A stretch of 64,000 bases of DNA from Bacteroidota bacterium (lineage in GTDB: Bacteria > Bacteroidota > Ignavibacteria > Ignavibacteriales > SURF-24), in NCBI GenBank assembly GCA_030706145.1, contig JAUZPB010000004.1:23355-87354 (forward strand), read 5' to 3'. Shown here in pieces: positions 1-64,000 of this stretch. Position 1 is the stretch's first letter, and each line of letters starts with the position of its first letter. The notes beneath the pieces were generated by a model. It saw only the letters and a list, made by a program, of their open reading frames with translations, did no database searches and was not told the DNA's origin. The position numbers were made by a program, and so were the translations under genes.

Positions 1-567
1 CCTTCGGCTGGTGGAGCATATGCGATATTATTAAAAGAAGTCTATGGAGTAAGAAGACTACCGATAATAATAGGAGCTTTTGAAGCTCAGGCAATTGCAC
101 TTGAAATTGAAGGTATTAAGCCTCCTCGCCCTTTGACTCATGACCTCTTAAAGAATATTATCGATAATCTTGGTGCTTCAGTGCAGGAAATTCTAATCGA
201 TGAGCTAAGGGATAACACGTTTTTTGCCAAAATCATAATTGAAGTATCTTCAATGACTAATGATATTGACTCACGTCCAAGTGATGCAATTGCTCTTGCC
301 GTAAGAGCACAGGCTCCGATCTTTGTAAATGAAGAAGTAATGAAAGCCGCAGCTTTTATTCCATCGGGTGAAGAAGAAACAAGTGAAGGTTCTGAAGAAG
401 CTTTTCCCGATGAAGAAATCCCTGAAAAACCCCAACCATCTGGCAGCTCCAGAGAATCTCGTTTGGCTACGCTTCAAAATCAGCTTCGTGAGGCTCTTGA
501 TAGCGAAGACTATGAGCGTGCGGCAAAAATTCGTGATGAGATCAAAAAAATGACCGATCAAAACTAG
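1..567 (+). CDS. Bifunctional nuclease family (DUF151) protein with C-terminal UVR domain; 5' truncated by window edge
   Basis: Frame 1 is open from base 1 (PSAGGAYAILLKEVYGVRRLPIIIGAFEAQAIALEIEGIKPPRPLTHDLL...), DUF151-like; C-term SRLATLQNQLREALDSEDYERAAKIRDEIKKM is UvrB/UvrC motif-like. The listed TTG start at 133 is internal. Confidence 0.9.
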   Translation, partial: PSAGGAYAILLKEVYGVRRLPIIIGAFEAQAIALEIEGIKPPRPLTHDLLKNIIDNLGASVQEILIDELRDNTFFAKIIIEVSSMTNDIDSRPSDAIALAVRAQAPIFVNEEVMKAAAFIPSGEEETSEGSEEAFPDEEIPEKPQPSGSSRESRLATLQNQLREALDSEDYERAAKIRDEIKKMTDQN

Positions 568-607
568 CTTTTGAATAACTAGCTTAATTATTCTTGACTC
601 TATACTT

Positions 608-2110
608 TTAGTTAAATACTTCTTTACCTATTTTGCACTCCAGGCAACCGTTCTTGGAGCAGTAATTTACGTAAAGTTCGATCATTCCTTGTGATATCAG
701 GCTTTTTTGAGATGCTTTGTCCAAATTTAGCGATTTAGAAAGCTGCTCAATTATGCTAATATTCTCTGTCTGATCATAATTGGTATATAACCTAAGGGCT
801 CTTTTGGAGACTTCCTGATTTCCATAAACTTCACCAAAGACAGCCATAAACGGGAAAATAACATTGATCATTATATCATCTGCTCTAAGGCCGCCGATAA
901 AATATTTCAATCTTTCTAATTTACTGACTTCAAAGCCATAATGGTTAGCCCAAAAACCACTTGCTTTAACTATTAGAAGTGATTTTATGGCTTTAATGAG
1001 TGCTTTGTCCTGGTTTATTCTTGTAAAATATTTTGTCAGTCTTTCTATGAAATTTTTATTCATAAATGAATTTAGAAGAACAGCACCTCCTGCCAGTCTT
1101 ATAGTTGGGAAGTTCTGGGGTCTTGATCTAAAGAAATGCCAATCGGACTTGTTGAAAAAAGCGCCATCATATTTATCCTTAACCTGCTTCCATAGCTCTT
1201 CAATATTCTGAATGTATGAAATGCTCTCCGGATCTTTAATTTTTGAGAGTTCATGAGGTATTAACCCGGATATTTTGAGTAAGCATGTAAGAATTATTAC
1301 CTGGGAGTCTCTTTCATCTAGAACATCTTTAAAAAACTCTATGTTTGCCGATTTAGCAAGTTTGATCATTATATTCTTGTTTTTAATATAACCCAGGGCC
1401 TCAAAGACATGTTCATAAAGGAGTTGCTGCCAAATTTCCTTTGTCTGGAAATCCTGATATGAGAATTGTCTTTGGTAAAATGAAGGGGGTAATTCGTAGT
1501 TAATAACGGGTTCGCTAATTTTCATCTCTTTGATATATGTCAGTTCTTTTATCCTGTCATACATTCTTGTGCATTTTTTCTGAAAACGCCTAACTCCAAG
1601 TGAGGAAATATAATCCACCTTATCATTATCATTTATAACATGAACAAGATCAGCGCATTTAAGTAATTTTGTATCGTTAGGAGTTTTTTCAGAGCCCTTA
1701 ATTAGTTGTTCGATCTGCTCATCTTTGAGGAAATCAGATAGGCAAACAGTATTAATACGCCTGCCATCTCTGTTATAAACATATCTTGAATGCTTCTTGT
1801 TTACCATGCAAATATGCAGAATTACGCTGTTATATTTGCTGTCAAGATTATGGCCGTGGTTTATCCAGTCTTTGTGGTTAAGATCTATCTCAATATCGCC
1901 TGTATAAAGGAAATTACCGATCTTTATTTTTGCATTTTTGAAATCGGGTCCTGCAAAACTACTATCATGATGCCCATGTTCCATTATAAAAATGGGTTCA
2001 CCATCAGAAGTTGTAAGGAGCCTGTCTAAATCTCCTGATGTCCAGAGTTCATATAGAGAAATTTCATTTAAAATTGGCAGATGATTCATTATCAACCTCA
2101 GATTATTCAA
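608..2110 (-). CDS. DUF2851 family protein
   Basis: 500 aa; ELWTSGDLDRLLTTSDGEPIFIMEHGHHDSSFAGPDFKNAKI...GDIEIDLNHKDW and C-terminal Cys motif NYCSKNGCLECKIG resemble DUF2851 proteins. Confidence 0.8.
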   Translation of the reverse strand: MNNLRLIMNHLPILNEISLYELWTSGDLDRLLTTSDGEPIFIMEHGHHDSSFAGPDFKNAKIKIGNFLYTGDIEIDLNHKDWINHGHNLDSKYNSVILHICMVNKKHSRYVYNRDGRRINTVCLSDFLKDEQIEQLIKGSEKTPNDTKLLKCADLVHVINDNDKVDYISSLGVRRFQKKCTRMYDRIKELTYIKEMKISEPVINYELPPSFYQRQFSYQDFQTKEIWQQLLYEHVFEALGYIKNKNIMIKLAKSANIEFFKDVLDERDSQVIILTCLLKISGLIPHELSKIKDPESISYIQNIEELWKQVKDKYDGAFFNKSDWHFFRSRPQNFPTIRLAGGAVLLNSFMNKNFIERLTKYFTRINQDKALIKAIKSLLIVKASGFWANHYGFEVSKLERLKYFIGGLRADDIMINVIFPFMAVFGEVYGNQEVSKRALRLYTNYDQTENISIIEQLSKSLNLDKASQKSLISQGMIELYVNYCSKNGCLECKIGKEVFN

Positions 2111-2209
2111 CTGGATATATTAAGCAATAATACTGATACCAATTCAATCAAAATAACAAAGATCTTTATACTAGCAAAGAAAAAGATAATATTTCAGAAA
2201 AAAGGTTTA

Positions 2210-3019
2210 TTACCCTTTTATTCTGTCAATCTCCTGATTAAGTGCCATTACTTCTTGCATTGCAGCTTTGGCAAAATCCCTGGAACTATCTTTATAGATT
2301 ACCGAACGGCTTACATTAATTAGAAAATTATCTTTTCCATTTTTCTTAAAGGAACTAACCACTTTTTCTAAGCTTCCTCCCTGAGCTCCAATGCCAGGCA
2401 AAAGAACTGGGAGTGTACCAAAAAGAGAAATATTCTCATCTAATTCCTGTTCGTTAGTAGCTCCAAACACAAGTCCGCAATTGTTGCGTGTATTCCATAA
2501 AAGGGTGTTTTTAATTACCTGCTGGAAAAGAAAGCTTCCATCCTTTAGTGTAAGCTTTTCAAAATCAGATGAGCCCTTATTAGAGGTCAGGGCCAAAATA
2601 AAGCTTATCTTATCTTCAAATTCGAGGAACGGTTCAACAGAATCATATCCCATATAAGGGTGAAGTGTCACAGCATCTGAATTGAAACCATTAAAAATAG
2701 ATTCAGCATACATCTTGCTTGTATTGCCAATATCTCCCCTTTTTGCGTCAGCAATTATAAGTTTATCTTTTGGGATATAGGAAATTGTTTCAAAAAGAGT
2801 ACTAAAGCCTTCAGTTCCATATTTCTCGAAGAAGGCGAAATTTAATTTATAAGAAGCAGCGTATTTGTAAGTTTTATCAATAATTTCTTTATTGAACGTA
2901 AGAATAGGATTTTTTTCAGAAAGCAGATGAGAAGGTAATTTCTTTAGGTCAGGATCAAGTCCGACAGCAATATGTCTTCCTTCACTTATCTGCGATAGAA
3001 GTTTTTCTTGTGAAGTCAT
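2210..3019 (-). CDS. pyrF: Orotidine 5'-phosphate decarboxylase (type 2)
   Basis: IIADAKRGDIGNTS catalytic motif, AVGLDPDL N-term, LLPGIGAQGG. Confidence 0.95.
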   Translation of the reverse strand: MTSQEKLLSQISEGRHIAVGLDPDLKKLPSHLLSEKNPILTFNKEIIDKTYKYAASYKLNFAFFEKYGTEGFSTLFETISYIPKDKLIIADAKRGDIGNTSKMYAESIFNGFNSDAVTLHPYMGYDSVEPFLEFEDKISFILALTSNKGSSDFEKLTLKDGSFLFQQVIKNTLLWNTRNNCGLVFGATNEQELDENISLFGTLPVLLPGIGAQGGSLEKVVSSFKKNGKDNFLINVSRSVIYKDSSRDFAKAAMQEVMALNQEIDRIKG

Positions 3020-3176
3020 TTAATAATATATTTGTGAAAAAAACAGCTATTTATTATGTAATAACAGGTATAATTTAATAATTGAATTCATTAAATACCA
3101 GTGCAGTATATTAAAAATAATACTTGTATATATAATTTCTATTTAAGGTAAGGATTTATTGGTCTCATTTTATAAT

Positions 3177-4424
3177 TTAAGCATGCTGTTTTCTATTCTT
3201 ATAAATATTTGCAGCAACGCCCAGCATAAAAAGATTAACCATGAGTGAACTTCCACCATAGCTCATATATGGAAGTGGAATACCAATGATTGGTAAAAGA
3301 CCCACATTCATGCTAATATTAACAGCAAAATGCGCAAAAAGAATTGATAAAATGCCAACTACAAGTAAGCTGTGATATTCATTTTTCTCTTTAGCAAAAG
3401 AAGCAATTTTTAATAGTCTGGTAAAAAGGGCAAGGAATAATGAAATCGTTATAACAGTTCCTATAAACCCGAATTCTTCTCCAACTACGCAAAAAATAAA
3501 ATCTGTCCATTGTTCAGGAATAAATCTTAACTGAGTTTGATTTCCATGCATAAAGCCTTTACCCAGGAAACCTCCCGAACCAATGGCAACCTTGACTTGA
3601 ATGGCATTATAACCAGAACCGAGTGGATCCGAATTTGGGTCCACAAAGGTCTCAATAAGCTTTTTTTGATGAGGACTAAGTACTTTATAAACGGCATCAA
3701 AAAAGAATCCGGCCGCCAGATTCATAACAAATATAGAAGCACTAAGAAAAAGATTTTTCCTGAAATAAAAAAGTATCAAAAGAATCAGGACCAGAACGGC
3801 AATAAAAGGTCCCATGCCGAACATAGATGCAAATACAACCAGACCAGGAGACAAAACTACAAAAATCCCGAAAATATCCAATCCTTTCCAGAAAAGCATA
3901 ACAAGCGTAATTGAAAAGAAGATCAAAGCCGAACCCATATCAGGCTCTAACAATATTAGTCCAACTGGTATAAGTCCAATAGCCATTGCTATTGCGATAT
4001 CCTTAATTGTATTAATATCGGTTTTTTCCCTGCTAAGGAAAAAAGAAAGCAAAAATACAGTTGCAACTTTTGAAAATTCGGAAGGCTGGAAGCCAAATGG
4101 ACCAATATCTATCCAGCATCTTTGTCCATAGACTTTTCTACCGATAACCAGAACTGCTACAAGAAACAGTAAAGTAATTAAATAGGCCGGTATTGGGACA
4201 TAATTTAGCAGCCTTGGATTTGCAAAATATGTAGCAAAAAATAGACACAAAGAAATGCAAAGCCAAAAAACCTGTTTTTGAAAGTTACCCGAAGCAGTTG
4301 GATGATTAACTGTTGAACTATAAATTGCCAATAGTCCGATCACAACCAGAAACATTGCAGAAAAAAAGAGGATAACATCAAATTTATCTTCTAACTGATA
4401 ATTAATTCTTGATCGACGCAGCAA
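3177..4424 (-). CDS. rodA: Rod shape-determining protein RodA (SEDS glycosyltransferase)
   Basis: Polytopic SEDS protein; GQRCWIDIGPFGFQPSEFSKVATV, EQWTDFIFCVVGEEFGFIG, PLPYMSYGGSSL; next to mrdA. Confidence 0.96.
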   Translation of the reverse strand: MLRRSRINYQLEDKFDVILFFSAMFLVVIGLLAIYSSTVNHPTASGNFQKQVFWLCISLCLFFATYFANPRLLNYVPIPAYLITLLFLVAVLVIGRKVYGQRCWIDIGPFGFQPSEFSKVATVFLLSFFLSREKTDINTIKDIAIAMAIGLIPVGLILLEPDMGSALIFFSITLVMLFWKGLDIFGIFVVLSPGLVVFASMFGMGPFIAVLVLILLILFYFRKNLFLSASIFVMNLAAGFFFDAVYKVLSPHQKKLIETFVDPNSDPLGSGYNAIQVKVAIGSGGFLGKGFMHGNQTQLRFIPEQWTDFIFCVVGEEFGFIGTVITISLFLALFTRLLKIASFAKEKNEYHSLLVVGILSILFAHFAVNISMNVGLLPIIGIPLPYMSYGGSSLMVNLFMLGVAANIYKNRKQHA

Positions 4425-6222
4425 CTATCTTTCCCTCATTATTTTTTTCTTTTTGTTCTACAGGTTTATGAGTCTTATTTAAATAAGCAGTCATAACACT
4501 TTTTGCTATTGGAGCAGCCCAAGTAGCACCGAAACCAGCATTTTCAACCAAAACAGCTACTGCAATCTTTGGATTTTCAAAGGGAGCAAATCCCATAAAC
4601 CAAGCATGATCTTTTCCGTGAGGGTTCTGAGCTGTTCCGGTTTTCCCTGCCACATTAATGCCAGGGATCTTAGCATTTCCAGCTGTACCTGCACCATTAA
4701 CAACCAAAAACATTCCGTGTTTAACAATGTCCATTGTCTTTTGGCTTACATGAGCATCAATATCGTCGAAGTGGAAAGGAACAATTTTTTTATTCTCATC
4801 GAGAATTCCTTTAACAATGTGTGGCCTTTTTGTTCTTCCATTGTTAGCAATCATAGCAACATACTGTGCTAGCTGCATAGGAGTAACGCTAAGTTCACCC
4901 TGACCAATTCCCAAACTAACTACGAATCCAAGTGTCCAGCCCTTAGGGCCGTATCTTTTATTATAATATTCAGTAGAAGGCAGAATTCCACGTGATTCCT
5001 CGCTAATATCAACGCCAGTTTTCTTGCCGAAACCAAAACGCCTTGCATAGTCAGCCCAGCGGTCAAGCCCTACGCGCAGAATTAACTGATAGAAAAATGT
5101 ATTACATGACTTTTCGATTGCATGCTCAACGTTAAGAGCTCCATGAGCACCGCCATGGCATTTAAAGAAACGTCCAAAGTAAAAACCACCCGGGCAATTA
5201 ATAATTGATTGAGGAGTAATAACACCCGATTCAAGTCCTGCAATTGCTCCAAGGACTTTAAAAGTAGAACCGGGAGGATATGCAGACATAGTTGTACGAT
5301 TGAGCAAAGGCTTATCCGGATCAGTATTTAAGTTTTTCCAGACCTCGCGCGGGGTTACAGTAGTAAAGTTATTCAGATCATATTGAGGCGAGCTTACAAA
5401 GGCAAGAATTTCTCCCGTCTGAGGTTCAATAGCAACAAGAGCACCCTTAAAGCCCTTAAAGCCACGTTCGGCTGCCTTCTGCGCATCTTCATCGATCGAA
5501 AGAACCAGATCATTGCCTTTTATTGATTCTCTGTCGTTTTGGCCATTATTAAAGCGTCCATTTTCTTTTCTATGAGAATCAACAAGAACATATTTTACGC
5601 CCTTAGTTCCTCTTAAGAACTTTTCATATGTTTTTTCAATCCCGTTATTACCTACAAAGTCTCCCATTTCGTAGTAGTCTTTCCCCTCTTTTAGCTGCTT
5701 GGGAGAGATTTCCTTTGTATAGCCGAACATCTGCGAGGCCACAATACTATCGGAATATGACCTTTCCATTTCGACCATATAATTAACGCCTGGAAGCTGT
5801 TCTTTGTTTTCTTCTATCCATGAGATAACCGGGAAACTAACATCTCTTTGGACTCTTATAGGAATATATTTCGAGTAGATCATATTTTCCTGAAGGACAT
5901 CTTCAATATAACCTGGTTCTACTCCAAGTACAGTTTCCAAAAGATTATTGAGCTTATGATCGTAATTATAAGGCGTAATAATTACAGTATAGGAAGGTTT
6001 ATTACTTACCAGGACTTTGCAATTTCTATCATAGAAAGCTCCTCTAAGAGGGGTCTGTACAATTCCTTTTATACTATTATTAGCAGATTTTTCATCAAAT
6101 GTCTGATGTTCAATGATCTGCATACGGAAGAGCTGGGAAAGTAAAACAATAAAAAAGCCTGTCAGAATGTAAAATAAAACATTCTTCCTAAAATCAGTAC
6201 CGAAATTCTTACTTTGGGTCAT
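4402..6222 (-). CDS. mrdA: Penicillin-binding protein 2
   Basis: SxxK (STFK), SCN and KTGTAQ motifs of class B PBPs; overlaps rodA and mreD. Confidence 0.96.
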   Translation of the reverse strand: MTQSKNFGTDFRKNVLFYILTGFFIVLLSQLFRMQIIEHQTFDEKSANNSIKGIVQTPLRGAFYDRNCKVLVSNKPSYTVIITPYNYDHKLNNLLETVLGVEPGYIEDVLQENMIYSKYIPIRVQRDVSFPVISWIEENKEQLPGVNYMVEMERSYSDSIVASQMFGYTKEISPKQLKEGKDYYEMGDFVGNNGIEKTYEKFLRGTKGVKYVLVDSHRKENGRFNNGQNDRESIKGNDLVLSIDEDAQKAAERGFKGFKGALVAIEPQTGEILAFVSSPQYDLNNFTTVTPREVWKNLNTDPDKPLLNRTTMSAYPPGSTFKVLGAIAGLESGVITPQSIINCPGGFYFGRFFKCHGGAHGALNVEHAIEKSCNTFFYQLILRVGLDRWADYARRFGFGKKTGVDISEESRGILPSTEYYNKRYGPKGWTLGFVVSLGIGQGELSVTPMQLAQYVAMIANNGRTKRPHIVKGILDENKKIVPFHFDDIDAHVSQKTMDIVKHGMFLVVNGAGTAGNAKIPGINVAGKTGTAQNPHGKDHAWFMGFAPFENPKIAVAVLVENAGFGATWAAPIAKSVMTAYLNKTHKPVEQKEKNNEGKIVAASIKN

Positions 6223-6710
6223 GCGAACATCTTCTTAGTATAAAATACAACTAACGGTAGAGCAAGTACCGATGAATACAATCCCGGTAACAGGCCCTGC
6301 ATAAAAAACATTATCAGTATACTAGTACTACCTGTGTTTGTGTTTCCGAAAAATGAGTAAATAATTGAATCTACAGTGCCAATAAGGAAAACAATTAAAA
6401 GAAGACTTAAAGAATGTATGTTTTGTTCAACTTTATTTTCATTATAGAAATAACCAGTTAAAAAACCACTCAGTGTCTTGGTAAACATAGCACTGCCTAA
6501 AATTGTACCCGATATAAGGTCAAAGGCTAAACCAAATATAAAACCAAGAATTGTTCCACCTAGCTGTCCTACCCTTAAAGTATAAAAAACAAGAAGGATC
6601 AAAATTAGATCTGGACCAACCTGATTATAAGAGAGCCAAGGGACCAAGGTCAGTTGTATGACAGCAAGTGGTATGAAAAGTAAAACAGCAAATATATAAT
6701 CAGAGCGCAT
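6219..6710 (-). CDS. mreD: Rod shape-determining protein MreD
   Basis: 163 aa membrane protein between mreC and mrdA. Confidence 0.9.
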   Translation of the reverse strand: MRSDYIFAVLLFIPLAVIQLTLVPWLSYNQVGPDLILILLVFYTLRVGQLGGTILGFIFGLAFDLISGTILGSAMFTKTLSGFLTGYFYNENKVEQNIHSLSLLLIVFLIGTVDSIIYSFFGNTNTGSTSILIMFFMQGLLPGLYSSVLALPLVVFYTKKMFA

Positions 6711-6711
6711 T

Positions 6712-7548
6712 TTATTTATTCATTCTAATAAGGTTAAGTTCCAAGTTATTTTTCTGCACACTAGGAACAAATCCAATTACAAAAACATTCGAGACTTTTA
6801 TAAAATCGACATAAGGCCTTACAACGATATTATTAAAAATACCGGTTTTATCTCTGTTACCTCCTGCAACAACACCAACGGGAATTGATGGAGGAAATTT
6901 TGTACTGAAGTCAGAGGTAACAATTCTATCTCCAATTTCCATATCAAAAGTCTTTGGGACATTCTTAATAACAAGGTCAGTCCCATTCCATTCCATAACA
7001 CCATCGAATTTGCTTCTTTGGTTCTTTACTGCAAATTTTAGTTCACTATTGTTAAGTGTTCTAATAATGGAGAAATCTTTTGAAACAGATATTACGACCC
7101 CGACTAATCCCTGATCATTAATAACAGGCATTCCAAGCTGAACGCCTTCATTATTGCCAGTGTTAATAATAAAACAGCCTTGAGAATTTGAAACAAATTT
7201 AGAAACAACGCTGGCTGCAATGAGAGGATATTCAGAAGAATCTTTTAAGGCCAAAAGTTTTTTAAGTTCTTCATTCTGAATGCCGTATTCTCTTAACCGG
7301 TTTACCTGCATCATAAGCTGGGCATTAGCCTCCCTAAGGCGCTTTGTTTCAAATGCAGTTTGGAAAGGTTCTATAACTTTTGAAACACCTGAAGTAATAA
7401 CTGCAAAGCCACCAAAGGCGTAAGTTTTTACTCTTTTGATAGCTGGATTTGTACTTAAAGATAATAGAACCAAACTAATGACCAGCAATACCACGACAAC
7501 AATATATTCTTTGTAACCGTTCCAAAATCGAGAAAAGAAGCTTTTCAT
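6712..7548 (-). CDS. mreC: Rod shape-determining protein MreC
   Basis: TM plus coiled coil plus MreC beta domain (GMPVINDQGLVGVV); adjacent to mreB. Confidence 0.95.
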   Translation of the reverse strand: MKSFFSRFWNGYKEYIVVVVLLVISLVLLSLSTNPAIKRVKTYAFGGFAVITSGVSKVIEPFQTAFETKRLREANAQLMMQVNRLREYGIQNEELKKLLALKDSSEYPLIAASVVSKFVSNSQGCFIINTGNNEGVQLGMPVINDQGLVGVVISVSKDFSIIRTLNNSELKFAVKNQRSKFDGVMEWNGTDLVIKNVPKTFDMEIGDRIVTSDFSTKFPPSIPVGVVAGGNRDKTGIFNNIVVRPYVDFIKVSNVFVIGFVPSVQKNNLELNLIRMNK

Positions 7549-8573
7549 TAATATCTTCTGTTCCTGATAAATACTTTAGAAAATCTATTGAGATTATCAA
7601 TAGTTTTACCTGCACCGCGAACAACTGCTGTCAATGGATCTTCTGCAATGTGTACAGGAAGATTTGTTTCCATTCTGATTCTTTCATCAATACCTTTCAA
7701 TAAGGCTCCTCCACCAGTGATCATAACACCACGGTCGAGAATATCAGCAGAAAGTTCAGGAGGAGTTCTTTCAAGAGATTGTTTTACGGCCTCAACAATT
7801 TGAGTAATGTTTTCATTAAGGGCATCTCTTATTTCAACAGAACTGACCTCTGCTGTCTTAGGAACACCACCGACAAGATCGCGGCCCTTTACCTGAACAG
7901 TAACTTCTTCTTTGAGCGGAACAGCACTTCCAACTTCGCACTTAATAGCTTCAGCGGTTCTTTCACCAATTAGAAGGTTATGATTCTTCTTAAAGAATTG
8001 CATAATTGCATTGTTCATTTCATCGCCTGCAATTCTTATAGATTCTTCATTTACAATACCAGAAAGAGCAATAACTGCAATTTCGGTTGTACCACCGCCA
8101 ATGTCAATTATCATGCTTCCAATAGGAGCCTCAACGTCAATACCAATACCAATAGCAGCAGCCATAGGCTCAGCTATTAGATGTACTTCCTTAGCTCCAG
8201 CATGTTCGCAGCTATCACGTACAGCTCTTTTTTCAACCTCAGTTACCCCGCTAGGCACTGCAATTACAATTCTTCGGCTGGAAATTGGGCCTGTGCTGAC
8301 TTTCTTAATGAAAGCCTTAATCATTCCCTCTGCAATTTCAAAATCAGCAATTACACCATCGCGCATAGGACGGGTTACACGGATCTCTTTATGTTCCCTG
8401 CCCTGCATTTCTTTTGCCTTATTTCCAAGGGCCAGAATTCTTTTTGAGTTCCTATCGTATGCAACAATAGAAGGTTCATTTAATACAATGCCTTTGCCTT
8501 TTAGATAAATCAATGTATTTGCTGTACCTAGATCCACTGCAATATCAGTTGAGAAAAAGTCGAATAATCCCAT
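7548..8573 (-). CDS. mreB: Rod shape-determining protein MreB
   Basis: Actin-like; DLGTANTLIYLKGKGIVLNEPSIVA, IDIGGGTTEIAVI, GGGALLKGID. Confidence 0.98.
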   Translation of the reverse strand: MGLFDFFSTDIAVDLGTANTLIYLKGKGIVLNEPSIVAYDRNSKRILALGNKAKEMQGREHKEIRVTRPMRDGVIADFEIAEGMIKAFIKKVSTGPISSRRIVIAVPSGVTEVEKRAVRDSCEHAGAKEVHLIAEPMAAAIGIGIDVEAPIGSMIIDIGGGTTEIAVIALSGIVNEESIRIAGDEMNNAIMQFFKKNHNLLIGERTAEAIKCEVGSAVPLKEEVTVQVKGRDLVGGVPKTAEVSSVEIRDALNENITQIVEAVKQSLERTPPELSADILDRGVMITGGGALLKGIDERIRMETNLPVHIAEDPLTAVVRGAGKTIDNLNRFSKVFIRNRRY

Positions 8574-8581
8574 AAATCCTC

Positions 8582-10102
8582 TTAGTGCTTAAAATTTCTA
8601 ATTCCAGTAAAAATCATAACTAAATTATTATCATCTGCAGCCTTAATTACTTCCTGATCCCGTATTGATCCACCAGGCTGAACTATAGCCGTGATACCAT
8701 AAGAGGCCATTTCATTTACGCTATCAGGAAATGGGAAATAAGCATCTGAAGCTGCAACAGCTCCACTTACCTCATGTCCCAATTCTTTAGCTTTTGAGGC
8801 TGCAATCTTGACCGAATCAACTCGTGACATTTGTCCTGCACCGACACCTAAAATCTTCTTATCTTTCACATAGACAATCGCATTTGACTTAACATGTTTG
8901 CAAATAACCCAAGCGAAATGCAGGTCTTCCATAAGAGAATTATCTGCCTGCTTTTTTGTAACAGTTTTAACTTCTTTCAAATTAAGTTTAGAATTATCCT
9001 TCTGTTGGGCAATTAGTCCGCCCGGCACACTCTTGAAGTTCATTGTCCCGTCTGCCAAAGGTAGCAATACTTTAACTAACCTTCTGTTTTTCTTTGTCTT
9101 AAGAAGTTCAAGTGCATCCTGGTCAAAGTCATCTGCACAGACAACTTCAAGAAAAAGCTCATTTAACAATTTAGCAGTTTCAAGATCAACCTTCCCATTT
9201 AGGGCAACAATACCACCATAAGCAGAAACCGGATCACAAGAAAGAGCCTTCGTGTAAGCATTAGCAATACTGTCACTAATAGCTGCTCCGCAAGGATTAG
9301 TATGCTTTATAATGGCACATGCATTATCTCCTAGTTCTTGTGCCAGTTCAACAGCTGCCGCCATATCGACTATGTTATTATAGGAGACTTCCTTGCCATG
9401 CAGAATCTCAAAGTACTTATCAAAGTCACCGTAAAGAGCTGCAGATTGATGAGGATTTTCTCCATAACGCAGTGATTGTGCGATAGGTAAATTTATCCTT
9501 ATATTGGACTGCGGAAGTTCAAAGGTTTTTTCAAGAAAGTTTGCTATTAAGGTATCATAATAGGAGGTATAAGAGAAAGCTTCAGCAGCAAGCTTGCTCT
9601 TTGTAGAAATTGAGATATCTCCTTTCCTTAATTCCTCTATAAAATCCGAATATTGGTCCGGACGAGTAAGGACAGAAACATATTTGTAATTTTTTGAAGC
9701 TGCCCTTATAAGGCTTGGACCGCCAATATCTATATTCTCTATTTTATAATCAAGGTCAACATCCTCGCGGTTAACAACCTGAGGGAATGGATAGAGATTA
9801 ACACAAACAATATCAATAGGAAAAACATTGTTTTCCTTAGCCTCAGCAATATCTGAAGCATTATCCCTACGCATTAGTATGCCGCCAAATATTTTTGGCT
9901 GAAGGGTTTTTACTCTTCCTGAAAATATTTCAGGGAAAGATGCATATGTACTAATTTCAGTACAAGTAATATTGTTCTCATTCAATAACTTAGCTGTATT
10001 ACCTGTAGCTAAAATTTCATAATTAAGGTTAGACAGTGCTCCTGCAAATTCAACTAGATTTGACTTATCTGAGACACTGATTAAAGCAAGTTTTTTCAAC
10101 AT
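8582..10102 (-). CDS. purH: Bifunctional AICAR formyltransferase/IMP cyclohydrolase
   Basis: ALISVSDKSNLVEFA, RVKTLQPKIFGGIL, LRYGENPHQSAALYG, IIKHTNPCGAA, QPGGSIRD. Confidence 0.97.
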   Translation of the reverse strand: MLKKLALISVSDKSNLVEFAGALSNLNYEILATGNTAKLLNENNITCTEISTYASFPEIFSGRVKTLQPKIFGGILMRRDNASDIAEAKENNVFPIDIVCVNLYPFPQVVNREDVDLDYKIENIDIGGPSLIRAASKNYKYVSVLTRPDQYSDFIEELRKGDISISTKSKLAAEAFSYTSYYDTLIANFLEKTFELPQSNIRINLPIAQSLRYGENPHQSAALYGDFDKYFEILHGKEVSYNNIVDMAAAVELAQELGDNACAIIKHTNPCGAAISDSIANAYTKALSCDPVSAYGGIVALNGKVDLETAKLLNELFLEVVCADDFDQDALELLKTKKNRRLVKVLLPLADGTMNFKSVPGGLIAQQKDNSKLNLKEVKTVTKKQADNSLMEDLHFAWVICKHVKSNAIVYVKDKKILGVGAGQMSRVDSVKIAASKAKELGHEVSGAVAASDAYFPFPDSVNEMASYGITAIVQPGGSIRDQEVIKAADDNNLVMIFTGIRNFKH

Positions 10103-10118
10103 TTATCCGCAATGATTA

Positions 10119-10733
10119 TTAATGCACAATAACACGATTTTCTGAAATTACTACTTTCTTTTCGCTTATTTTTTTTATAACAAATGGTAATAATTTATGT
10201 TCAATTTTCAAAACTCTTTCAGCAATCTCTTCCGGTGAACCAACATCTGATATGTCAACAGCTTCCTGCGCAATAATTTTGCCATTATCATAAATCTTGT
10301 CTACAAAATGAACTGTTGCTCCTGAAACCTTTGCTGAAGAATTAAAAACAGCCCGGTGAACATTCATTCCATACATACCCTTTCCTCCAAAACAAGGAAG
10401 TAGTGCAGGATGAATGTTAATGATTCTATTTTCGTATTCGTCGACTACAGTATCGGGTAATTTTTTCAGGAATCCGGCTAATACAATAAGATCAACCTGC
10501 TGCTTTAAGAGCAGCTCTGAGACTTCTTTATATGATATAAAACCGGGTTTATCTGTATTACTTATGCTGTAAACAGGGATTGAATACTTTTCTGCAATTT
10601 CCATAGCGCCACAAGATTCTTTATCTGTAAAAACAGATTTAACTTGTGCTTCCAGAACTTTAGAGGAAATAGCCTCTAAAATAGACTGAAAATTTGACCC
10701 TCTACCTGAAACAAAAACTGCTAAATTTAACAT
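10119..10733 (-). CDS. purN: Phosphoribosylglycinamide formyltransferase
   Basis: VSGRGSNFQSI, LAGFLKKLP, NIHPALLPCFGGKGMYG; upstream of purH. Confidence 0.95.
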   Translation of the reverse strand: MLNLAVFVSGRGSNFQSILEAISSKVLEAQVKSVFTDKESCGAMEIAEKYSIPVYSISNTDKPGFISYKEVSELLLKQQVDLIVLAGFLKKLPDTVVDEYENRIINIHPALLPCFGGKGMYGMNVHRAVFNSSAKVSGATVHFVDKIYDNGKIIAQEAVDISDVGSPEEIAERVLKIEHKLLPFVIKKISEKKVVISENRVIVH

Positions 10734-10880
10734 ATTATTATTTTTACGTGTCGAAATTAGTCATTTAGCAAAAAAGAATCAATGTAAAGCGTAATGGAAT
10801 GATGCAATAATTTGTCCCTAAAGCTATTTTAGTCAATAGTCTCAGGTAAATATATACTAATTTTATAATATCAAAATTAT

Positions 10881-10932
10881 AAAAAAAAGAGAAAAGATAC
10901 TTAAGATTTTAAGAATCTTTATCTTCTTTTTG
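10881..10932 (-). terminator. Putative intrinsic terminator after TPR gene
   Basis: Minus strand reads AAGATAAAGATTCTTAAAATCTTAAGTATCTTTTCTCTTTTTTTT: imperfect hairpin followed by T-tract. Confidence 0.55.
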
Positions 10933-10952
10933 CATAATTACACATAAATAGT

Positions 10953-14073
<3,121 letters not shown>

Positions 14074-14301
14074 CTAATGTTTATTTAATATTAAAATTTT
14101 ATTGCAAATAGTAAAATACTCTCCGCACAAAAGAGTAAGTAGTACTCTGCGAAACCGAATATTCTTACATTAAAAAGAATTACTAAAAAATGCTAAAAGA
14201 GCTGCGAGCGGAGAACAGAAATATAGATTGTTAAATTGCAGGTCTAAATTTATCTAAAATTTTGGAAAAGTTCTACATGAAAAGGGAAATAATTGGGAAA
14301 T

Positions 14302-14366
14302 AATGAATGGCCTAAAAGAAATACCCGGCACAGAATAGTATAAACTGATTATAAATATTTCTATGC
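14302..14366 (-). terminator. Possible hairpin/terminator after apt
   Basis: Imperfect inverted repeat CCGGCAcAGAA...TTCTaTGCCGG in apt-pyrG intergenic region. Confidence 0.35.
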
Positions 14367-14396
14367 CGGCAATATTTTACCATATTTTGTTAAACA

Positions 14397-14927
14397 CTAT
14401 TCGCTATCATAGCTGATAAGTGATCTAATATCATACTTTTTAAGCTTTTCTCTTCCACTAAGAAAGCTTAATTCAACAAGAAAAGATATCTGAACGATCT
14501 CTCCGCCAAGTTTTTCTACTAACTTGCATGCAGCTTCCATAGTTCCGCCAGTAGCCAGTAGGTCATCGTGCATTAAAATCTTATCCCCTTTTTTAATAGC
14601 GTCAGCGTGTATTTCAATCGAATCAACTCCATATTCAAGGACATATGTCTCTTTTACCGTGTCACCAGGCAATTTACCAGGCTTTCTAATTGGCACAAAA
14701 CCCGCATCTAATTTTTCTGCAAGCAATCCACCAAAGACAAATCCTCTTGACTCTACACCAACAACCTTATCGATCTTTAAGCCTTTAGCAAACTCGAGTA
14801 ATTCGCTAAGTGCTTGTTTAAGAGCATCTTTATCTTGAAGCAGCGTTGTAATATCTTTGAATACGATCCCTTTTTTGGGAAAATCCGGGACACTTCTTAT
14901 ATACCGGGATAAATCTGTAATGACCAT
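14397..14927 (-). CDS. apt: Adenine phosphoribosyltransferase
   Basis: IRSVPDFPKKGIVFKDITTLL, VGVESRGFVFGG, HDDLLATGGTMEAA. Confidence 0.97.
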   Translation of the reverse strand: MVITDLSRYIRSVPDFPKKGIVFKDITTLLQDKDALKQALSELLEFAKGLKIDKVVGVESRGFVFGGLLAEKLDAGFVPIRKPGKLPGDTVKETYVLEYGVDSIEIHADAIKKGDKILMHDDLLATGGTMEAACKLVEKLGGEIVQISFLVELSFLSGREKLKKYDIRSLISYDSE

Positions 14928-15010
14928 TCAATCCTCTGAAATTAAATACGAAAGTTCAATTTTTAATTAAGTAAATTACCAAGGTTGAAGCACAAATAAA
15001 AACTCTTTCT

Positions 15011-16726
15011 TTAAACTTTCCTGCTGATTTTCCGTTTTAAGAATTTCCGAAAATCATTAATTTCATAGCAATTAATTACCTCTTCAGGTTGAAGTCCACC
15101 TTTTCTGGCCGTTCGAATTCCATATACAATATCTTTTATTCCTTCAGTAGAATGTGCATCAGGATTAATTGAGAAGATACACCCTTTCTCCCTTGCATAA
15201 TAGATCAATCTCCAATCCAGATCGAGTCTAAATGGGTTTGCATTTATCTCAAGAGCAACATTATTAGATGCACAGGCATCTATCACCTTTTGCATATAAA
15301 CATTATAGGCAGAACGAGATAAAAGAAGCCTACCGGTTGGATGACCAAGAAGATCTGTATTTGGGTTCTCAATAGCAGTAATTATTCTTTTTGTCATTTC
15401 ATCTTCCGTCATCTTGAATGAAGAATGAACTGAGGCGACAATAAACTCAAAATTCTTTAGGAAATCTTCCGAATAATCTAATTGACCATCTTTTAATATA
15501 TCACATTCAATTCCATGAAACAGCTTTATGCCAAGAGATTTTCTTAAGGACTGTATCTCTTCTTTCTGCTTAAGGACCCTTTCCTCATTTAATCCATTTG
15601 CATAAAATGCGGCTTTACTATGATCACAAATTACGGCAAATTCAAAGCCAAGAGCTTCAGCACTCTTAGACATTTCCATAATAGTATTTTGTCCATCAGA
15701 ATAGTTTGAATGAAAATGCAGTAATCCTTTGAAGTCCTTAATTGAAAGACGTGAATTATTCCGAAGTTCAGCAGGAGCTTCAAAATAGTTTACTTCCCTC
15801 ATCTCAGGAATAATAAATCCTACAGTAGAACCAATAAAGCTATTTTCATCTGTCTCTCCTTTTATATCATCTTCTTTTATTAAAGTCTTAATAAACTCTT
15901 CCGAGCCTGTAGTATGGAAAAGAAGTATCTCAAACTCACTTTTGGAAGTAGTGTAGTAGACAATAACCGGAAAGTCAGAATATTCATTTAATTCAAATCC
16001 CCCAGAAGCATCAGAACTAAAGTTTGGAAGTGTAGGTATCCTCTTGCTAATTTCAAACGTATCTTTGATCTCAAAACTTTCCTTTAATTCTTTTTCAAAC
16101 AACGACTTATCAGAAATTAGTATTAAAAATTCCAACTTTGATATTACTTCATTTGCTCTTCTATTTTCACCTGTAATTTCTATGCGGATAGAAGAAGAAA
16201 TCTTATTCAACTTATCAGTAATTTCAGCAGATCTTTTTTGAGCGATGTTCTGGAGTATCAGATTTCTATTAATATTAATTCGTTCAATTTCTTTTAGTAT
16301 GCTTTCCTGAGTCTTTTCACCAAAACCCTTAACTGAAGCAATCTGCCCGTCAAGACAAGCCGATTCAAGATCTTCAAGATTGTTAATTCCAAGCTCTGTG
16401 TAAAGGGTCTTTATCTTCTTAGCACCAAGCCCGTTAATTTTTAGAAGATCAAGAATACCAACAGGGACTTCAGATGTTACTGCATTGTATTCGCTAGAGA
16501 ATCCTTTTTCATAGTACTCATTTATTATTTGTAGCAGTCCTTTTCCAAGTCCTTTTACATTTTTTATTTCTCCGCTTTTAATAATGCTTTCAAGATCATC
16601 ATCAATTGCTCTAATGATATTTGCTCCATTACGGTAAGCATTTATTTTGAATGGATTATCTCCTTTAAATTCTAAGATTGAAGCAAGGTTATCTAAGAGA
16701 GTGACTAATTCTTTTTTTAACGACAT
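15011..16726 (-). CDS. polX: PolX-family protein (HhH + degenerate Pol X domain + PHP nuclease domain)
   Basis: HhH (KINGLGAKKIKTLY), PHP motifs HFHSNYSDG, CDHS, GIECDIL, SVHSSF, GHPTGRLL, NPDAHS. Polymerase catalytic Asp motif degenerate (see findings). Confidence 0.92.
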   Translation of the reverse strand: MSLKKELVTLLDNLASILEFKGDNPFKINAYRNGANIIRAIDDDLESIIKSGEIKNVKGLGKGLLQIINEYYEKGFSSEYNAVTSEVPVGILDLLKINGLGAKKIKTLYTELGINNLEDLESACLDGQIASVKGFGEKTQESILKEIERININRNLILQNIAQKRSAEITDKLNKISSSIRIEITGENRRANEVISKLEFLILISDKSLFEKELKESFEIKDTFEISKRIPTLPNFSSDASGGFELNEYSDFPVIVYYTTSKSEFEILLFHTTGSEEFIKTLIKEDDIKGETDENSFIGSTVGFIIPEMREVNYFEAPAELRNNSRLSIKDFKGLLHFHSNYSDGQNTIMEMSKSAEALGFEFAVICDHSKAAFYANGLNEERVLKQKEEIQSLRKSLGIKLFHGIECDILKDGQLDYSEDFLKNFEFIVASVHSSFKMTEDEMTKRIITAIENPNTDLLGHPTGRLLLSRSAYNVYMQKVIDACASNNVALEINANPFRLDLDWRLIYYAREKGCIFSINPDAHSTEGIKDIVYGIRTARKGGLQPEEVINCYEINDFRKFLKRKISRKV

Positions 16727-16797
16727 AATTAATCCTAAAATTAAATTTAGAGACTACAAATAAAGAAAAAAGGTTAAAGATATGACGATTTCGAGTA

Positions 16798-17406
16798 TTA
16801 TTTAAAGTTACTTATAATTAGACTCATTTGAAAGTATGTAAGAGTGAATCCCAGTACAGATCCAGCTATTACCTGTGCAAGAGTGTGTCTTTTTAGTTCT
16901 ATTCTAGACCATCCCACCATTAGAAGCAAAGCTAAAAAGAAGAGTCCTTTTGGACCTATTGAAAAAGTGATGGCACCTAGTGGGCCCGCAACGCCCAGGG
17001 CATGGGCACTTATTTTCCAATGCTTATTTATAAAAATGACTATTAAGGTATTTGAGATGTAGCAGAACCAGAAACTGGAAGTAACAATGTTTACTTTGAA
17101 GAAAACCAGAATTATCCAGCCCACAATAAATGTCAGTACAGCAATAAAATATGGCACCGTTCGTTCTTCTTTTACTGAAGCATCCAAATCAATAATTTTC
17201 CCTTTTTTTCTAAAGTAAAAGAACATTATTGTTGGGGAAATAAAGCCGAAAATATAAGAAACTGCAAGAACAGTCATTTTATTTATAAATGACTGTTCAT
17301 AGTAAAAAGCAAAGAAAGTAAAAATTATGATTAGCAGACTTGGAGGAACAAACAAAGTTGATATTACTCTAGCAGCTAAAGTTGCCTTAGATTTCTCTTT
17401 TAACAT
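16798..17406 (-). CDS. PAP2-like membrane phosphatase family protein
   Basis: KISAHALGVAGPLGA and SRIELKRHTLAQVIAGSVLG resemble PAP2 motifs; polytopic. Confidence 0.7.
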   Translation of the reverse strand: MLKEKSKATLAARVISTLFVPPSLLIIIFTFFAFYYEQSFINKMTVLAVSYIFGFISPTIMFFYFRKKGKIIDLDASVKEERTVPYFIAVLTFIVGWIILVFFKVNIVTSSFWFCYISNTLIVIFINKHWKISAHALGVAGPLGAITFSIGPKGLFFLALLLMVGWSRIELKRHTLAQVIAGSVLGFTLTYFQMSLIISNFK

Positions 17407-17426
17407 TATTCTCTCAGAGCTGGAAC

Positions 17427-17987
17427 TTATGCCTGGCCAGGTGTATTTTTCAAATTGCCATTAGCCAGATCTAAAACTGATTTAAGACTAATTTTCGTTT
17501 CGTTATCGTTATGCTGAAGATGATCTTCTTCCATTCTATCAACGAACAAAATGCCATCAAGATGATCTAATTCATGCTGGATACATCTTGCCATTGGACC
17601 TTTTCTCTCAATAATATTTTCTTTCCCAAAACGGTCAAAGTATTTAAGCTTAACATATTCAGCTCTTGGAACTTTACCAAAATAGCCTGGAAGCGAAAGG
17701 CAACCTTCAAAATCAACTTTTTTACCTTTTGAAAGTAATATCTCAGGATTTATTAGCTCTATATATTCATCCTGGTAGTCTATTACGACTATTCTTTTTA
17801 GAATGCCTAGCTGCGGAGCAGCTAAAGCAGCACCGTCGTCTCTGCTATGAAGCGTTACTTTCATTGAATCTACAAGTAACTGAAGTTTACTATGAAATAC
17901 TGTTACGGGTTTTGCAGCTTGTCTAAGTACTGGATCACCAAACTTCAGAATTTTTAATTTTTTTGCTAATTTTTTTTCTACGATCAT
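17427..17987 (-). CDS. def: Peptide deformylase
   Basis: ALAAPQLG, EGCLSLPG, QHELDHLDG. Confidence 0.97.
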   Translation of the reverse strand: MIVEKKLAKKLKILKFGDPVLRQAAKPVTVFHSKLQLLVDSMKVTLHSRDDGAALAAPQLGILKRIVVIDYQDEYIELINPEILLSKGKKVDFEGCLSLPGYFGKVPRAEYVKLKYFDRFGKENIIERKGPMARCIQHELDHLDGILFVDRMEEDHLQHNDNETKISLKSVLDLANGNLKNTPGQA

Positions 17988-17994
17988 TTTTTTA

Positions 17995-19020
17995 TTAACC
18001 TTCAGTAATCCTAAGGGATTCCCCTAGTGGATCTATTTGTTTATCATTATAGATTTTTAGTTCTTCCATATAGCAGAGCAGTCTTTCTTCAATTGGTTTA
18101 TATTCAATAAGCTTCATCATTTCCTGGCGTATTTGAGAAACGCCGTATAAACCTTTCAAATAAGAAGAATAATACTTTCTGAATTCCAGAACAGCTCTTC
18201 TTTCGCCCTTGATCTCTATTGATTCCTTTAAGTGCCTTAGAGCTGTAGTGATCCTGATCTCAGGAGTAAGAGTAAGAGAGACAAAACCCTGAGAAAGTAT
18301 TTCCTTTGCTTCCTGAAAGATCCAAGGATTTGCTATAGCTCCTCTAGCAATCATAACAGCATCGGCTTTAGTAGAGTCAAAGACTTTCTTAACGTCCTCA
18401 GCACTGAAAACACCTCCATTAAGAGCAACCGGAATATCAACAACTTCCTTTACCCTGTCAATCCATTCCCAATCAGGGTCACCAGAGTGTCCCATTTGTC
18501 TTGTTCGGCAATGAATTGTTAATGCTTTAGCTCCAACATCTTCAAGCCTCTTAGCTATCTCGACGATCATTATACTATCATTATCCCATCCTATTCTGGT
18601 TTTAACCGTAACAGGAAGGCTAACCGAATCAACGATCTCTTTGACCATTTTTTGCAGGTATGGTGGGTCCTTTAATAGTCCTGCACCAGCTCCTCTGTTA
18701 GCAACTTTTTTGACCCAGCATCCTGCGTTAATATCAATAAGGTCCGGGTTTTCTCTTTCAGCAATTTTTGCAGCAGAGACCATAGACTCAAGGTTTTCAC
18801 CATAGATCTGAATTCCAACAGGTCTTTCGCTTTCAGTGATCTTAAGTTTCTTGTGTGTTTTTTCCACAGAACGAATCAGACCTTCAGAATTAACGAATTC
18901 TGTATAGACAACATCGGCACCAAATCCTTTACAAACATTTCTAAATGAAATATCAGTCACATCTTCCATTGGGGCCAGCAATAAAGCCTTATCAATTTGA
19001 ATTGAACCAACTTTGAACAT
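17995..19020 (-). CDS. dusB: tRNA-dihydrouridine synthase
   Basis: LAPMEDVTDISFR, DINAGCWVKKVANRGAGAGLL, TVKTRIGWD, HCRTRQMGHSG, MIARGAIANPWIF. Confidence 0.93.
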   Translation of the reverse strand: MFKVGSIQIDKALLLAPMEDVTDISFRNVCKGFGADVVYTEFVNSEGLIRSVEKTHKKLKITESERPVGIQIYGENLESMVSAAKIAERENPDLIDINAGCWVKKVANRGAGAGLLKDPPYLQKMVKEIVDSVSLPVTVKTRIGWDNDSIMIVEIAKRLEDVGAKALTIHCRTRQMGHSGDPDWEWIDRVKEVVDIPVALNGGVFSAEDVKKVFDSTKADAVMIARGAIANPWIFQEAKEILSQGFVSLTLTPEIRITTALRHLKESIEIKGERRAVLEFRKYYSSYLKGLYGVSQIRQEMMKLIEYKPIEERLLCYMEELKIYNDKQIDPLGESLRITEG

Positions 19021-20258
19021 TAAAACTCTCTTCCAATATTTTCTTTTATAATAATTTTTTCTGCCTCACCATGGCTCTGAAGTACAAATTTTTTCGAATT
19101 AAATAAATAAAGGCAGAATAAAAACGTAAGGACCATAAATGCTCCGCCGGTCAGAAATGGGAACTGAAAGCCCAGAAAATCAAAGGCAAATCCGCCCCAT
19201 AGAGGACCTAATACACGGGCAAAGGCAGAAAGGGACTGATTTAGGCCAAGAATTGCCCCCTGCTCTTTTTCTGGTGAATATTTTGATACCATGCTAAGTA
19301 AAGTTGGCTGTAGAATACCTGTGCCCAAAGAAAGCACACACATTACAATGGCTAAACCAAGGAAATTTCCACCATAAGGAATCAGACCAAGTCCGAATAT
19401 CAAAATAAACGTACCTGCTAAGATAAGGAATTTTTCCGAAATTTTTTCACTAAGAATTCGTATGAGCCCTCCTTGTATCAAGGCTCCTGAAATTCCCATA
19501 ATTCCAAAAAGATATCCTGTTTGCTGATCTGTAAAATGATAATGTTTATAGCTTAATAGAGCAAACGTGCCATAAATATTTGCTCCAGAAAATGTCACAA
19601 TGAAGAACAAAAAAACGAGTGAACCAATTTCCGGGTGGCTAAGAACACTTTTAGTAAAATGTAAATCAAATATTTTCAGATCACGAAGCTTAAGTTTTCC
19701 TTCACTCTTTTGGACAGTTTCTTTAAGGAATAAGAATGTAAAAGCCAGAGCCGTTAATGAAAATCCAGCACTTACAAAGCCAACTACCTGATAGCCAAAG
19801 TGAGAAAGGATGCCACCTACAAATGGTCCGAATACAAAGCCAAGGCTAAAGGCAACGCCTATCATTCCCATTCCTTTGGTTCTCTCATGCTTTTCAGTTA
19901 TATCAGCAATATAAGCCTGAGCTACGCCAATATTACTTCCTCCAAATCCTCCCATTAGTCGTGAAATAAAGAGCATTAAATAGGAATGAGAGAAACTAAA
20001 TATTATGTATGAAATGCACGTCGATGAAAGAGAAATAAGTATTAATGGACGCCGGCCAAATTTATCTGATAATTTCCCAAGTATTGGATTAAAAATAAAT
20101 TGTACAAGTGAAAAAACTGCAAAGAGAATACCTATAGCGAAATCTGAAACGTGTATTTCCTTGCTAGCAAAAGTCGGTAAAATAGGGATAAGCAGACCAA
20201 AACCTAAAAGATCAATGAATACTGTCATAAAGATAGTCATCAGTGAAGTTTTTTTCAT
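19020..20258 (-). CDS. MFS transporter (DHA1/TetA-like)
   Basis: 12-TM-type protein; GKLSDKFGRRPLILISL motif A. Confidence 0.85.
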   Translation of the reverse strand: MKKTSLMTIFMTVFIDLLGFGLLIPILPTFASKEIHVSDFAIGILFAVFSLVQFIFNPILGKLSDKFGRRPLILISLSSTCISYIIFSFSHSYLMLFISRLMGGFGGSNIGVAQAYIADITEKHERTKGMGMIGVAFSLGFVFGPFVGGILSHFGYQVVGFVSAGFSLTALAFTFLFLKETVQKSEGKLKLRDLKIFDLHFTKSVLSHPEIGSLVFLFFIVTFSGANIYGTFALLSYKHYHFTDQQTGYLFGIMGISGALIQGGLIRILSEKISEKFLILAGTFILIFGLGLIPYGGNFLGLAIVMCVLSLGTGILQPTLLSMVSKYSPEKEQGAILGLNQSLSAFARVLGPLWGGFAFDFLGFQFPFLTGGAFMVLTFLFCLYLFNSKKFVLQSHGEAEKIIIKENIGREF

Positions 20259-20261
20259 ATG

Positions 20262-21278
20262 TTATTTATCCAATTTCTTTAAGATTGCATTTGTTAATTC
20301 CTTAGTTCCAACATAATTAAGAGGATTAATATCCTTAGTAACATACTTACCTTCAGCAATAACAGATGCAACAGCTCTTTCAATTCTTTGAGCAGCTTCA
20401 ATTTCACCAATATGTTCAAGCAGCATAACAGAAGCAAGAATTATTGCAGCGGGGTTAGCTAAATTTTTTCCGGCAATATCAGGAGCAGAGCCATGGACAG
20501 CCTCATAAATTCCAACATCGGGTCCCAGATTTGCCCCTGGAGCCATACCCAATCCCCCAACAAGTCCGCTTGCCAGATCAGAGAGAATGTCGCCAAATAG
20601 ATTAGTAGTAACAATAACATCGAACTGATAAGGATTCAATACCATCTGCATTGCCATATTATCAATTATTTTATCATTGAATTCCAGATCCGGGTACTCT
20701 TTTGCAATCTCTCTTGCAACATCCAGAAACAGACCGCTTGTATATTTAAGTATATTAGCCTTATGAACTGCTGTTACCTTCTTTCTCCCCTTCTTCATGG
20801 CCTGGTCAAAAGCATATCGAAGAATTCTCTCGCATCCTCTTCGCGTAACAATCCCGATTGTTTCTGCTGCTGAGCGTGAACTATCAATGTAATGTTCAAT
20901 GCCCGAATAAAACTCCTCCAGGTTCTCTCTGAAAATTATTAAGTCAATGTGGTCGTACAGAGTTTTAATCCCAGGATATGTCTTTGCGGGTCTGACATTT
21001 GCATAAAGATCAAATTCTTTTCTTAAAGCAACATTTATGCTTCTGAAGCCTTTGCCAACAGGTGTAGTTAATGGTCCTTTTAGTGCAATTTTTGTTCTTG
21101 CTATTGAGTCCAGTGTCTCTTGTGGCAGAGGATCTTTATATTTTTCAATTGCAGAAAGTCCGGCTGGCTGCATATCCCATGTTATCTTAACTCCTGCATG
21201 CTCTATTACCTTTACGGCTGCGTCAGTAATATCTGGTCCAATACCATCTCCCTGTATAAGGGTGAATTCGTAACTCAA
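20262..21278 (-). CDS. NAD(P)-dependent isocitrate/isopropylmalate dehydrogenase family protein (probably isocitrate dehydrogenase)
   Basis: [70 protein letters not shown]. Start reassigned to TTG at 21276-21278 with SD ACAGGAG about 7 nt upstream; the ORF start at 21425 adds 49 unlikely residues. Confidence 0.92.
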
Positions 21279-21570
21279 AGTATACTCCTGTAATTCAGAT
21301 TTAGAAAAATAGTTATTGTTTATATAGTAAGATATTAAAAATGGATGATAAATTCGTAACATCTGCCAATGGAAATAACTTTTATATACCTTAAATAGTT
21401 CAAAAAAACAAAAGCTATTTCTCAATAGGATTTGGTTTTTACTTAAGCTTTAGTTTTGGAAATAGACAACTTGACTAAATCGATATAATACTTTATTCTA
21501 TACAAAAAGGCACGTATAAAAATTTCAACTATTCTATTAAATAAAATCCATTTCTAGGAGGAAAAACAAC

Positions 21571-22056
21571 ATGTTTAAAAGAAAGCAAAGTCGCGAGGAA
21601 CAGATAGTGATCGGCTTTCTGGTTGGCGGTATAATCGGGAGCCTGGCTTCTTTTCTTTTCACCCCTATAAAAGGAAAAGATCTTCGGAAGGAGATAAAGG
21701 ATGATGTGGGAGATTATCTGCATAAAGCAAAAGAACAGAGTCAGAAGATTTATAATGAAACAAAAGTACTGTCAAACTCGATGATTGACCGTGCGCAAAA
21801 TGTTTTTGAGTTATCAAGACATTATGCCTCTGGTGTTTTGGATGTGCCTCGTGATAACGTTGAAAAGGAAATTTCACGCTTAAGAAAAGCTGTCAACGCT
21901 GCAGTTGATGCATACAAGACATCTCAAACAGAAGCATCAACAGCAGGAGAAGAAAATCTTGAAACTGCCACAACACAGGTAAATGAAACCTTTGAAGATT
22001 ACAATGATGAGACTCTCCCTAAGCAACAAGGCATGGGAAGACGTGAGGTCCATTAA
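21571..22056 (+). CDS. YtxH domain-containing protein
   Basis: GFLVGGIIGSLASFLFTPIKGKDLRKEIKDDV; strong SD AGGAGG upstream. Confidence 0.88.
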   Translation: MFKRKQSREEQIVIGFLVGGIIGSLASFLFTPIKGKDLRKEIKDDVGDYLHKAKEQSQKIYNETKVLSNSMIDRAQNVFELSRHYASGVLDVPRDNVEKEISRLRKAVNAAVDAYKTSQTEASTAGEENLETATTQVNETFEDYNDETLPKQQGMGRREVH

Positions 22057-22160
22057 AAAGTTAATGATTAAAATAAACAAATAGTTGTATTAACTATTAT
22101 TTCCAAAAAAAGCACAACTACTAAATCATAAGCCACTAAATAATAAGCAGCGATTATTAT

Positions 22161-22236
22161 AGTGCAGACTCAAAGCAAACTAAAGTATATTATTTTACCA
22201 GTAATATAAATTATTGCCATGGTCTGCACTTTTGTG
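22161..22236 (+). other. Structured intergenic element (nested inverted repeats, T-rich tail)
   Basis: Outer arms AGTGCAGACT (22161-22170) / GGTCTGCACT (22221-22230); inner arms TATATTA (22186-22192) / TAATATA (22202-22208); followed by TTTGTG. Confidence 0.5.
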
Positions 22237-22461
22237 AAAATTGCTCAACTCTCTCTCCCTTTCCTTTATCTCATTATGTGCACATATTCTTAGTTTACAG
22301 AAGTAATTTCATTAATCATTGCTGCTTCCTAAAGAACTGCTGGAAATTTAAGAACATTTATCAGCAAATTTATGCATTTTTATAACTTACAATAATTTTC
22401 TGCTCGTAGCAGCCGTTATTAGTGTAACCATTATTAGTATGGTGCCGTCTAAATAGCACTT

Positions 22462-22477
22462 TATATACAAGTATATA
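22462..22477. promoter_or_regulatory. Short inverted repeat upstream of repeat-protein gene
   Basis: TATATAC-AA-GTATATA, 24 bp before ATG at 22501. Confidence 0.3.
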
Positions 22478-22500
22478 CTTTCTTAATTTCGGAGAATAAA

Positions 22501-23631
22501 ATGCGAAAACATCTACTGCTCTACTTTTTCTTTTTAACTTCCATTATTTTTGGCCAGCAGCAGGATTCTATACCATTTACACATAGTTATTTCCAGTTAG
22601 GGGCAAGCAACTCCGGATTAGTATTTGGTAATTCCGGTTATTCATCTGGTATTAGGATAAACTGGAGTGACAAGCATCTTGAGGAAATAAACGGAATAAA
22701 CATTACTTTATGGAATTCCAGTGATAATTCTAACGGAACAATAAACGGACTTGCTTTAGGAATTGTTGGTCCTTCGGCAGATAGAATAAATGGTGTTGCG
22801 CTTGGAACTGCAGCTGTGGTAGCCGGAAGCAGCCTAAATGGGATAAGCATTGGAGGTCTGGCTGTAATCTCAGAAGGAACAGCAAAAGGTATTAAGGTTG
22901 GCGGACTTGCTGTAATAAGTAACTCAGATCTTCGTGGGATAGCTTTTGGCGGGCTTGCAACAGTGTCGAGTGGGTCGGCTATGGGCATTATTATTTCAGG
23001 GTTTGCTAATGTTACAGATGAGAGTATAAGCGGTTTAAATGTCTCAGGTTTAGCTTCAATTAGCAAAGGCTCTGCTAGCGGAATTAACTTTGGTGGACTA
23101 GCTTTGATCTCTAATGAAGATCTGTCAGGAATAAATCTTAGTTCCTTAGCAAACATTGCCGATGGTAATTCAACCGGTCTGAACTTAAGTGGTCTTGCAA
23201 ATATATCCAATGGTTCACTTACCGGAATTAATTTTGGCGGATTGGCTCTTATTGGCAATGATGGAGTTCAGGGAATAAATATATCGGGAGCTGCCATTAT
23301 TTCGGGTAAAGAGGATATAACTGGATTGAACCTTACTGTAGGGGCTATTCAATGTGCAAATTCAATTACAGGAATAAATATAGCTGGATATAGATTAAAG
23401 GCATCTGAAATAACCGGTCTAAATATTTCCGGAGTAATGAATAAAGCTGATATTATGACAGGACTTTCAGTTGCACTTTATAACAGAGCATATGATACGC
23501 AAACGGGACTTTCAATCGGGATCTTTAATCATGCAGATAATTTAGATGGCGTTCAGTTAGGACTAATAAACTATGCTGGAAACAATTCAGGGATATTAAA
23601 GATCCTCCCTTTTATAAATGCCCATTTTTAA
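22501..23631 (+). CDS. Predicted secreted solenoid protein with ~16-residue tandem repeats (LA_2272-like surface repeat resemblance)
   Basis: Signal peptide MRKHLLLYFFFLTSIIFG; about 18 units of form GINFGGLALISNEDLS; C-term VQLGLINYAGNNSGILKILPFINAHF. Confidence 0.8.
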   Translation: MRKHLLLYFFFLTSIIFGQQQDSIPFTHSYFQLGASNSGLVFGNSGYSSGIRINWSDKHLEEINGINITLWNSSDNSNGTINGLALGIVGPSADRINGVALGTAAVVAGSSLNGISIGGLAVISEGTAKGIKVGGLAVISNSDLRGIAFGGLATVSSGSAMGIIISGFANVTDESISGLNVSGLASISKGSASGINFGGLALISNEDLSGINLSSLANIADGNSTGLNLSGLANISNGSLTGINFGGLALIGNDGVQGINISGAAIISGKEDITGLNLTVGAIQCANSITGINIAGYRLKASEITGLNISGVMNKADIMTGLSVALYNRAYDTQTGLSIGIFNHADNLDGVQLGLINYAGNNSGILKILPFINAHF

Positions 23632-23645
23632 ACAATAGAAAATAT

Positions 23646-23678
23646 TTCAGGGCTGAAATTTAATAATTCAGCCCTGAA
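23646..23678. terminator. Perfect bidirectional hairpin between convergent genes
   Basis: TTCAGGGCTGAA-9 nt-TTCAGCCCTGAA (12 bp perfect stem). Confidence 0.8.
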
Positions 23679-23692
23679 TTCAAAGAAATACT

Positions 23693-23899
23693 TTACTTCT
23701 TTTCTTCTTCAGGATTCTCTTTCCTATTCATCTTTATTTCCTGGATCTGATTACGCATATCCTGTGCAAGCTTTTTAAGTTCGCTTAAGCCCTTGCGCAA
23801 TCTTGTACCTGCGGCTGCTTGTCCTTTTTCAGAAAATTTTTGTACATCTGGCTCAAGGCTCTGTACAAATTTCAGCAGTTCATTATACTTTTCTTTCAT
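23693..23899 (-). CDS. Histone H1-like Hc1 family small basic protein
   Basis: 68 aa; KYNELLKFVQSLEPDVQKFSEKGQAAAGTRLRKGLSELKKLAQDMRNQIQEIK matches the pattern of Bacteroidetes Hc1-type proteins. Confidence 0.8.
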   Translation of the reverse strand: MKEKYNELLKFVQSLEPDVQKFSEKGQAAAGTRLRKGLSELKKLAQDMRNQIQEIKMNRKENPEEEKK

Positions 23900-23939
23900 T
23901 TAAGCCTCCGTAATAGATTATAATTAAAGGTTAATTAAG

Positions 23940-26048
23940 TTATTTTATATTTTCAAGAACAATTTCAGAAATATCCTTAACTGCTATATCATCAGCTTTG
24001 TCAAATGCTTTAACACCGTCTGTTAACATGGTCATACAGAACGGACAAGCAGATGCTATAGTTTCGGCGTTAGTTTCAAGAGCTTCCCTGGTTCTCTCAA
24101 CATTAATTCTTGTACCTTCAGTCTCTTCAAGGAACATCCTGCCTCCACCGGCTCCGCAACAGAATCCTCTGTCTTTGTTCCTTTTCATCTCAACTAATTC
24201 CAAACCTTTAATTTTGTTCAGTGAATTCCTTGGTGAATCAAATATACCGTTATATCTACCAAGATAACAAGAATCATGGAAAGTTACTTTATTTATTGTA
24301 GATTCCTGTTTTAATTCTAATTTACCCTGATCAAGCATTTCACTTATGAGTTCAGAATGGTGCTTAACTTCAAAGTTTCCACCGAACTGCTTAAAATCTT
24401 TCTTTAGAGAATTATAGCAATGAGGACAAGCAGTAACAATTTTCTTAACCCCATAATTATTTAGAGTTTCAACATTCTCCATCATCATCATTTGAGCAAG
24501 ATATTCGTTTCCAAGTCTTCTTGCCGTATCGCCATTGCACTTTTCCTCAGTACCCAAAATTCTAAAGTCAATATTAGCTTTTTGCATCAAAGTTGCAAAT
24601 GCTTTTGTAACTTTTTGATATCTTGAGTCAAATGATCCAGCACATCCGACCCAGAAGAGGTATTCGCCATTTGGATCTTCAGCCATAGTCTTTATGTTCA
24701 TCCCCTCTGCCCAGTTAGCCCTATCCTGCCAGTTGAATGCCCAGGGAGTAAAATTTGTCTCGAGATTCTTAAAGACAGGATTCAACTCACTTGGGAAATC
24801 CGATTCAGTTAAGACAAGATTACGTCTCATATCGACAATTGCATCAACATGCTCGATCATTACAGGGCATTCCTGTACGCAAGCCATGCATGTAGTACAA
24901 GCCCATAATTCCTGTGGTGTAATAAAATCATGAACAAGATGCTTTTCAAGAATGGCCTTATTCTCTTCATTGCCATCTTCGCTAAGACCTGCAATAAGTA
25001 AAGGAGCTTTTTCAACTGTCCTTTTTCTTATATCCACCATGATCTTCCTTGGTGAAAGGAGCTTTCCTGTATTGGCTGCCGGGCAAGCAGCTGTGCACCT
25101 TCCGCATTCAGTACATGTATATCCATCCAGCATTTGTTTCCATGTAAGATGCTCTATATCAGCAACTCCAAAACTTTCAGCATTTTCATCTTCAAGATTA
25201 AGCTTTTTCAAAAAGTTTCGTTTATCCTTAAGCCTAGAAAAGAACACATTTGGAATTGAGCTCAAGACATGCAGATGTTTTGAATAAGGAAGAAAATTAA
25301 GGAAGCTTAATACAAATACAATATGTATCCACCAGCAGATTTCGTATACAACTGGAGCAGCTGATGAGTTTGAAGAAAACAGCAATGGAGAAATTGCAGC
25401 AGATAATGGCCTTACTTCATAAGGGTTCAAAGCAAAATTGTTAACAGCTAATGAAGCAATGTTCATTCCAAACATTGAAAGTACAACAACTAAGATCATG
25501 CATAAAATAAATACAGCATCCATCTTTCCCTTATGGCCAACTTCCAGACGCGGTACATGAACGATCAGTCGCCTGTAAAGAGCAGCTAAAACCGAAATAA
25601 TTACAAATACGCCAAAAATATCCTGAGTAATTGTAATTAAGCTGTAGATTGGGCCAAGAAATCTTAAACTAAATGGACTGTAAAATCCTTGGAGCAGGCT
25701 TTCAATAACAGCAAATAAAAAGAGCATGAAGCCCCAAAAGATCAAAAAATGAATTGTTCCAGCTACCGGGTCACGAAGTAATTTGGATTGTCCGAAGGCT
25801 ATCTTAAGAACATTTTTGATCCTTTCGCCAATATTATCGAACCTGTCTTCTTTCTGTCCAACCATTAAATAACTGATGAGTCTTCTGACGTTATAAATAA
25901 TCAGAGCCATTGCTGCCAGAAAGACTACGATAAAAATGAAATTTTTAATTCCCATAGAACTTCTTTTGATAATGAAACGGAATATTTTTACAAAAATTAA
26001 GGGTAAAATTGGATAAAGAAATGGGATAAAATAATACCAAATATCCAC
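23940..26048 (-). CDS. Membrane-bound Fe-S oxidoreductase (HdrD/FadF-like; putative ETF:menaquinone oxidoreductase)
   Basis: N-terminal multi-TM domain (NarI-like), two 4Fe-4S motifs (CTECGRCTAACP, CTTCMACVQECP), two CCG domains (CPHCYNSL, FCCGAGGGRMF). Confidence 0.82.
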   Translation of the reverse strand: MDIWYYFIPFLYPILPLIFVKIFRFIIKRSSMGIKNFIFIVVFLAAMALIIYNVRRLISYLMVGQKEDRFDNIGERIKNVLKIAFGQSKLLRDPVAGTIHFLIFWGFMLFLFAVIESLLQGFYSPFSLRFLGPIYSLITITQDIFGVFVIISVLAALYRRLIVHVPRLEVGHKGKMDAVFILCMILVVVLSMFGMNIASLAVNNFALNPYEVRPLSAAISPLLFSSNSSAAPVVYEICWWIHIVFVLSFLNFLPYSKHLHVLSSIPNVFFSRLKDKRNFLKKLNLEDENAESFGVADIEHLTWKQMLDGYTCTECGRCTAACPAANTGKLLSPRKIMVDIRKRTVEKAPLLIAGLSEDGNEENKAILEKHLVHDFITPQELWACTTCMACVQECPVMIEHVDAIVDMRRNLVLTESDFPSELNPVFKNLETNFTPWAFNWQDRANWAEGMNIKTMAEDPNGEYLFWVGCAGSFDSRYQKVTKAFATLMQKANIDFRILGTEEKCNGDTARRLGNEYLAQMMMMENVETLNNYGVKKIVTACPHCYNSLKKDFKQFGGNFEVKHHSELISEMLDQGKLELKQESTINKVTFHDSCYLGRYNGIFDSPRNSLNKIKGLELVEMKRNKDRGFCCGAGGGRMFLEETEGTRINVERTREALETNAETIASACPFCMTMLTDGVKAFDKADDIAVKDISEIVLENIK

Positions 26049-26120
26049 ACATTTTTACATTATCCAAAATTATGCATACAAAATAGTTTCAAAGCAAGTA
26101 AACAGCAAGAGCATATAACA

Positions 26121-26178
26121 AAAAAACCTTTCAATTTGCTTCAAAAATAGATTTTTTTTGCAATCTGAAAGGTTTTAA
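26121..26178 (-). terminator. Intrinsic terminator after bioY
   Basis: AAAACCTTTCA (26123-26133) / TGAAAGGTTTT (26166-26176), T-tract on minus strand. Confidence 0.65.
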
Positions 26179-26197
26179 TGTCTTATTTAGCAAATAT

Positions 26198-26773
26198 TTA
26201 TAAAGGTAATCTTGCGTATCTTTTGGATATTCCTGAATAAATAGAGGCAGCAGCAGCGAGTTTAATTAAATCCCAGACAGAAAAGATTACAGCACCGACA
26301 AAGAAAGAATCTCCTAAACCTTTTCCCCAGAATAAGCTTAAGTATGAGGCCCCTAAGAAAAGTATTAGGAAAGAAGCCAAGGTCATTGAAATTGCAACTG
26401 ATAAAAGGCTTTTGTTTTTTTCAGTAGCCAAGCCAACTAAATATGCAGCAACAGGGAAAGCCAATAGGTATCCACCTGTAGGTCCGAATAAACTTGTAAA
26501 ACTGCTAAAATTGGCAAAGACAGGCAATCCAATTGCTCCTAAACCAAGATAAAGTATTTGACTTAATGCCCCGTTCTTTGGGCCAAGAAATGCTCCGGCC
26601 ATTAATACAAGCATAGTTTGTAAAGTAAATGGAACAGGTTGAACAGGAACGGAAACCTGAGCAGCTAAGAAGGTCAGAACTGCAAAAGCTGAAACCCAGA
26701 ACAATTCTGAAGAAACAACCTTACCAAAATATTTTAAGCCTGTTAAATTTTTTACATTTTCATTTACGGACAT
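26198..26773 (-). CDS. bioY: Biotin transporter BioY
   Basis: VPVQPVPFTLQTMLVLMAGAFLGPKNGALSQILYLGLGAIGLPVF...GPTGGYLLAFPVAAYL. Confidence 0.95.
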   Translation of the reverse strand: MSVNENVKNLTGLKYFGKVVSSELFWVSAFAVLTFLAAQVSVPVQPVPFTLQTMLVLMAGAFLGPKNGALSQILYLGLGAIGLPVFANFSSFTSLFGPTGGYLLAFPVAAYLVGLATEKNKSLLSVAISMTLASFLILFLGASYLSLFWGKGLGDSFFVGAVIFSVWDLIKLAAAASIYSGISKRYARLPL

Positions 26774-26775
26774 CT

Positions 26776-27624
26776 TTACCTCGATTTGATTAAATTATTT
26801 TCTAAAAATTCGTAAGTCTTATTTAGCAACTTTTCAAACTTATCATTTGACCCTTCAAAGGGATGTTTAATGTCAAAAGTATGTCCAGTCGCTTGTATCT
26901 TAAATAATTCTGTCTTTGATTTATCTGACCAGTGAAATATTTGATCAGCTTCAGCTATAGGAACTGCCAGGTCCTGTTCCCCATGCGCTATAAGTAGCGG
27001 CCTGTTGAGCTTTTTAACTGCCCTTTCAATATTTAACAGATCATCCTTGTTTTTCTCAATATCTTCGAGCAAAGTAACATTTAATCTCATTAGTTGACCG
27101 GTACGCTGGTTTACAACCTCAAAAAATCCATTCTTCTTCCACTGCTCTTTCTGCCTGGGTGAATACCTGTCCAATCTTGAAATTGAAGCCCATAATGCAA
27201 CTGCTTTAACTTCTCTTTTCTGGTAGGCTGTTAAAAGAGCAATTGCGCCGCCACGGCTGTGTCCAAGTAGTGCTATTTGTGGCTTGCTGACCTTTCCGAA
27301 AAAGCCATTTTCATAAGCATCTATTAATTCAGATGACTCACTAATTTCTCTTGAAAAGGTATTTTTTGCAAATTTGTCAATTTCAGTAAACTTTTCCGGA
27401 TCACTGCCTATTCCATTATGCGAAAAATTAAATGTAAGAACAAAAAGACCCTTTTCAGCAAAATACCTGGCCAGATAAGGACCGAATCCCCAATCCTTAA
27501 ATCCCTTAAAGCCATGGACAAATATCAGGCAGCCATTATTAAGATTCTCACAACCATAGGCTGAAATTTTTAACTGGTTATTATCTTTTGTTTTAAGTGC
27601 GAAATCTTTAATAATCATACCCAA
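26776..27624 (-). CDS. Alpha/beta hydrolase
   Basis: FVHGFKGFKDWGFGPYLARYFAEKG, GHSRGGAIALL nucleophile elbow. Confidence 0.88.
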   Translation of the reverse strand: MGMIIKDFALKTKDNNQLKISAYGCENLNNGCLIFVHGFKGFKDWGFGPYLARYFAEKGLFVLTFNFSHNGIGSDPEKFTEIDKFAKNTFSREISESSELIDAYENGFFGKVSKPQIALLGHSRGGAIALLTAYQKREVKAVALWASISRLDRYSPRQKEQWKKNGFFEVVNQRTGQLMRLNVTLLEDIEKNKDDLLNIERAVKKLNRPLLIAHGEQDLAVPIAEADQIFHWSDKSKTELFKIQATGHTFDIKHPFEGSNDKFEKLLNKTYEFLENNLIKSR

Positions 27625-27816
27625 ATATGTCTATAATGATATGAAAAATCAAGAATTATCGTTTTTTGGGAAAACAGCTCAAAAATTAAAAATTCCAATT
27701 AAAAAAAATGCTATTCCAAACTTGCCGAAATATATTTATCTTGGTAAGCTTTAAATTAAAGTTAATGAAAAAGCTAGTTCACTTTTAGTCTGTATTTATT
27801 TAATTTACTAGAGGGA

Positions 27817-28974
27817 TTGAATTTTAATATGAATTTTAACTTAACTCAAGAGCAGAAAATGCTCAGAGAAATGGTACGTGAATTTGCCAAATCTGAGGTA
27901 AAACCCTTGGCATGCAAAATAGATGTTGACGAAGAGATTCCAAAGGAACTAATTAAAAAGCTCGCAGAGGTTGGACTTTTAGGAACAGCATTTCCCGAAG
28001 AATATGGCGGGGGCGGTTTTGGCGAAGTTGGTTTTTGTATTGCACAGGAAGAAATTACGCGTGCCTGTGGCTCAACAGCAACAATGATTGGAGCACATCA
28101 ATCCATAGGTACAAACTCAATATATATAGGTGGTTCTGAAGAGCTAAAAAGAAAGTACTTACCAGCTCTTGCTTCTGGAGAAAAAATAGCCGCTTTTGTT
28201 TTAACAGAACCAAATGCAGGCTCAGATGCGTTTAGTCTAAATACGACGGCCAAGCTAGAGAAAGACAAATGGATCATAAATGGATCAAAGGTATGGATAA
28301 CAAATGCAGGCATTTGCGATGTTATGGCTGTATATGCCAGGACTGAAAGAGGTATTACCGGATTTGTAGTCGATGCCCATACTCCCGGAATATTTATTGG
28401 GCCTAAGGAAAAGAAACTTGGCATAAGAGGTAGTGTAACCAATGCAATCACATTTGAAAATGTTGAAGTTCCCAAAGAGAATATAATTGGAGTTGAAGGA
28501 CGCGGATTTCTGATAGCTATGGCCGCATTGGATTCTGGTCGTATTGGTGTTGGAGCTTGTTGCCTGGGTGCATCAAAGGAACTACTTGAAATTTCTACTA
28601 GATACAGCAATCAGAGAAAGCAATTTAAGCAATCAATCTCTCAATTTCAGGCAATACAATTTATGCTAGCTGAAATGACGGCAAAAATTTATGCTATGGA
28701 GAGCCTACTTTACAGAACTGCACAAAATTACGATGATAAAAAGGAAATATCACAGGAAGCTGCAATTGTTAAGCTGTATTGTTCTGAAGCTGTATCAGAC
28801 ATTGCCGATAAAGCTTTACAGATTCATGGTGGTATGGGATTTTCAAGGGAACTGCCTCTGGAAAGATATTACCGTGATGCCAGAATTTTGAGAATATTTG
28901 AGGGTACTAGCGAAATTCAAAAGATGATAATTGGGAAAAAGACGATAAAAAACAATGGAGTGTGGAAGTTTTGA
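27817..28974 (+). CDS. Acyl-CoA dehydrogenase
   Basis: FVLTEPNAGSDAFSLNTTA, GSKVWITNAG, QIHGGMGFSRELPLERYYRDARILRIFEGTSEIQ. Confidence 0.96.
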   Translation: MNFNMNFNLTQEQKMLREMVREFAKSEVKPLACKIDVDEEIPKELIKKLAEVGLLGTAFPEEYGGGGFGEVGFCIAQEEITRACGSTATMIGAHQSIGTNSIYIGGSEELKRKYLPALASGEKIAAFVLTEPNAGSDAFSLNTTAKLEKDKWIINGSKVWITNAGICDVMAVYARTERGITGFVVDAHTPGIFIGPKEKKLGIRGSVTNAITFENVEVPKENIIGVEGRGFLIAMAALDSGRIGVGACCLGASKELLEISTRYSNQRKQFKQSISQFQAIQFMLAEMTAKIYAMESLLYRTAQNYDDKKEISQEAAIVKLYCSEAVSDIADKALQIHGGMGFSRELPLERYYRDARILRIFEGTSEIQKMIIGKKTIKNNGVWKF

Positions 28975-29729
28975 TGAACAAGTTACTGGTTATACCATCT
29001 ATTGATATTAAAGATGGGAAAACTGTAAGAGTCGTACAGGGCATTCCAGAATTAGATTGCCCTGATTACGGAAATGATCCGGTTGAGATGGCACTTATTT
29101 GGCGAGCTGAAAATGCAAAATGCATCCATGTAGTTGACTTTAATGCCGCCTGGGATGGAAGCGGGAGTCCAAATTCCTCTGTAATTGAACAGATCTGCTC
29201 TTCTGTTATTATTCCAGTGCAGCTTGGCGGCGGAATTAGAAGTCTTGATGCTGCAAAAAGAGCTATGGATATGGGAGTCTATAGAATAGTCATTGGCAGC
29301 CTTGCAGTTGAAAATCCAACTGAATTCAGGAAAATTCTAGATACCTTCGGCCCAAAGCATGTGGCAGCAGCAATTGACTCATTTGAAAATGAAGTAGTCA
29401 TAAGAGGAAGACAAGTCAAGACAAGGCTTACTCCGCTGAAATTTGCCCTGGATCTAAACCAATGGGGTGTAGAAAGATATATAGTGACTGATGTAAGAAC
29501 AAATGGTATGATGTTGGGCCCTAATATTGGTCTTTCAAAAAGTATAGCAGAATACACAAATAAAAAAGTTACACTTTCTGGCGGTATTCGAAATAAAGAT
29601 GATTTAATGGATGTACAAAAATGCTTAGATTATGGGGTCGATTCTGTAATTGTCGGCAGAGCTCTTTACGAAAATAAATTTCCTTGTCAGAGATTGTGGC
29701 GTGTAGCTGAATTTGGAATTTTTTCCTGA
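28974..29729 (+). CDS. HisA-like (beta/alpha)8 barrel protein with catalytic Asp->Asn
   Basis: IPSIDIKDGKTVRVVQG, LGGGIRSLDAAK, LSGGIRNKDDL, IVGRALYE. ATG at 28974 overlaps the preceding stop (TGATG). Confidence 0.88.
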   Translation: MNKLLVIPSIDIKDGKTVRVVQGIPELDCPDYGNDPVEMALIWRAENAKCIHVVDFNAAWDGSGSPNSSVIEQICSSVIIPVQLGGGIRSLDAAKRAMDMGVYRIVIGSLAVENPTEFRKILDTFGPKHVAAAIDSFENEVVIRGRQVKTRLTPLKFALDLNQWGVERYIVTDVRTNGMMLGPNIGLSKSIAEYTNKKVTLSGGIRNKDDLMDVQKCLDYGVDSVIVGRALYENKFPCQRLWRVAEFGIFS

Positions 29730-29740
29730 GGTAAAAACAA

Positions 29741-30304
29741 ATGGATAATGAAAAGAAAATAAAGAAGCAAAGTAATTTCCTATCAAATCTTTTTAAGACT
29801 CCTACAGAAAAAACTGAGCTTGTAGATTTTATGCTCTCTATTCCTCCATTTAAGGAGTTAAATGCAAAGGAGTTTGAGCATTTGTTTAGTATTATGCATG
29901 ACCGCGTGTATTTAGCAAACGAGTATGTTTTTTATCAGGGGGATCCTAGTATTGCTTTATACGTTGTATTAGATGGTGAAGTAGAATTTGTATCTCAAAT
30001 TGAAAATGGGCAAAAGCTGACAATCTCAAAGTACATAAAAGGTGATTTTTTCGGTGAATTCGCCCTATTAGAAGATGAAAAAAGGATAGCTTCGGCTGTA
30101 ACGTTAAAGGATTCAAAGCTCCTGGTAATATTTAAACCCGATCTTGATGAGTTTGTTGATAAGTTTCCAAAGAAGGGGCTCAAGATATTGAAAGGTCTGT
30201 CACAGATATTTGCCTTCAGATTACGCAATCTAAATCAGGAATATATAAATCTTTATTTCAAAAAAAGGCATGAAATGGAGGTTAGCAATGGAGTCCCAGA
30301 TTAA
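29741..30304 (+). CDS. Cyclic nucleotide-binding domain protein (no HTH)
   Basis: YVFYQGDPSIALYVVLDGEVEFV...GDFFGEFALLEDEKRIASAVTLKDSKLLVI is a cNMP-binding fold; 187 aa with no DNA-binding domain. Confidence 0.88.
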   Translation: MDNEKKIKKQSNFLSNLFKTPTEKTELVDFMLSIPPFKELNAKEFEHLFSIMHDRVYLANEYVFYQGDPSIALYVVLDGEVEFVSQIENGQKLTISKYIKGDFFGEFALLEDEKRIASAVTLKDSKLLVIFKPDLDEFVDKFPKKGLKILKGLSQIFAFRLRNLNQEYINLYFKKRHEMEVSNGVPD

Positions 30305-30764
30305 AACTATTCTTGTTCCGGTTGATTTTTCTGAGTATTCAAAACAAGCACTTAAATATGCTTACTGCATGGCAAAGGATTATCAGGCCAAACTTTTTAT
30401 TCTCTATGTAATTGAGCCTGTTGTTTACCCTGCTGATTTCAGTATGGGCCAGTTTGCTCTCCCCTCTATTGATTCTGAAATCTCAATAAAAGCTTCTGAA
30501 GAGCTTGAAAGCCTTGCCAAGGATGAACTTGGATGCGATATTAACTGTACTACACTTGTAAAGATCGGTAAACCATTTGTCGAAATAAATGAAACTGCCT
30601 CAGAGATAGATGCCGATCTTATAATTATAGCCTCTCATGGACATACAGGTGTAGAACACATATTATTTGGTTCCACCGCAGAAAAAGTTGTAAGGAAAGC
30701 TCCCTGCCCTGTCCTTACTTTACGCTCCCCACTTAAGGGTTTTAAATACAAGGGAGAACAATAA
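30288..30764 (+). CDS. Universal stress protein UspA family
   Basis: TILVPVDFSEYSKQALKYAY...IIIASHGHTGVEHILFGSTAEKVVRKAPCPVLTLR; start at ATG 30288 after GGAGG. Confidence 0.94.
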   Translation: MESQIKTILVPVDFSEYSKQALKYAYCMAKDYQAKLFILYVIEPVVYPADFSMGQFALPSIDSEISIKASEELESLAKDELGCDINCTTLVKIGKPFVEINETASEIDADLIIIASHGHTGVEHILFGSTAEKVVRKAPCPVLTLRSPLKGFKYKGEQ

Positions 30765-30853
30765 AAGGCTATTAGTAAGTCTTTCCTTCGTAAAAGTTAA
30801 AAGTCACACATTGCTTGATATTTTTTTTATTAAGCGAATCATTTTTTAGAGAT

Positions 30854-31639
30854 ATGGATAAAGAACTCACTGCAATAGTGCAAAATACTACGGCAGGATC
30901 GACAGAACTTCTGCTGCTATTAAATGAGTACTTTCGGAAAAGCAAAGTAAACTTATCGGAAATAAGTAAGCTTATTCCCACAATAATGGGAAAACTAGGC
31001 AGCTTTGCAGTAATCCGGAATTATATTTTACGGCTGCAGAGTTTTGTTAGAGATAATGATTATGAAGCATATTCAGAATATATTACCAGCCTTAGTAAGA
31101 ATTACGAGAAGAAATATCTTAACCTATACTTAAAAGCAAAACCATATCTTGAAAAAACTTCAACAGTAATTACATTGTCCAATAGTCACACTTTATTTGA
31201 AGTATTCAGACTATGGAAAAAGGATCAGAAAAATGTAAGAATAATTATTTGTGAATCTCGCCCAAAAGAAGAAGGGAAGCTATTTGCTGAAAAACTATTA
31301 AAGCTTGGAATAATGGTTCAGCTGATAACAGAAGCAATGATGGCAATGTATATGAATGATACAGATGCAGCAATAATTGGGGCAGATCAGATATTCCTAA
31401 ATGGGGATATTGTAAATAAAACCGGGAGCAGAACACTGGCTGTAACGGCCAGGTATTTTAAGAAGCCTCTTTATGTAATATCCTTTAGTGATAAATATTT
31501 AAATACATCTTCCGGATATAAAGCAAAGCTTTATCCTCCGGAAGATGTGTGGAATTTCAAACACACAAAACTAAAAATAAAGAATTATTATTTTGAAACT
31601 GTAGAAAAAAGGCTAATAAAAAAGATAATAACTGTTTAA
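30854..31639 (+). CDS. eIF2B alpha/beta/delta-like (MtnA/ribose-1,5-bisphosphate isomerase superfamily) protein
   Basis: TLSNSHTLFEVF, ICESRPKEEGKLFAEKLLKLGI, IIGADQIFLNGDIVNKTGSRTLAVTARYFKKPLYV; ATG at 30854 preferred over TTG at 30815. Confidence 0.78.
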   Translation: MDKELTAIVQNTTAGSTELLLLLNEYFRKSKVNLSEISKLIPTIMGKLGSFAVIRNYILRLQSFVRDNDYEAYSEYITSLSKNYEKKYLNLYLKAKPYLEKTSTVITLSNSHTLFEVFRLWKKDQKNVRIIICESRPKEEGKLFAEKLLKLGIMVQLITEAMMAMYMNDTDAAIIGADQIFLNGDIVNKTGSRTLAVTARYFKKPLYVISFSDKYLNTSSGYKAKLYPPEDVWNFKHTKLKIKNYYFETVEKRLIKKIITV

Positions 31640-31656
31640 TTATGCTTTTTTTTGCA

Positions 31657-32037
31657 TTACAATTCATTCACAAATACAATAGCAAAACTGGTTACATAAT
31701 TTTGTGAATGACTCATTGTGAGTTTTAAGCCTTTGTCATTTCCAAGATATTCATCTAATTTCCCGTATAGTTTTACTGAGGGTTTGCCACTAAGCTCATT
31801 ATATATCTCTATATCTTTCCAGTTAAACCCTCCATCCCAGCCTTCCGAAAGGGCCTTTGCTACAGCTTCTTTGGCTGCAAAGCGGGCGGCAAGATGCTGA
31901 TACTTATTTGGTTTACTCAAACAATATTGAAGTTCAACTTCAGTAAATATCTTGTTTAAGAATTTGTCTCCAAAGCGGTCAACGCTCTGTTTAATTCTAT
32001 CAATCTCAATTATATCTATTCCAATTCCTATTACCAT
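31657..32037 (-). CDS. acpS: Holo-[acyl-carrier-protein] synthase
   Basis: GIGIDIIEIDRIK, RFAAKEAVAKAL, MSHSQNYVTSFAIV. Confidence 0.95.
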   Translation of the reverse strand: MVIGIGIDIIEIDRIKQSVDRFGDKFLNKIFTEVELQYCLSKPNKYQHLAARFAAKEAVAKALSEGWDGGFNWKDIEIYNELSGKPSVKLYGKLDEYLGNDKGLKLTMSHSQNYVTSFAIVFVNEL

Positions 32038-32051
32038 ACTTAGAATACCAT

Positions 32052-32966
32052 TTAAAACAACTTGATATGAGCATCAACATTCAGACCTTTTTCTTTTAAC
32101 TGGTCCATCAGGACCTTTGTAAGGTCTTTTACCTGTTGCAATGAGTTTTTAACATCGGTTAGAAGCTGCTCATCATAGAGAACTTTACCAAGGTTATTTT
32201 TCCCAGATGTAGTCTCATCAGTCAGTTTATTCAGTTTTGTCAGGAGATCATTTGTATTTTGCATAACAGTCTGAACTTCCTCAAGAGAGTTTTTCATTTT
32301 ATCTTTATTCTCTTTCATAAAGACTGTTGCTTCCCTGGAAAGCTGAGCTGTATTACCAGTCAATTCCTTGAAATTTGTCCGGTTCTCATCTATCATAACA
32401 TTAAGTTTCTGACTAATGGAAGATAGGTTTGAAACCGAAGATTTAAGCTGTGAGTTAAAATCCTTATCACTAAGGACACTATTCATTGAAGAAAGTGTAA
32501 CCTGCATTTCCTTTATAATTTTTATCAGGTCATCCTGAACAGAACCTAACATTGCCATAACAGCCGGGACATCGGCATAAAATGTTCCTTGCTGCAACTT
32601 GGAATAGTTCATCTCTTTATCCGAAACCCCAGGTCTGATTTCAACTTTTTTCCCTCCCATAAGGTCAAGCATAGAAATACCAAAGGTTGCATCCTCTTTT
32701 AGCTTAACATCAGGATCCAGTACAGTACGGACAATAGCTGAATTGCCGGAAATTTGTATTTCATCGACAACACCTTTCCTGACCCCGTTTACAGTAACAA
32801 TATCCCCTTTTTCAAGTCCATTTGCCGATTGAAAACTTATTGTAACTACTTTTTGATCAGAAGAGAGCTTAAAATTCTTTGCCCATCCAATAACCCAGAT
32901 AAGCAAAATGAAAGCGGTTAAAGAAGTTAGACCAACTTTAATCAGAGTTTTTCTTTTGTCTCGCAT
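32052..32966 (-). CDS. MlaD/MCE domain-containing protein
   Basis: TM N-term then MCE fold: SFQSANGLEKGDIVTVNGVRKGVVDEIQI...DVKLKEDATFGISMLDLMGGKKVEIRPG; coiled-coil C-term. Confidence 0.88.
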   Translation of the reverse strand: MRDKRKTLIKVGLTSLTAFILLIWVIGWAKNFKLSSDQKVVTISFQSANGLEKGDIVTVNGVRKGVVDEIQISGNSAIVRTVLDPDVKLKEDATFGISMLDLMGGKKVEIRPGVSDKEMNYSKLQQGTFYADVPAVMAMLGSVQDDLIKIIKEMQVTLSSMNSVLSDKDFNSQLKSSVSNLSSISQKLNVMIDENRTNFKELTGNTAQLSREATVFMKENKDKMKNSLEEVQTVMQNTNDLLTKLNKLTDETTSGKNNLGKVLYDEQLLTDVKNSLQQVKDLTKVLMDQLKEKGLNVDAHIKLF

Positions 32967-33327
32967 ATAATAAAGTCATATGTTTATTGAATAAAACTTT
33001 TATTTTAGAAATTTCCGCAGAATCAATAACACTATCTCTCATTGCAAATTGAATTTCATCTAAAAGAGCAGAATCCTTGTCAATATCATAATCTTTAGCA
33101 TCTTTTATACTTTTGGCATAAGAATTTACTATAGAAACAAGTGTGTCCCTTTCCGGCGTATTTTTTATACTTGCAATTTTGTCATCAAATTTATCTTTAA
33201 TCTTACTAATTACCCATGGTTTGACCAGCTTGTTAATTGTCACTTTGTGATTTTTTACTAAATAAAAAGCAACACCAAGAACTATGGTCAAAGTTAACAA
33301 GCCAGTTAAGAAGCATCCTTTTTTCAT
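32938..33327 (-). CDS. Hypothetical protein with N-terminal TM/signal anchor
   Basis: MKKGCFLTGLLTLTIVLGVAFYLVKNHK; overlaps both neighbours, so likely translated in an operon. Confidence 0.65.
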   Translation of the reverse strand: MKKGCFLTGLLTLTIVLGVAFYLVKNHKVTINKLVKPWVISKIKDKFDDKIASIKNTPERDTLVSIVNSYAKSIKDAKDYDIDKDSALLDEIQFAMRDSVIDSAEISKIKVLFNKHMTLLYARQKKNSD

Positions 33328-34631
33328 ACATCCTTATTGTGAAGATCAATAGGTGAGAGAATTTCAATTAATATTTTTTTAACACGTCTGTTAACGATTT
33401 CTTTAACGGTAAACTTATGATTTTTAAATACAAAATTATAGCCTTCATTTGGAATAGTTCCGGCATAATTCAGAATAAAACCGCCTACAGTATCGTAATC
33501 ATCATTTTCTGAATAAAGGTCTAATTCGAGTACTTCATTTATCTCATCGATTGGGGTTTTACCTAAAACTGAATAGGTTTGTTCCCCTATCTTTGTAATA
33601 TCATTTTCTTCTCCCTGATCATATTCATCCCTTATCTCACCAACAATCTCTTCAAGTATATCTTCAAGTGTTACAAGTCCTGCTGTTCCACCGTATTCAT
33701 CTACTACAATTGCCATGTGCATCTTCTTTTCCTGAAACTCATGCATTAGATCACTTATGAGTTTAGTTTCAGGTATAAACATAGCTTTCCTTGCAAGTTT
33801 GTTTAGCTGTAAAGCATTTCTGGTCTCTCCATTTTTAAGAAATGGGAGCAGGTCTTTTGTATAGACAATGCCAATGATCTCATCCAGATTAGAGCGGTAA
33901 AGCGGTATCCTGCTATGGCCAGAGTCAGTAATAATTTGCATTAGCTCATCGAGTTCAGTATCATCCGAGATTGAAATAATGTCCACCCTTGGTGTCATTA
34001 TCTCTCTAACTGTAATTGTTCTGAAAGATACCAGGCTATGAATAAGCTCCTGCTCTTCTTCAACAAAAGTCCCTTTTTCCGTCCCTAAATCTGCAAGATC
34101 TGTAAGTTCAGAGGAAAGGATTGCCGTTTTAGACCTATCGATGTTGATGCGCGAAAATACCCCTTTTATTATATCGGTCAAAGTCTTTGAGATCGGATAA
34201 ACGAACACTCCAACCCAATATAAAGGGATACAAACAATTTTCGAAATTAATACCGGATGTTTGGAGGCTCCGACCTTTGGAGTAATCTCTCCGAGGATCA
34301 AAATAAGCAATGAAACCAGAACAATCTGAATAAAGAGCACCAGATCCTTTGATAGAGAGTAATGATTTGCTATTTCCAGAGCCAAAGTAACGGAGATTAT
34401 CGTTATTGCGACGTTAACAACAGTATTACACAAAAGTATTGTAACAAGCAGTCTTCTGGGAAATTCAAGCAGATTTATTATATAGTTACCAATAACCGGG
34501 TTACGATTTTTAATTTCTTTAATTCTGTTTTTATCCAAAGAAAACAAAGCTATCTCTGAACCAGAAAAGAAAGCTGATAAAAATAATAACCCGATTAAAA
34601 GTGTTAACTTAAAATACCAATCAATATCCAA
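33324..34631 (-). CDS. CNNM/CorC (hemolysin) family protein with CBS domains
   Basis: SAFFSGSEIALFSLDKNRIKE, REIMTPRVDIISI, VVDEYGGTAGLVTLEDILEEIVGEIRDEYD. Confidence 0.93.
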   Translation of the reverse strand: MDIDWYFKLTLLIGLLFLSAFFSGSEIALFSLDKNRIKEIKNRNPVIGNYIINLLEFPRRLLVTILLCNTVVNVAITIISVTLALEIANHYSLSKDLVLFIQIVLVSLLILILGEITPKVGASKHPVLISKIVCIPLYWVGVFVYPISKTLTDIIKGVFSRINIDRSKTAILSSELTDLADLGTEKGTFVEEEQELIHSLVSFRTITVREIMTPRVDIISISDDTELDELMQIITDSGHSRIPLYRSNLDEIIGIVYTKDLLPFLKNGETRNALQLNKLARKAMFIPETKLISDLMHEFQEKKMHMAIVVDEYGGTAGLVTLEDILEEIVGEIRDEYDQGEENDITKIGEQTYSVLGKTPIDEINEVLELDLYSENDDYDTVGGFILNYAGTIPNEGYNFVFKNHKFTVKEIVNRRVKKILIEILSPIDLHNKDV

Positions 34632-34670
34632 AAATTAAGTTAATCCTAAGTTGTGATACATATTATAGTC

Positions 34671-35123
34671 TTAGAAAGGCAAGTCATCATTTTCGTCTAC
34701 AGAATTATTGGGTTCATTAACATGCTGCTCAAAAGAAGGAGCTGATGAAACTTCCCTATTAAAATCCTGCTGACTTGAGGAGGTATCGCCTTCACGAGCA
34801 TCAAGAGGAATGAGCCTTTCGCTTACAACTTCTGTAACAAACCTCTTTATACCTTCTTTATCGGTATAATCTCTTTTTGTAAGTCGGCCCTCAACATAGA
34901 CTTTTTTACCCTTTTTCAGGGCATCTTTCATATAGTCAGTTAAGCTCCATGCCACAATGTTATGCCAGGTAGTTTCATTAACCCAGTTGCCATCTTTCCC
35001 TTTGTAGCTATGATCAGTAGCTAATGTAAAAGATGTGACTGACTGGTTTGTAGTTGTAAACCTTGTTTCGGCATCTTTGCCGAGCCTGCCTATCAGCATG
35101 ATCTTGTTTAATGATTGTGCCAT
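34671..35123 (-). CDS. ssb: Single-stranded DNA-binding protein
   Basis: LNKIMLIGRLGKDAETRFT...NETTWHNIVAW...GKKVYVEGRLTKRDYTDKEGIKR...DDLPF acidic tail. Confidence 0.96.
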   Translation of the reverse strand: MAQSLNKIMLIGRLGKDAETRFTTTNQSVTSFTLATDHSYKGKDGNWVNETTWHNIVAWSLTDYMKDALKKGKKVYVEGRLTKRDYTDKEGIKRFVTEVVSERLIPLDAREGDTSSSQQDFNREVSSAPSFEQHVNEPNNSVDENDDLPF

Positions 35124-35249
35124 AATCCCTCCAAAATAAAATTACTAGATTTTCTTACAATTTGAAATATAATCGATATATTATTAAAATTCACTATTAA
35201 AACCAAATAACTTTCCCAGTCTACTAAAATACCCCATTACACTTCAATA

Positions 35250-35837
35250 CTATTCTGCAGAAGGGGCCAGGAAAGCATCTTTATATCCCTTTCTTTTAAG
35301 CTCTTTTACAATATTTTGAGCCGCAGATCTTGAGTCAAAAGGCAGTAGCTGTACTACATAGAGTTTCACCCTTTCACTATATCTGACATTCATCTCGTGC
35401 TTTACTTTTGACTTATTTAGCTTTACAAATTCTTTTGCATTATCAGAAGACTGAAAAGCCCCAAGCTGAACAACATAGCCGCTAACTTTTGGCTCCTCGA
35501 CTAATGAAACCTTTTCGCTTGCAGGTTTCTGAGAAAGTGAATCGTTATTAAATATCTTACTTTTTACACGCGAAGAAACGGGAGATTCCTGTTGATCCAT
35601 CGGCTTTTTCCTTGACTTAAAAGCCGGAATATCGTTTTTCTGAATTTCATTCGTCTCGGCTTCAACTGATGTTGAGTCAATTGGAAGAGGAGCCGACGAG
35701 TCAGATTTAATCTCATCAAAAGTAAAACTTTCTTTTTCTTTAAGACCGTTCCCATCTGTACTCTGCTGCTTAGAAGATGAGCAGCCAATAATGGAAACCA
35801 AAATAAATAAAATGGAAAAACAACCTAGCGTTTTCAT
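35250..35837 (-). CDS. SPOR domain-containing lipoprotein
   Basis: Start reassigned to ATG 35835-35837: MKTLGCFSILFILVSIIGCSSSK lipobox; C-term YVVQLGAFQSSDNAKEFVKL...YVVQLLPFDSRSAAQNIVKELKRKGYKDAFL is SPOR. Confidence 0.87.
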   Translation of the reverse strand: MKTLGCFSILFILVSIIGCSSSKQQSTDGNGLKEKESFTFDEIKSDSSAPLPIDSTSVEAETNEIQKNDIPAFKSRKKPMDQQESPVSSRVKSKIFNNDSLSQKPASEKVSLVEEPKVSGYVVQLGAFQSSDNAKEFVKLNKSKVKHEMNVRYSERVKLYVVQLLPFDSRSAAQNIVKELKRKGYKDAFLAPSAE

Positions 35838-35977
35838 AGTTTCTTCACACTTCTGTAAGTTAATTGTTGAACAAGTTAAATTTTCAGCCCAATTTAAGCG
35901 AAAAATTATGAGTTTTTCAAGAAAATTCTGAAAATATGAAAAGATTGGTAAAAGATGTGACGTTTTCACAAAGAAGT

Positions 35978-36027
35978 AAAAGACAGCTCTTTTGAAAGCA
36001 ACTACTGCTATTTTTGAGCTGTCTTTT
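35978..36027 (-). terminator. Intrinsic terminator after OmpP1/FadL gene
   Basis: AAAAGACAGCTC (35978-35989) / GAGCTGTCTTTT (36016-36027), perfect 12 bp stem. Confidence 0.7.
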
Positions 36028-36057
36028 AAGAAAATACACAAAAGTAATGATTATCTA

Positions 36058-37344
36058 CTACAAACTATATGACAGGTTTACGCCAAAAAGATTTGCTGAA
36101 GATTTATAAGTCCCATTAAGTCTTTGTGGAATTGGACGGATTGGAATAAATTCTTCAGATGTATCGATAGTTCTGTCTTTGAACAATAAATACATATATG
36201 CAACGTCAACAGAGAAGTTTGGAGTAAATTTGTATCCAAATCCAATATTAAAAGCCCATCTGTCTGCATCGGGAAGTGTCGGATCAAGCTTTTCGTCTTT
36301 TATTGGGTTTTTATCAAATAAGATCCCACCTCGCAAGGCGACTTGATCATTTAATATATATTCACTTCCAGCTCTTAGAATATAACTGTTTTTGTAATCG
36401 CGCACCGAGACACTTGGGTTCGTAGAGCTTTTAGGAAGGTCGTTAAAATTTACCTCTAGTTTATCATAGCTTGACCAGCCATTATACTGGTAGTCAGCAT
36501 TAAAGAGAAGGCTAGAAAATACTTTATATGATCCGCCAATAGTAAGAACCGCTGGAGTAGTTAACGGAGCTGTAATGCTACCTTTAGGCAGAGCTGCTAC
36601 AACTGCTGCAGGTGTAGTTGGGCTAACTGTTGTAGTTGCATCTCCTTTCATATCATATTTTATCTGGCTATGGAAAGCAACCCCGAGTCCTAAGTTATCC
36701 ATTGGCTTAAAGAGTAGTCCTGCAGTATAACCAAAAGCTGTATTATGCCCCTTCAGCTCAAGATTTGCATCTGGCAGTTGAACTACTGTCTGACCAACAG
36801 GTACTAAAAGCTGCAGTTTTCTACCAATTAAAACATCTGCGTAAGAAACAGTAAAACCAGCACTTACAGAAAGCATATCAGATATTTTGTATGCGACAAC
36901 AGGTGAAAAGTTATAAGTTTTTATTTCGGTTTTCGTTGTTCTATATCTACCGACCCAATCATCTTCCCATTCGGTTCCAAGGCCAAAAGGATCGTTAAAG
37001 CCAAAACCAACAAAGAAGTTTGAGCCCAATGACTGTGTAAAGTAGAAATTTGCCGGTGTAAAGAACTTTTTCTTCAACTTTGATTCAGTAGTTGAAGGTG
37101 CCGGGCCAGTAAATGTACTAGTCGGACTGATATATGTAGCTCCAAGGCTAAAATGAGTTCCAAAGAGCTGAGTTATACCAGCAGGGTTATAATAAACAGC
37201 AGAGGGATCATTAGCCAGGCCGGCAAAAGCGCCGCCCATTGCCATTACCCTTGCATTGTGCTCATTGATCTGAAATCCACTGGCCTGCAGGCGTATGGAT
37301 AAAAATAGCATAGATACAGCTATTGAGAGTATTATTTTCTTCAC
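36058..37344 (-). CDS. OmpP1/FadL/TodX family outer membrane transporter
   Basis: SGFQINEHNARVMAMGGAFAGLANDPSAVYYNPAGITQL signature; beta-barrel-like C-term. Confidence 0.93.
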   Translation of the reverse strand: MKKIILSIAVSMLFLSIRLQASGFQINEHNARVMAMGGAFAGLANDPSAVYYNPAGITQLFGTHFSLGATYISPTSTFTGPAPSTTESKLKKKFFTPANFYFTQSLGSNFFVGFGFNDPFGLGTEWEDDWVGRYRTTKTEIKTYNFSPVVAYKISDMLSVSAGFTVSYADVLIGRKLQLLVPVGQTVVQLPDANLELKGHNTAFGYTAGLLFKPMDNLGLGVAFHSQIKYDMKGDATTTVSPTTPAAVVAALPKGSITAPLTTPAVLTIGGSYKVFSSLLFNADYQYNGWSSYDKLEVNFNDLPKSSTNPSVSVRDYKNSYILRAGSEYILNDQVALRGGILFDKNPIKDEKLDPTLPDADRWAFNIGFGYKFTPNFSVDVAYMYLLFKDRTIDTSEEFIPIRPIPQRLNGTYKSSANLFGVNLSYSL

Positions 37345-37415
37345 AAGACCTCCATTTTGTTATTTAATATTGTATTCAATTAAAAAATTGAATAAGCATA
37401 GTATAGGAAGCATTT

Positions 37416-37916
37416 TTATTCGATGGTAAGTAAAATGCTGCCCTTTTCTACTGAGACTCCCTCCTTGACTATGACCTCCTTTATTATTCCTGATGAAGGG
37501 GACCTAAGATCATTCTCCATTTTCATAGCTTCAAGAATAACCACAGATTCACCCATTTCAACAGTATCACCGACCTTTTTTTTCAGCCTTAAAACCATCC
37601 CCGGCATGGGAGCTCTTAAGACATCGTGGTGATTTTGTTTATTTTTTATATTCTGAAGTTCATTTGCCTTTTCCTGAAGACGAGTCCTGACAATGGTCTC
37701 AAAATAATGCCCGTCAACAAGAAAGCCATATTTCTCAGAATTAAATTGCGTTGTTGTTATATCATAAACTTTATTTCCAATCTTTAGTAAATATGAGTAA
37801 TCACTTATCTTCAGAAGAGAATAATCAAATTCTTTTCCATCGAACCTAATTATGCTTGAATCGAGGACCTTTATTTCCTTTTTTTTGCCATTTAATGTAA
37901 CGAAATATTCACTCAT
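37416..37916 (-). CDS. Biotin carboxyl carrier (biotin/lipoyl attachment) protein
   Basis: LRAPMPGMVLRLKKKVGDTVEMGESVVILEAMKMENDLRSPSSGIIKEVIVKEG; start at MSEYF (37916), overlapping upstream stop. Confidence 0.93.
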   Translation of the reverse strand: MSEYFVTLNGKKKEIKVLDSSIIRFDGKEFDYSLLKISDYSYLLKIGNKVYDITTTQFNSEKYGFLVDGHYFETIVRTRLQEKANELQNIKNKQNHHDVLRAPMPGMVLRLKKKVGDTVEMGESVVILEAMKMENDLRSPSSGIIKEVIVKEGVSVEKGSILLTIE

Positions 37917-39405
37917 AGCGCCCCTCGATCCATTTGTTGTTTTTCGAGAGGCATACACCATTTGAGCTAGTCTGATTTGCCCTGTCTTTCAATAAAGCGG
38001 CAAGTACTGACACTGCATTTTCATATTCAAAAGCTTGCTCAGATTTCCATTTATCAGGGATCAATGGTAAAAAGGATTTTTCGACAAAGTTAATGTCAAA
38101 TGACCCGTCGAGAAATTCAGGCTGCTTTAATACCCATCTAAGAGCTGCAATATTTGTTAATACTCCGGCAATTTTATATTCACCAAGTGCTCTTATCATT
38201 CTGTCAATTGCTTCTTGTCTGTTTCTACCCCAGCTAATGACCTTTGTAAGCATTGGGTCATAAAATATGGAGACATTTGAAAACGGATCAATTCCCGTAT
38301 CTACTCTTATCCCAATGCCGTCTGGTCTGCGGTGAAGCTTTATCTGTCCTGTGGATGGAACAAAATTATTGTCAGTATCCTCGGCATAAACGCGGCATTC
38401 TATTGAATGGCCATAGATCTTCAGATCCCCTTGTTTAAATGAAAGAGGGTTACCTTCAGCTATACTTATCTGTTCCTTTACAAGATCAATTCCTGTGATA
38501 GATTCTGTTACGGGATGTTCAACCTGAAGACGCGTATTCATCTCCAAAAAGTAGACATTTTTGGATTTGTCGACTAAAAATTCGATTGTACCTGCATTAT
38601 AATAAGAACATGCTTTTGCAGCATTTATGGCAGCTGCAGTTAGCCTTTCGCGTAGTTCGTTATCTACAAAGGAAGAAGGGGCTTCCTCGATTACTTTCTG
38701 GTGTCTTCTTTGCACTGAACAGTCCCTTTCAAAAAGATGGCAGTAATTGCCGAGCTTATCTGCAATGATCTGGACTTCAATATGTTTGGGATCTTCTATA
38801 TACTTTTCAATATAAATATCATCACTGGCAAAAGCCTTAAGAGATTCATTTTTAGCAGAGGCAAATGCTTCAGAAAACTCTTCTGCGGAAAAGACTTTTC
38901 TCATTCCTTTCCCTCCGCCTCCAGCCGAAGCTTTTAATAAAACCGGGAATCCAATTTTTTCAGCCTCAGCAAGGCCTTGCATTAGATCAGAAATTGGAGC
39001 TGTAGTACCAGGAACAATTGGTACATTATGGCTTTCCATAAGTTTGCGGGCAGATGTCTTATCTCCCATCATCTTTACAGACATAGAAGAAGGGCCGATA
39101 AAGATAACTCCTGACTTTTCAACTGCTTCGATAAAACCTGCATTTTCTGACAAGAAACCATACCCTGGATGAATTGCCGAAGCATTAATTCTTTTTGCCA
39201 GAGAAATTATTTTTTCAATGTTCAGATAAGATTCTGAAGAGGGGGAGTTACCAATTAGATAAGCTTCGTCGGCTAACCTGACGTGAAGAGAATTCTTATC
39301 AGCTTCTGAATACAATGCAGCTGAAGTGATTTTCAATTCACGGCAAGCCTTAATGATCCGGACAGCAATTTCCCCCCTATTAGCGACAAGAATTTTACTA
39401 AACAA
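37909..39405 (-). CDS. accC: Biotin carboxylase subunit (acetyl/propionyl-CoA carboxylase)
   Basis: KILVANRGEIAVRIIKACRELKI, KASAGGGGKGMRKV, FLEMNTRLQVEHPVTE. Confidence 0.95.
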   Translation of the reverse strand: MFSKILVANRGEIAVRIIKACRELKITSAALYSEADKNSLHVRLADEAYLIGNSPSSESYLNIEKIISLAKRINASAIHPGYGFLSENAGFIEAVEKSGVIFIGPSSMSVKMMGDKTSARKLMESHNVPIVPGTTAPISDLMQGLAEAEKIGFPVLLKASAGGGGKGMRKVFSAEEFSEAFASAKNESLKAFASDDIYIEKYIEDPKHIEVQIIADKLGNYCHLFERDCSVQRRHQKVIEEAPSSFVDNELRERLTAAAINAAKACSYYNAGTIEFLVDKSKNVYFLEMNTRLQVEHPVTESITGIDLVKEQISIAEGNPLSFKQGDLKIYGHSIECRVYAEDTDNNFVPSTGQIKLHRRPDGIGIRVDTGIDPFSNVSIFYDPMLTKVISWGRNRQEAIDRMIRALGEYKIAGVLTNIAALRWVLKQPEFLDGSFDINFVEKSFLPLIPDKWKSEQAFEYENAVSVLAALLKDRANQTSSNGVCLSKNNKWIEGRYE

Positions 39406-39423
39406 ATAAGCCCCCTTATTTTG

Positions 39424-41775
39424 TTATTTTAATTCTACTATTGTAATGCCATCTCCACCATGTTCAATGTTTGCAAAATAGAAATTTTTAACCAGTTCAT
39501 GTTTAGACAGAACATCCTTTACAACACGCTTTAATGCACCGGTACCTTTGCCATGAAGAATTTCAACTCTTTCAAGCCCGGCTAAATGCGCATTATCCAA
39601 AAACTTTATTACTTCAAATTCAGATTCTTCTGCCCTCCATCCGCGTATATCTATCATATAATCGGCTTGACCTGAATAATTGGTTTTATAGACATTCTTT
39701 GGCTCGTCGGCATCCTTCTTCTTTGCTGGTACCAGATCGTTTAAGTTTACCTGCAGCTTAATACTGCCGACTAAAAGGACAACCTTTTTCTTTTCTTTAT
39801 CAATTTCAAGGATCTTCCCGGTTGTCTGGGAATTCTTTAGCGAAGCAAACTCCCCTTCAGAAAAGACATGATTTTCAGCTACAACGTCTGTTTTCCTGGA
39901 AGATTCTATCTTCTTATTTTCAGCCTTGAGCCCTTCAATATCTTTCCTTACAGATTTGATCACATCTGCATTTGCATTGGATTCTTTTATTTGTTTAATT
40001 GCCTGCTCTACTCTCTTGTTTATATCTTTAAGATACTCATCTGCTTCGTTCTTTGCTTTTAGAATAATATCTTTTTTCTGATTTTCCAGGCGCTCAACAT
40101 TCTGCTGGTAGAGATTTGCAAGACCTTTTAACCTTGTATTTTCAATTTCTGATGACCTTAAGCGCTGCTCTAATGTTCTTGATCTTCTATCCAGTTCAAT
40201 AAGAAAATCTTCAACTTTCATTTTATCCGAGTCAAGATAGCTCTTTGCGAGAGTAAGGAAGCTCTTATCAAGGCCAATTCTCTCAGCGACTTCAAAAGCA
40301 TAGCTTGAGCCTGGCACTCCCTGCCTAAAGTAATATGTCGGGGCCAGGTTCTCAGTATCGAACTCCATAGAAGCATTTTGAAACCCCTCTACTTCACTTG
40401 CAAATATCTTTAAGCTGCCATGATGAGTCGTAGCAAGAACAAAGGAGTGATTCTCCTTTAATCTTAACAAAGTTGCAATAGCCAAAGCTGCACCCTCAGC
40501 AGGATCTGTACCTGTACCAAGCTCGTCTAATAAGACAAGAGTATTAGGGCCTGACTTACGCAGAATATATTTTATATTTGATAGATGAGAACTAAATGTG
40601 CTAAGATCATCTTCTATCGACTGCTGATCACCAATATCAATTAAAATTTCGGAGAAAAAGTTAAAATTTGAATCCGGACTTGCAGGTATATGAATACCTG
40701 ATAAAGCCATAACGGATAAAAGTCCAATAGCTTTAAGTACTACTGTTTTTCCCCCTGCATTTGGTCCTGTAATAAGAATAACCCTATTGTTTTCAGCATC
40801 GAGGTTTAGTGGGACAGTCTTACTTCTGCCAAATTTCTTTAATAGCAGAGGGTGCCTGGCATCAAAGATGCAAAACGGCTTTGAATTATCAATTGTTGGA
40901 AAAGAGCCGATAATTTCAACAGAATATCTGGCTCTTGCAAAAATGCTGTCCAGATAAGCAATTGCCTCAAGAGAGTCTTTTAACCTATCGCTGGATTGGC
41001 CGATCTTTTTTGTCAGTTCCCTTAAAATTCTCTCTATCTCGCGTTTTTCGGCAAAATTAAGAGAAAGTATATCATTATTTAGTTCAAGAGTTTCTTCTGG
41101 TTCTATATAGACTGTTTGCCCCGAAGAAGATTCAGAATGAATAAATCCCTTAACATGCCTTTTATGCTCAGAACGCACAGGAATTACTAATCTTCCATCT
41201 CTTTGAGTAACGTATTCATCCCGGACAAGATAGGAATCGCTCAGATCCTTTAATATTCTTGTAATAACCTTGTTTAGGAGGTCTTCTTTTCTTCTGATCT
41301 CTTCCCTGATTTCCCTTAACTTTGAGCTTGCATTATCCCTAAGCTCACCGTTATCATCTATAATAGTTTCAATATGATGTTCAAAGACCTTATCTACAAA
41401 TAAGCGGCCTAAAAAGTCAGATGTAATATTCCTGTATTCACTCTCATTTTTTAAGAACTGATAAAGCTTTCTTGAAGTAATAGCAAGATTCCAAATATCA
41501 AGTATAGTCTTATTATCCAGGACAGCTCCTTCGACTCTACTTTTTGACAAAGCTACGTCAAGATCAGGCAAATAAGAAAAAGGAGGAATATCATTTTTTA
41601 TTAATATTTCCTTTGCTTCAGTAACGTAATTGCCTTCAAGCAAGGAGGATTGAACATTTGGGAGGGGTTCGAGCTTTAATACCTCTGCTTTTCCAGGTTC
41701 TGTCGAAGCGTATTTCGAAATAAATTGTAAGACCTTTGAAAATTCCAGTTTTTCCAGAATTGCTTTATTTATCAT
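39424..41775 (-). CDS. mutS2: MutS2 family endonuclease (ATPase + Smr domain)
   Basis: ITGPNAGGKTVVLKAIGLL, LLDELGTGTDPAEGAALA, Smr: IDIRGWRAEES...EILHGKGTGALKRVV. Confidence 0.96.
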   Translation of the reverse strand: MINKAILEKLEFSKVLQFISKYASTEPGKAEVLKLEPLPNVQSSLLEGNYVTEAKEILIKNDIPPFSYLPDLDVALSKSRVEGAVLDNKTILDIWNLAITSRKLYQFLKNESEYRNITSDFLGRLFVDKVFEHHIETIIDDNGELRDNASSKLREIREEIRRKEDLLNKVITRILKDLSDSYLVRDEYVTQRDGRLVIPVRSEHKRHVKGFIHSESSSGQTVYIEPEETLELNNDILSLNFAEKREIERILRELTKKIGQSSDRLKDSLEAIAYLDSIFARARYSVEIIGSFPTIDNSKPFCIFDARHPLLLKKFGRSKTVPLNLDAENNRVILITGPNAGGKTVVLKAIGLLSVMALSGIHIPASPDSNFNFFSEILIDIGDQQSIEDDLSTFSSHLSNIKYILRKSGPNTLVLLDELGTGTDPAEGAALAIATLLRLKENHSFVLATTHHGSLKIFASEVEGFQNASMEFDTENLAPTYYFRQGVPGSSYAFEVAERIGLDKSFLTLAKSYLDSDKMKVEDFLIELDRRSRTLEQRLRSSEIENTRLKGLANLYQQNVERLENQKKDIILKAKNEADEYLKDINKRVEQAIKQIKESNANADVIKSVRKDIEGLKAENKKIESSRKTDVVAENHVFSEGEFASLKNSQTTGKILEIDKEKKKVVLLVGSIKLQVNLNDLVPAKKKDADEPKNVYKTNYSGQADYMIDIRGWRAEESEFEVIKFLDNAHLAGLERVEILHGKGTGALKRVVKDVLSKHELVKNFYFANIEHGGDGITIVELK

Positions 41776-41812
41776 TTTAAGACTTTTAATTCCTTTTAGA
41801 TATTATATGTAT

Positions 41813-42475
41813 TTAAACGTTTTTATGATGCTTTTTAGTTTTCAATTTTACTTCTTTTGAATCTTTTTTTCCGTTTTTTACATCTTTTGCCTTGTTTTCA
41901 GGAGCCGGGGCCTCGTTTTTTTGAACCTTCCCATTCCCTTGCTCTTCTTCCTGGTCATTTTTACCATCTTTTAACTTATCTTTATTCTCGATATATTCAC
42001 GGAATATATTCTTCCCCCCGATCATAAAATCTATAGTTTTGGGCATAACTTCAGCCACAGGATGATATAATAATGCCTTATCAGCTGTTTTTTTGTTTGG
42101 CACGTTGAAAATATTCAAAAAAAGGAAAAACCCACTGGTAAAGAACAATATCTGAATAACACCTGTTAAACCGCCAAGCATCTGATTGGCAAATTTACTA
42201 ACCTTATCATGGGGATGAATAACCCTTTTTAAGATTGTTGTAGCAATTATAACAATGATAAAAACTGCAATCCCGGCTATAATTCCTGCCAGATATTCTT
42301 CATTATCAAATAATGGAGAAATAAGCTGTCCTAGTTTTGGGGAAAGCTTTACAGCTAGAAATATCCCCAGAAATATTCCAATCAGACCTATTATTTTTCT
42401 TACCAGACCATCTTTGTAGCCTAAGATGAATCCTAAAATTAAAAGTCCTGCAATGATATAATCTAAATAATTCAA
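41813..42475 (-). CDS. CvpA family protein
   Basis: MNYLDYIIAGLLILGFILGYKDGLVRKIIGLIGIFLGIFLA; four-TM N-term, charged C-term. Confidence 0.85.
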   Translation of the reverse strand: MNYLDYIIAGLLILGFILGYKDGLVRKIIGLIGIFLGIFLAVKLSPKLGQLISPLFDNEEYLAGIIAGIAVFIIVIIATTILKRVIHPHDKVSKFANQMLGGLTGVIQILFFTSGFFLFLNIFNVPNKKTADKALLYHPVAEVMPKTIDFMIGGKNIFREYIENKDKLKDGKNDQEEEQGNGKVQKNEAPAPENKAKDVKNGKKDSKEVKLKTKKHHKNV

Positions 42476-42480
42476 ATTCC

Positions 42481-42930
42481 TTAGCCTTCTAAGACTTTTT
42501 CGACAATTGATTTAACAATTTTTCCATCAGCTTTACCCTTAAGATCCTTCATTGCAACAGGCATAAGCTTTGCAAAATCGGATTTTGATGTAGCGCCAAC
42601 TTCCTTTGCCAATTCTTTTACTCTTTGCAAAATTTCATCTTCTGTTAGCTGTTTTGGCAGATATTCCAAAAGAATATTCATTTCTGCCTCTTCTTTATCG
42701 GCAAGATCATTTCGCTTAGCTGCACTGTACTGTTCTATGGAATCTTTTCTTTTCTTAACTGCAGTACTAAGCATTTTAATCTCTTCTTCTTGCGTTAATT
42801 CCTTACCAGTACCACTTTTTTCAAATTCCAGAATTAAAGCTCTAACAGATCTTATTGTCTCAAGCCTTAATTTGTCCCCTGACTTCATGGCTGCTTTAAG
42901 ATCTTCGTTGATCCTTTCTTTTAAGTTCAT
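42481..42930 (-). CDS. GatB/YqeY domain-containing protein
   Basis: INEDLKAAMKSGDKLRLETIRSVRALI...LLEYLPKQLTEDEI. Confidence 0.93.
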   Translation of the reverse strand: MNLKERINEDLKAAMKSGDKLRLETIRSVRALILEFEKSGTGKELTQEEEIKMLSTAVKKRKDSIEQYSAAKRNDLADKEEAEMNILLEYLPKQLTEDEILQRVKELAKEVGATSKSDFAKLMPVAMKDLKGKADGKIVKSIVEKVLEG

Positions 42931-43086
42931 AGCTTAGTTTCCTTATAATTCATTTCTTAACATAGGAACAACAATCACTTTAGGTTCCCATAATTAGTTT
43001 TAATTTACATATTTATAACTTCGAAAAATATGAAAAATATTTATTATTTCTAAGATCTAGTTTTGTTTTTAATGCAAAACACTAAT

Positions 43087-43770
43087 TTAGTGCAGACTAA
43101 AAGGTAAAGTAATAATGCTTCCGGTTATGTATTTATAATTATCAAATAAATTGTCGACAACCTGCGCAATTCCCTCCGGATCTATCATTAAGGATTTATC
43201 TTTGACCCATCTACGGTTTTCTTCAGTATTAATCAAATTAGGGGCAATCGCATTTACTGACATATTTATGCTCTTTGCTTCAAGGGCTAGTGTCTTAACC
43301 ATAAAATTCAGCGCAGACTTTGAAACGCCATAAGCTGCTTTGTTTATCTCCGGGGCCAAAGAGGCAAAGGATGAAGTAAGGCAAAGTGAACCACCAGAAG
43401 ATTTACTAACTAGTATTGAAAAATGCCTTGCAATTAAGAAGTTTGTAAAGAGATTTATCTTTATCATTCTTTCAAACTCTTCAAAAGAAGTATCCCACAG
43501 AGTTCTTCCGCCAGAATACCCACCAAGAGTTGAAAAAAGAAAATAAGTAGTTGTTTTCACTGGCTTTATTTCCGAAAAAACTGCCTCTACGTTCTTTTCA
43601 GATGAAAGATCGCCCGCCTGAATTCTTCTAATCCCTTCAATTTCATCTGTTGAAGCTTCCAGATTTCTTCCTATCAGATATATTTTTGCATATTCCTGTT
43701 TAATGAAAAACTTTGTAACACCTTTGCCCAAATTACCTGTTGCCCCGACTATTAATAATTCCTTTTTCAT
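43087..43770 (-). CDS. SDR family oxidoreductase
   Basis: VGATGNLGKGVTKFFI Rossmann motif, YGVSKSALNFMVKTLALE. Confidence 0.9.
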   Translation of the reverse strand: MKKELLIVGATGNLGKGVTKFFIKQEYAKIYLIGRNLEASTDEIEGIRRIQAGDLSSEKNVEAVFSEIKPVKTTTYFLFSTLGGYSGGRTLWDTSFEEFERMIKINLFTNFLIARHFSILVSKSSGGSLCLTSSFASLAPEINKAAYGVSKSALNFMVKTLALEAKSINMSVNAIAPNLINTEENRRWVKDKSLMIDPEGIAQVVDNLFDNYKYITGSIITLPFSLH

Positions 43771-44156
43771 TTATAGCCTCCAATAAACATTATGAAATAA
43801 CTATAAGTATTTGTAATATATATCATTATGGCGTTTATTAAACTTTACGTATAGCAAATATTTACACGTCTCAAATTTAACATTTCTGCTCTTTCTTCTC
43901 TATATGATATTCAGTAGTCACTTTAGTTTCATATAAAGCTTCATTAATAAAATAATGCTTATAATTCCGCAGAAAAAAAAGAAAACTTGATTTATTCTGA
44001 TTTAATTTTTTTATTGCAAAAAGGATTGCTCTTTTTATATCTAGAATAACGCTGTTTATCTTCTCTCCTGTTTCATATGTATTCCCATTGCTCGTTTATT
44101 TCAATTTCAGATTGAGTATTTAATTTCCTTCAATAAAGTTGAAAAAAGGTATCAAT

Positions 44157-45605
44157 ATGAAAAAAAGCGGCAAGGATCAGGAACTAATACGCGGTTTATC
44201 TTTGACAGCAGCAATCATGATAGTAATAGGTTCAATGATTGGTTCGGGAATATTTCGTAAACCCGCTACAATGGCCGGACAATTAATGTCTCCTGAGCTT
44301 CTGCTTTTAGTATGGGTAGTAGCCGGAATAATCAGCTTTATTGGTGCATTGACAAATTCCGAGATAGCCGGGATGATAGATGAAACCGGAGGCCAGTATG
44401 CTTATTTCAGGGTAATGTACGGCGATTTTTCGGCATTTTTATATGGATGGGCAACTCTTTCAGTCATACAATCCGGAAGTCAGGCTGCCATAGCATATGT
44501 TTTTTCTGAATATCTTGGCTATTTTTTCAAGTATACTCATTTTTCAAAACAGATTGAGCAAATTGCAGTCTATATGCCTTTGGTTGGTGACATCTTCCCC
44601 CTGAAAGATATTGGGACTAAAATTGTTGCAATCGCCTGCCTTATGGGACTGACTTTTGTTAATTACATTGGTGTTGTTTTTGGCGGAATTGTTCAGACAA
44701 TTGTAACAATGATAAAAATAGCATCAATTTTGGTTCTTGCCGCTTTAATTATTCTTTTAGGTAATGGTTCTTTTGCAAATGTTTATGGCGGCTTTTCAAT
44801 ACCCGTGGCAACATCGCATAATATTGTTTCTCTATTTGGTTTAGCATTAGCCGGAGCCTTCTGGGCTTATGATGGATGGAATAACGTTACATACGTTTCG
44901 GGAGAGATAATTAAGCCCAAACGGAATGTGCCGCTTGCACTGCTTATTGGCACTCTGTCTGTAATTATTATATATGTGTTCATTAATATTGCGTTTTTAT
45001 ATGTATTGCCTGTTAACGTAATGTCAAAGTCACCACTGGTTGCTGCATCTGCAGCCGAATTGATTTTTGGCGGCCTTGGAGCATCAGTAATTGCTCTTGC
45101 CGTAATTGTTTCCACTTTCGGAGCTCTAAATGGAAGTATTTTGTCTACTTCCAGAGTAATTTATGCAATGGGCAGGACAAGGCTGTTCTTTAGAAGCCTT
45201 GGATGGGTCCACCACAAGTACAAAACGCCACATATTTCACTTTTAGCTCTTGGCATATGGTCAAGTATACTAGTTCTTACAGGGTCATTCGACATAATAA
45301 CAGACTATGTTATGTTTGCTGCCTGGCTATTTTACGCTTTGGGTGCCTTTGGAGTTTTTGTACTAAGGCGCAAGATGCCTGAGGCTCCTCGCCCATATAA
45401 AGTATGGGGTTATCCATTTACTCCGGCCATATTTGTACTGTTTTCTGTTGCTTTCCTAATTAATACTGTAATTTCAGATACTCAGAATGCTAAAATGGGA
45501 CTTGTACTTATCTTTAGTGGTGTACCTTTCTATTATCTTATGAAATACCGTAACAAAAAAGAAGATTCTTTGGCAGTAAAAGAGACCGAAAAAGAAAGTA
45601 TATAA
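44157..45605 (+). CDS. APC family amino acid permease
   Basis: SLTAAIMIVIGSMIGSGIFRKPATMAGQ, 12-TM; ATG at 44157 with AAAGG SD. Confidence 0.92.
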   Translation: MKKSGKDQELIRGLSLTAAIMIVIGSMIGSGIFRKPATMAGQLMSPELLLLVWVVAGIISFIGALTNSEIAGMIDETGGQYAYFRVMYGDFSAFLYGWATLSVIQSGSQAAIAYVFSEYLGYFFKYTHFSKQIEQIAVYMPLVGDIFPLKDIGTKIVAIACLMGLTFVNYIGVVFGGIVQTIVTMIKIASILVLAALIILLGNGSFANVYGGFSIPVATSHNIVSLFGLALAGAFWAYDGWNNVTYVSGEIIKPKRNVPLALLIGTLSVIIIYVFINIAFLYVLPVNVMSKSPLVAASAAELIFGGLGASVIALAVIVSTFGALNGSILSTSRVIYAMGRTRLFFRSLGWVHHKYKTPHISLLALGIWSSILVLTGSFDIITDYVMFAAWLFYALGAFGVFVLRRKMPEAPRPYKVWGYPFTPAIFVLFSVAFLINTVISDTQNAKMGLVLIFSGVPFYYLMKYRNKKEDSLAVKETEKESI

Positions 45606-45715
45606 TGGAACTCTTTATTTGAATTTCAACTTATTCTAATGCAAATATATTGTATTAAGCCTTAATATAGAGTAAATTGTAGATAATTATTTAAGTTGAA
45701 ATTATAATAAAGATT

Positions 45716-48511
45716 ATGAGTAGCAAGAAAAAATTTGTTATTGTAGATGCTATGGCCTTGGCTTATAAGGCCTATTTTGCATTAATTTCCAGGCCCTTAT
45801 CTACCTCAAAGGGAGAGCCCACGTCGGCTGTCTATGGATTCATGAGTCAGCTCTTAAGGATCCTTGAGAGTAATAGACCAGACTATATTGCTGTTGCATT
45901 TGATTCAAAGGAAAAGACATTCAGACATGAACGTTATGAGCATTATAAGTCTACACGCTCAGCTATGCCTGAGGATATGGTACCTCAGATGCAAAGGATC
46001 AAAGATATAATTGAGGCTCTTAATATACCTATCTACATTCTTCCAGGATATGAAGCAGATGATATTATAGGAACTGCCGTAAAGAAAGCCGAACAAATGG
46101 GTTTAGAAGCATATGCAATTACACCTGATAAGGATTTTAACCAGCTTGTCTCAGATAATATCAGAATAATAAAGCCAGGTAAGACTACCGATGAGATTGT
46201 CCTTATTGATAAGAATAGAATTGCAGAGGAATTTGGATTTGAACCTATTCAAATGATAGACTATTTAGCTTTAATTGGTGATAAATCAGACAATATACCC
46301 GGAGTTGCAGGAATTGGTCCAAAGGGAGCTTTGCCTCTTCTGCAGTCATATAAGACAATAGAAGGCATTTACGAAAATATAGATAAAATAGAAAAGCCTG
46401 CCCTTAGGGAAAAACTTCTTGCAGGGAAAGAAAACGCTTATCTTTCAAAAGAGCTCGCGACAATTCATATTTCAGCACCTTTTGATTGCGATATTACAAA
46501 GGCAGTATTTGAAAAACCTGATTTTGACAAATTAAAAACAATTTTTGATGAGCTTGAATTTCGTAATCTCTTAAATAGAGTTGAAAAGATATATTCTTCT
46601 GATCAAACGGCAAAAGTAAGTGAAAAGATCATTTCTGCACAACCTGAAGAAAAGCTTCCGGAAGAAAACGCAATTTTTGATGGCAATAAAGTAAAATACA
46701 GCCTAATTAAAAGTGTTAAAGAAGCAGAAGCTTTAGCTGAAAAGCTCCTAAAGGCGGATGCTTTCGTTTTTGATACAGAAACTGATTCCTTGAACTGTTT
46801 CGATCTGAACCTTGCAGGTGCTTCATTTTCCTTAAAGCCGGGAGAAGCATATTTTGTAGCAACAAATCCTTTTAAGGAAAGTAAAGACCTGTTTTCAAAA
46901 GATCTATCCGACAGGCTAGGCGTTGAGGAATTCATTAGAATATATAAACCAGTATTTGAAAACGAGAAAATTAAAAAGATATGCCAGAATGCAAAATTTG
47001 ATATATCTGTCCTACGCTCATATGGCGTTGAAGTTAAAAACCTTTATTTTGATACTATGCTTGCAAGTTATGTCATTGATCCAGATGAAAAGCTTGGCAT
47101 GGATGAGCTTTCATTAAAGTATCTAAATTACCGCCCAATCCCTCTTTCTGATCTGATCAATGTAAAGAAAAATCCGTCAGCCATATTTGAAATTGAGCCA
47201 GAAAAACTATCTGATTACTCTTGTGAAGATGCCGATGTAACATATAAGCTCTACAATGTTCTGGATAAAGAGCTCGCAAAGTTTGGTATGAAAGAGCTTT
47301 GTAAAAACGTCGAATTCCCATTGGTTCCTGTCCTGGAGGATATGGAAAGGACAGGCGTAAAAATAGATACAAAAAGCCTAAAGGAACTAAGTAAGGATCT
47401 GCAGATACTTCTTGATAATTATACATTAAAGATCCATTCGCTTGCAGGAGAACAGTTCAATATTAACTCGCCACTGCAGCTTCAAAAGATATTATATGAA
47501 AAGCTTGGGCTTTCAGCAGGCAAGAAAACAAAGACCGGATATTCGACTGATGCACGTGCATTAGAAAGCTTAAAAGGTGTTCACGAGATAATTGATATTA
47601 TTTTAGAATACCGCCAGGTTTCCAAACTAAAATCGACCTATGCAGATGCCCTTCCGGATCTTATTCATCCAAAGACGGGGCGTATACATACATCCTTTAA
47701 TCAGACTGTTACTTCAACAGGAAGGCTTTCAAGTAATAACCCAAACCTACAGAACATTCCAATACGAACTGAATTAGGTAAAGAAATTAGAAAGGCCTTT
47801 GTAGCAGGCAGCCCCGATCATTTGATTCTTAGTGCAGACTATAGCCAGATTGAGCTTAGAATAATGGCAAGTATTTGCCAGGATGAAGCTCTTTGCAATG
47901 CTTTCAAAAATGCTGAAGATATTCACCGCAGCACAGCCGCATTAGTTTTTATGGTTGATCCAAAAGATGTTACTTCTGATATGAGAAGAAAAGCAAAGGA
48001 AGTAAATTTTGGTATACTTTATGGTATTGGCCCTTTTGGCCTTAAGACAAGGCTTGGAGTTACACAGACCCATGCAAAAGAAATAATCGATACATACTTC
48101 AATACATTTAAGAGAGTCAACGATTTTATGGCCAGCTCTGTTGAAAAGGCCAGAAAGAATGGTTATGCTGAAACTCTCCTTGGCAGGCGAAGATATCTAA
48201 AGAATATTAATAGCAACAACAAAGCTGTAAGGCAGTTTGAAGAGCGCGTAGCAATTAATATGCCTATACAGGGTACAGCCGCTGATATGATAAAAATAGC
48301 TATGATAAATGTTTTCAATGAACTAAAGAAAAGGAAAGCACGCACGAAGATGGTACTTCAGGTTCATGACGAACTTGTTTTTGATATGCATAAAGATGAA
48401 GTTGACGAGCTGCGTCCACTTATCAAGGAGTTAATGGAAAAAGCTCTTCCTCTTGAAGTACCGGTTGTTGTAGATACAGGCATTGGAGAGAACTGGTTAG
48501 ATGCTCATTAG
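45716..48511 (+). CDS. polA: DNA polymerase I (5'-3' exo, 3'-5' exo, polymerase domains)
   Basis: FVIVDAMALAYKAYFA, GYEADDIIGT, proofreading FDTETDSL/NAKFDISVL/YSCEDADVTYKL, polymerase SADYSQIELRIMA, QVHDELVFD. Confidence 0.97.
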   Translation: MSSKKKFVIVDAMALAYKAYFALISRPLSTSKGEPTSAVYGFMSQLLRILESNRPDYIAVAFDSKEKTFRHERYEHYKSTRSAMPEDMVPQMQRIKDIIEALNIPIYILPGYEADDIIGTAVKKAEQMGLEAYAITPDKDFNQLVSDNIRIIKPGKTTDEIVLIDKNRIAEEFGFEPIQMIDYLALIGDKSDNIPGVAGIGPKGALPLLQSYKTIEGIYENIDKIEKPALREKLLAGKENAYLSKELATIHISAPFDCDITKAVFEKPDFDKLKTIFDELEFRNLLNRVEKIYSSDQTAKVSEKIISAQPEEKLPEENAIFDGNKVKYSLIKSVKEAEALAEKLLKADAFVFDTETDSLNCFDLNLAGASFSLKPGEAYFVATNPFKESKDLFSKDLSDRLGVEEFIRIYKPVFENEKIKKICQNAKFDISVLRSYGVEVKNLYFDTMLASYVIDPDEKLGMDELSLKYLNYRPIPLSDLINVKKNPSAIFEIEPEKLSDYSCEDADVTYKLYNVLDKELAKFGMKELCKNVEFPLVPVLEDMERTGVKIDTKSLKELSKDLQILLDNYTLKIHSLAGEQFNINSPLQLQKILYEKLGLSAGKKTKTGYSTDARALESLKGVHEIIDIILEYRQVSKLKSTYADALPDLIHPKTGRIHTSFNQTVTSTGRLSSNNPNLQNIPIRTELGKEIRKAFVAGSPDHLILSADYSQIELRIMASICQDEALCNAFKNAEDIHRSTAALVFMVDPKDVTSDMRRKAKEVNFGILYGIGPFGLKTRLGVTQTHAKEIIDTYFNTFKRVNDFMASSVEKARKNGYAETLLGRRRYLKNINSNNKAVRQFEERVAINMPIQGTAADMIKIAMINVFNELKKRKARTKMVLQVHDELVFDMHKDEVDELRPLIKELMEKALPLEVPVVVDTGIGENWLDAH

Positions 48512-48568
48512 TAAGCATAGAATAAAGACAACAGTGTCATTAAGAAAGATTTACTATTAGAAAAAGTG

Positions 48569-48602
48569 AACCCCCTGCAAAAGAAATTTTACAGGGGGTT
48601 TA
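48569..48602. terminator. Bidirectional intrinsic terminator between polA and 2-oxoacid oxidoreductase operon
   Basis: AACCCCCTG (48569-48577) / CAGGGGGTT (48592-48600). Confidence 0.8.
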
Positions 48603-48638
48603 TTGATTTAGAAGATCCTATTTCTAAAAAAAGATTGC

Positions 48639-49193
48639 TTATACTGATGCAACAGCATTTTCTGCTATTTCCATGCCTCTTCTAAGGGCTTGTTCATTTA
48701 AGGGCAGAAGATGATGATACCTTTCAGGAAGTACTTTTTTTAGTCCTTTCAGAATATTATCAAATTCAATGATCGGTTTTTTCTTTAGGAATGCACCCAG
48801 AACGATCATATTCATTATCTTGGTGTTATTCAGCTTTGCAGCCTCATTAGCAGCCTCAATAGGAAGAATATCGATGTCAGTCCTTGTTGGTGGATTTAAT
48901 ATAGTACTGCTTTCATAGATCAGCAGTCCACCTGGTTTAACGGCTGATTCGAATCGGTCTAAAGAGGGCTGATTAAGAGCAATAACTGTATCAAACTTTG
49001 TCAGTATTGGAGAACTGATGGGGCTGTCGCTAATTATAGTAATACAATTAGCCGTACCGCCTCTCATCTCAGGTCCATAAGAAGGCATCCAACTTACTTC
49101 CCTATCTTCCATTACTCCAGAATAACAAAGAATTTGTCCCATCGACAGGACACCCTGACCGCCAAAACCTGCAATAATAATTTCTTCAGTCAT
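48639..49193 (-). CDS. 2-oxoacid:ferredoxin oxidoreductase, gamma subunit
   Basis: IIIAGFGGQGVLSMGQILCYSG, SWMPSYGPEMRGGTANC. Confidence 0.93.
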   Translation of the reverse strand: MTEEIIIAGFGGQGVLSMGQILCYSGVMEDREVSWMPSYGPEMRGGTANCITIISDSPISSPILTKFDTVIALNQPSLDRFESAVKPGGLLIYESSTILNPPTRTDIDILPIEAANEAAKLNNTKIMNMIVLGAFLKKKPIIEFDNILKGLKKVLPERYHHLLPLNEQALRRGMEIAENAVASV

Positions 49194-49194
49194 T

Positions 49195-50019
49195 TTAGTT
49201 CTCCTTCTCGTTAGGTACTTTCAGATCACCCAGCGGGTAATAAGGCAGCATATTTTCTTCCAGCCACTTATTTGCCTGAACCGGATTCATCTTCCAGTTC
49301 GAAGGACAATCCGAGACAATTTCTACAAAGCATAAGCCCTTGTTAAGTTTTTGATATTCAAAGCTCTTTAAGATTGCTTTTTTTGCTCTTCTGACATTAG
49401 CCGGAGTATTTACTGCCGTACGTGTGCAATAATAAACTCCAGGCAGAGTAGCAACAATTTCAGTAATCTTCAAAGGGTTGCCCATTGTAAGAACATCGCG
49501 GCCAAAAGGTGAAGTCGTTGTTTTCATTCCAGGTAAAGTAGTAGGAGCCATCTGTCCACCAGTCATACCATAAATAGCATTATTAATAAATACTATTAAT
49601 ATGTTTTCTCCCCTGTTGCAGGTATGGATTGTCTCTGCAGTACCAATAGCAGCCAGGTCGCCATCTCCCTGATAAGAAAAGACGTATTTTTCTGGCATTA
49701 CTCTTTTTATGCCTGTAGCAACAGCTGAGGCTCTGCCATGGGCAGCTTCCTGCATATCTATATTCAGATAGTTATAAGCAAAAACTGCACAGCCTACAGG
49801 AGCCACGCCAATTGTATTTTCCTGTATGCCAAGTTCAGAAATAACTTCAGCTATAAGGCGATGAGCAACACCATGCCCGCAACCCGGGCAATAATGCATA
49901 GGTGTATCCAAAAGAGTATCAGGTTTTTCATAAACTATATTTTCATTGCAGAAAATGCATTCTGCCTGGTCTACTTCCTGCTCTCTCAAATCTTCTTCAA
50001 GCATTGTTTTCTCGTTCAT
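49195..50019 (-). CDS. 2-oxoacid:ferredoxin oxidoreductase, TPP-binding beta subunit
   Basis: MHYCPGCGHGVAHRL, YQGDGDLAAIGTAETIHTCNRGENILIVFINNAIYGMTGGQMAPTT. Confidence 0.95.
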   Translation of the reverse strand: MNEKTMLEEDLREQEVDQAECIFCNENIVYEKPDTLLDTPMHYCPGCGHGVAHRLIAEVISELGIQENTIGVAPVGCAVFAYNYLNIDMQEAAHGRASAVATGIKRVMPEKYVFSYQGDGDLAAIGTAETIHTCNRGENILIVFINNAIYGMTGGQMAPTTLPGMKTTTSPFGRDVLTMGNPLKITEIVATLPGVYYCTRTAVNTPANVRRAKKAILKSFEYQKLNKGLCFVEIVSDCPSNWKMNPVQANKWLEENMLPYYPLGDLKVPNEKEN

Positions 50020-51092
50020 ACTAATTCTCCGACAAATTTTTCTTCAATTTTTGCGAGAATTTCTTCCGGAGATGGAACAATTCCACCCATTCTGCCGTGA
50101 AACTCTACCTTTTTCTGACCATTTACAGCTAATCTAACATCTTCAACCATCTGACCTGCATTCATCTCAACATCAAGAAAACCTTTTATGTTTTCCTTAG
50201 CTGCAAGTTTATTTATTGCATCATAAGGGAATGGGAAAAGTGTTTTTGGTCTAAAGACACCAACCTTTATTCCCTTTGCCCTTGCAAGCTGAGCTGCTTT
50301 TTGGCAAATTCTAGCTACAAGTCCATAAGCTGTCAGAATTACCTCTGCATCATCACAGTCAATTGTTGCAAAACGAGTTTCTTCCTTTTCTATTTCTTTA
50401 TACTTTGCCTGCAGGTGAAGATTTATCTCCTCCATCTTGTCGGGCTTAATATGAAGAGAAGTAATTATATTTCTTTCCCTATCCTTAGGTTTACCAACTG
50501 TAGCCCAAGGTTCAATATTGGTCTTTCTTTGCATCTGCTCGAAGAGCTCGACTTTTTCCATCATTTGTCCTAAAGCTCCATCGGCAAGAATCATAACTGG
50601 GTTTCTCCATTTAAAGGCCAGGTCAAATCCAAGACGCACAAAGTCGACCATTTCCTGAACATTAGAAGGAGCAAGTACGATCATCCTGTAATCACCGTGA
50701 CCACCACCTTTAACGGCCTGGAAATAATCCCCCTGCGAGGGTTGAATTGTTCCTAATCCTGGACCTCCTCTTACTACATTAACGAGTAAGCATGGCAACT
50801 CAGCACATGCAATATAGGAAATGCCTTCCTGCATAAGGCTAATTCCCGGGCTTGAAGAGGATGTCATTGCTCTTTTGCCAGTACCAGCAGCTCCATAGAC
50901 CATGTTAATTGAAGCTACTTCGCTCTCAGCTTGAAGAACTACCATACCTGTTCTCTTATGGGCTTCAAGGCTTAAATACTCCAGAATTTCTGATTGTGGA
51001 GTAATAGGATACCCGAAATAAGCATCGCAACCGCTACGAATGACAGCTTCTGCTAATGCTTCATTCCCTTTCATTAATCTTGATTCTTTCAT
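50016..51092 (-). CDS. 2-oxoacid:ferredoxin oxidoreductase, alpha subunit (VorB-like)
   Basis: LMKGNEALAEAVIRSGCDAYFGYPITPQSEI, TSSSSPGISLMQEGISYIA. Confidence 0.93.
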   Translation of the reverse strand: MKESRLMKGNEALAEAVIRSGCDAYFGYPITPQSEILEYLSLEAHKRTGMVVLQAESEVASINMVYGAAGTGKRAMTSSSSPGISLMQEGISYIACAELPCLLVNVVRGGPGLGTIQPSQGDYFQAVKGGGHGDYRMIVLAPSNVQEMVDFVRLGFDLAFKWRNPVMILADGALGQMMEKVELFEQMQRKTNIEPWATVGKPKDRERNIITSLHIKPDKMEEINLHLQAKYKEIEKEETRFATIDCDDAEVILTAYGLVARICQKAAQLARAKGIKVGVFRPKTLFPFPYDAINKLAAKENIKGFLDVEMNAGQMVEDVRLAVNGQKKVEFHGRMGGIVPSPEEILAKIEEKFVGELV

Positions 51093-51376
51093 GATTTCAC
51101 CGTTACTGTTATGTCGTTGGTTACATTTGTTATTGTTGCAACTGGCTCTTTTTTATTTAAGGTCATTCTATAGACCTTAATGATGCCCTCAGGACATACT
51201 AGGGCACAATTAGTACAGCCAGTACAGTTGTCCTCGATCCTAACAATGTAATGATACCCCTTTGAATTGATCTTCCGCGAAAGTTCCAGCGATTTCTGTG
51301 GACAGGCTGCTCTACAGAGTTCACATCCTTTGCATTTTTCAATATCAACAAGAATATCTCCTTTTACTTTAGCCAT
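51089..51376 (-). CDS. 2-oxoacid:ferredoxin oxidoreductase, 4Fe-4S ferredoxin delta subunit
   Basis: CKGCELCRAACP and CTGCTNCALVCPEG. Confidence 0.92.
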   Translation of the reverse strand: MAKVKGDILVDIEKCKGCELCRAACPQKSLELSRKINSKGYHYIVRIEDNCTGCTNCALVCPEGIIKVYRMTLNKKEPVATITNVTNDITVTVKS

Positions 51377-51403
51377 GTGGATACCCCGTTTGTTATTTAA
51401 AAC

Positions 51404-51434
51404 AAAAAAGGTTACTTCTAAACCGAGTAACCTT
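51404..51434 (-). terminator. Intrinsic terminator/attenuator-like hairpin upstream of ferredoxin-subunit gene
   Basis: AAGGTTACT (51408-51416) / AGTAACCTT (51426-51434) perfect 9 bp stem; minus-strand T-tract CCTTTTTTG. Confidence 0.7.
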
Positions 51435-51576
51435 ATTCGATTGGTTTAATTAATAATAATCTCGATTAGATTTAGGTTTACTAATACAAAGTTATTAATT
51501 ATGTTTAGCTTCATTTTGTTCAGCTTCACTTTAAATATATTAATTCTGCAGGTTTACAGTTTAATTAAATTTTTAT

Positions 51577-52491
51577 TTATTCAGATTCAAATTGGTCTCT
51601 TGCATGTTTATCTGCATGATAGGAACTCCTGACCAATGGAGCAGATTCAACGGCCGAGAACCCCATTTTCTTTCCTTCAGTCTTGTACATCTTAAATTCA
51701 TCAAGTGTAACATAGCGGTCAACAGGAAGATGAATTTTTGTCGGCTGCAGGTATTGTCCAATTGTGAGAATGTCACAACCATGTTCTCTAAGGTCATGCA
51801 TAAGCTCCAGAACTTCCTCTGGCTTTTCTCCAATACCTACCATAATTCCGCTTTTAGTTCTTAACTGTTTTTCCTTGAACCATCTTATCAGATTAAGGCT
51901 TCTTTCATATTTTGCCTGAGGGCGGACAACATGATAAAGTCTTGGCACAGTTTCAAGGTTGTGATTCAATATATCAGGCGGATACTTCATTATTATTTCA
52001 AATGCTTCTTCCGACCCCTTAAAGTCAGGTATAAGAATTTCAACAGTACATTCAGGTCTTCTTTCCCTTATAAGTCTGATAGTCTCAGAAAATATCGAAG
52101 AGCCACCATCTTTAAGTTCGTCACGGTTGACTGAAGTAATAACAACATGGCGCAGTTTTAATTTTTCAACTGCCTCAACCACCCTTTCAGGCTCCTGTTT
52201 GTCAAGAACATTCGGCATTCCGGTCTTAATATTACAAAATCCGCAGCTTCTTGTACAGGTATCACCTAAAATCATGAAAGTAGCCGTGCGGCTATTCCAG
52301 CATTCACCCATATTTGGGCATTTAGCTTCTTCACAGACCGTGTGAAGATTTGAATCACGCATTAAATGATAAACATCAGAATAATTCTGCCCAATGGGAA
52401 GTTTAACCTTTAGCCAATCGGGCCTTTTTCCCAACTGCTCTTTATCTTTTTCAGCAGCTTCCTTGTATTGCCTTTGATACGAATTAATCAA
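51577..52491 (-). CDS. lipA: Lipoyl synthase
   Basis: CEEAKCPNMGECW and CTRSCGFCNI radical-SAM motifs. TTG start at 52489-52491 with AAAGG SD proposed; ORF track start 52566 would include a hairpin in the coding region. Confidence 0.94.
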   Translation of the reverse strand: MINSYQRQYKEAAEKDKEQLGKRPDWLKVKLPIGQNYSDVYHLMRDSNLHTVCEEAKCPNMGECWNSRTATFMILGDTCTRSCGFCNIKTGMPNVLDKQEPERVVEAVEKLKLRHVVITSVNRDELKDGGSSIFSETIRLIRERRPECTVEILIPDFKGSEEAFEIIMKYPPDILNHNLETVPRLYHVVRPQAKYERSLNLIRWFKEKQLRTKSGIMVGIGEKPEEVLELMHDLREHGCDILTIGQYLQPTKIHLPVDRYVTLDEFKMYKTEGKKMGFSAVESAPLVRSSYHADKHARDQFESE

Positions 52492-52518
52492 AATATTAAC
52501 CTTTCTGTTTTTAAGCAC

Positions 52519-52539
52519 AAAGCGGCAAAAAGCCGCTTT
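52519..52539. other. Perfect hairpin between E2 and lipA
   Basis: AAAGCGGC-AAAAA-GCCGCTTT. Confidence 0.6.
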
Positions 52540-52593
52540 ATAGATATAAAAAATCAAGCGAACCAATTTAACGAAAATCCCGGAACAAAGAAA

Positions 52594-54303
52594 CTAGATA
52601 TCATTTAAGTCAAAATTTTCGATCGTATCTTTCATAAATTTCAGGAATTTTCCCCCCAGCATTCCATCAATAAGACGATGGTCATGGCTTAAAGATAAAT
52701 ACATCATCGGCCTTATCGCTATTGTATCAGCCCCATCAAGTTCAACAACGACAGGCTTTTTTATTACGGTACCAACACCGAGTATTGCAACTTCGGGCTG
52801 ATTAATAATGGGAGTACCAAAGAGTGTCCCAAATACGCCATAATTTGTAATAGTGAAAGTTCCGTTCGAAATATCATCCGGAAGCAGCTTCTTTGTCCTT
52901 GCTTTATTGCTCAACTCAGCAATCGCTTTAGCTAATCCTATTATGTTCTTTTCGTCTGCATTTTTAATATTAGGGACAATAAGACCATTAGGTTCAACCG
53001 AAACGGCAATTCCAAGGTTAATATACCTTTTTAGTACAATATTAGTGCCATCAATCGAGGAATTAAGATACGGATACTCTTTTAGTGCTTTAATGCATGC
53101 ATTAGCAATAAAGGGCATATAAGTAAGCTTTATATTTTCTCTTTTTAGAAAATCATCTTTATTGATTTTGATAAAATTGTGAATTTTCATCATATCCACT
53201 TCAATCATAGCGGAAACATGGACTGAAGTATCCCTGCTTTTTACCATATGCATCATAATTTTCTGACGTATATTATCCATGGGGATAAGCTCATTATTGC
53301 CATCTGAAAATGAAGGCTGATGCAGTTTTTCTTGTTGAGTCCTTTCCTGTAGGACTTGCTTTTGTTCTTCCTGAGGGGAAAAGCTCTTTTCAGGAGCTTT
53401 CTTTGGATATGAATAAGAAGGAGTTTCTTCTTTGGTCTTAACTATTCCTTTATTGCTTATGTAATCCAGAATATCTTTTTTTGTTACCCTTCCTTCAACG
53501 CCGCTTCCAGGGATATTTTCAAGTTCTTCAAAAGCGACGTTTTCCTTTTGAGCGATATTTAGGACAAGTGGAGAATAAAATCTCTTTGCTGAGGGTCTTA
53601 CCTCCTGAAAAGCTTCATTTGATTTAATCTCAGCATAAAGGCTGTCCATTTGAGGGACCCTTTTTTCTATTATATTTTCACTTTCTACAATTGGAGTTTT
53701 AACAACAGTAGCCGCCGGTTCTTTATATACACCCCCTTTTGATGTTATTCTGGCAACTATAGTCCCGACCTCTACTGTCTGCTGCTCACCAACAAGTATC
53801 TCTGCAAGTGTTCCATCTTCAGGTGATGGGACCTCAGTATCGACTTTATCTGTACTTATCTCGAAAAGGACCTCATCTTTCTTAACTGGATCTCCTGGCT
53901 TTTTATGCCATTTTATTATTGTTCCTTCCATAACTGACTCGCCCATCTTGGGCATAGGTATTTCAATAAGATTTCCTCCAATCTGGGTAGTCGATGGTGT
54001 TTCGGCCTGTTTCTTCTCAAAAGAAGGAGAAACTGGCGTTTTTTCCTGAGGCATTTCACTATTTTCAGCTGTTTCAATTACAGCCACAACCGTATCTACC
54101 GGAACGGTCTCCTGCTCAAAAACTTTTACTTCCGAAAGAATACCATCTGAGGGGGAAGGTATTTCAGTATCAACCTTATCTGTACTGATCTCAAAGATTA
54201 TTTCATCTTTTTTTACTCTATCACCTTTTTTCTTATGCCATTTTATGATAGTCCCCTCATTAACACTCTCCCCCATTTTAGGCATAACTACATCAATTCT
54301 CAT
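52594..54303 (-). CDS. 2-oxoacid dehydrogenase E2 (dihydrolipoyl acyltransferase) with two lipoyl domains
   Basis: Two copies of PKMGESVxEGTIIKWHKKxGDxVKKDE...FEISTDKVDTExPSP; PSBD VRPSAKRFYSPLVLNIAQKENV; catalytic SHDHRLIDG. Confidence 0.95.
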   Translation of the reverse strand: MRIDVVMPKMGESVNEGTIIKWHKKKGDRVKKDEIIFEISTDKVDTEIPSPSDGILSEVKVFEQETVPVDTVVAVIETAENSEMPQEKTPVSPSFEKKQAETPSTTQIGGNLIEIPMPKMGESVMEGTIIKWHKKPGDPVKKDEVLFEISTDKVDTEVPSPEDGTLAEILVGEQQTVEVGTIVARITSKGGVYKEPAATVVKTPIVESENIIEKRVPQMDSLYAEIKSNEAFQEVRPSAKRFYSPLVLNIAQKENVAFEELENIPGSGVEGRVTKKDILDYISNKGIVKTKEETPSYSYPKKAPEKSFSPQEEQKQVLQERTQQEKLHQPSFSDGNNELIPMDNIRQKIMMHMVKSRDTSVHVSAMIEVDMMKIHNFIKINKDDFLKRENIKLTYMPFIANACIKALKEYPYLNSSIDGTNIVLKRYINLGIAVSVEPNGLIVPNIKNADEKNIIGLAKAIAELSNKARTKKLLPDDISNGTFTITNYGVFGTLFGTPIINQPEVAILGVGTVIKKPVVVELDGADTIAIRPMMYLSLSHDHRLIDGMLGGKFLKFMKDTIENFDLNDI

Positions 54304-54335
54304 TTTACACCCTCCTCCTAAAGTTGTATAAAGGC

Positions 54336-56453
54336 TTAATAAGCGAGCATTTCCTTCAATGCTCTGTAGATTCTTTCCCGGGTTGGGAGTACTGCATTTT
54401 CTAAATTAGGATGATAAGGAATCGGAGTGTCCAGTCCTGCAATTCTTTTGACCGGTCCATCAAGGTGCTGGAAACAGTTATCAGCTATTCTAGCAGCTAT
54501 TTCAGCACCGAATCCCCCTGTAAGTGAATCCTCATGAATGATAACAACTTTTCCAGTCTTTTTAACAGAATTAAAGATTGTCTCTTCATCCAAAGGATTG
54601 ATAGTCCTTAGATCAATAATTTCAATTGAATATCCCATTTCATTTAGTTTAGCGGCGGCAAAACTTGTTTCATGAACCATTGCACCGTAAGTCACGACAG
54701 AAATGTCATTGCCCTCTTTTATTATCTTTGCTTTGCCAAACGGGACAAGGTAATCTGCATCGGGTTCGGGAGTGGTGGCATAGCTTTGCCTATACAATCC
54801 TTTATGTTCAAGGAACAAGACAGGGTCATTTATTCTTAATGCAGTTTTTAACAATCCCTTTGCATCTGCTGCATTTGATGGATAAGCAATTAGTAGTCCA
54901 GGCATATGTGCAAAAAAGCCTTCAATATTCTGGCTGTGAAACAGTCCGCCATGAATAAATCCACCGACAGCAACTCGTGTTACAACTGGAGCTTCCCAGT
55001 GATTGTTTGACCTGTAGCGATAAGTAACCATTTCATCTCTGAACTGCATAAAAGCAGGCCAGATATAATCACCGAACTGAATTTCAACAACAGGTTTTAA
55101 GCCATTTAGAGCCATTCCGATTGCAACACCTACAATACTAGCCTCGGCTAAGGGAGAGTTAAATACTCTTTGCAAACCAAACTGAGAGGACAATCCCTTT
55201 GTAGCTGTAAATACGCCTCCTTTATTGTCAGCAACATCCTCGCCGAAAAGATATATCTTATTGTTTCTTTCCATTTCTTCGCGAATGGCGTGATTTATTG
55301 CATCAACCAGTACAATTGGTTTTCCGGATGGTTTATTTTTTTCATAAATAAGTCTTTCTTTTTTCCCACTTTCATCCAGGACATATTTTGTAGCTGTTTC
55401 GGCTTTGGGATCATCATGCGTCATAGCCCAGTTTGCAGCTTCCTCGATATGATTATTTACTTCTTTTTTAAGCTCCTCATAGGCCAGGACAGTCATCACA
55501 TTACGCTTTAACAAAAGCTCAGAAAAATGGTTTATCGGGCACTTCTTTTGATCTGCCTCAATTTCCTCTTGTGTCCTGTATTTTTTCTGGTCATCTGAAG
55601 ATGAATGCGAAAGAAGCCTTACGCAATCGGCTTCGATTAAAACAGGTCCTTTGCCTTGCCTTGCGTACTTAAAGGCAGTTTGTGCCGCGGCATGCATGGC
55701 AAGAAAATCAGTGCCATTTACCCTCAGTCTTAAAAGGTTCTCATAACCTTTCATCATCTCTGCAATGGAGGCATCCTTTCCGCCTGACTGGAATTGAACA
55801 GGGACAGAGATTGCGTATTTGTTATTTTGGATGACGAAAACCACAGGGATTTTCTCCCTGCTTGCCCAATTTACAGCTTCGTGAAATTCTCCTTCACTTG
55901 TTGTGCCTTCGCCGCTGCTGACATATGTAACAGAATTAATTCCCTTTTTTACGTTAGCAAGTGCACTTCCAACAGCCTGAAGGAACTGCGTACCTGTCGG
56001 GCTTGACTGAGTTGGAATATTAAGCTCCTTATATCCCCAATGGCATGGCATCTGCCTGCCGCCTGTCATAGGATCATCGGCTTTTGCAAGCATTGTTAGA
56101 AAAACTTCCTCAGGTTTTACTCCCATAGCTAAAGTAAAAGCCAGATCCCTGTAATATGGGAAGGCCCAGTCAATTCCCTTTTTCATTGCAAGAGCACATG
56201 CAACCTGAGTAGCCTCATGCCCGGCTCCTGGAATATGGAAAAAGGATTTCCCTTGTTTAAGAAGGTTCATGGCTTTTATATCGATTTGCCTCGACATATA
56301 CATCATTCTTAAGGCATTCATCAGCTCATTTTTAGTAAGGCCCCCGAAGGAATCAATTTTCCCTGTTGGGGTTTCCTCCCTTTGGGTTTCAGCAGCCGTC
56401 ATATTCTCTGCTCTATTTTCATTTTCCCTAGTCATTTTCTCTATTCCTTCCAA
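54336..56453 (-). CDS. 2-oxoacid dehydrogenase E1, fused alpha-beta
   Basis: E1-alpha half (FFHIPGAGHEATQVACALAM, SSGEGTTSEGEFHEAVNWAS) fused to transketolase-like E1-beta half (VDAINHAIREEMERNNKIYLFGEDVADNKGGVF). Confidence 0.95.
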   Translation of the reverse strand: MEGIEKMTRENENRAENMTAAETQREETPTGKIDSFGGLTKNELMNALRMMYMSRQIDIKAMNLLKQGKSFFHIPGAGHEATQVACALAMKKGIDWAFPYYRDLAFTLAMGVKPEEVFLTMLAKADDPMTGGRQMPCHWGYKELNIPTQSSPTGTQFLQAVGSALANVKKGINSVTYVSSGEGTTSEGEFHEAVNWASREKIPVVFVIQNNKYAISVPVQFQSGGKDASIAEMMKGYENLLRLRVNGTDFLAMHAAAQTAFKYARQGKGPVLIEADCVRLLSHSSSDDQKKYRTQEEIEADQKKCPINHFSELLLKRNVMTVLAYEELKKEVNNHIEEAANWAMTHDDPKAETATKYVLDESGKKERLIYEKNKPSGKPIVLVDAINHAIREEMERNNKIYLFGEDVADNKGGVFTATKGLSSQFGLQRVFNSPLAEASIVGVAIGMALNGLKPVVEIQFGDYIWPAFMQFRDEMVTYRYRSNNHWEAPVVTRVAVGGFIHGGLFHSQNIEGFFAHMPGLLIAYPSNAADAKGLLKTALRINDPVLFLEHKGLYRQSYATTPEPDADYLVPFGKAKIIKEGNDISVVTYGAMVHETSFAAAKLNEMGYSIEIIDLRTINPLDEETIFNSVKKTGKVVIIHEDSLTGGFGAEIAARIADNCFQHLDGPVKRIAGLDTPIPYHPNLENAVLPTRERIYRALKEMLAY

Positions 56454-56469
56454 TTTTTAATCAACCAGT

Positions 56470-57177
56470 TTATTGGACTGGATGAATTATTTCCCTCTTA
56501 TTCTGCTCATTGACCTTATCATAACTGAAGACCTCGGAAAAGTTGCTCACCAATCTGGATTTTACCTCGCTTAAGTTTATCTCCATTCCCAATTCCTTCT
56601 TTAATGAAGTAACTTCTTTGTCTTTTATTCCGCACGGAATAATTCCATTAAAAAGTGATAAGTCTGTATTAACATTAAAAGCAAAGCCATGCATTGTTAT
56701 CCACCTGCTAACTTTTATTCCAATTGCAGCAATTTTTCTATGGTCTATCCAAACCCCAGTAAGTTTATCTATTCTTGTAGCATTAATTCCATAATCCTTA
56801 CAGGTACGAATAATAACTTCTTCAAGTCCGCGTAGATAAAGGTGAGTATCCTCTTTCCAGAGTTTTAGATCAATTATCGGATAGCCGACAATCTGTCCTG
56901 GCCCATGATATGTAATATCCCCTCCGCGGTCTATCTCGAAGATGGATATATTATTCTTCTTAAGAAACTCCTCTGAGCTTATTAGATTTGCTTTGTCAGT
57001 TACTTTTCCCAATGTATATGTATTGGGATGTTCCAGAAGATAGAGAGTATCATTTATACTGTTGTTTCTTCTTAATTCAAAAGTTTTTTTCTGCAGATCC
57101 CAGGCATTGTCATATGCTATCATGCCAAGGTCGAAATAATCAATTTCTCTAAATGTGAATTGCCTCTCCATAAGCAT
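56470..57177 (-). CDS. lipB: Lipoyl(octanoyl) transferase
   Basis: RGGDITYHGPGQIVGYPIIDL, TGVWIDHRKIAAIGIKVSRWITMHGFAFNVN, GIIPCGI. Confidence 0.96.
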   Translation of the reverse strand: MLMERQFTFREIDYFDLGMIAYDNAWDLQKKTFELRRNNSINDTLYLLEHPNTYTLGKVTDKANLISSEEFLKKNNISIFEIDRGGDITYHGPGQIVGYPIIDLKLWKEDTHLYLRGLEEVIIRTCKDYGINATRIDKLTGVWIDHRKIAAIGIKVSRWITMHGFAFNVNTDLSLFNGIIPCGIKDKEVTSLKKELGMEINLSEVKSRLVSNFSEVFSYDKVNEQNKREIIHPVQ

Positions 57178-58576
57178 TTGCTACTGCTTCCATATTTGAT
57201 TCTGATAAAGTTGGATGTGCATGAACAGTTTTGATGATTGTTTCAAATGTTGCCTCCATTGATTTAGCTAGTGTGAACTCGGCAATAAGTTCTGTCGCTT
57301 CAGAGCCTATTATATGAGCGCCCAAAAGTTCACCATATTTACTATCAAAAATTACTTTTACCATTCCTTCTCTTTCTCCAACGGCAAAAGCTTTACCGCT
57401 GGCCGAATAAGGAAATCTTCCAATTTTTAGATCATAGCCTTCTGCCAAAGCTTTTTCTTCTGTCAAACCTACGCTTGCAACCTGGGGCTGGCAATAAGTG
57501 CACCCCGGGATCATATCATAATCAATTGCAGGAGGATTTAATCCCTTTATTGTCTCAACGCAATGGATCCCTTCAGCAGAAGCAACGTGAGCAAGCCATG
57601 GTGGGCCTATTACATCTCCAATGGCAAAAATATCATTTATATTTGTCTGATAAGTTCTCTTATCTACTTTTATATGGTTTTTGAATAATTCAATGCCAAG
57701 GTTTTCGAGCCCGAAACCCTCTACATTACCTGTAACACCTATGGCATTTAGAGCAATATCAGCAGAAATAACACTTGTTTTACCCTCGGAATTCAAAGTT
57801 ACTTCAACACGGTTTCCTTTAATTTCTGCCTTCTCGACAATAGATCTGGTATGAATTGTAATACCTTTTTTCTTTAATTCCTTTGTGAGAGCTTCACTGA
57901 TCTCTTTGTCTTCAATGGGCAGTATACTGTTTAAGGCTTCAACTACAGTTACCTTTGTACCAAAGACGCTATAGAAGTATGCAAATTCAATTCCAATTGC
58001 CCCAGCACCAATAATTATCATCTCTGCCGGCATATCTTTTAGTACCATTGCCTCTGTACTTGTAATTATCTTTTCTCCGTCTACAGGGATCTGTTTAATA
58101 GTTCTTGCTCTTGCCCCTGTAGCTATAATTATTTTGCTGGCTTCAATGCTTTCGGTTATATTTCCATTCTGATCAAAAACTTCAAGCACTTTCTCATTAG
58201 CAAATTTTCCAAAGCCTCTGATGCGGTCAATTTTGTTTTTCTTCATCAGATATTCAACATTCCTTGCTAATCTGTCAGCAACATCTCTGCTTCTTTTAAT
58301 AATCTTTGGAAAATCAAACGAGCAATTCTCAACATTTATCCCAAATTGTCCGGCATTTTTAATCTTCTCATACAAATCTGCGTTCTTAAGCAAAGCTTTA
58401 GTGGGGATGCACCCCCAGTTAAGACAAATTCCCCCTAAGTTATCTTTATCAATTATTACTGTCTTAAAACCCAGTTGTGCGGATCTAATGGCAGCTACAT
58501 ACCCACCTGGTCCACCACCTAAAATAGCAATATCATATTTACCTGACATTATTGCCCCGCTATCTGTAATATTCAC
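57149..58576 (-). CDS. lpdA: Dihydrolipoyl dehydrogenase
   Basis: AILGGGPGGYVAAIRSAQLG, GGICLNWGCIPTKALL, AHAHPTLSE-type C-term (VHAHPTLSESNMEA). Confidence 0.96.
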   Translation of the reverse strand: MNITDSGAIMSGKYDIAILGGGPGGYVAAIRSAQLGFKTVIIDKDNLGGICLNWGCIPTKALLKNADLYEKIKNAGQFGINVENCSFDFPKIIKRSRDVADRLARNVEYLMKKNKIDRIRGFGKFANEKVLEVFDQNGNITESIEASKIIIATGARARTIKQIPVDGEKIITSTEAMVLKDMPAEMIIIGAGAIGIEFAYFYSVFGTKVTVVEALNSILPIEDKEISEALTKELKKKGITIHTRSIVEKAEIKGNRVEVTLNSEGKTSVISADIALNAIGVTGNVEGFGLENLGIELFKNHIKVDKRTYQTNINDIFAIGDVIGPPWLAHVASAEGIHCVETIKGLNPPAIDYDMIPGCTYCQPQVASVGLTEEKALAEGYDLKIGRFPYSASGKAFAVGEREGMVKVIFDSKYGELLGAHIIGSEATELIAEFTLAKSMEATFETIIKTVHAHPTLSESNMEAVANAYGEAIHI

Positions 58577-58631
58577 TTAATATAATCAACAATTGCGTTA
58601 AAAAAAACATTCCTGTTATCATAGATCATCT

Positions 58632-58993
58632 TCATTCTATGTTATCCAGAAGCAGGAATGTACTTTCCTTGTATTCAACATTTTCAGACATATTCTTGTA
58701 CTCATAAGCGCACAGCTTGAATATTGGACAAATAGAACAATTCGGAAGAGTTTGCCTGCATATCTAATTGGTTTTTCAATTAAAAGAAGGTCAGATTTTG
58801 CAACTTCTTCCCAGCTTTGGAATTCCTTTTTAAGATTAACAAATGACCTATAAGAGTTCCTGTCATTTGTATTTTGTGACAAAATCGTGGCAATTAGTAT
58901 ATCCACCGGGTCCGGATTAGGATTTTTTTGTATAGGCAGACCATATTTTTTTATTAGGAGTTTGTTTATTTTTGCTATCTCTTCTTTTATCAT
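58632..58993 (-). pseudogene. nth: Endonuclease III remnant with out-of-frame internal deletion
   Basis: N-part DPVDILIATILSQNTNDRNSYRSFVNLKKEF...LLLIEKPIRYAG in frame; downstream, in another frame, ICRQTLPNCSICPIFKLCAYEYKNMSENVEYKESTFLLLDNIE* gives the Fe-S loop C-X6-C-X2-C-X5-C; catalytic middle absent. Confidence 0.85.
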
Positions 58994-59206
58994 TGTTTAT
59001 TACCAGCCGGATTATTTATTAAGATAAAAGATTTCCTTTTTAGCTTACAAGACATTTAATTAGAATTTAGATAAAGATTAAAAAGGAATATTGATCTAAT
59101 TAGTGTTACATTTAAATTTAAAATATTTTATTCTGATTAAACGGAATTTTGGATTTTTTCTATATTTTATAAAGTCAGAGGAATCGAAGATAAAAATAGT
59201 GGAGGA

Positions 59207-60562
59207 ATGATGCCCACCTTAATGGTAAGTATTTCTGGCATAAGAGGGATCATCGGTGATGGCCTGGAACCCGATGTTCTTGTCAGATATACGTCGGCCT
59301 ATGCTGATTTTTGCGGCAAAGGTAAGATTGTTGTAGGCAGAGATGCAAGAATCTCTGGTGAGATGGTTAAAAGTATTGTTATAGGGACACTGATTGCCAA
59401 AGGACATGAAGTTATTGATATTGGAATAACCCCTACACCAACGGTTCAGTATACCGTAAAGCAAATAAAAGCTGCAGGCGGAATTGCAATTACAGCAAGC
59501 CATAATCCAAATGAATGGAATGCCCTTAAATTATTAAATAAGACAGGGCAGTTTATGAGTCTTGAGGAAAATGTCGAACTTCAGAGGATCTATGCTGCTG
59601 GTCAAAGCAAATACGAAAGCTGGGATAAGCTAGGTAAACTTACTACTTATTCAGAAGGCCTTTGGAAACATGTCAAAGATGCAATAAACCTTGAATATAT
59701 TGACATTCAGTCTATTAAGAAAAGGAAATTTAAAGTAGTTGCAGACTGCGTAAATGGCGCCGGAGTCTATGTTATACCAAATCTGCTTCGTGAATTCGGC
59801 TGCGAAGTAATTGAGTTGAACACTGAAAAGACAGGAATTTTTCCAAGGCTGCCTGAACCATTGCCTGAAAACCTAACTGAAACAATGAAAGTAGTAAAGC
59901 AAACCGGTGCTGACCTTGCTGTTGTAGTAGATCCGGATGTTGACCGCTTGGTTTTAATTACTGAAAAAGGTGAACCCTTTGGCGAAGAAAATACAATAAC
60001 ACAGGCAGTTAAGTTTGTTCTTTCAAAGAAAAAAGGTAATGTAGCTGTTAACCTATCAACTACAAGAGCTGTAGATGATGTTGCAGGTGAATTTGGATGC
60101 CAGGTATTCCGCTCCCCGGTTGGAGAAGCTAATGTCGTAAAGAAAATGATTGAAACAGGATCTATAATAGGTGGAGAAGGCAGCGGTGGTGTTATTTATC
60201 CAGCACTTCATTATGGACGAGATGCCCTGGTTGGCATTGCTATAACACTTCAGCACCTGCTTGAGTTTGGAGGAACATTAGGTGAATTGAAGAAATCACT
60301 TCCGCAGTATTTTATTGCTAAAAGAAAGATTGAACTCCTTGGCCATAATCCTGATGATATCATTAAAGAGCTTAGAGATAAGTACTGTAACGAAAAAATA
60401 AATACTGAAGATGGATTGAAAATCGATTTTGCTGATCATTGGGTACATTTCAGGAAGTCAAATACTGAACCAATAATAAGATGTATTACAGAGGCAAAGT
60501 CAATAGATGAGGCAGAAAGATATATTGATAAGTACTTTTCTGAAATAAAGGGCTTTTTTTAA
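59207..60562 (+). CDS. glmM: Phosphohexomutase (phosphoglucosamine mutase/phosphomannomutase family)
   Basis: ITASHNPNEWNALK, VVDPDVDRLVLI, GGEGSGGVIYPALHYGRD, RKSNTEPIIR. Confidence 0.9.
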   Translation: MMPTLMVSISGIRGIIGDGLEPDVLVRYTSAYADFCGKGKIVVGRDARISGEMVKSIVIGTLIAKGHEVIDIGITPTPTVQYTVKQIKAAGGIAITASHNPNEWNALKLLNKTGQFMSLEENVELQRIYAAGQSKYESWDKLGKLTTYSEGLWKHVKDAINLEYIDIQSIKKRKFKVVADCVNGAGVYVIPNLLREFGCEVIELNTEKTGIFPRLPEPLPENLTETMKVVKQTGADLAVVVDPDVDRLVLITEKGEPFGEENTITQAVKFVLSKKKGNVAVNLSTTRAVDDVAGEFGCQVFRSPVGEANVVKKMIETGSIIGGEGSGGVIYPALHYGRDALVGIAITLQHLLEFGGTLGELKKSLPQYFIAKRKIELLGHNPDDIIKELRDKYCNEKINTEDGLKIDFADHWVHFRKSNTEPIIRCITEAKSIDEAERYIDKYFSEIKGFF

Positions 60563-60570
60563 TTGTTTTA

Positions 60571-60615
60571 AATGCGCTGGGGAATATGAGAGAAAAATAT
60601 TTCCCAGTGCTTTAA
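60571..60615. terminator. Hairpin between convergent genes
   Basis: GCGCTGGGGAATAT / ATATTTCCCAGTGC (stem with G-U pairs). Confidence 0.6.
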
Positions 60616-61259
60616 TACTGGTAATTTTCATTTCTTTGTAAAATGTCGATTACTTCTTCATCAGAGACTTGAGAAAAGTCCTCATAGTAAGATCCTACTC
60701 CAGAAAAATCCCGGCTGCTAATTGCACATACTACTTCATCTGCAATTACTGCAATGCTATGACAAGTTTCTTCAGGGGCAACAGGAACAGAAACAATAAC
60801 TTTCATTTTCCCTTTTCCTTTTAAGGCCCGGACTGCAGCTTTCATAGTGGCACCTGTAGCCATTCCGTCGTCAACTAAAATTATTTTTTTACCTGTTAAA
60901 TTTGGGAAGGGCCTGTTATTCCTATAAAACTTCTCCCTTCTATTTAATTCTTCTGTCTCAAGCTTCAAGACAGTTTTTATCATATCATCAGAGATATTGA
61001 AGATCCTTATAACATTGTCGTTGAATATTTTTAGCCCGCCTGAAGCTATTGCACCAAAAGCCAGTTCTTCCCGTCCCGGCACGCCAAGTTTTCTTACAAG
61101 AAAAACATCAAGAGGAGCATGGATCAATTGTGAAACTTCATATGCAACCGGAACTCCACCCCTTGGCAAAGCAAGAATTAGAACATCTTCCCGGTTTGAA
61201 TAATCCATTAATAGTTCAGCTAACTTTTCTCCTGCATCTTTCCTGTCGATAAAGTACAT
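60612..61259 (-). CDS. Phosphoribosyltransferase family protein
   Basis: ILALPRGGVPVAYEVSQLIHAPLDVFLVRKLGVPGREELAFGAIASGG; PRPP loop VILVDDGMATGATMKAAVRAL. Confidence 0.92.
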   Translation of the reverse strand: MYFIDRKDAGEKLAELLMDYSNREDVLILALPRGGVPVAYEVSQLIHAPLDVFLVRKLGVPGREELAFGAIASGGLKIFNDNVIRIFNISDDMIKTVLKLETEELNRREKFYRNNRPFPNLTGKKIILVDDGMATGATMKAAVRALKGKGKMKVIVSVPVAPEETCHSIAVIADEVVCAISSRDFSGVGSYYEDFSQVSDEEVIDILQRNENYQY

Positions 61260-61320
61260 ATATATTTCCCCCCGGCTGCTTAAGATATTTTATATCTATT
61301 TACTGTTAGGAAAATCTTCC

Positions 61321-63906
61321 TTATTTCAAGAGGATCATCTTCATTGTCTTCTGGAAATTACCTGCCTGGATAGTATAAAGATATAAACCACTGGCAGTCT
61401 GGCTTCCATTTTCATTTCTGCCATCCCATGTAACATAATATACACCCGCATTCTTAAAACTGTTTACTAATTCCTTGACTACTCTGCCATTTATATCATA
61501 AATAACTATTCTTACATTTTGAGGCGATGGCAATTGATATTTTATCTGCGTTGTTGGGTTAAAAGGGTTTGGAAAATTTTGCGATAGATCAAAAGACTTT
61601 GGAAGTGAATTGTCAATATTAACAGCAGTAGCAGAAGTATTCCAGTAAGAGAAAAACATTCCGCGGCCATGTGTAGATGCAAATATCTTGCTGTCAGAAG
61701 CCCTGTAATCCAGATCATCTACAGCAACGTTTGGAAGTCCATTATTTTCCAATATCCAATTTACTCCCCCATTTGAAGTAGAGAAGATGCCAAGATCAGT
61801 TCCAATGATTATATTTTTAATATCTACAGGATTGATTAAGACCGAGTTAACAGGAACATTTGGCAGATCTCCGCTTATATTAGTCCATGAACTGCCATAA
61901 TTGTTTGTTAAATAAACTTTACTTCCATCCAAATAACCTGAATATACAACGACTGCAGTTGCAGGATCTTCCGGATTTATAGCGATTCTTCTTAAATATG
62001 CCCCTGGCAATCCATTATTGCGTAAATTCCAGGTATTCCCATTGTCAGTAGTAACCTGGACTAATCCATTTGAGCAGCCAGCATAGATCACATTAGAATT
62101 TGCTTTTGCAATGGCAAGAGCAGAAACCTTACTCCCTGTAGGTCCAGTTCCGTCTCCTGTCAAATCATCACTTATTGAACTCCAGTTATTTGCTCCATCT
62201 GTTGTCTTATATACCTTGTATGTTCCGGCAACAATAGTATTTGGGTCATTCGGGTCCATAGTAAATGGAGATATAAACTCGCAGCGATCTGATGTCCCAT
62301 TCCATTCGTATCCTGATAGTGTAGGTATACCATTCATCTTTTTTTGATAAGTAATGCCGCCATCAAGGCTTCTGAAAAACGTAAGTTTGACATATTCCAT
62401 GTATATAGTGTTCGTATTCTGATAATCTACTTCAACGGCACCACCGTCTCCTCCAAGAATTTCTGTCCAATTGGTCCCTCCATTTGTAGATTTAAGCGTT
62501 CCATTATCTTGTGCTCCGCCATAGAATATATTTTCCTTTGGGTCAACAGCTCCATAGTAAAATTGAGTAATAAATAGATTATTATTCAGGTCTTTCCAGG
62601 ATATGCCTTTATCATCTGATTTATAAATTCCACCATCATTTCCAAGATAAATTGTATTTCCATTATTAGGGTCGAAAGCAATTACGTGGTTATCAGCATG
62701 AACATAGGGATATTTATTCTGTGAATACCATTCGGTTAACTTTGTCCATGAATTTCCCCTGTCATCTGATCTATAAAGTGCTAATCCGGCTGCATAAAGT
62801 GTCTGATCATTATTTGGATCGACAGCCAAAGCATTATTATACCATGCCTGGTCACTAGTATATGTATCATTCCCTCCAGGAATTGTAACAGGGCTCCAAT
62901 TATTGCCGCCATCTGTTGTCACTCTCATCATTCCGACTTTATCAGTCTGAAGGTCCATGGAAGACAAATAAGCCACGAGAGGATTGCTTTGAGAAACAGC
63001 GAGTTCTGTTCTACCCATTTTAGTCGTTTGAGAGCTATAACCTTCATGGAAATTATTCCCCATATCGTTACTGATATAAACAGTAAAATCATTCTGCAGG
63101 CCAAATGAAGCGTAGATTGTAGTTGGATTTGTATAAGCTACTTTAACATCTGTGCAGTTAGTGTTCTCACCAGTAAGTACACCAGTCAAGGTATTTCCTC
63201 CATCTGATGAAGCATATAGTCCGTTTCTTGTAGCAACCCATAAAGTGCTTGTAGTTTTATCTATTGCAAGACGGTTTACAAAATAAAAATTAGAATTTAA
63301 TGAAGAAGGCAGGCTATTCCAGCTTGTTCCTGCATCAGTCGACTTAAAAATTCCTTCACCTCGCAGTGCATCTGAATTAAAAAACCCCTCACCAGTGCCA
63401 GCATAAATAACATTATGGTTAATAGGGTCAATAGCGAGTGAACTGATGGAAAGATTTTCCATGTTGTCTTTTAATGGGAACCAGCTATTTCCGCCATTGA
63501 TCGTTTTCCAAACACCTCCACCAACAGATCCCACATAAATCACCTGGCCATTTACTGGATCCACAGCAATGCTTCTTATTCGTCCGCCGATATTTCCAGG
63601 CCCAAGCTGTGTCCAGTTAAAAATGTTCGCTGACTTATTTAGTCTTATGTTGTGAAGCTGAATATGATTTAATGCAGTTTGCCTCCACTGAACGGGCATT
63701 TTGCCCCGCTGCTCAATGTACCAGCTCAACATTTCACCAGGATATCCAGGCTTTGCATGTTCTTTTTCTTCATTTCCATCTGCTAAAAGTTTATTTAGTT
63801 CACCTGCTTTGTATGTTTTTTGCCCTTGAGTATTCCATTTAGTAAAATATGCTACTATGCATAGTACAGATAAAATAAGGGTAAAATTATAAATATATTT
63901 CTTCAT
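61321..63906 (-). CDS. Secreted BNR/sortilin-like beta-propeller protein with T9SS type A sorting domain
   Basis: Repeated WKTINGGNSW, FKSTDAGTSW, YRSDDRGNSW, YKSDDKGISW; C-term LSQNFPNPFNPTTQIKYQLP...GLYLYTIQAGNFQKTMKMILLK. Confidence 0.93.
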   Translation of the reverse strand: MKKYIYNFTLILSVLCIVAYFTKWNTQGQKTYKAGELNKLLADGNEEKEHAKPGYPGEMLSWYIEQRGKMPVQWRQTALNHIQLHNIRLNKSANIFNWTQLGPGNIGGRIRSIAVDPVNGQVIYVGSVGGGVWKTINGGNSWFPLKDNMENLSISSLAIDPINHNVIYAGTGEGFFNSDALRGEGIFKSTDAGTSWNSLPSSLNSNFYFVNRLAIDKTTSTLWVATRNGLYASSDGGNTLTGVLTGENTNCTDVKVAYTNPTTIYASFGLQNDFTVYISNDMGNNFHEGYSSQTTKMGRTELAVSQSNPLVAYLSSMDLQTDKVGMMRVTTDGGNNWSPVTIPGGNDTYTSDQAWYNNALAVDPNNDQTLYAAGLALYRSDDRGNSWTKLTEWYSQNKYPYVHADNHVIAFDPNNGNTIYLGNDGGIYKSDDKGISWKDLNNNLFITQFYYGAVDPKENIFYGGAQDNGTLKSTNGGTNWTEILGGDGGAVEVDYQNTNTIYMEYVKLTFFRSLDGGITYQKKMNGIPTLSGYEWNGTSDRCEFISPFTMDPNDPNTIVAGTYKVYKTTDGANNWSSISDDLTGDGTGPTGSKVSALAIAKANSNVIYAGCSNGLVQVTTDNGNTWNLRNNGLPGAYLRRIAINPEDPATAVVVYSGYLDGSKVYLTNNYGSSWTNISGDLPNVPVNSVLINPVDIKNIIIGTDLGIFSTSNGGVNWILENNGLPNVAVDDLDYRASDSKIFASTHGRGMFFSYWNTSATAVNIDNSLPKSFDLSQNFPNPFNPTTQIKYQLPSPQNVRIVIYDINGRVVKELVNSFKNAGVYYVTWDGRNENGSQTASGLYLYTIQAGNFQKTMKMILLK

Positions 63907-64000
63907 TTTATTTCCTATTGATTCAAGGTTGATTCAGGAAATCTTTTATATAGAGTTCTTCCAATTACTTTTGACAAAAAGAGAATTTGTTTTCCAGAGG

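Follow-up and report, generated by a model that had tools for sequence, protein, structure and literature searches.

A second endonuclease III-like glycosylase gene, probably a recent pseudogene, in an Ignavibacteria bacterium that keeps its canonical nth

A gene of the endonuclease III (EndoIII) family lies in two pieces in a bacterium of the Ignavibacteria, which raises the questions of how and when it was broken and whether the organism has lost its endonuclease III. The window that we analyzed is a 64,000-nt stretch of contig JAUZPB010000004.1 (assembly GCA_030706145.1), and positions without a contig name refer to it. The coordinates, translation and cysteine spacing given in a preliminary description of 58632-58993 were right when the two pieces of the one gene were re-read. 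The locus comprises the following features:

58754..58993, minus strand: 5′ piece, made up of codons 1-80 of a pseudogene for an Nth-like EndoIII paralogue (68% identical to the intact protein L004 at its residues 1-80)
58632..58763, minus strand: 3′ piece, the last 43 codons plus a TGA stop in another frame, with four Fe-S cysteines (68% identical to L004 at residues 193-236)
58755..58763, minus strand: deletion junction, ATATGCAGG, from a register analysis against 28 intact relatives
58637..58993, minus strand: 118-aa chimeric ORF resulting from the deletion, with 80 Nth-like and 38 out-of-frame residues

The 80 codons of the 5′ piece translate as MIKEEIAKINKLLIKKYGLPIQKNPNPDPVDILIATILSQNTNDRNSYRSFVNLKKEFQSWEEVAKSDLLLIEKPIRYAG (MIKEEIAKIN...EKPIRYAG), past which the N-terminal frame runs on as unrelated KLFRIVLFV... 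until a stop. Read from 58763 down to 58632, the 3′ piece translates as ICRQTLPNCSICPIFKLCAYEYKNMSENVEYKESTFLLLDNIE followed by the stop, and includes the Fe-S loop CRQTLPNCSICPIFKLC with cysteines spaced C-X6-C-X2-C-X5-C. As the reference for an intact gene we took the single 237-codon frame found at loci L004 and L005 of genomes G003 and G004, which belong to the same family and are the two nearest genomes with an intact copy; comparison with the closest relatives, a check that the preliminary description had proposed, thus yielded unbroken orthologues. The 5′ piece aligns with residues 1-80 of the 237-aa protein L004 with an E-value of 3.6e-31 and the 3′ piece with residues 193-236 of the same protein with an E-value of 5.7e-15, both at the 68% identity listed above. 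Since a single intact protein matches one piece at each of its ends with such low E-values, chance is excluded, and the proposed internal, out-of-frame deletion in an endonuclease III-family gene is borne out.

The gap between the pieces corresponds to 114 residues in 26 of the 28 intact relatives and to 113 in the other two, and the register offset at the DNA level is 352 and 349 nt, respectively. Because 352 nt is not divisible by three, the reading frame changes. The loss itself was therefore described correctly; its size, put earlier at roughly 100 residues, is slightly greater (114 residues or 352 nt in 26 of 28 relatives). The absent residues include the helix-hairpin-helix, the catalytic Lys, the catalytic Asp and 34 columns that are near-invariant among the 28 relatives, in agreement with the earlier statement that the helix-hairpin-helix region with both catalytic residues is gone. 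The corresponding motifs of intact orthologues, GIGIKTA around the Lys (L004) and CPVDRH or CPVDTH around the Asp, are both absent from the window. The gene thus lacks the catalytic Lys and Asp expected of an EndoIII superfamily protein and retains the Fe-S loop, and with its frame disrupted relative to intact orthologues and essential residues missing it qualifies as a pseudogene. We give scarcely any credence to a shortened gene that still yields a useful product, whether this is the 118-aa chimera or an Fe-S peptide from the shifted frame. Both pieces do appear undecayed, but recency explains this equally well; besides the missing helix-hairpin-helix, Lys and Asp, the 38 C-terminal residues of the chimera are without family similarity, the chimera scores 14.7 bits against a Pfam cut-off of 26.2, and no known recoding signal joins the two frames. 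The 118-aa ORF would not be expected to work as a glycosylase.

The broken gene had been taken for the organism's endonuclease III, and here the results contradict the preliminary description. A whole-genome profile search of this 5.3-Mb genome (a draft assembly of 345 contigs) with HhH-GPD recovered two intact proteins, one of 214 aa on contig C298 and another, AlkA-like, on C130, vs. three such genes in each of the four other, nearest genomes of the family. The former, encoded at C298:25748-26362, is an intact canonical Nth: it scores 263.4 bits with TIGR01083, above the curated cut-off of 211.7, and keeps GVGRKTA with the Lys, VDTH with the Asp and the C-X6-C-X2-C-X5-C loop. Since this canonical Nth passes the cut-off, the broken gene is a second, EndoIII-type paralogue. 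The intact orthologues of the latter fall short of TIGR01083 (118.8 bits for L004 and 117.1 for L005), and their sequence shares only about 34% identity with the canonical Nth of this genome. A search for an intact nth or mutY paralogue elsewhere in the genome, suggested earlier, thus turned up the canonical nth and no protein scoring as MutY. Additionally, no match to Fpg/Nei (PF01149) was found in this genome. As its intact HhH-GPD genes number only two, of which neither scores as MutY, and PF01149 has no match, the 5.3-Mb genome has few glycosylases for oxidized bases.

The broken paralogue and the lack of an Fpg/Nei match might be read as signs that the organism is without any endonuclease III, which we regard as extremely improbable given the intact nth on C298. 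Contamination of this genome is given as 2.68% (CheckM-like), and the C298 protein is 72.5% identical to the canonical Nth of G003, a genome of the same family; it therefore fits this lineage.

As to what the second paralogue encoded, the intact orthologue has an HhH-GPD domain (PF00730, 65.6 bits vs. a cut-off of 26.2), and its best NCBIfam profile is NF053634 (5.5e-36), which stands for monofunctional DNA glycosylases of the DR2438 type, those that lack strong lyase activity. The scores of L004 and L005 with that profile, 124.2 and 129.5 bits, are both below its cut-off of 400, and the intact orthologues formally belong to neither equivalog family, TIGR01083 or NF053634. The best solved structures are those of Deinococcus radiodurans EndoIII-1 (E-values of 7.8e-28 to 9.7e-28). 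Judging from this similarity to profiles and structures, the intact product probably acts as an accessory glycosylase of the EndoIII type, similar to EndoIII-1 of Deinococcus.

The junction bears on how the gene was broken. ATATGCAGG can be read in both frames, as ..A TAT GCA GG. and as ATA TGC AGG. Relatives strongly conserve Ala79-Gly80 ahead of the gap and Ile-Cys behind it, so the original sequence was almost certainly GCNGG on the left and ATNTGC on the right. Codon 78 is variable, being Tyr here and Ser, Val, Ile, Thr or Ala in relatives; Tyr78 occurs in none of the 28, and none of these intact relatives has a long repeat in the junction register. Because Tyr78 is unmatched, we state the repeat only as up to 9-10 nt and possibly imperfect. 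The most likely event is a 352-nt internal deletion by slipped replication or end joining, with endpoints at a direct repeat that is short (at most 9-10 nt) and perhaps imperfect; the deletion would have taken out the 114 residues, including the helix-hairpin-helix and both catalytic residues, and shifted the frame. The short-homology deletion proposed earlier is accordingly probable, the nine nucleotides at 58755-58763 fitting both frames.

Such a junction could also be a product of assembly or binning, with an intact copy in the true genome and the contig misjoined at a short repeat. The junction is read from a single draft assembly of metagenome type, but the shared sequence there is at most 9-10 nt, so a misjoin would need chimeric reads. 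The k-mers of short-read assemblers are normally longer than this, which makes assembly collapse unlikely. In addition, when the full-length orthologue was searched against the whole assembly, neither a second copy nor the detached middle segment was found; the search matched only both pieces, the canonical Nth and, with an E-value of 0.07, the AlkA-like protein. The surrounding lpd-like, lipB-like and phosphomannomutase-like genes are also all intact. We therefore consider an artefact improbable. The pseudogene is immediately followed, on its own strand, by a compact lipoate/2-oxoacid dehydrogenase cluster (49538-58576, minus strand):

57149-58576, minus strand: lpd-like gene (profile-checked)
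56470-57177, minus strand: lipB-like gene (profile-checked)
following the lipB-like gene, minus strand: large E1-like and E2-like genes (judged from translations)
51577-52566, minus strand: lipA-like gene (judged from translation)
51089-51376, minus strand: ferredoxin-like ORF (judged from translation)
50016-51092, minus strand: 2-oxoacid:ferredoxin oxidoreductase alpha-like gene (judged from translation)

Within 18 kb, no gene order is shared with the intact copies of G003 and G004 except the gene itself. The nearest named relative from a contig scan was Ignavibacteria bacterium bin-C14 (64%), and the relatives compared all came from other genera.

The deletion appears to be young. Neither piece contains a stop inside its own frame, 33 of 34 near-invariant residues within the pieces are kept (the exception is Leu to Ile), and the non-synonymous distances of the remnant to eight outgroup sequences are no larger than those of intact L004 and L005. 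In a simulation with uniform substitutions, sequences that had no stops and no more than one conserved position changed made up about 5% of cases when neutral divergence was 0.05 per site and 0.4% when it was 0.08. If no selection has acted on the pieces since the deletion, a neutral divergence above about 5% is thus disfavored. The undecayed pieces, the lack of rate acceleration and the simulated limit all point to recent loss, as the preliminary description had supposed. A young deletion would also be consistent with a real but minority or strain-specific allele, the intact allele persisting in other strains. No alternative allele occurs among this genome's contigs, and we consider such an allele possible, if on balance unlikely.

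Near full-length copies of the paralogue occur in about 120 of the 164 genomes of the order. Apparently broken copies were observed in other genera, by truncation or in-frame stops: L114 in G132 has one in-frame TAA, L113 in G112 has a TGA and lacks everything beyond about residue 112, and L109 in G098 is truncated right at the catalytic Asp. Truncated copies in G067, G075, G127 and G156 were rejected as pseudogenes since they run into contig ends. Several genera have only canonical-Nth-level matches, e.g., five genomes of g5 and three of g65. Together with the broken copies in G132, G112 and G098, these genera suggest that the paralogue was lost more than once; given such apparently independent losses in the order, it would be dispensable and its loss tolerated. 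A literature search on pseudogenes in Ignavibacteria found nothing relevant. In L004 and L005 the catalytic Asp is followed by Arg (VDRH, in CPVDRHIFR), whereas all other aligned relatives have Thr (VDTH). The change from VDTH to VDRH possibly marks a shift in function that this lineage underwent before the loss.

We conclude that the locus is very probably a recent pseudogene of a second EndoIII-like glycosylase, made by a 352-nt deletion in a genome whose canonical nth is intact, and that the loss is tolerated. Since canonical Nth remains, loss of EndoIII activity is not implied, and a possible annotation error, the supposed loss of Nth, is corrected. As an ordinary case of an accessory repair gene that has recently become a pseudogene, the finding has little significance alone, beyond indicating that a genome can do without an extra EndoIII-type glycosylase that most of the order retains. 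Knocking out EndoIII genes singly in Deinococcus radiodurans did not sensitize it to ionizing radiation, UV-C or H2O2, and the knockouts were more resistant to methyl viologen than the wild type (PMC10523315). Earlier work, as cited in that paper, reported raised spontaneous mutation in D. radiodurans EndoIII knockouts, so a mild mutator effect is conceivable here. A changed mutation spectrum in this bacterium is no more than possible. More doubtfully, the EndoIII-1-like accessory glycosylase of Ignavibacteria-type bacteria may be under weak or fluctuating selection and repeatedly lost, the fresh break being a natural knockout. If so, this knockout could be set against the intact sister-genus copies, and the mutation spectrum could reveal the enzyme's in vivo substrate.

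Among known systems, D. radiodurans EndoIII-1 (DR2438; PDB 4unf, 8a5c and 8a5f; NF053634) is the top structural and NCBIfam match of the intact orthologue. Like it, the orthologue accompanies a main EndoIII as an additional protein of this type and has the Lys, the Asp and the Fe-S loop; unlike it, the orthologue lies far below the NF053634 cut-off (124 vs. 400 bits) and is no equivalog, and the window copy is broken. With canonical Nth (TIGR01083) the intact orthologues share the HhH-GPD fold family, the Fe-S loop spacing and the catalytic Lys and Asp, and differ from it in profile score (118.8 vs. 211.7 bits) and in the low identity to the genome's own Nth. Finally, ordinary bacterial pseudogenes formed at short repeats show the same out-of-frame deletion, short repeat at the junction and undecayed pieces, and from these the locus does not differ in any notable way.
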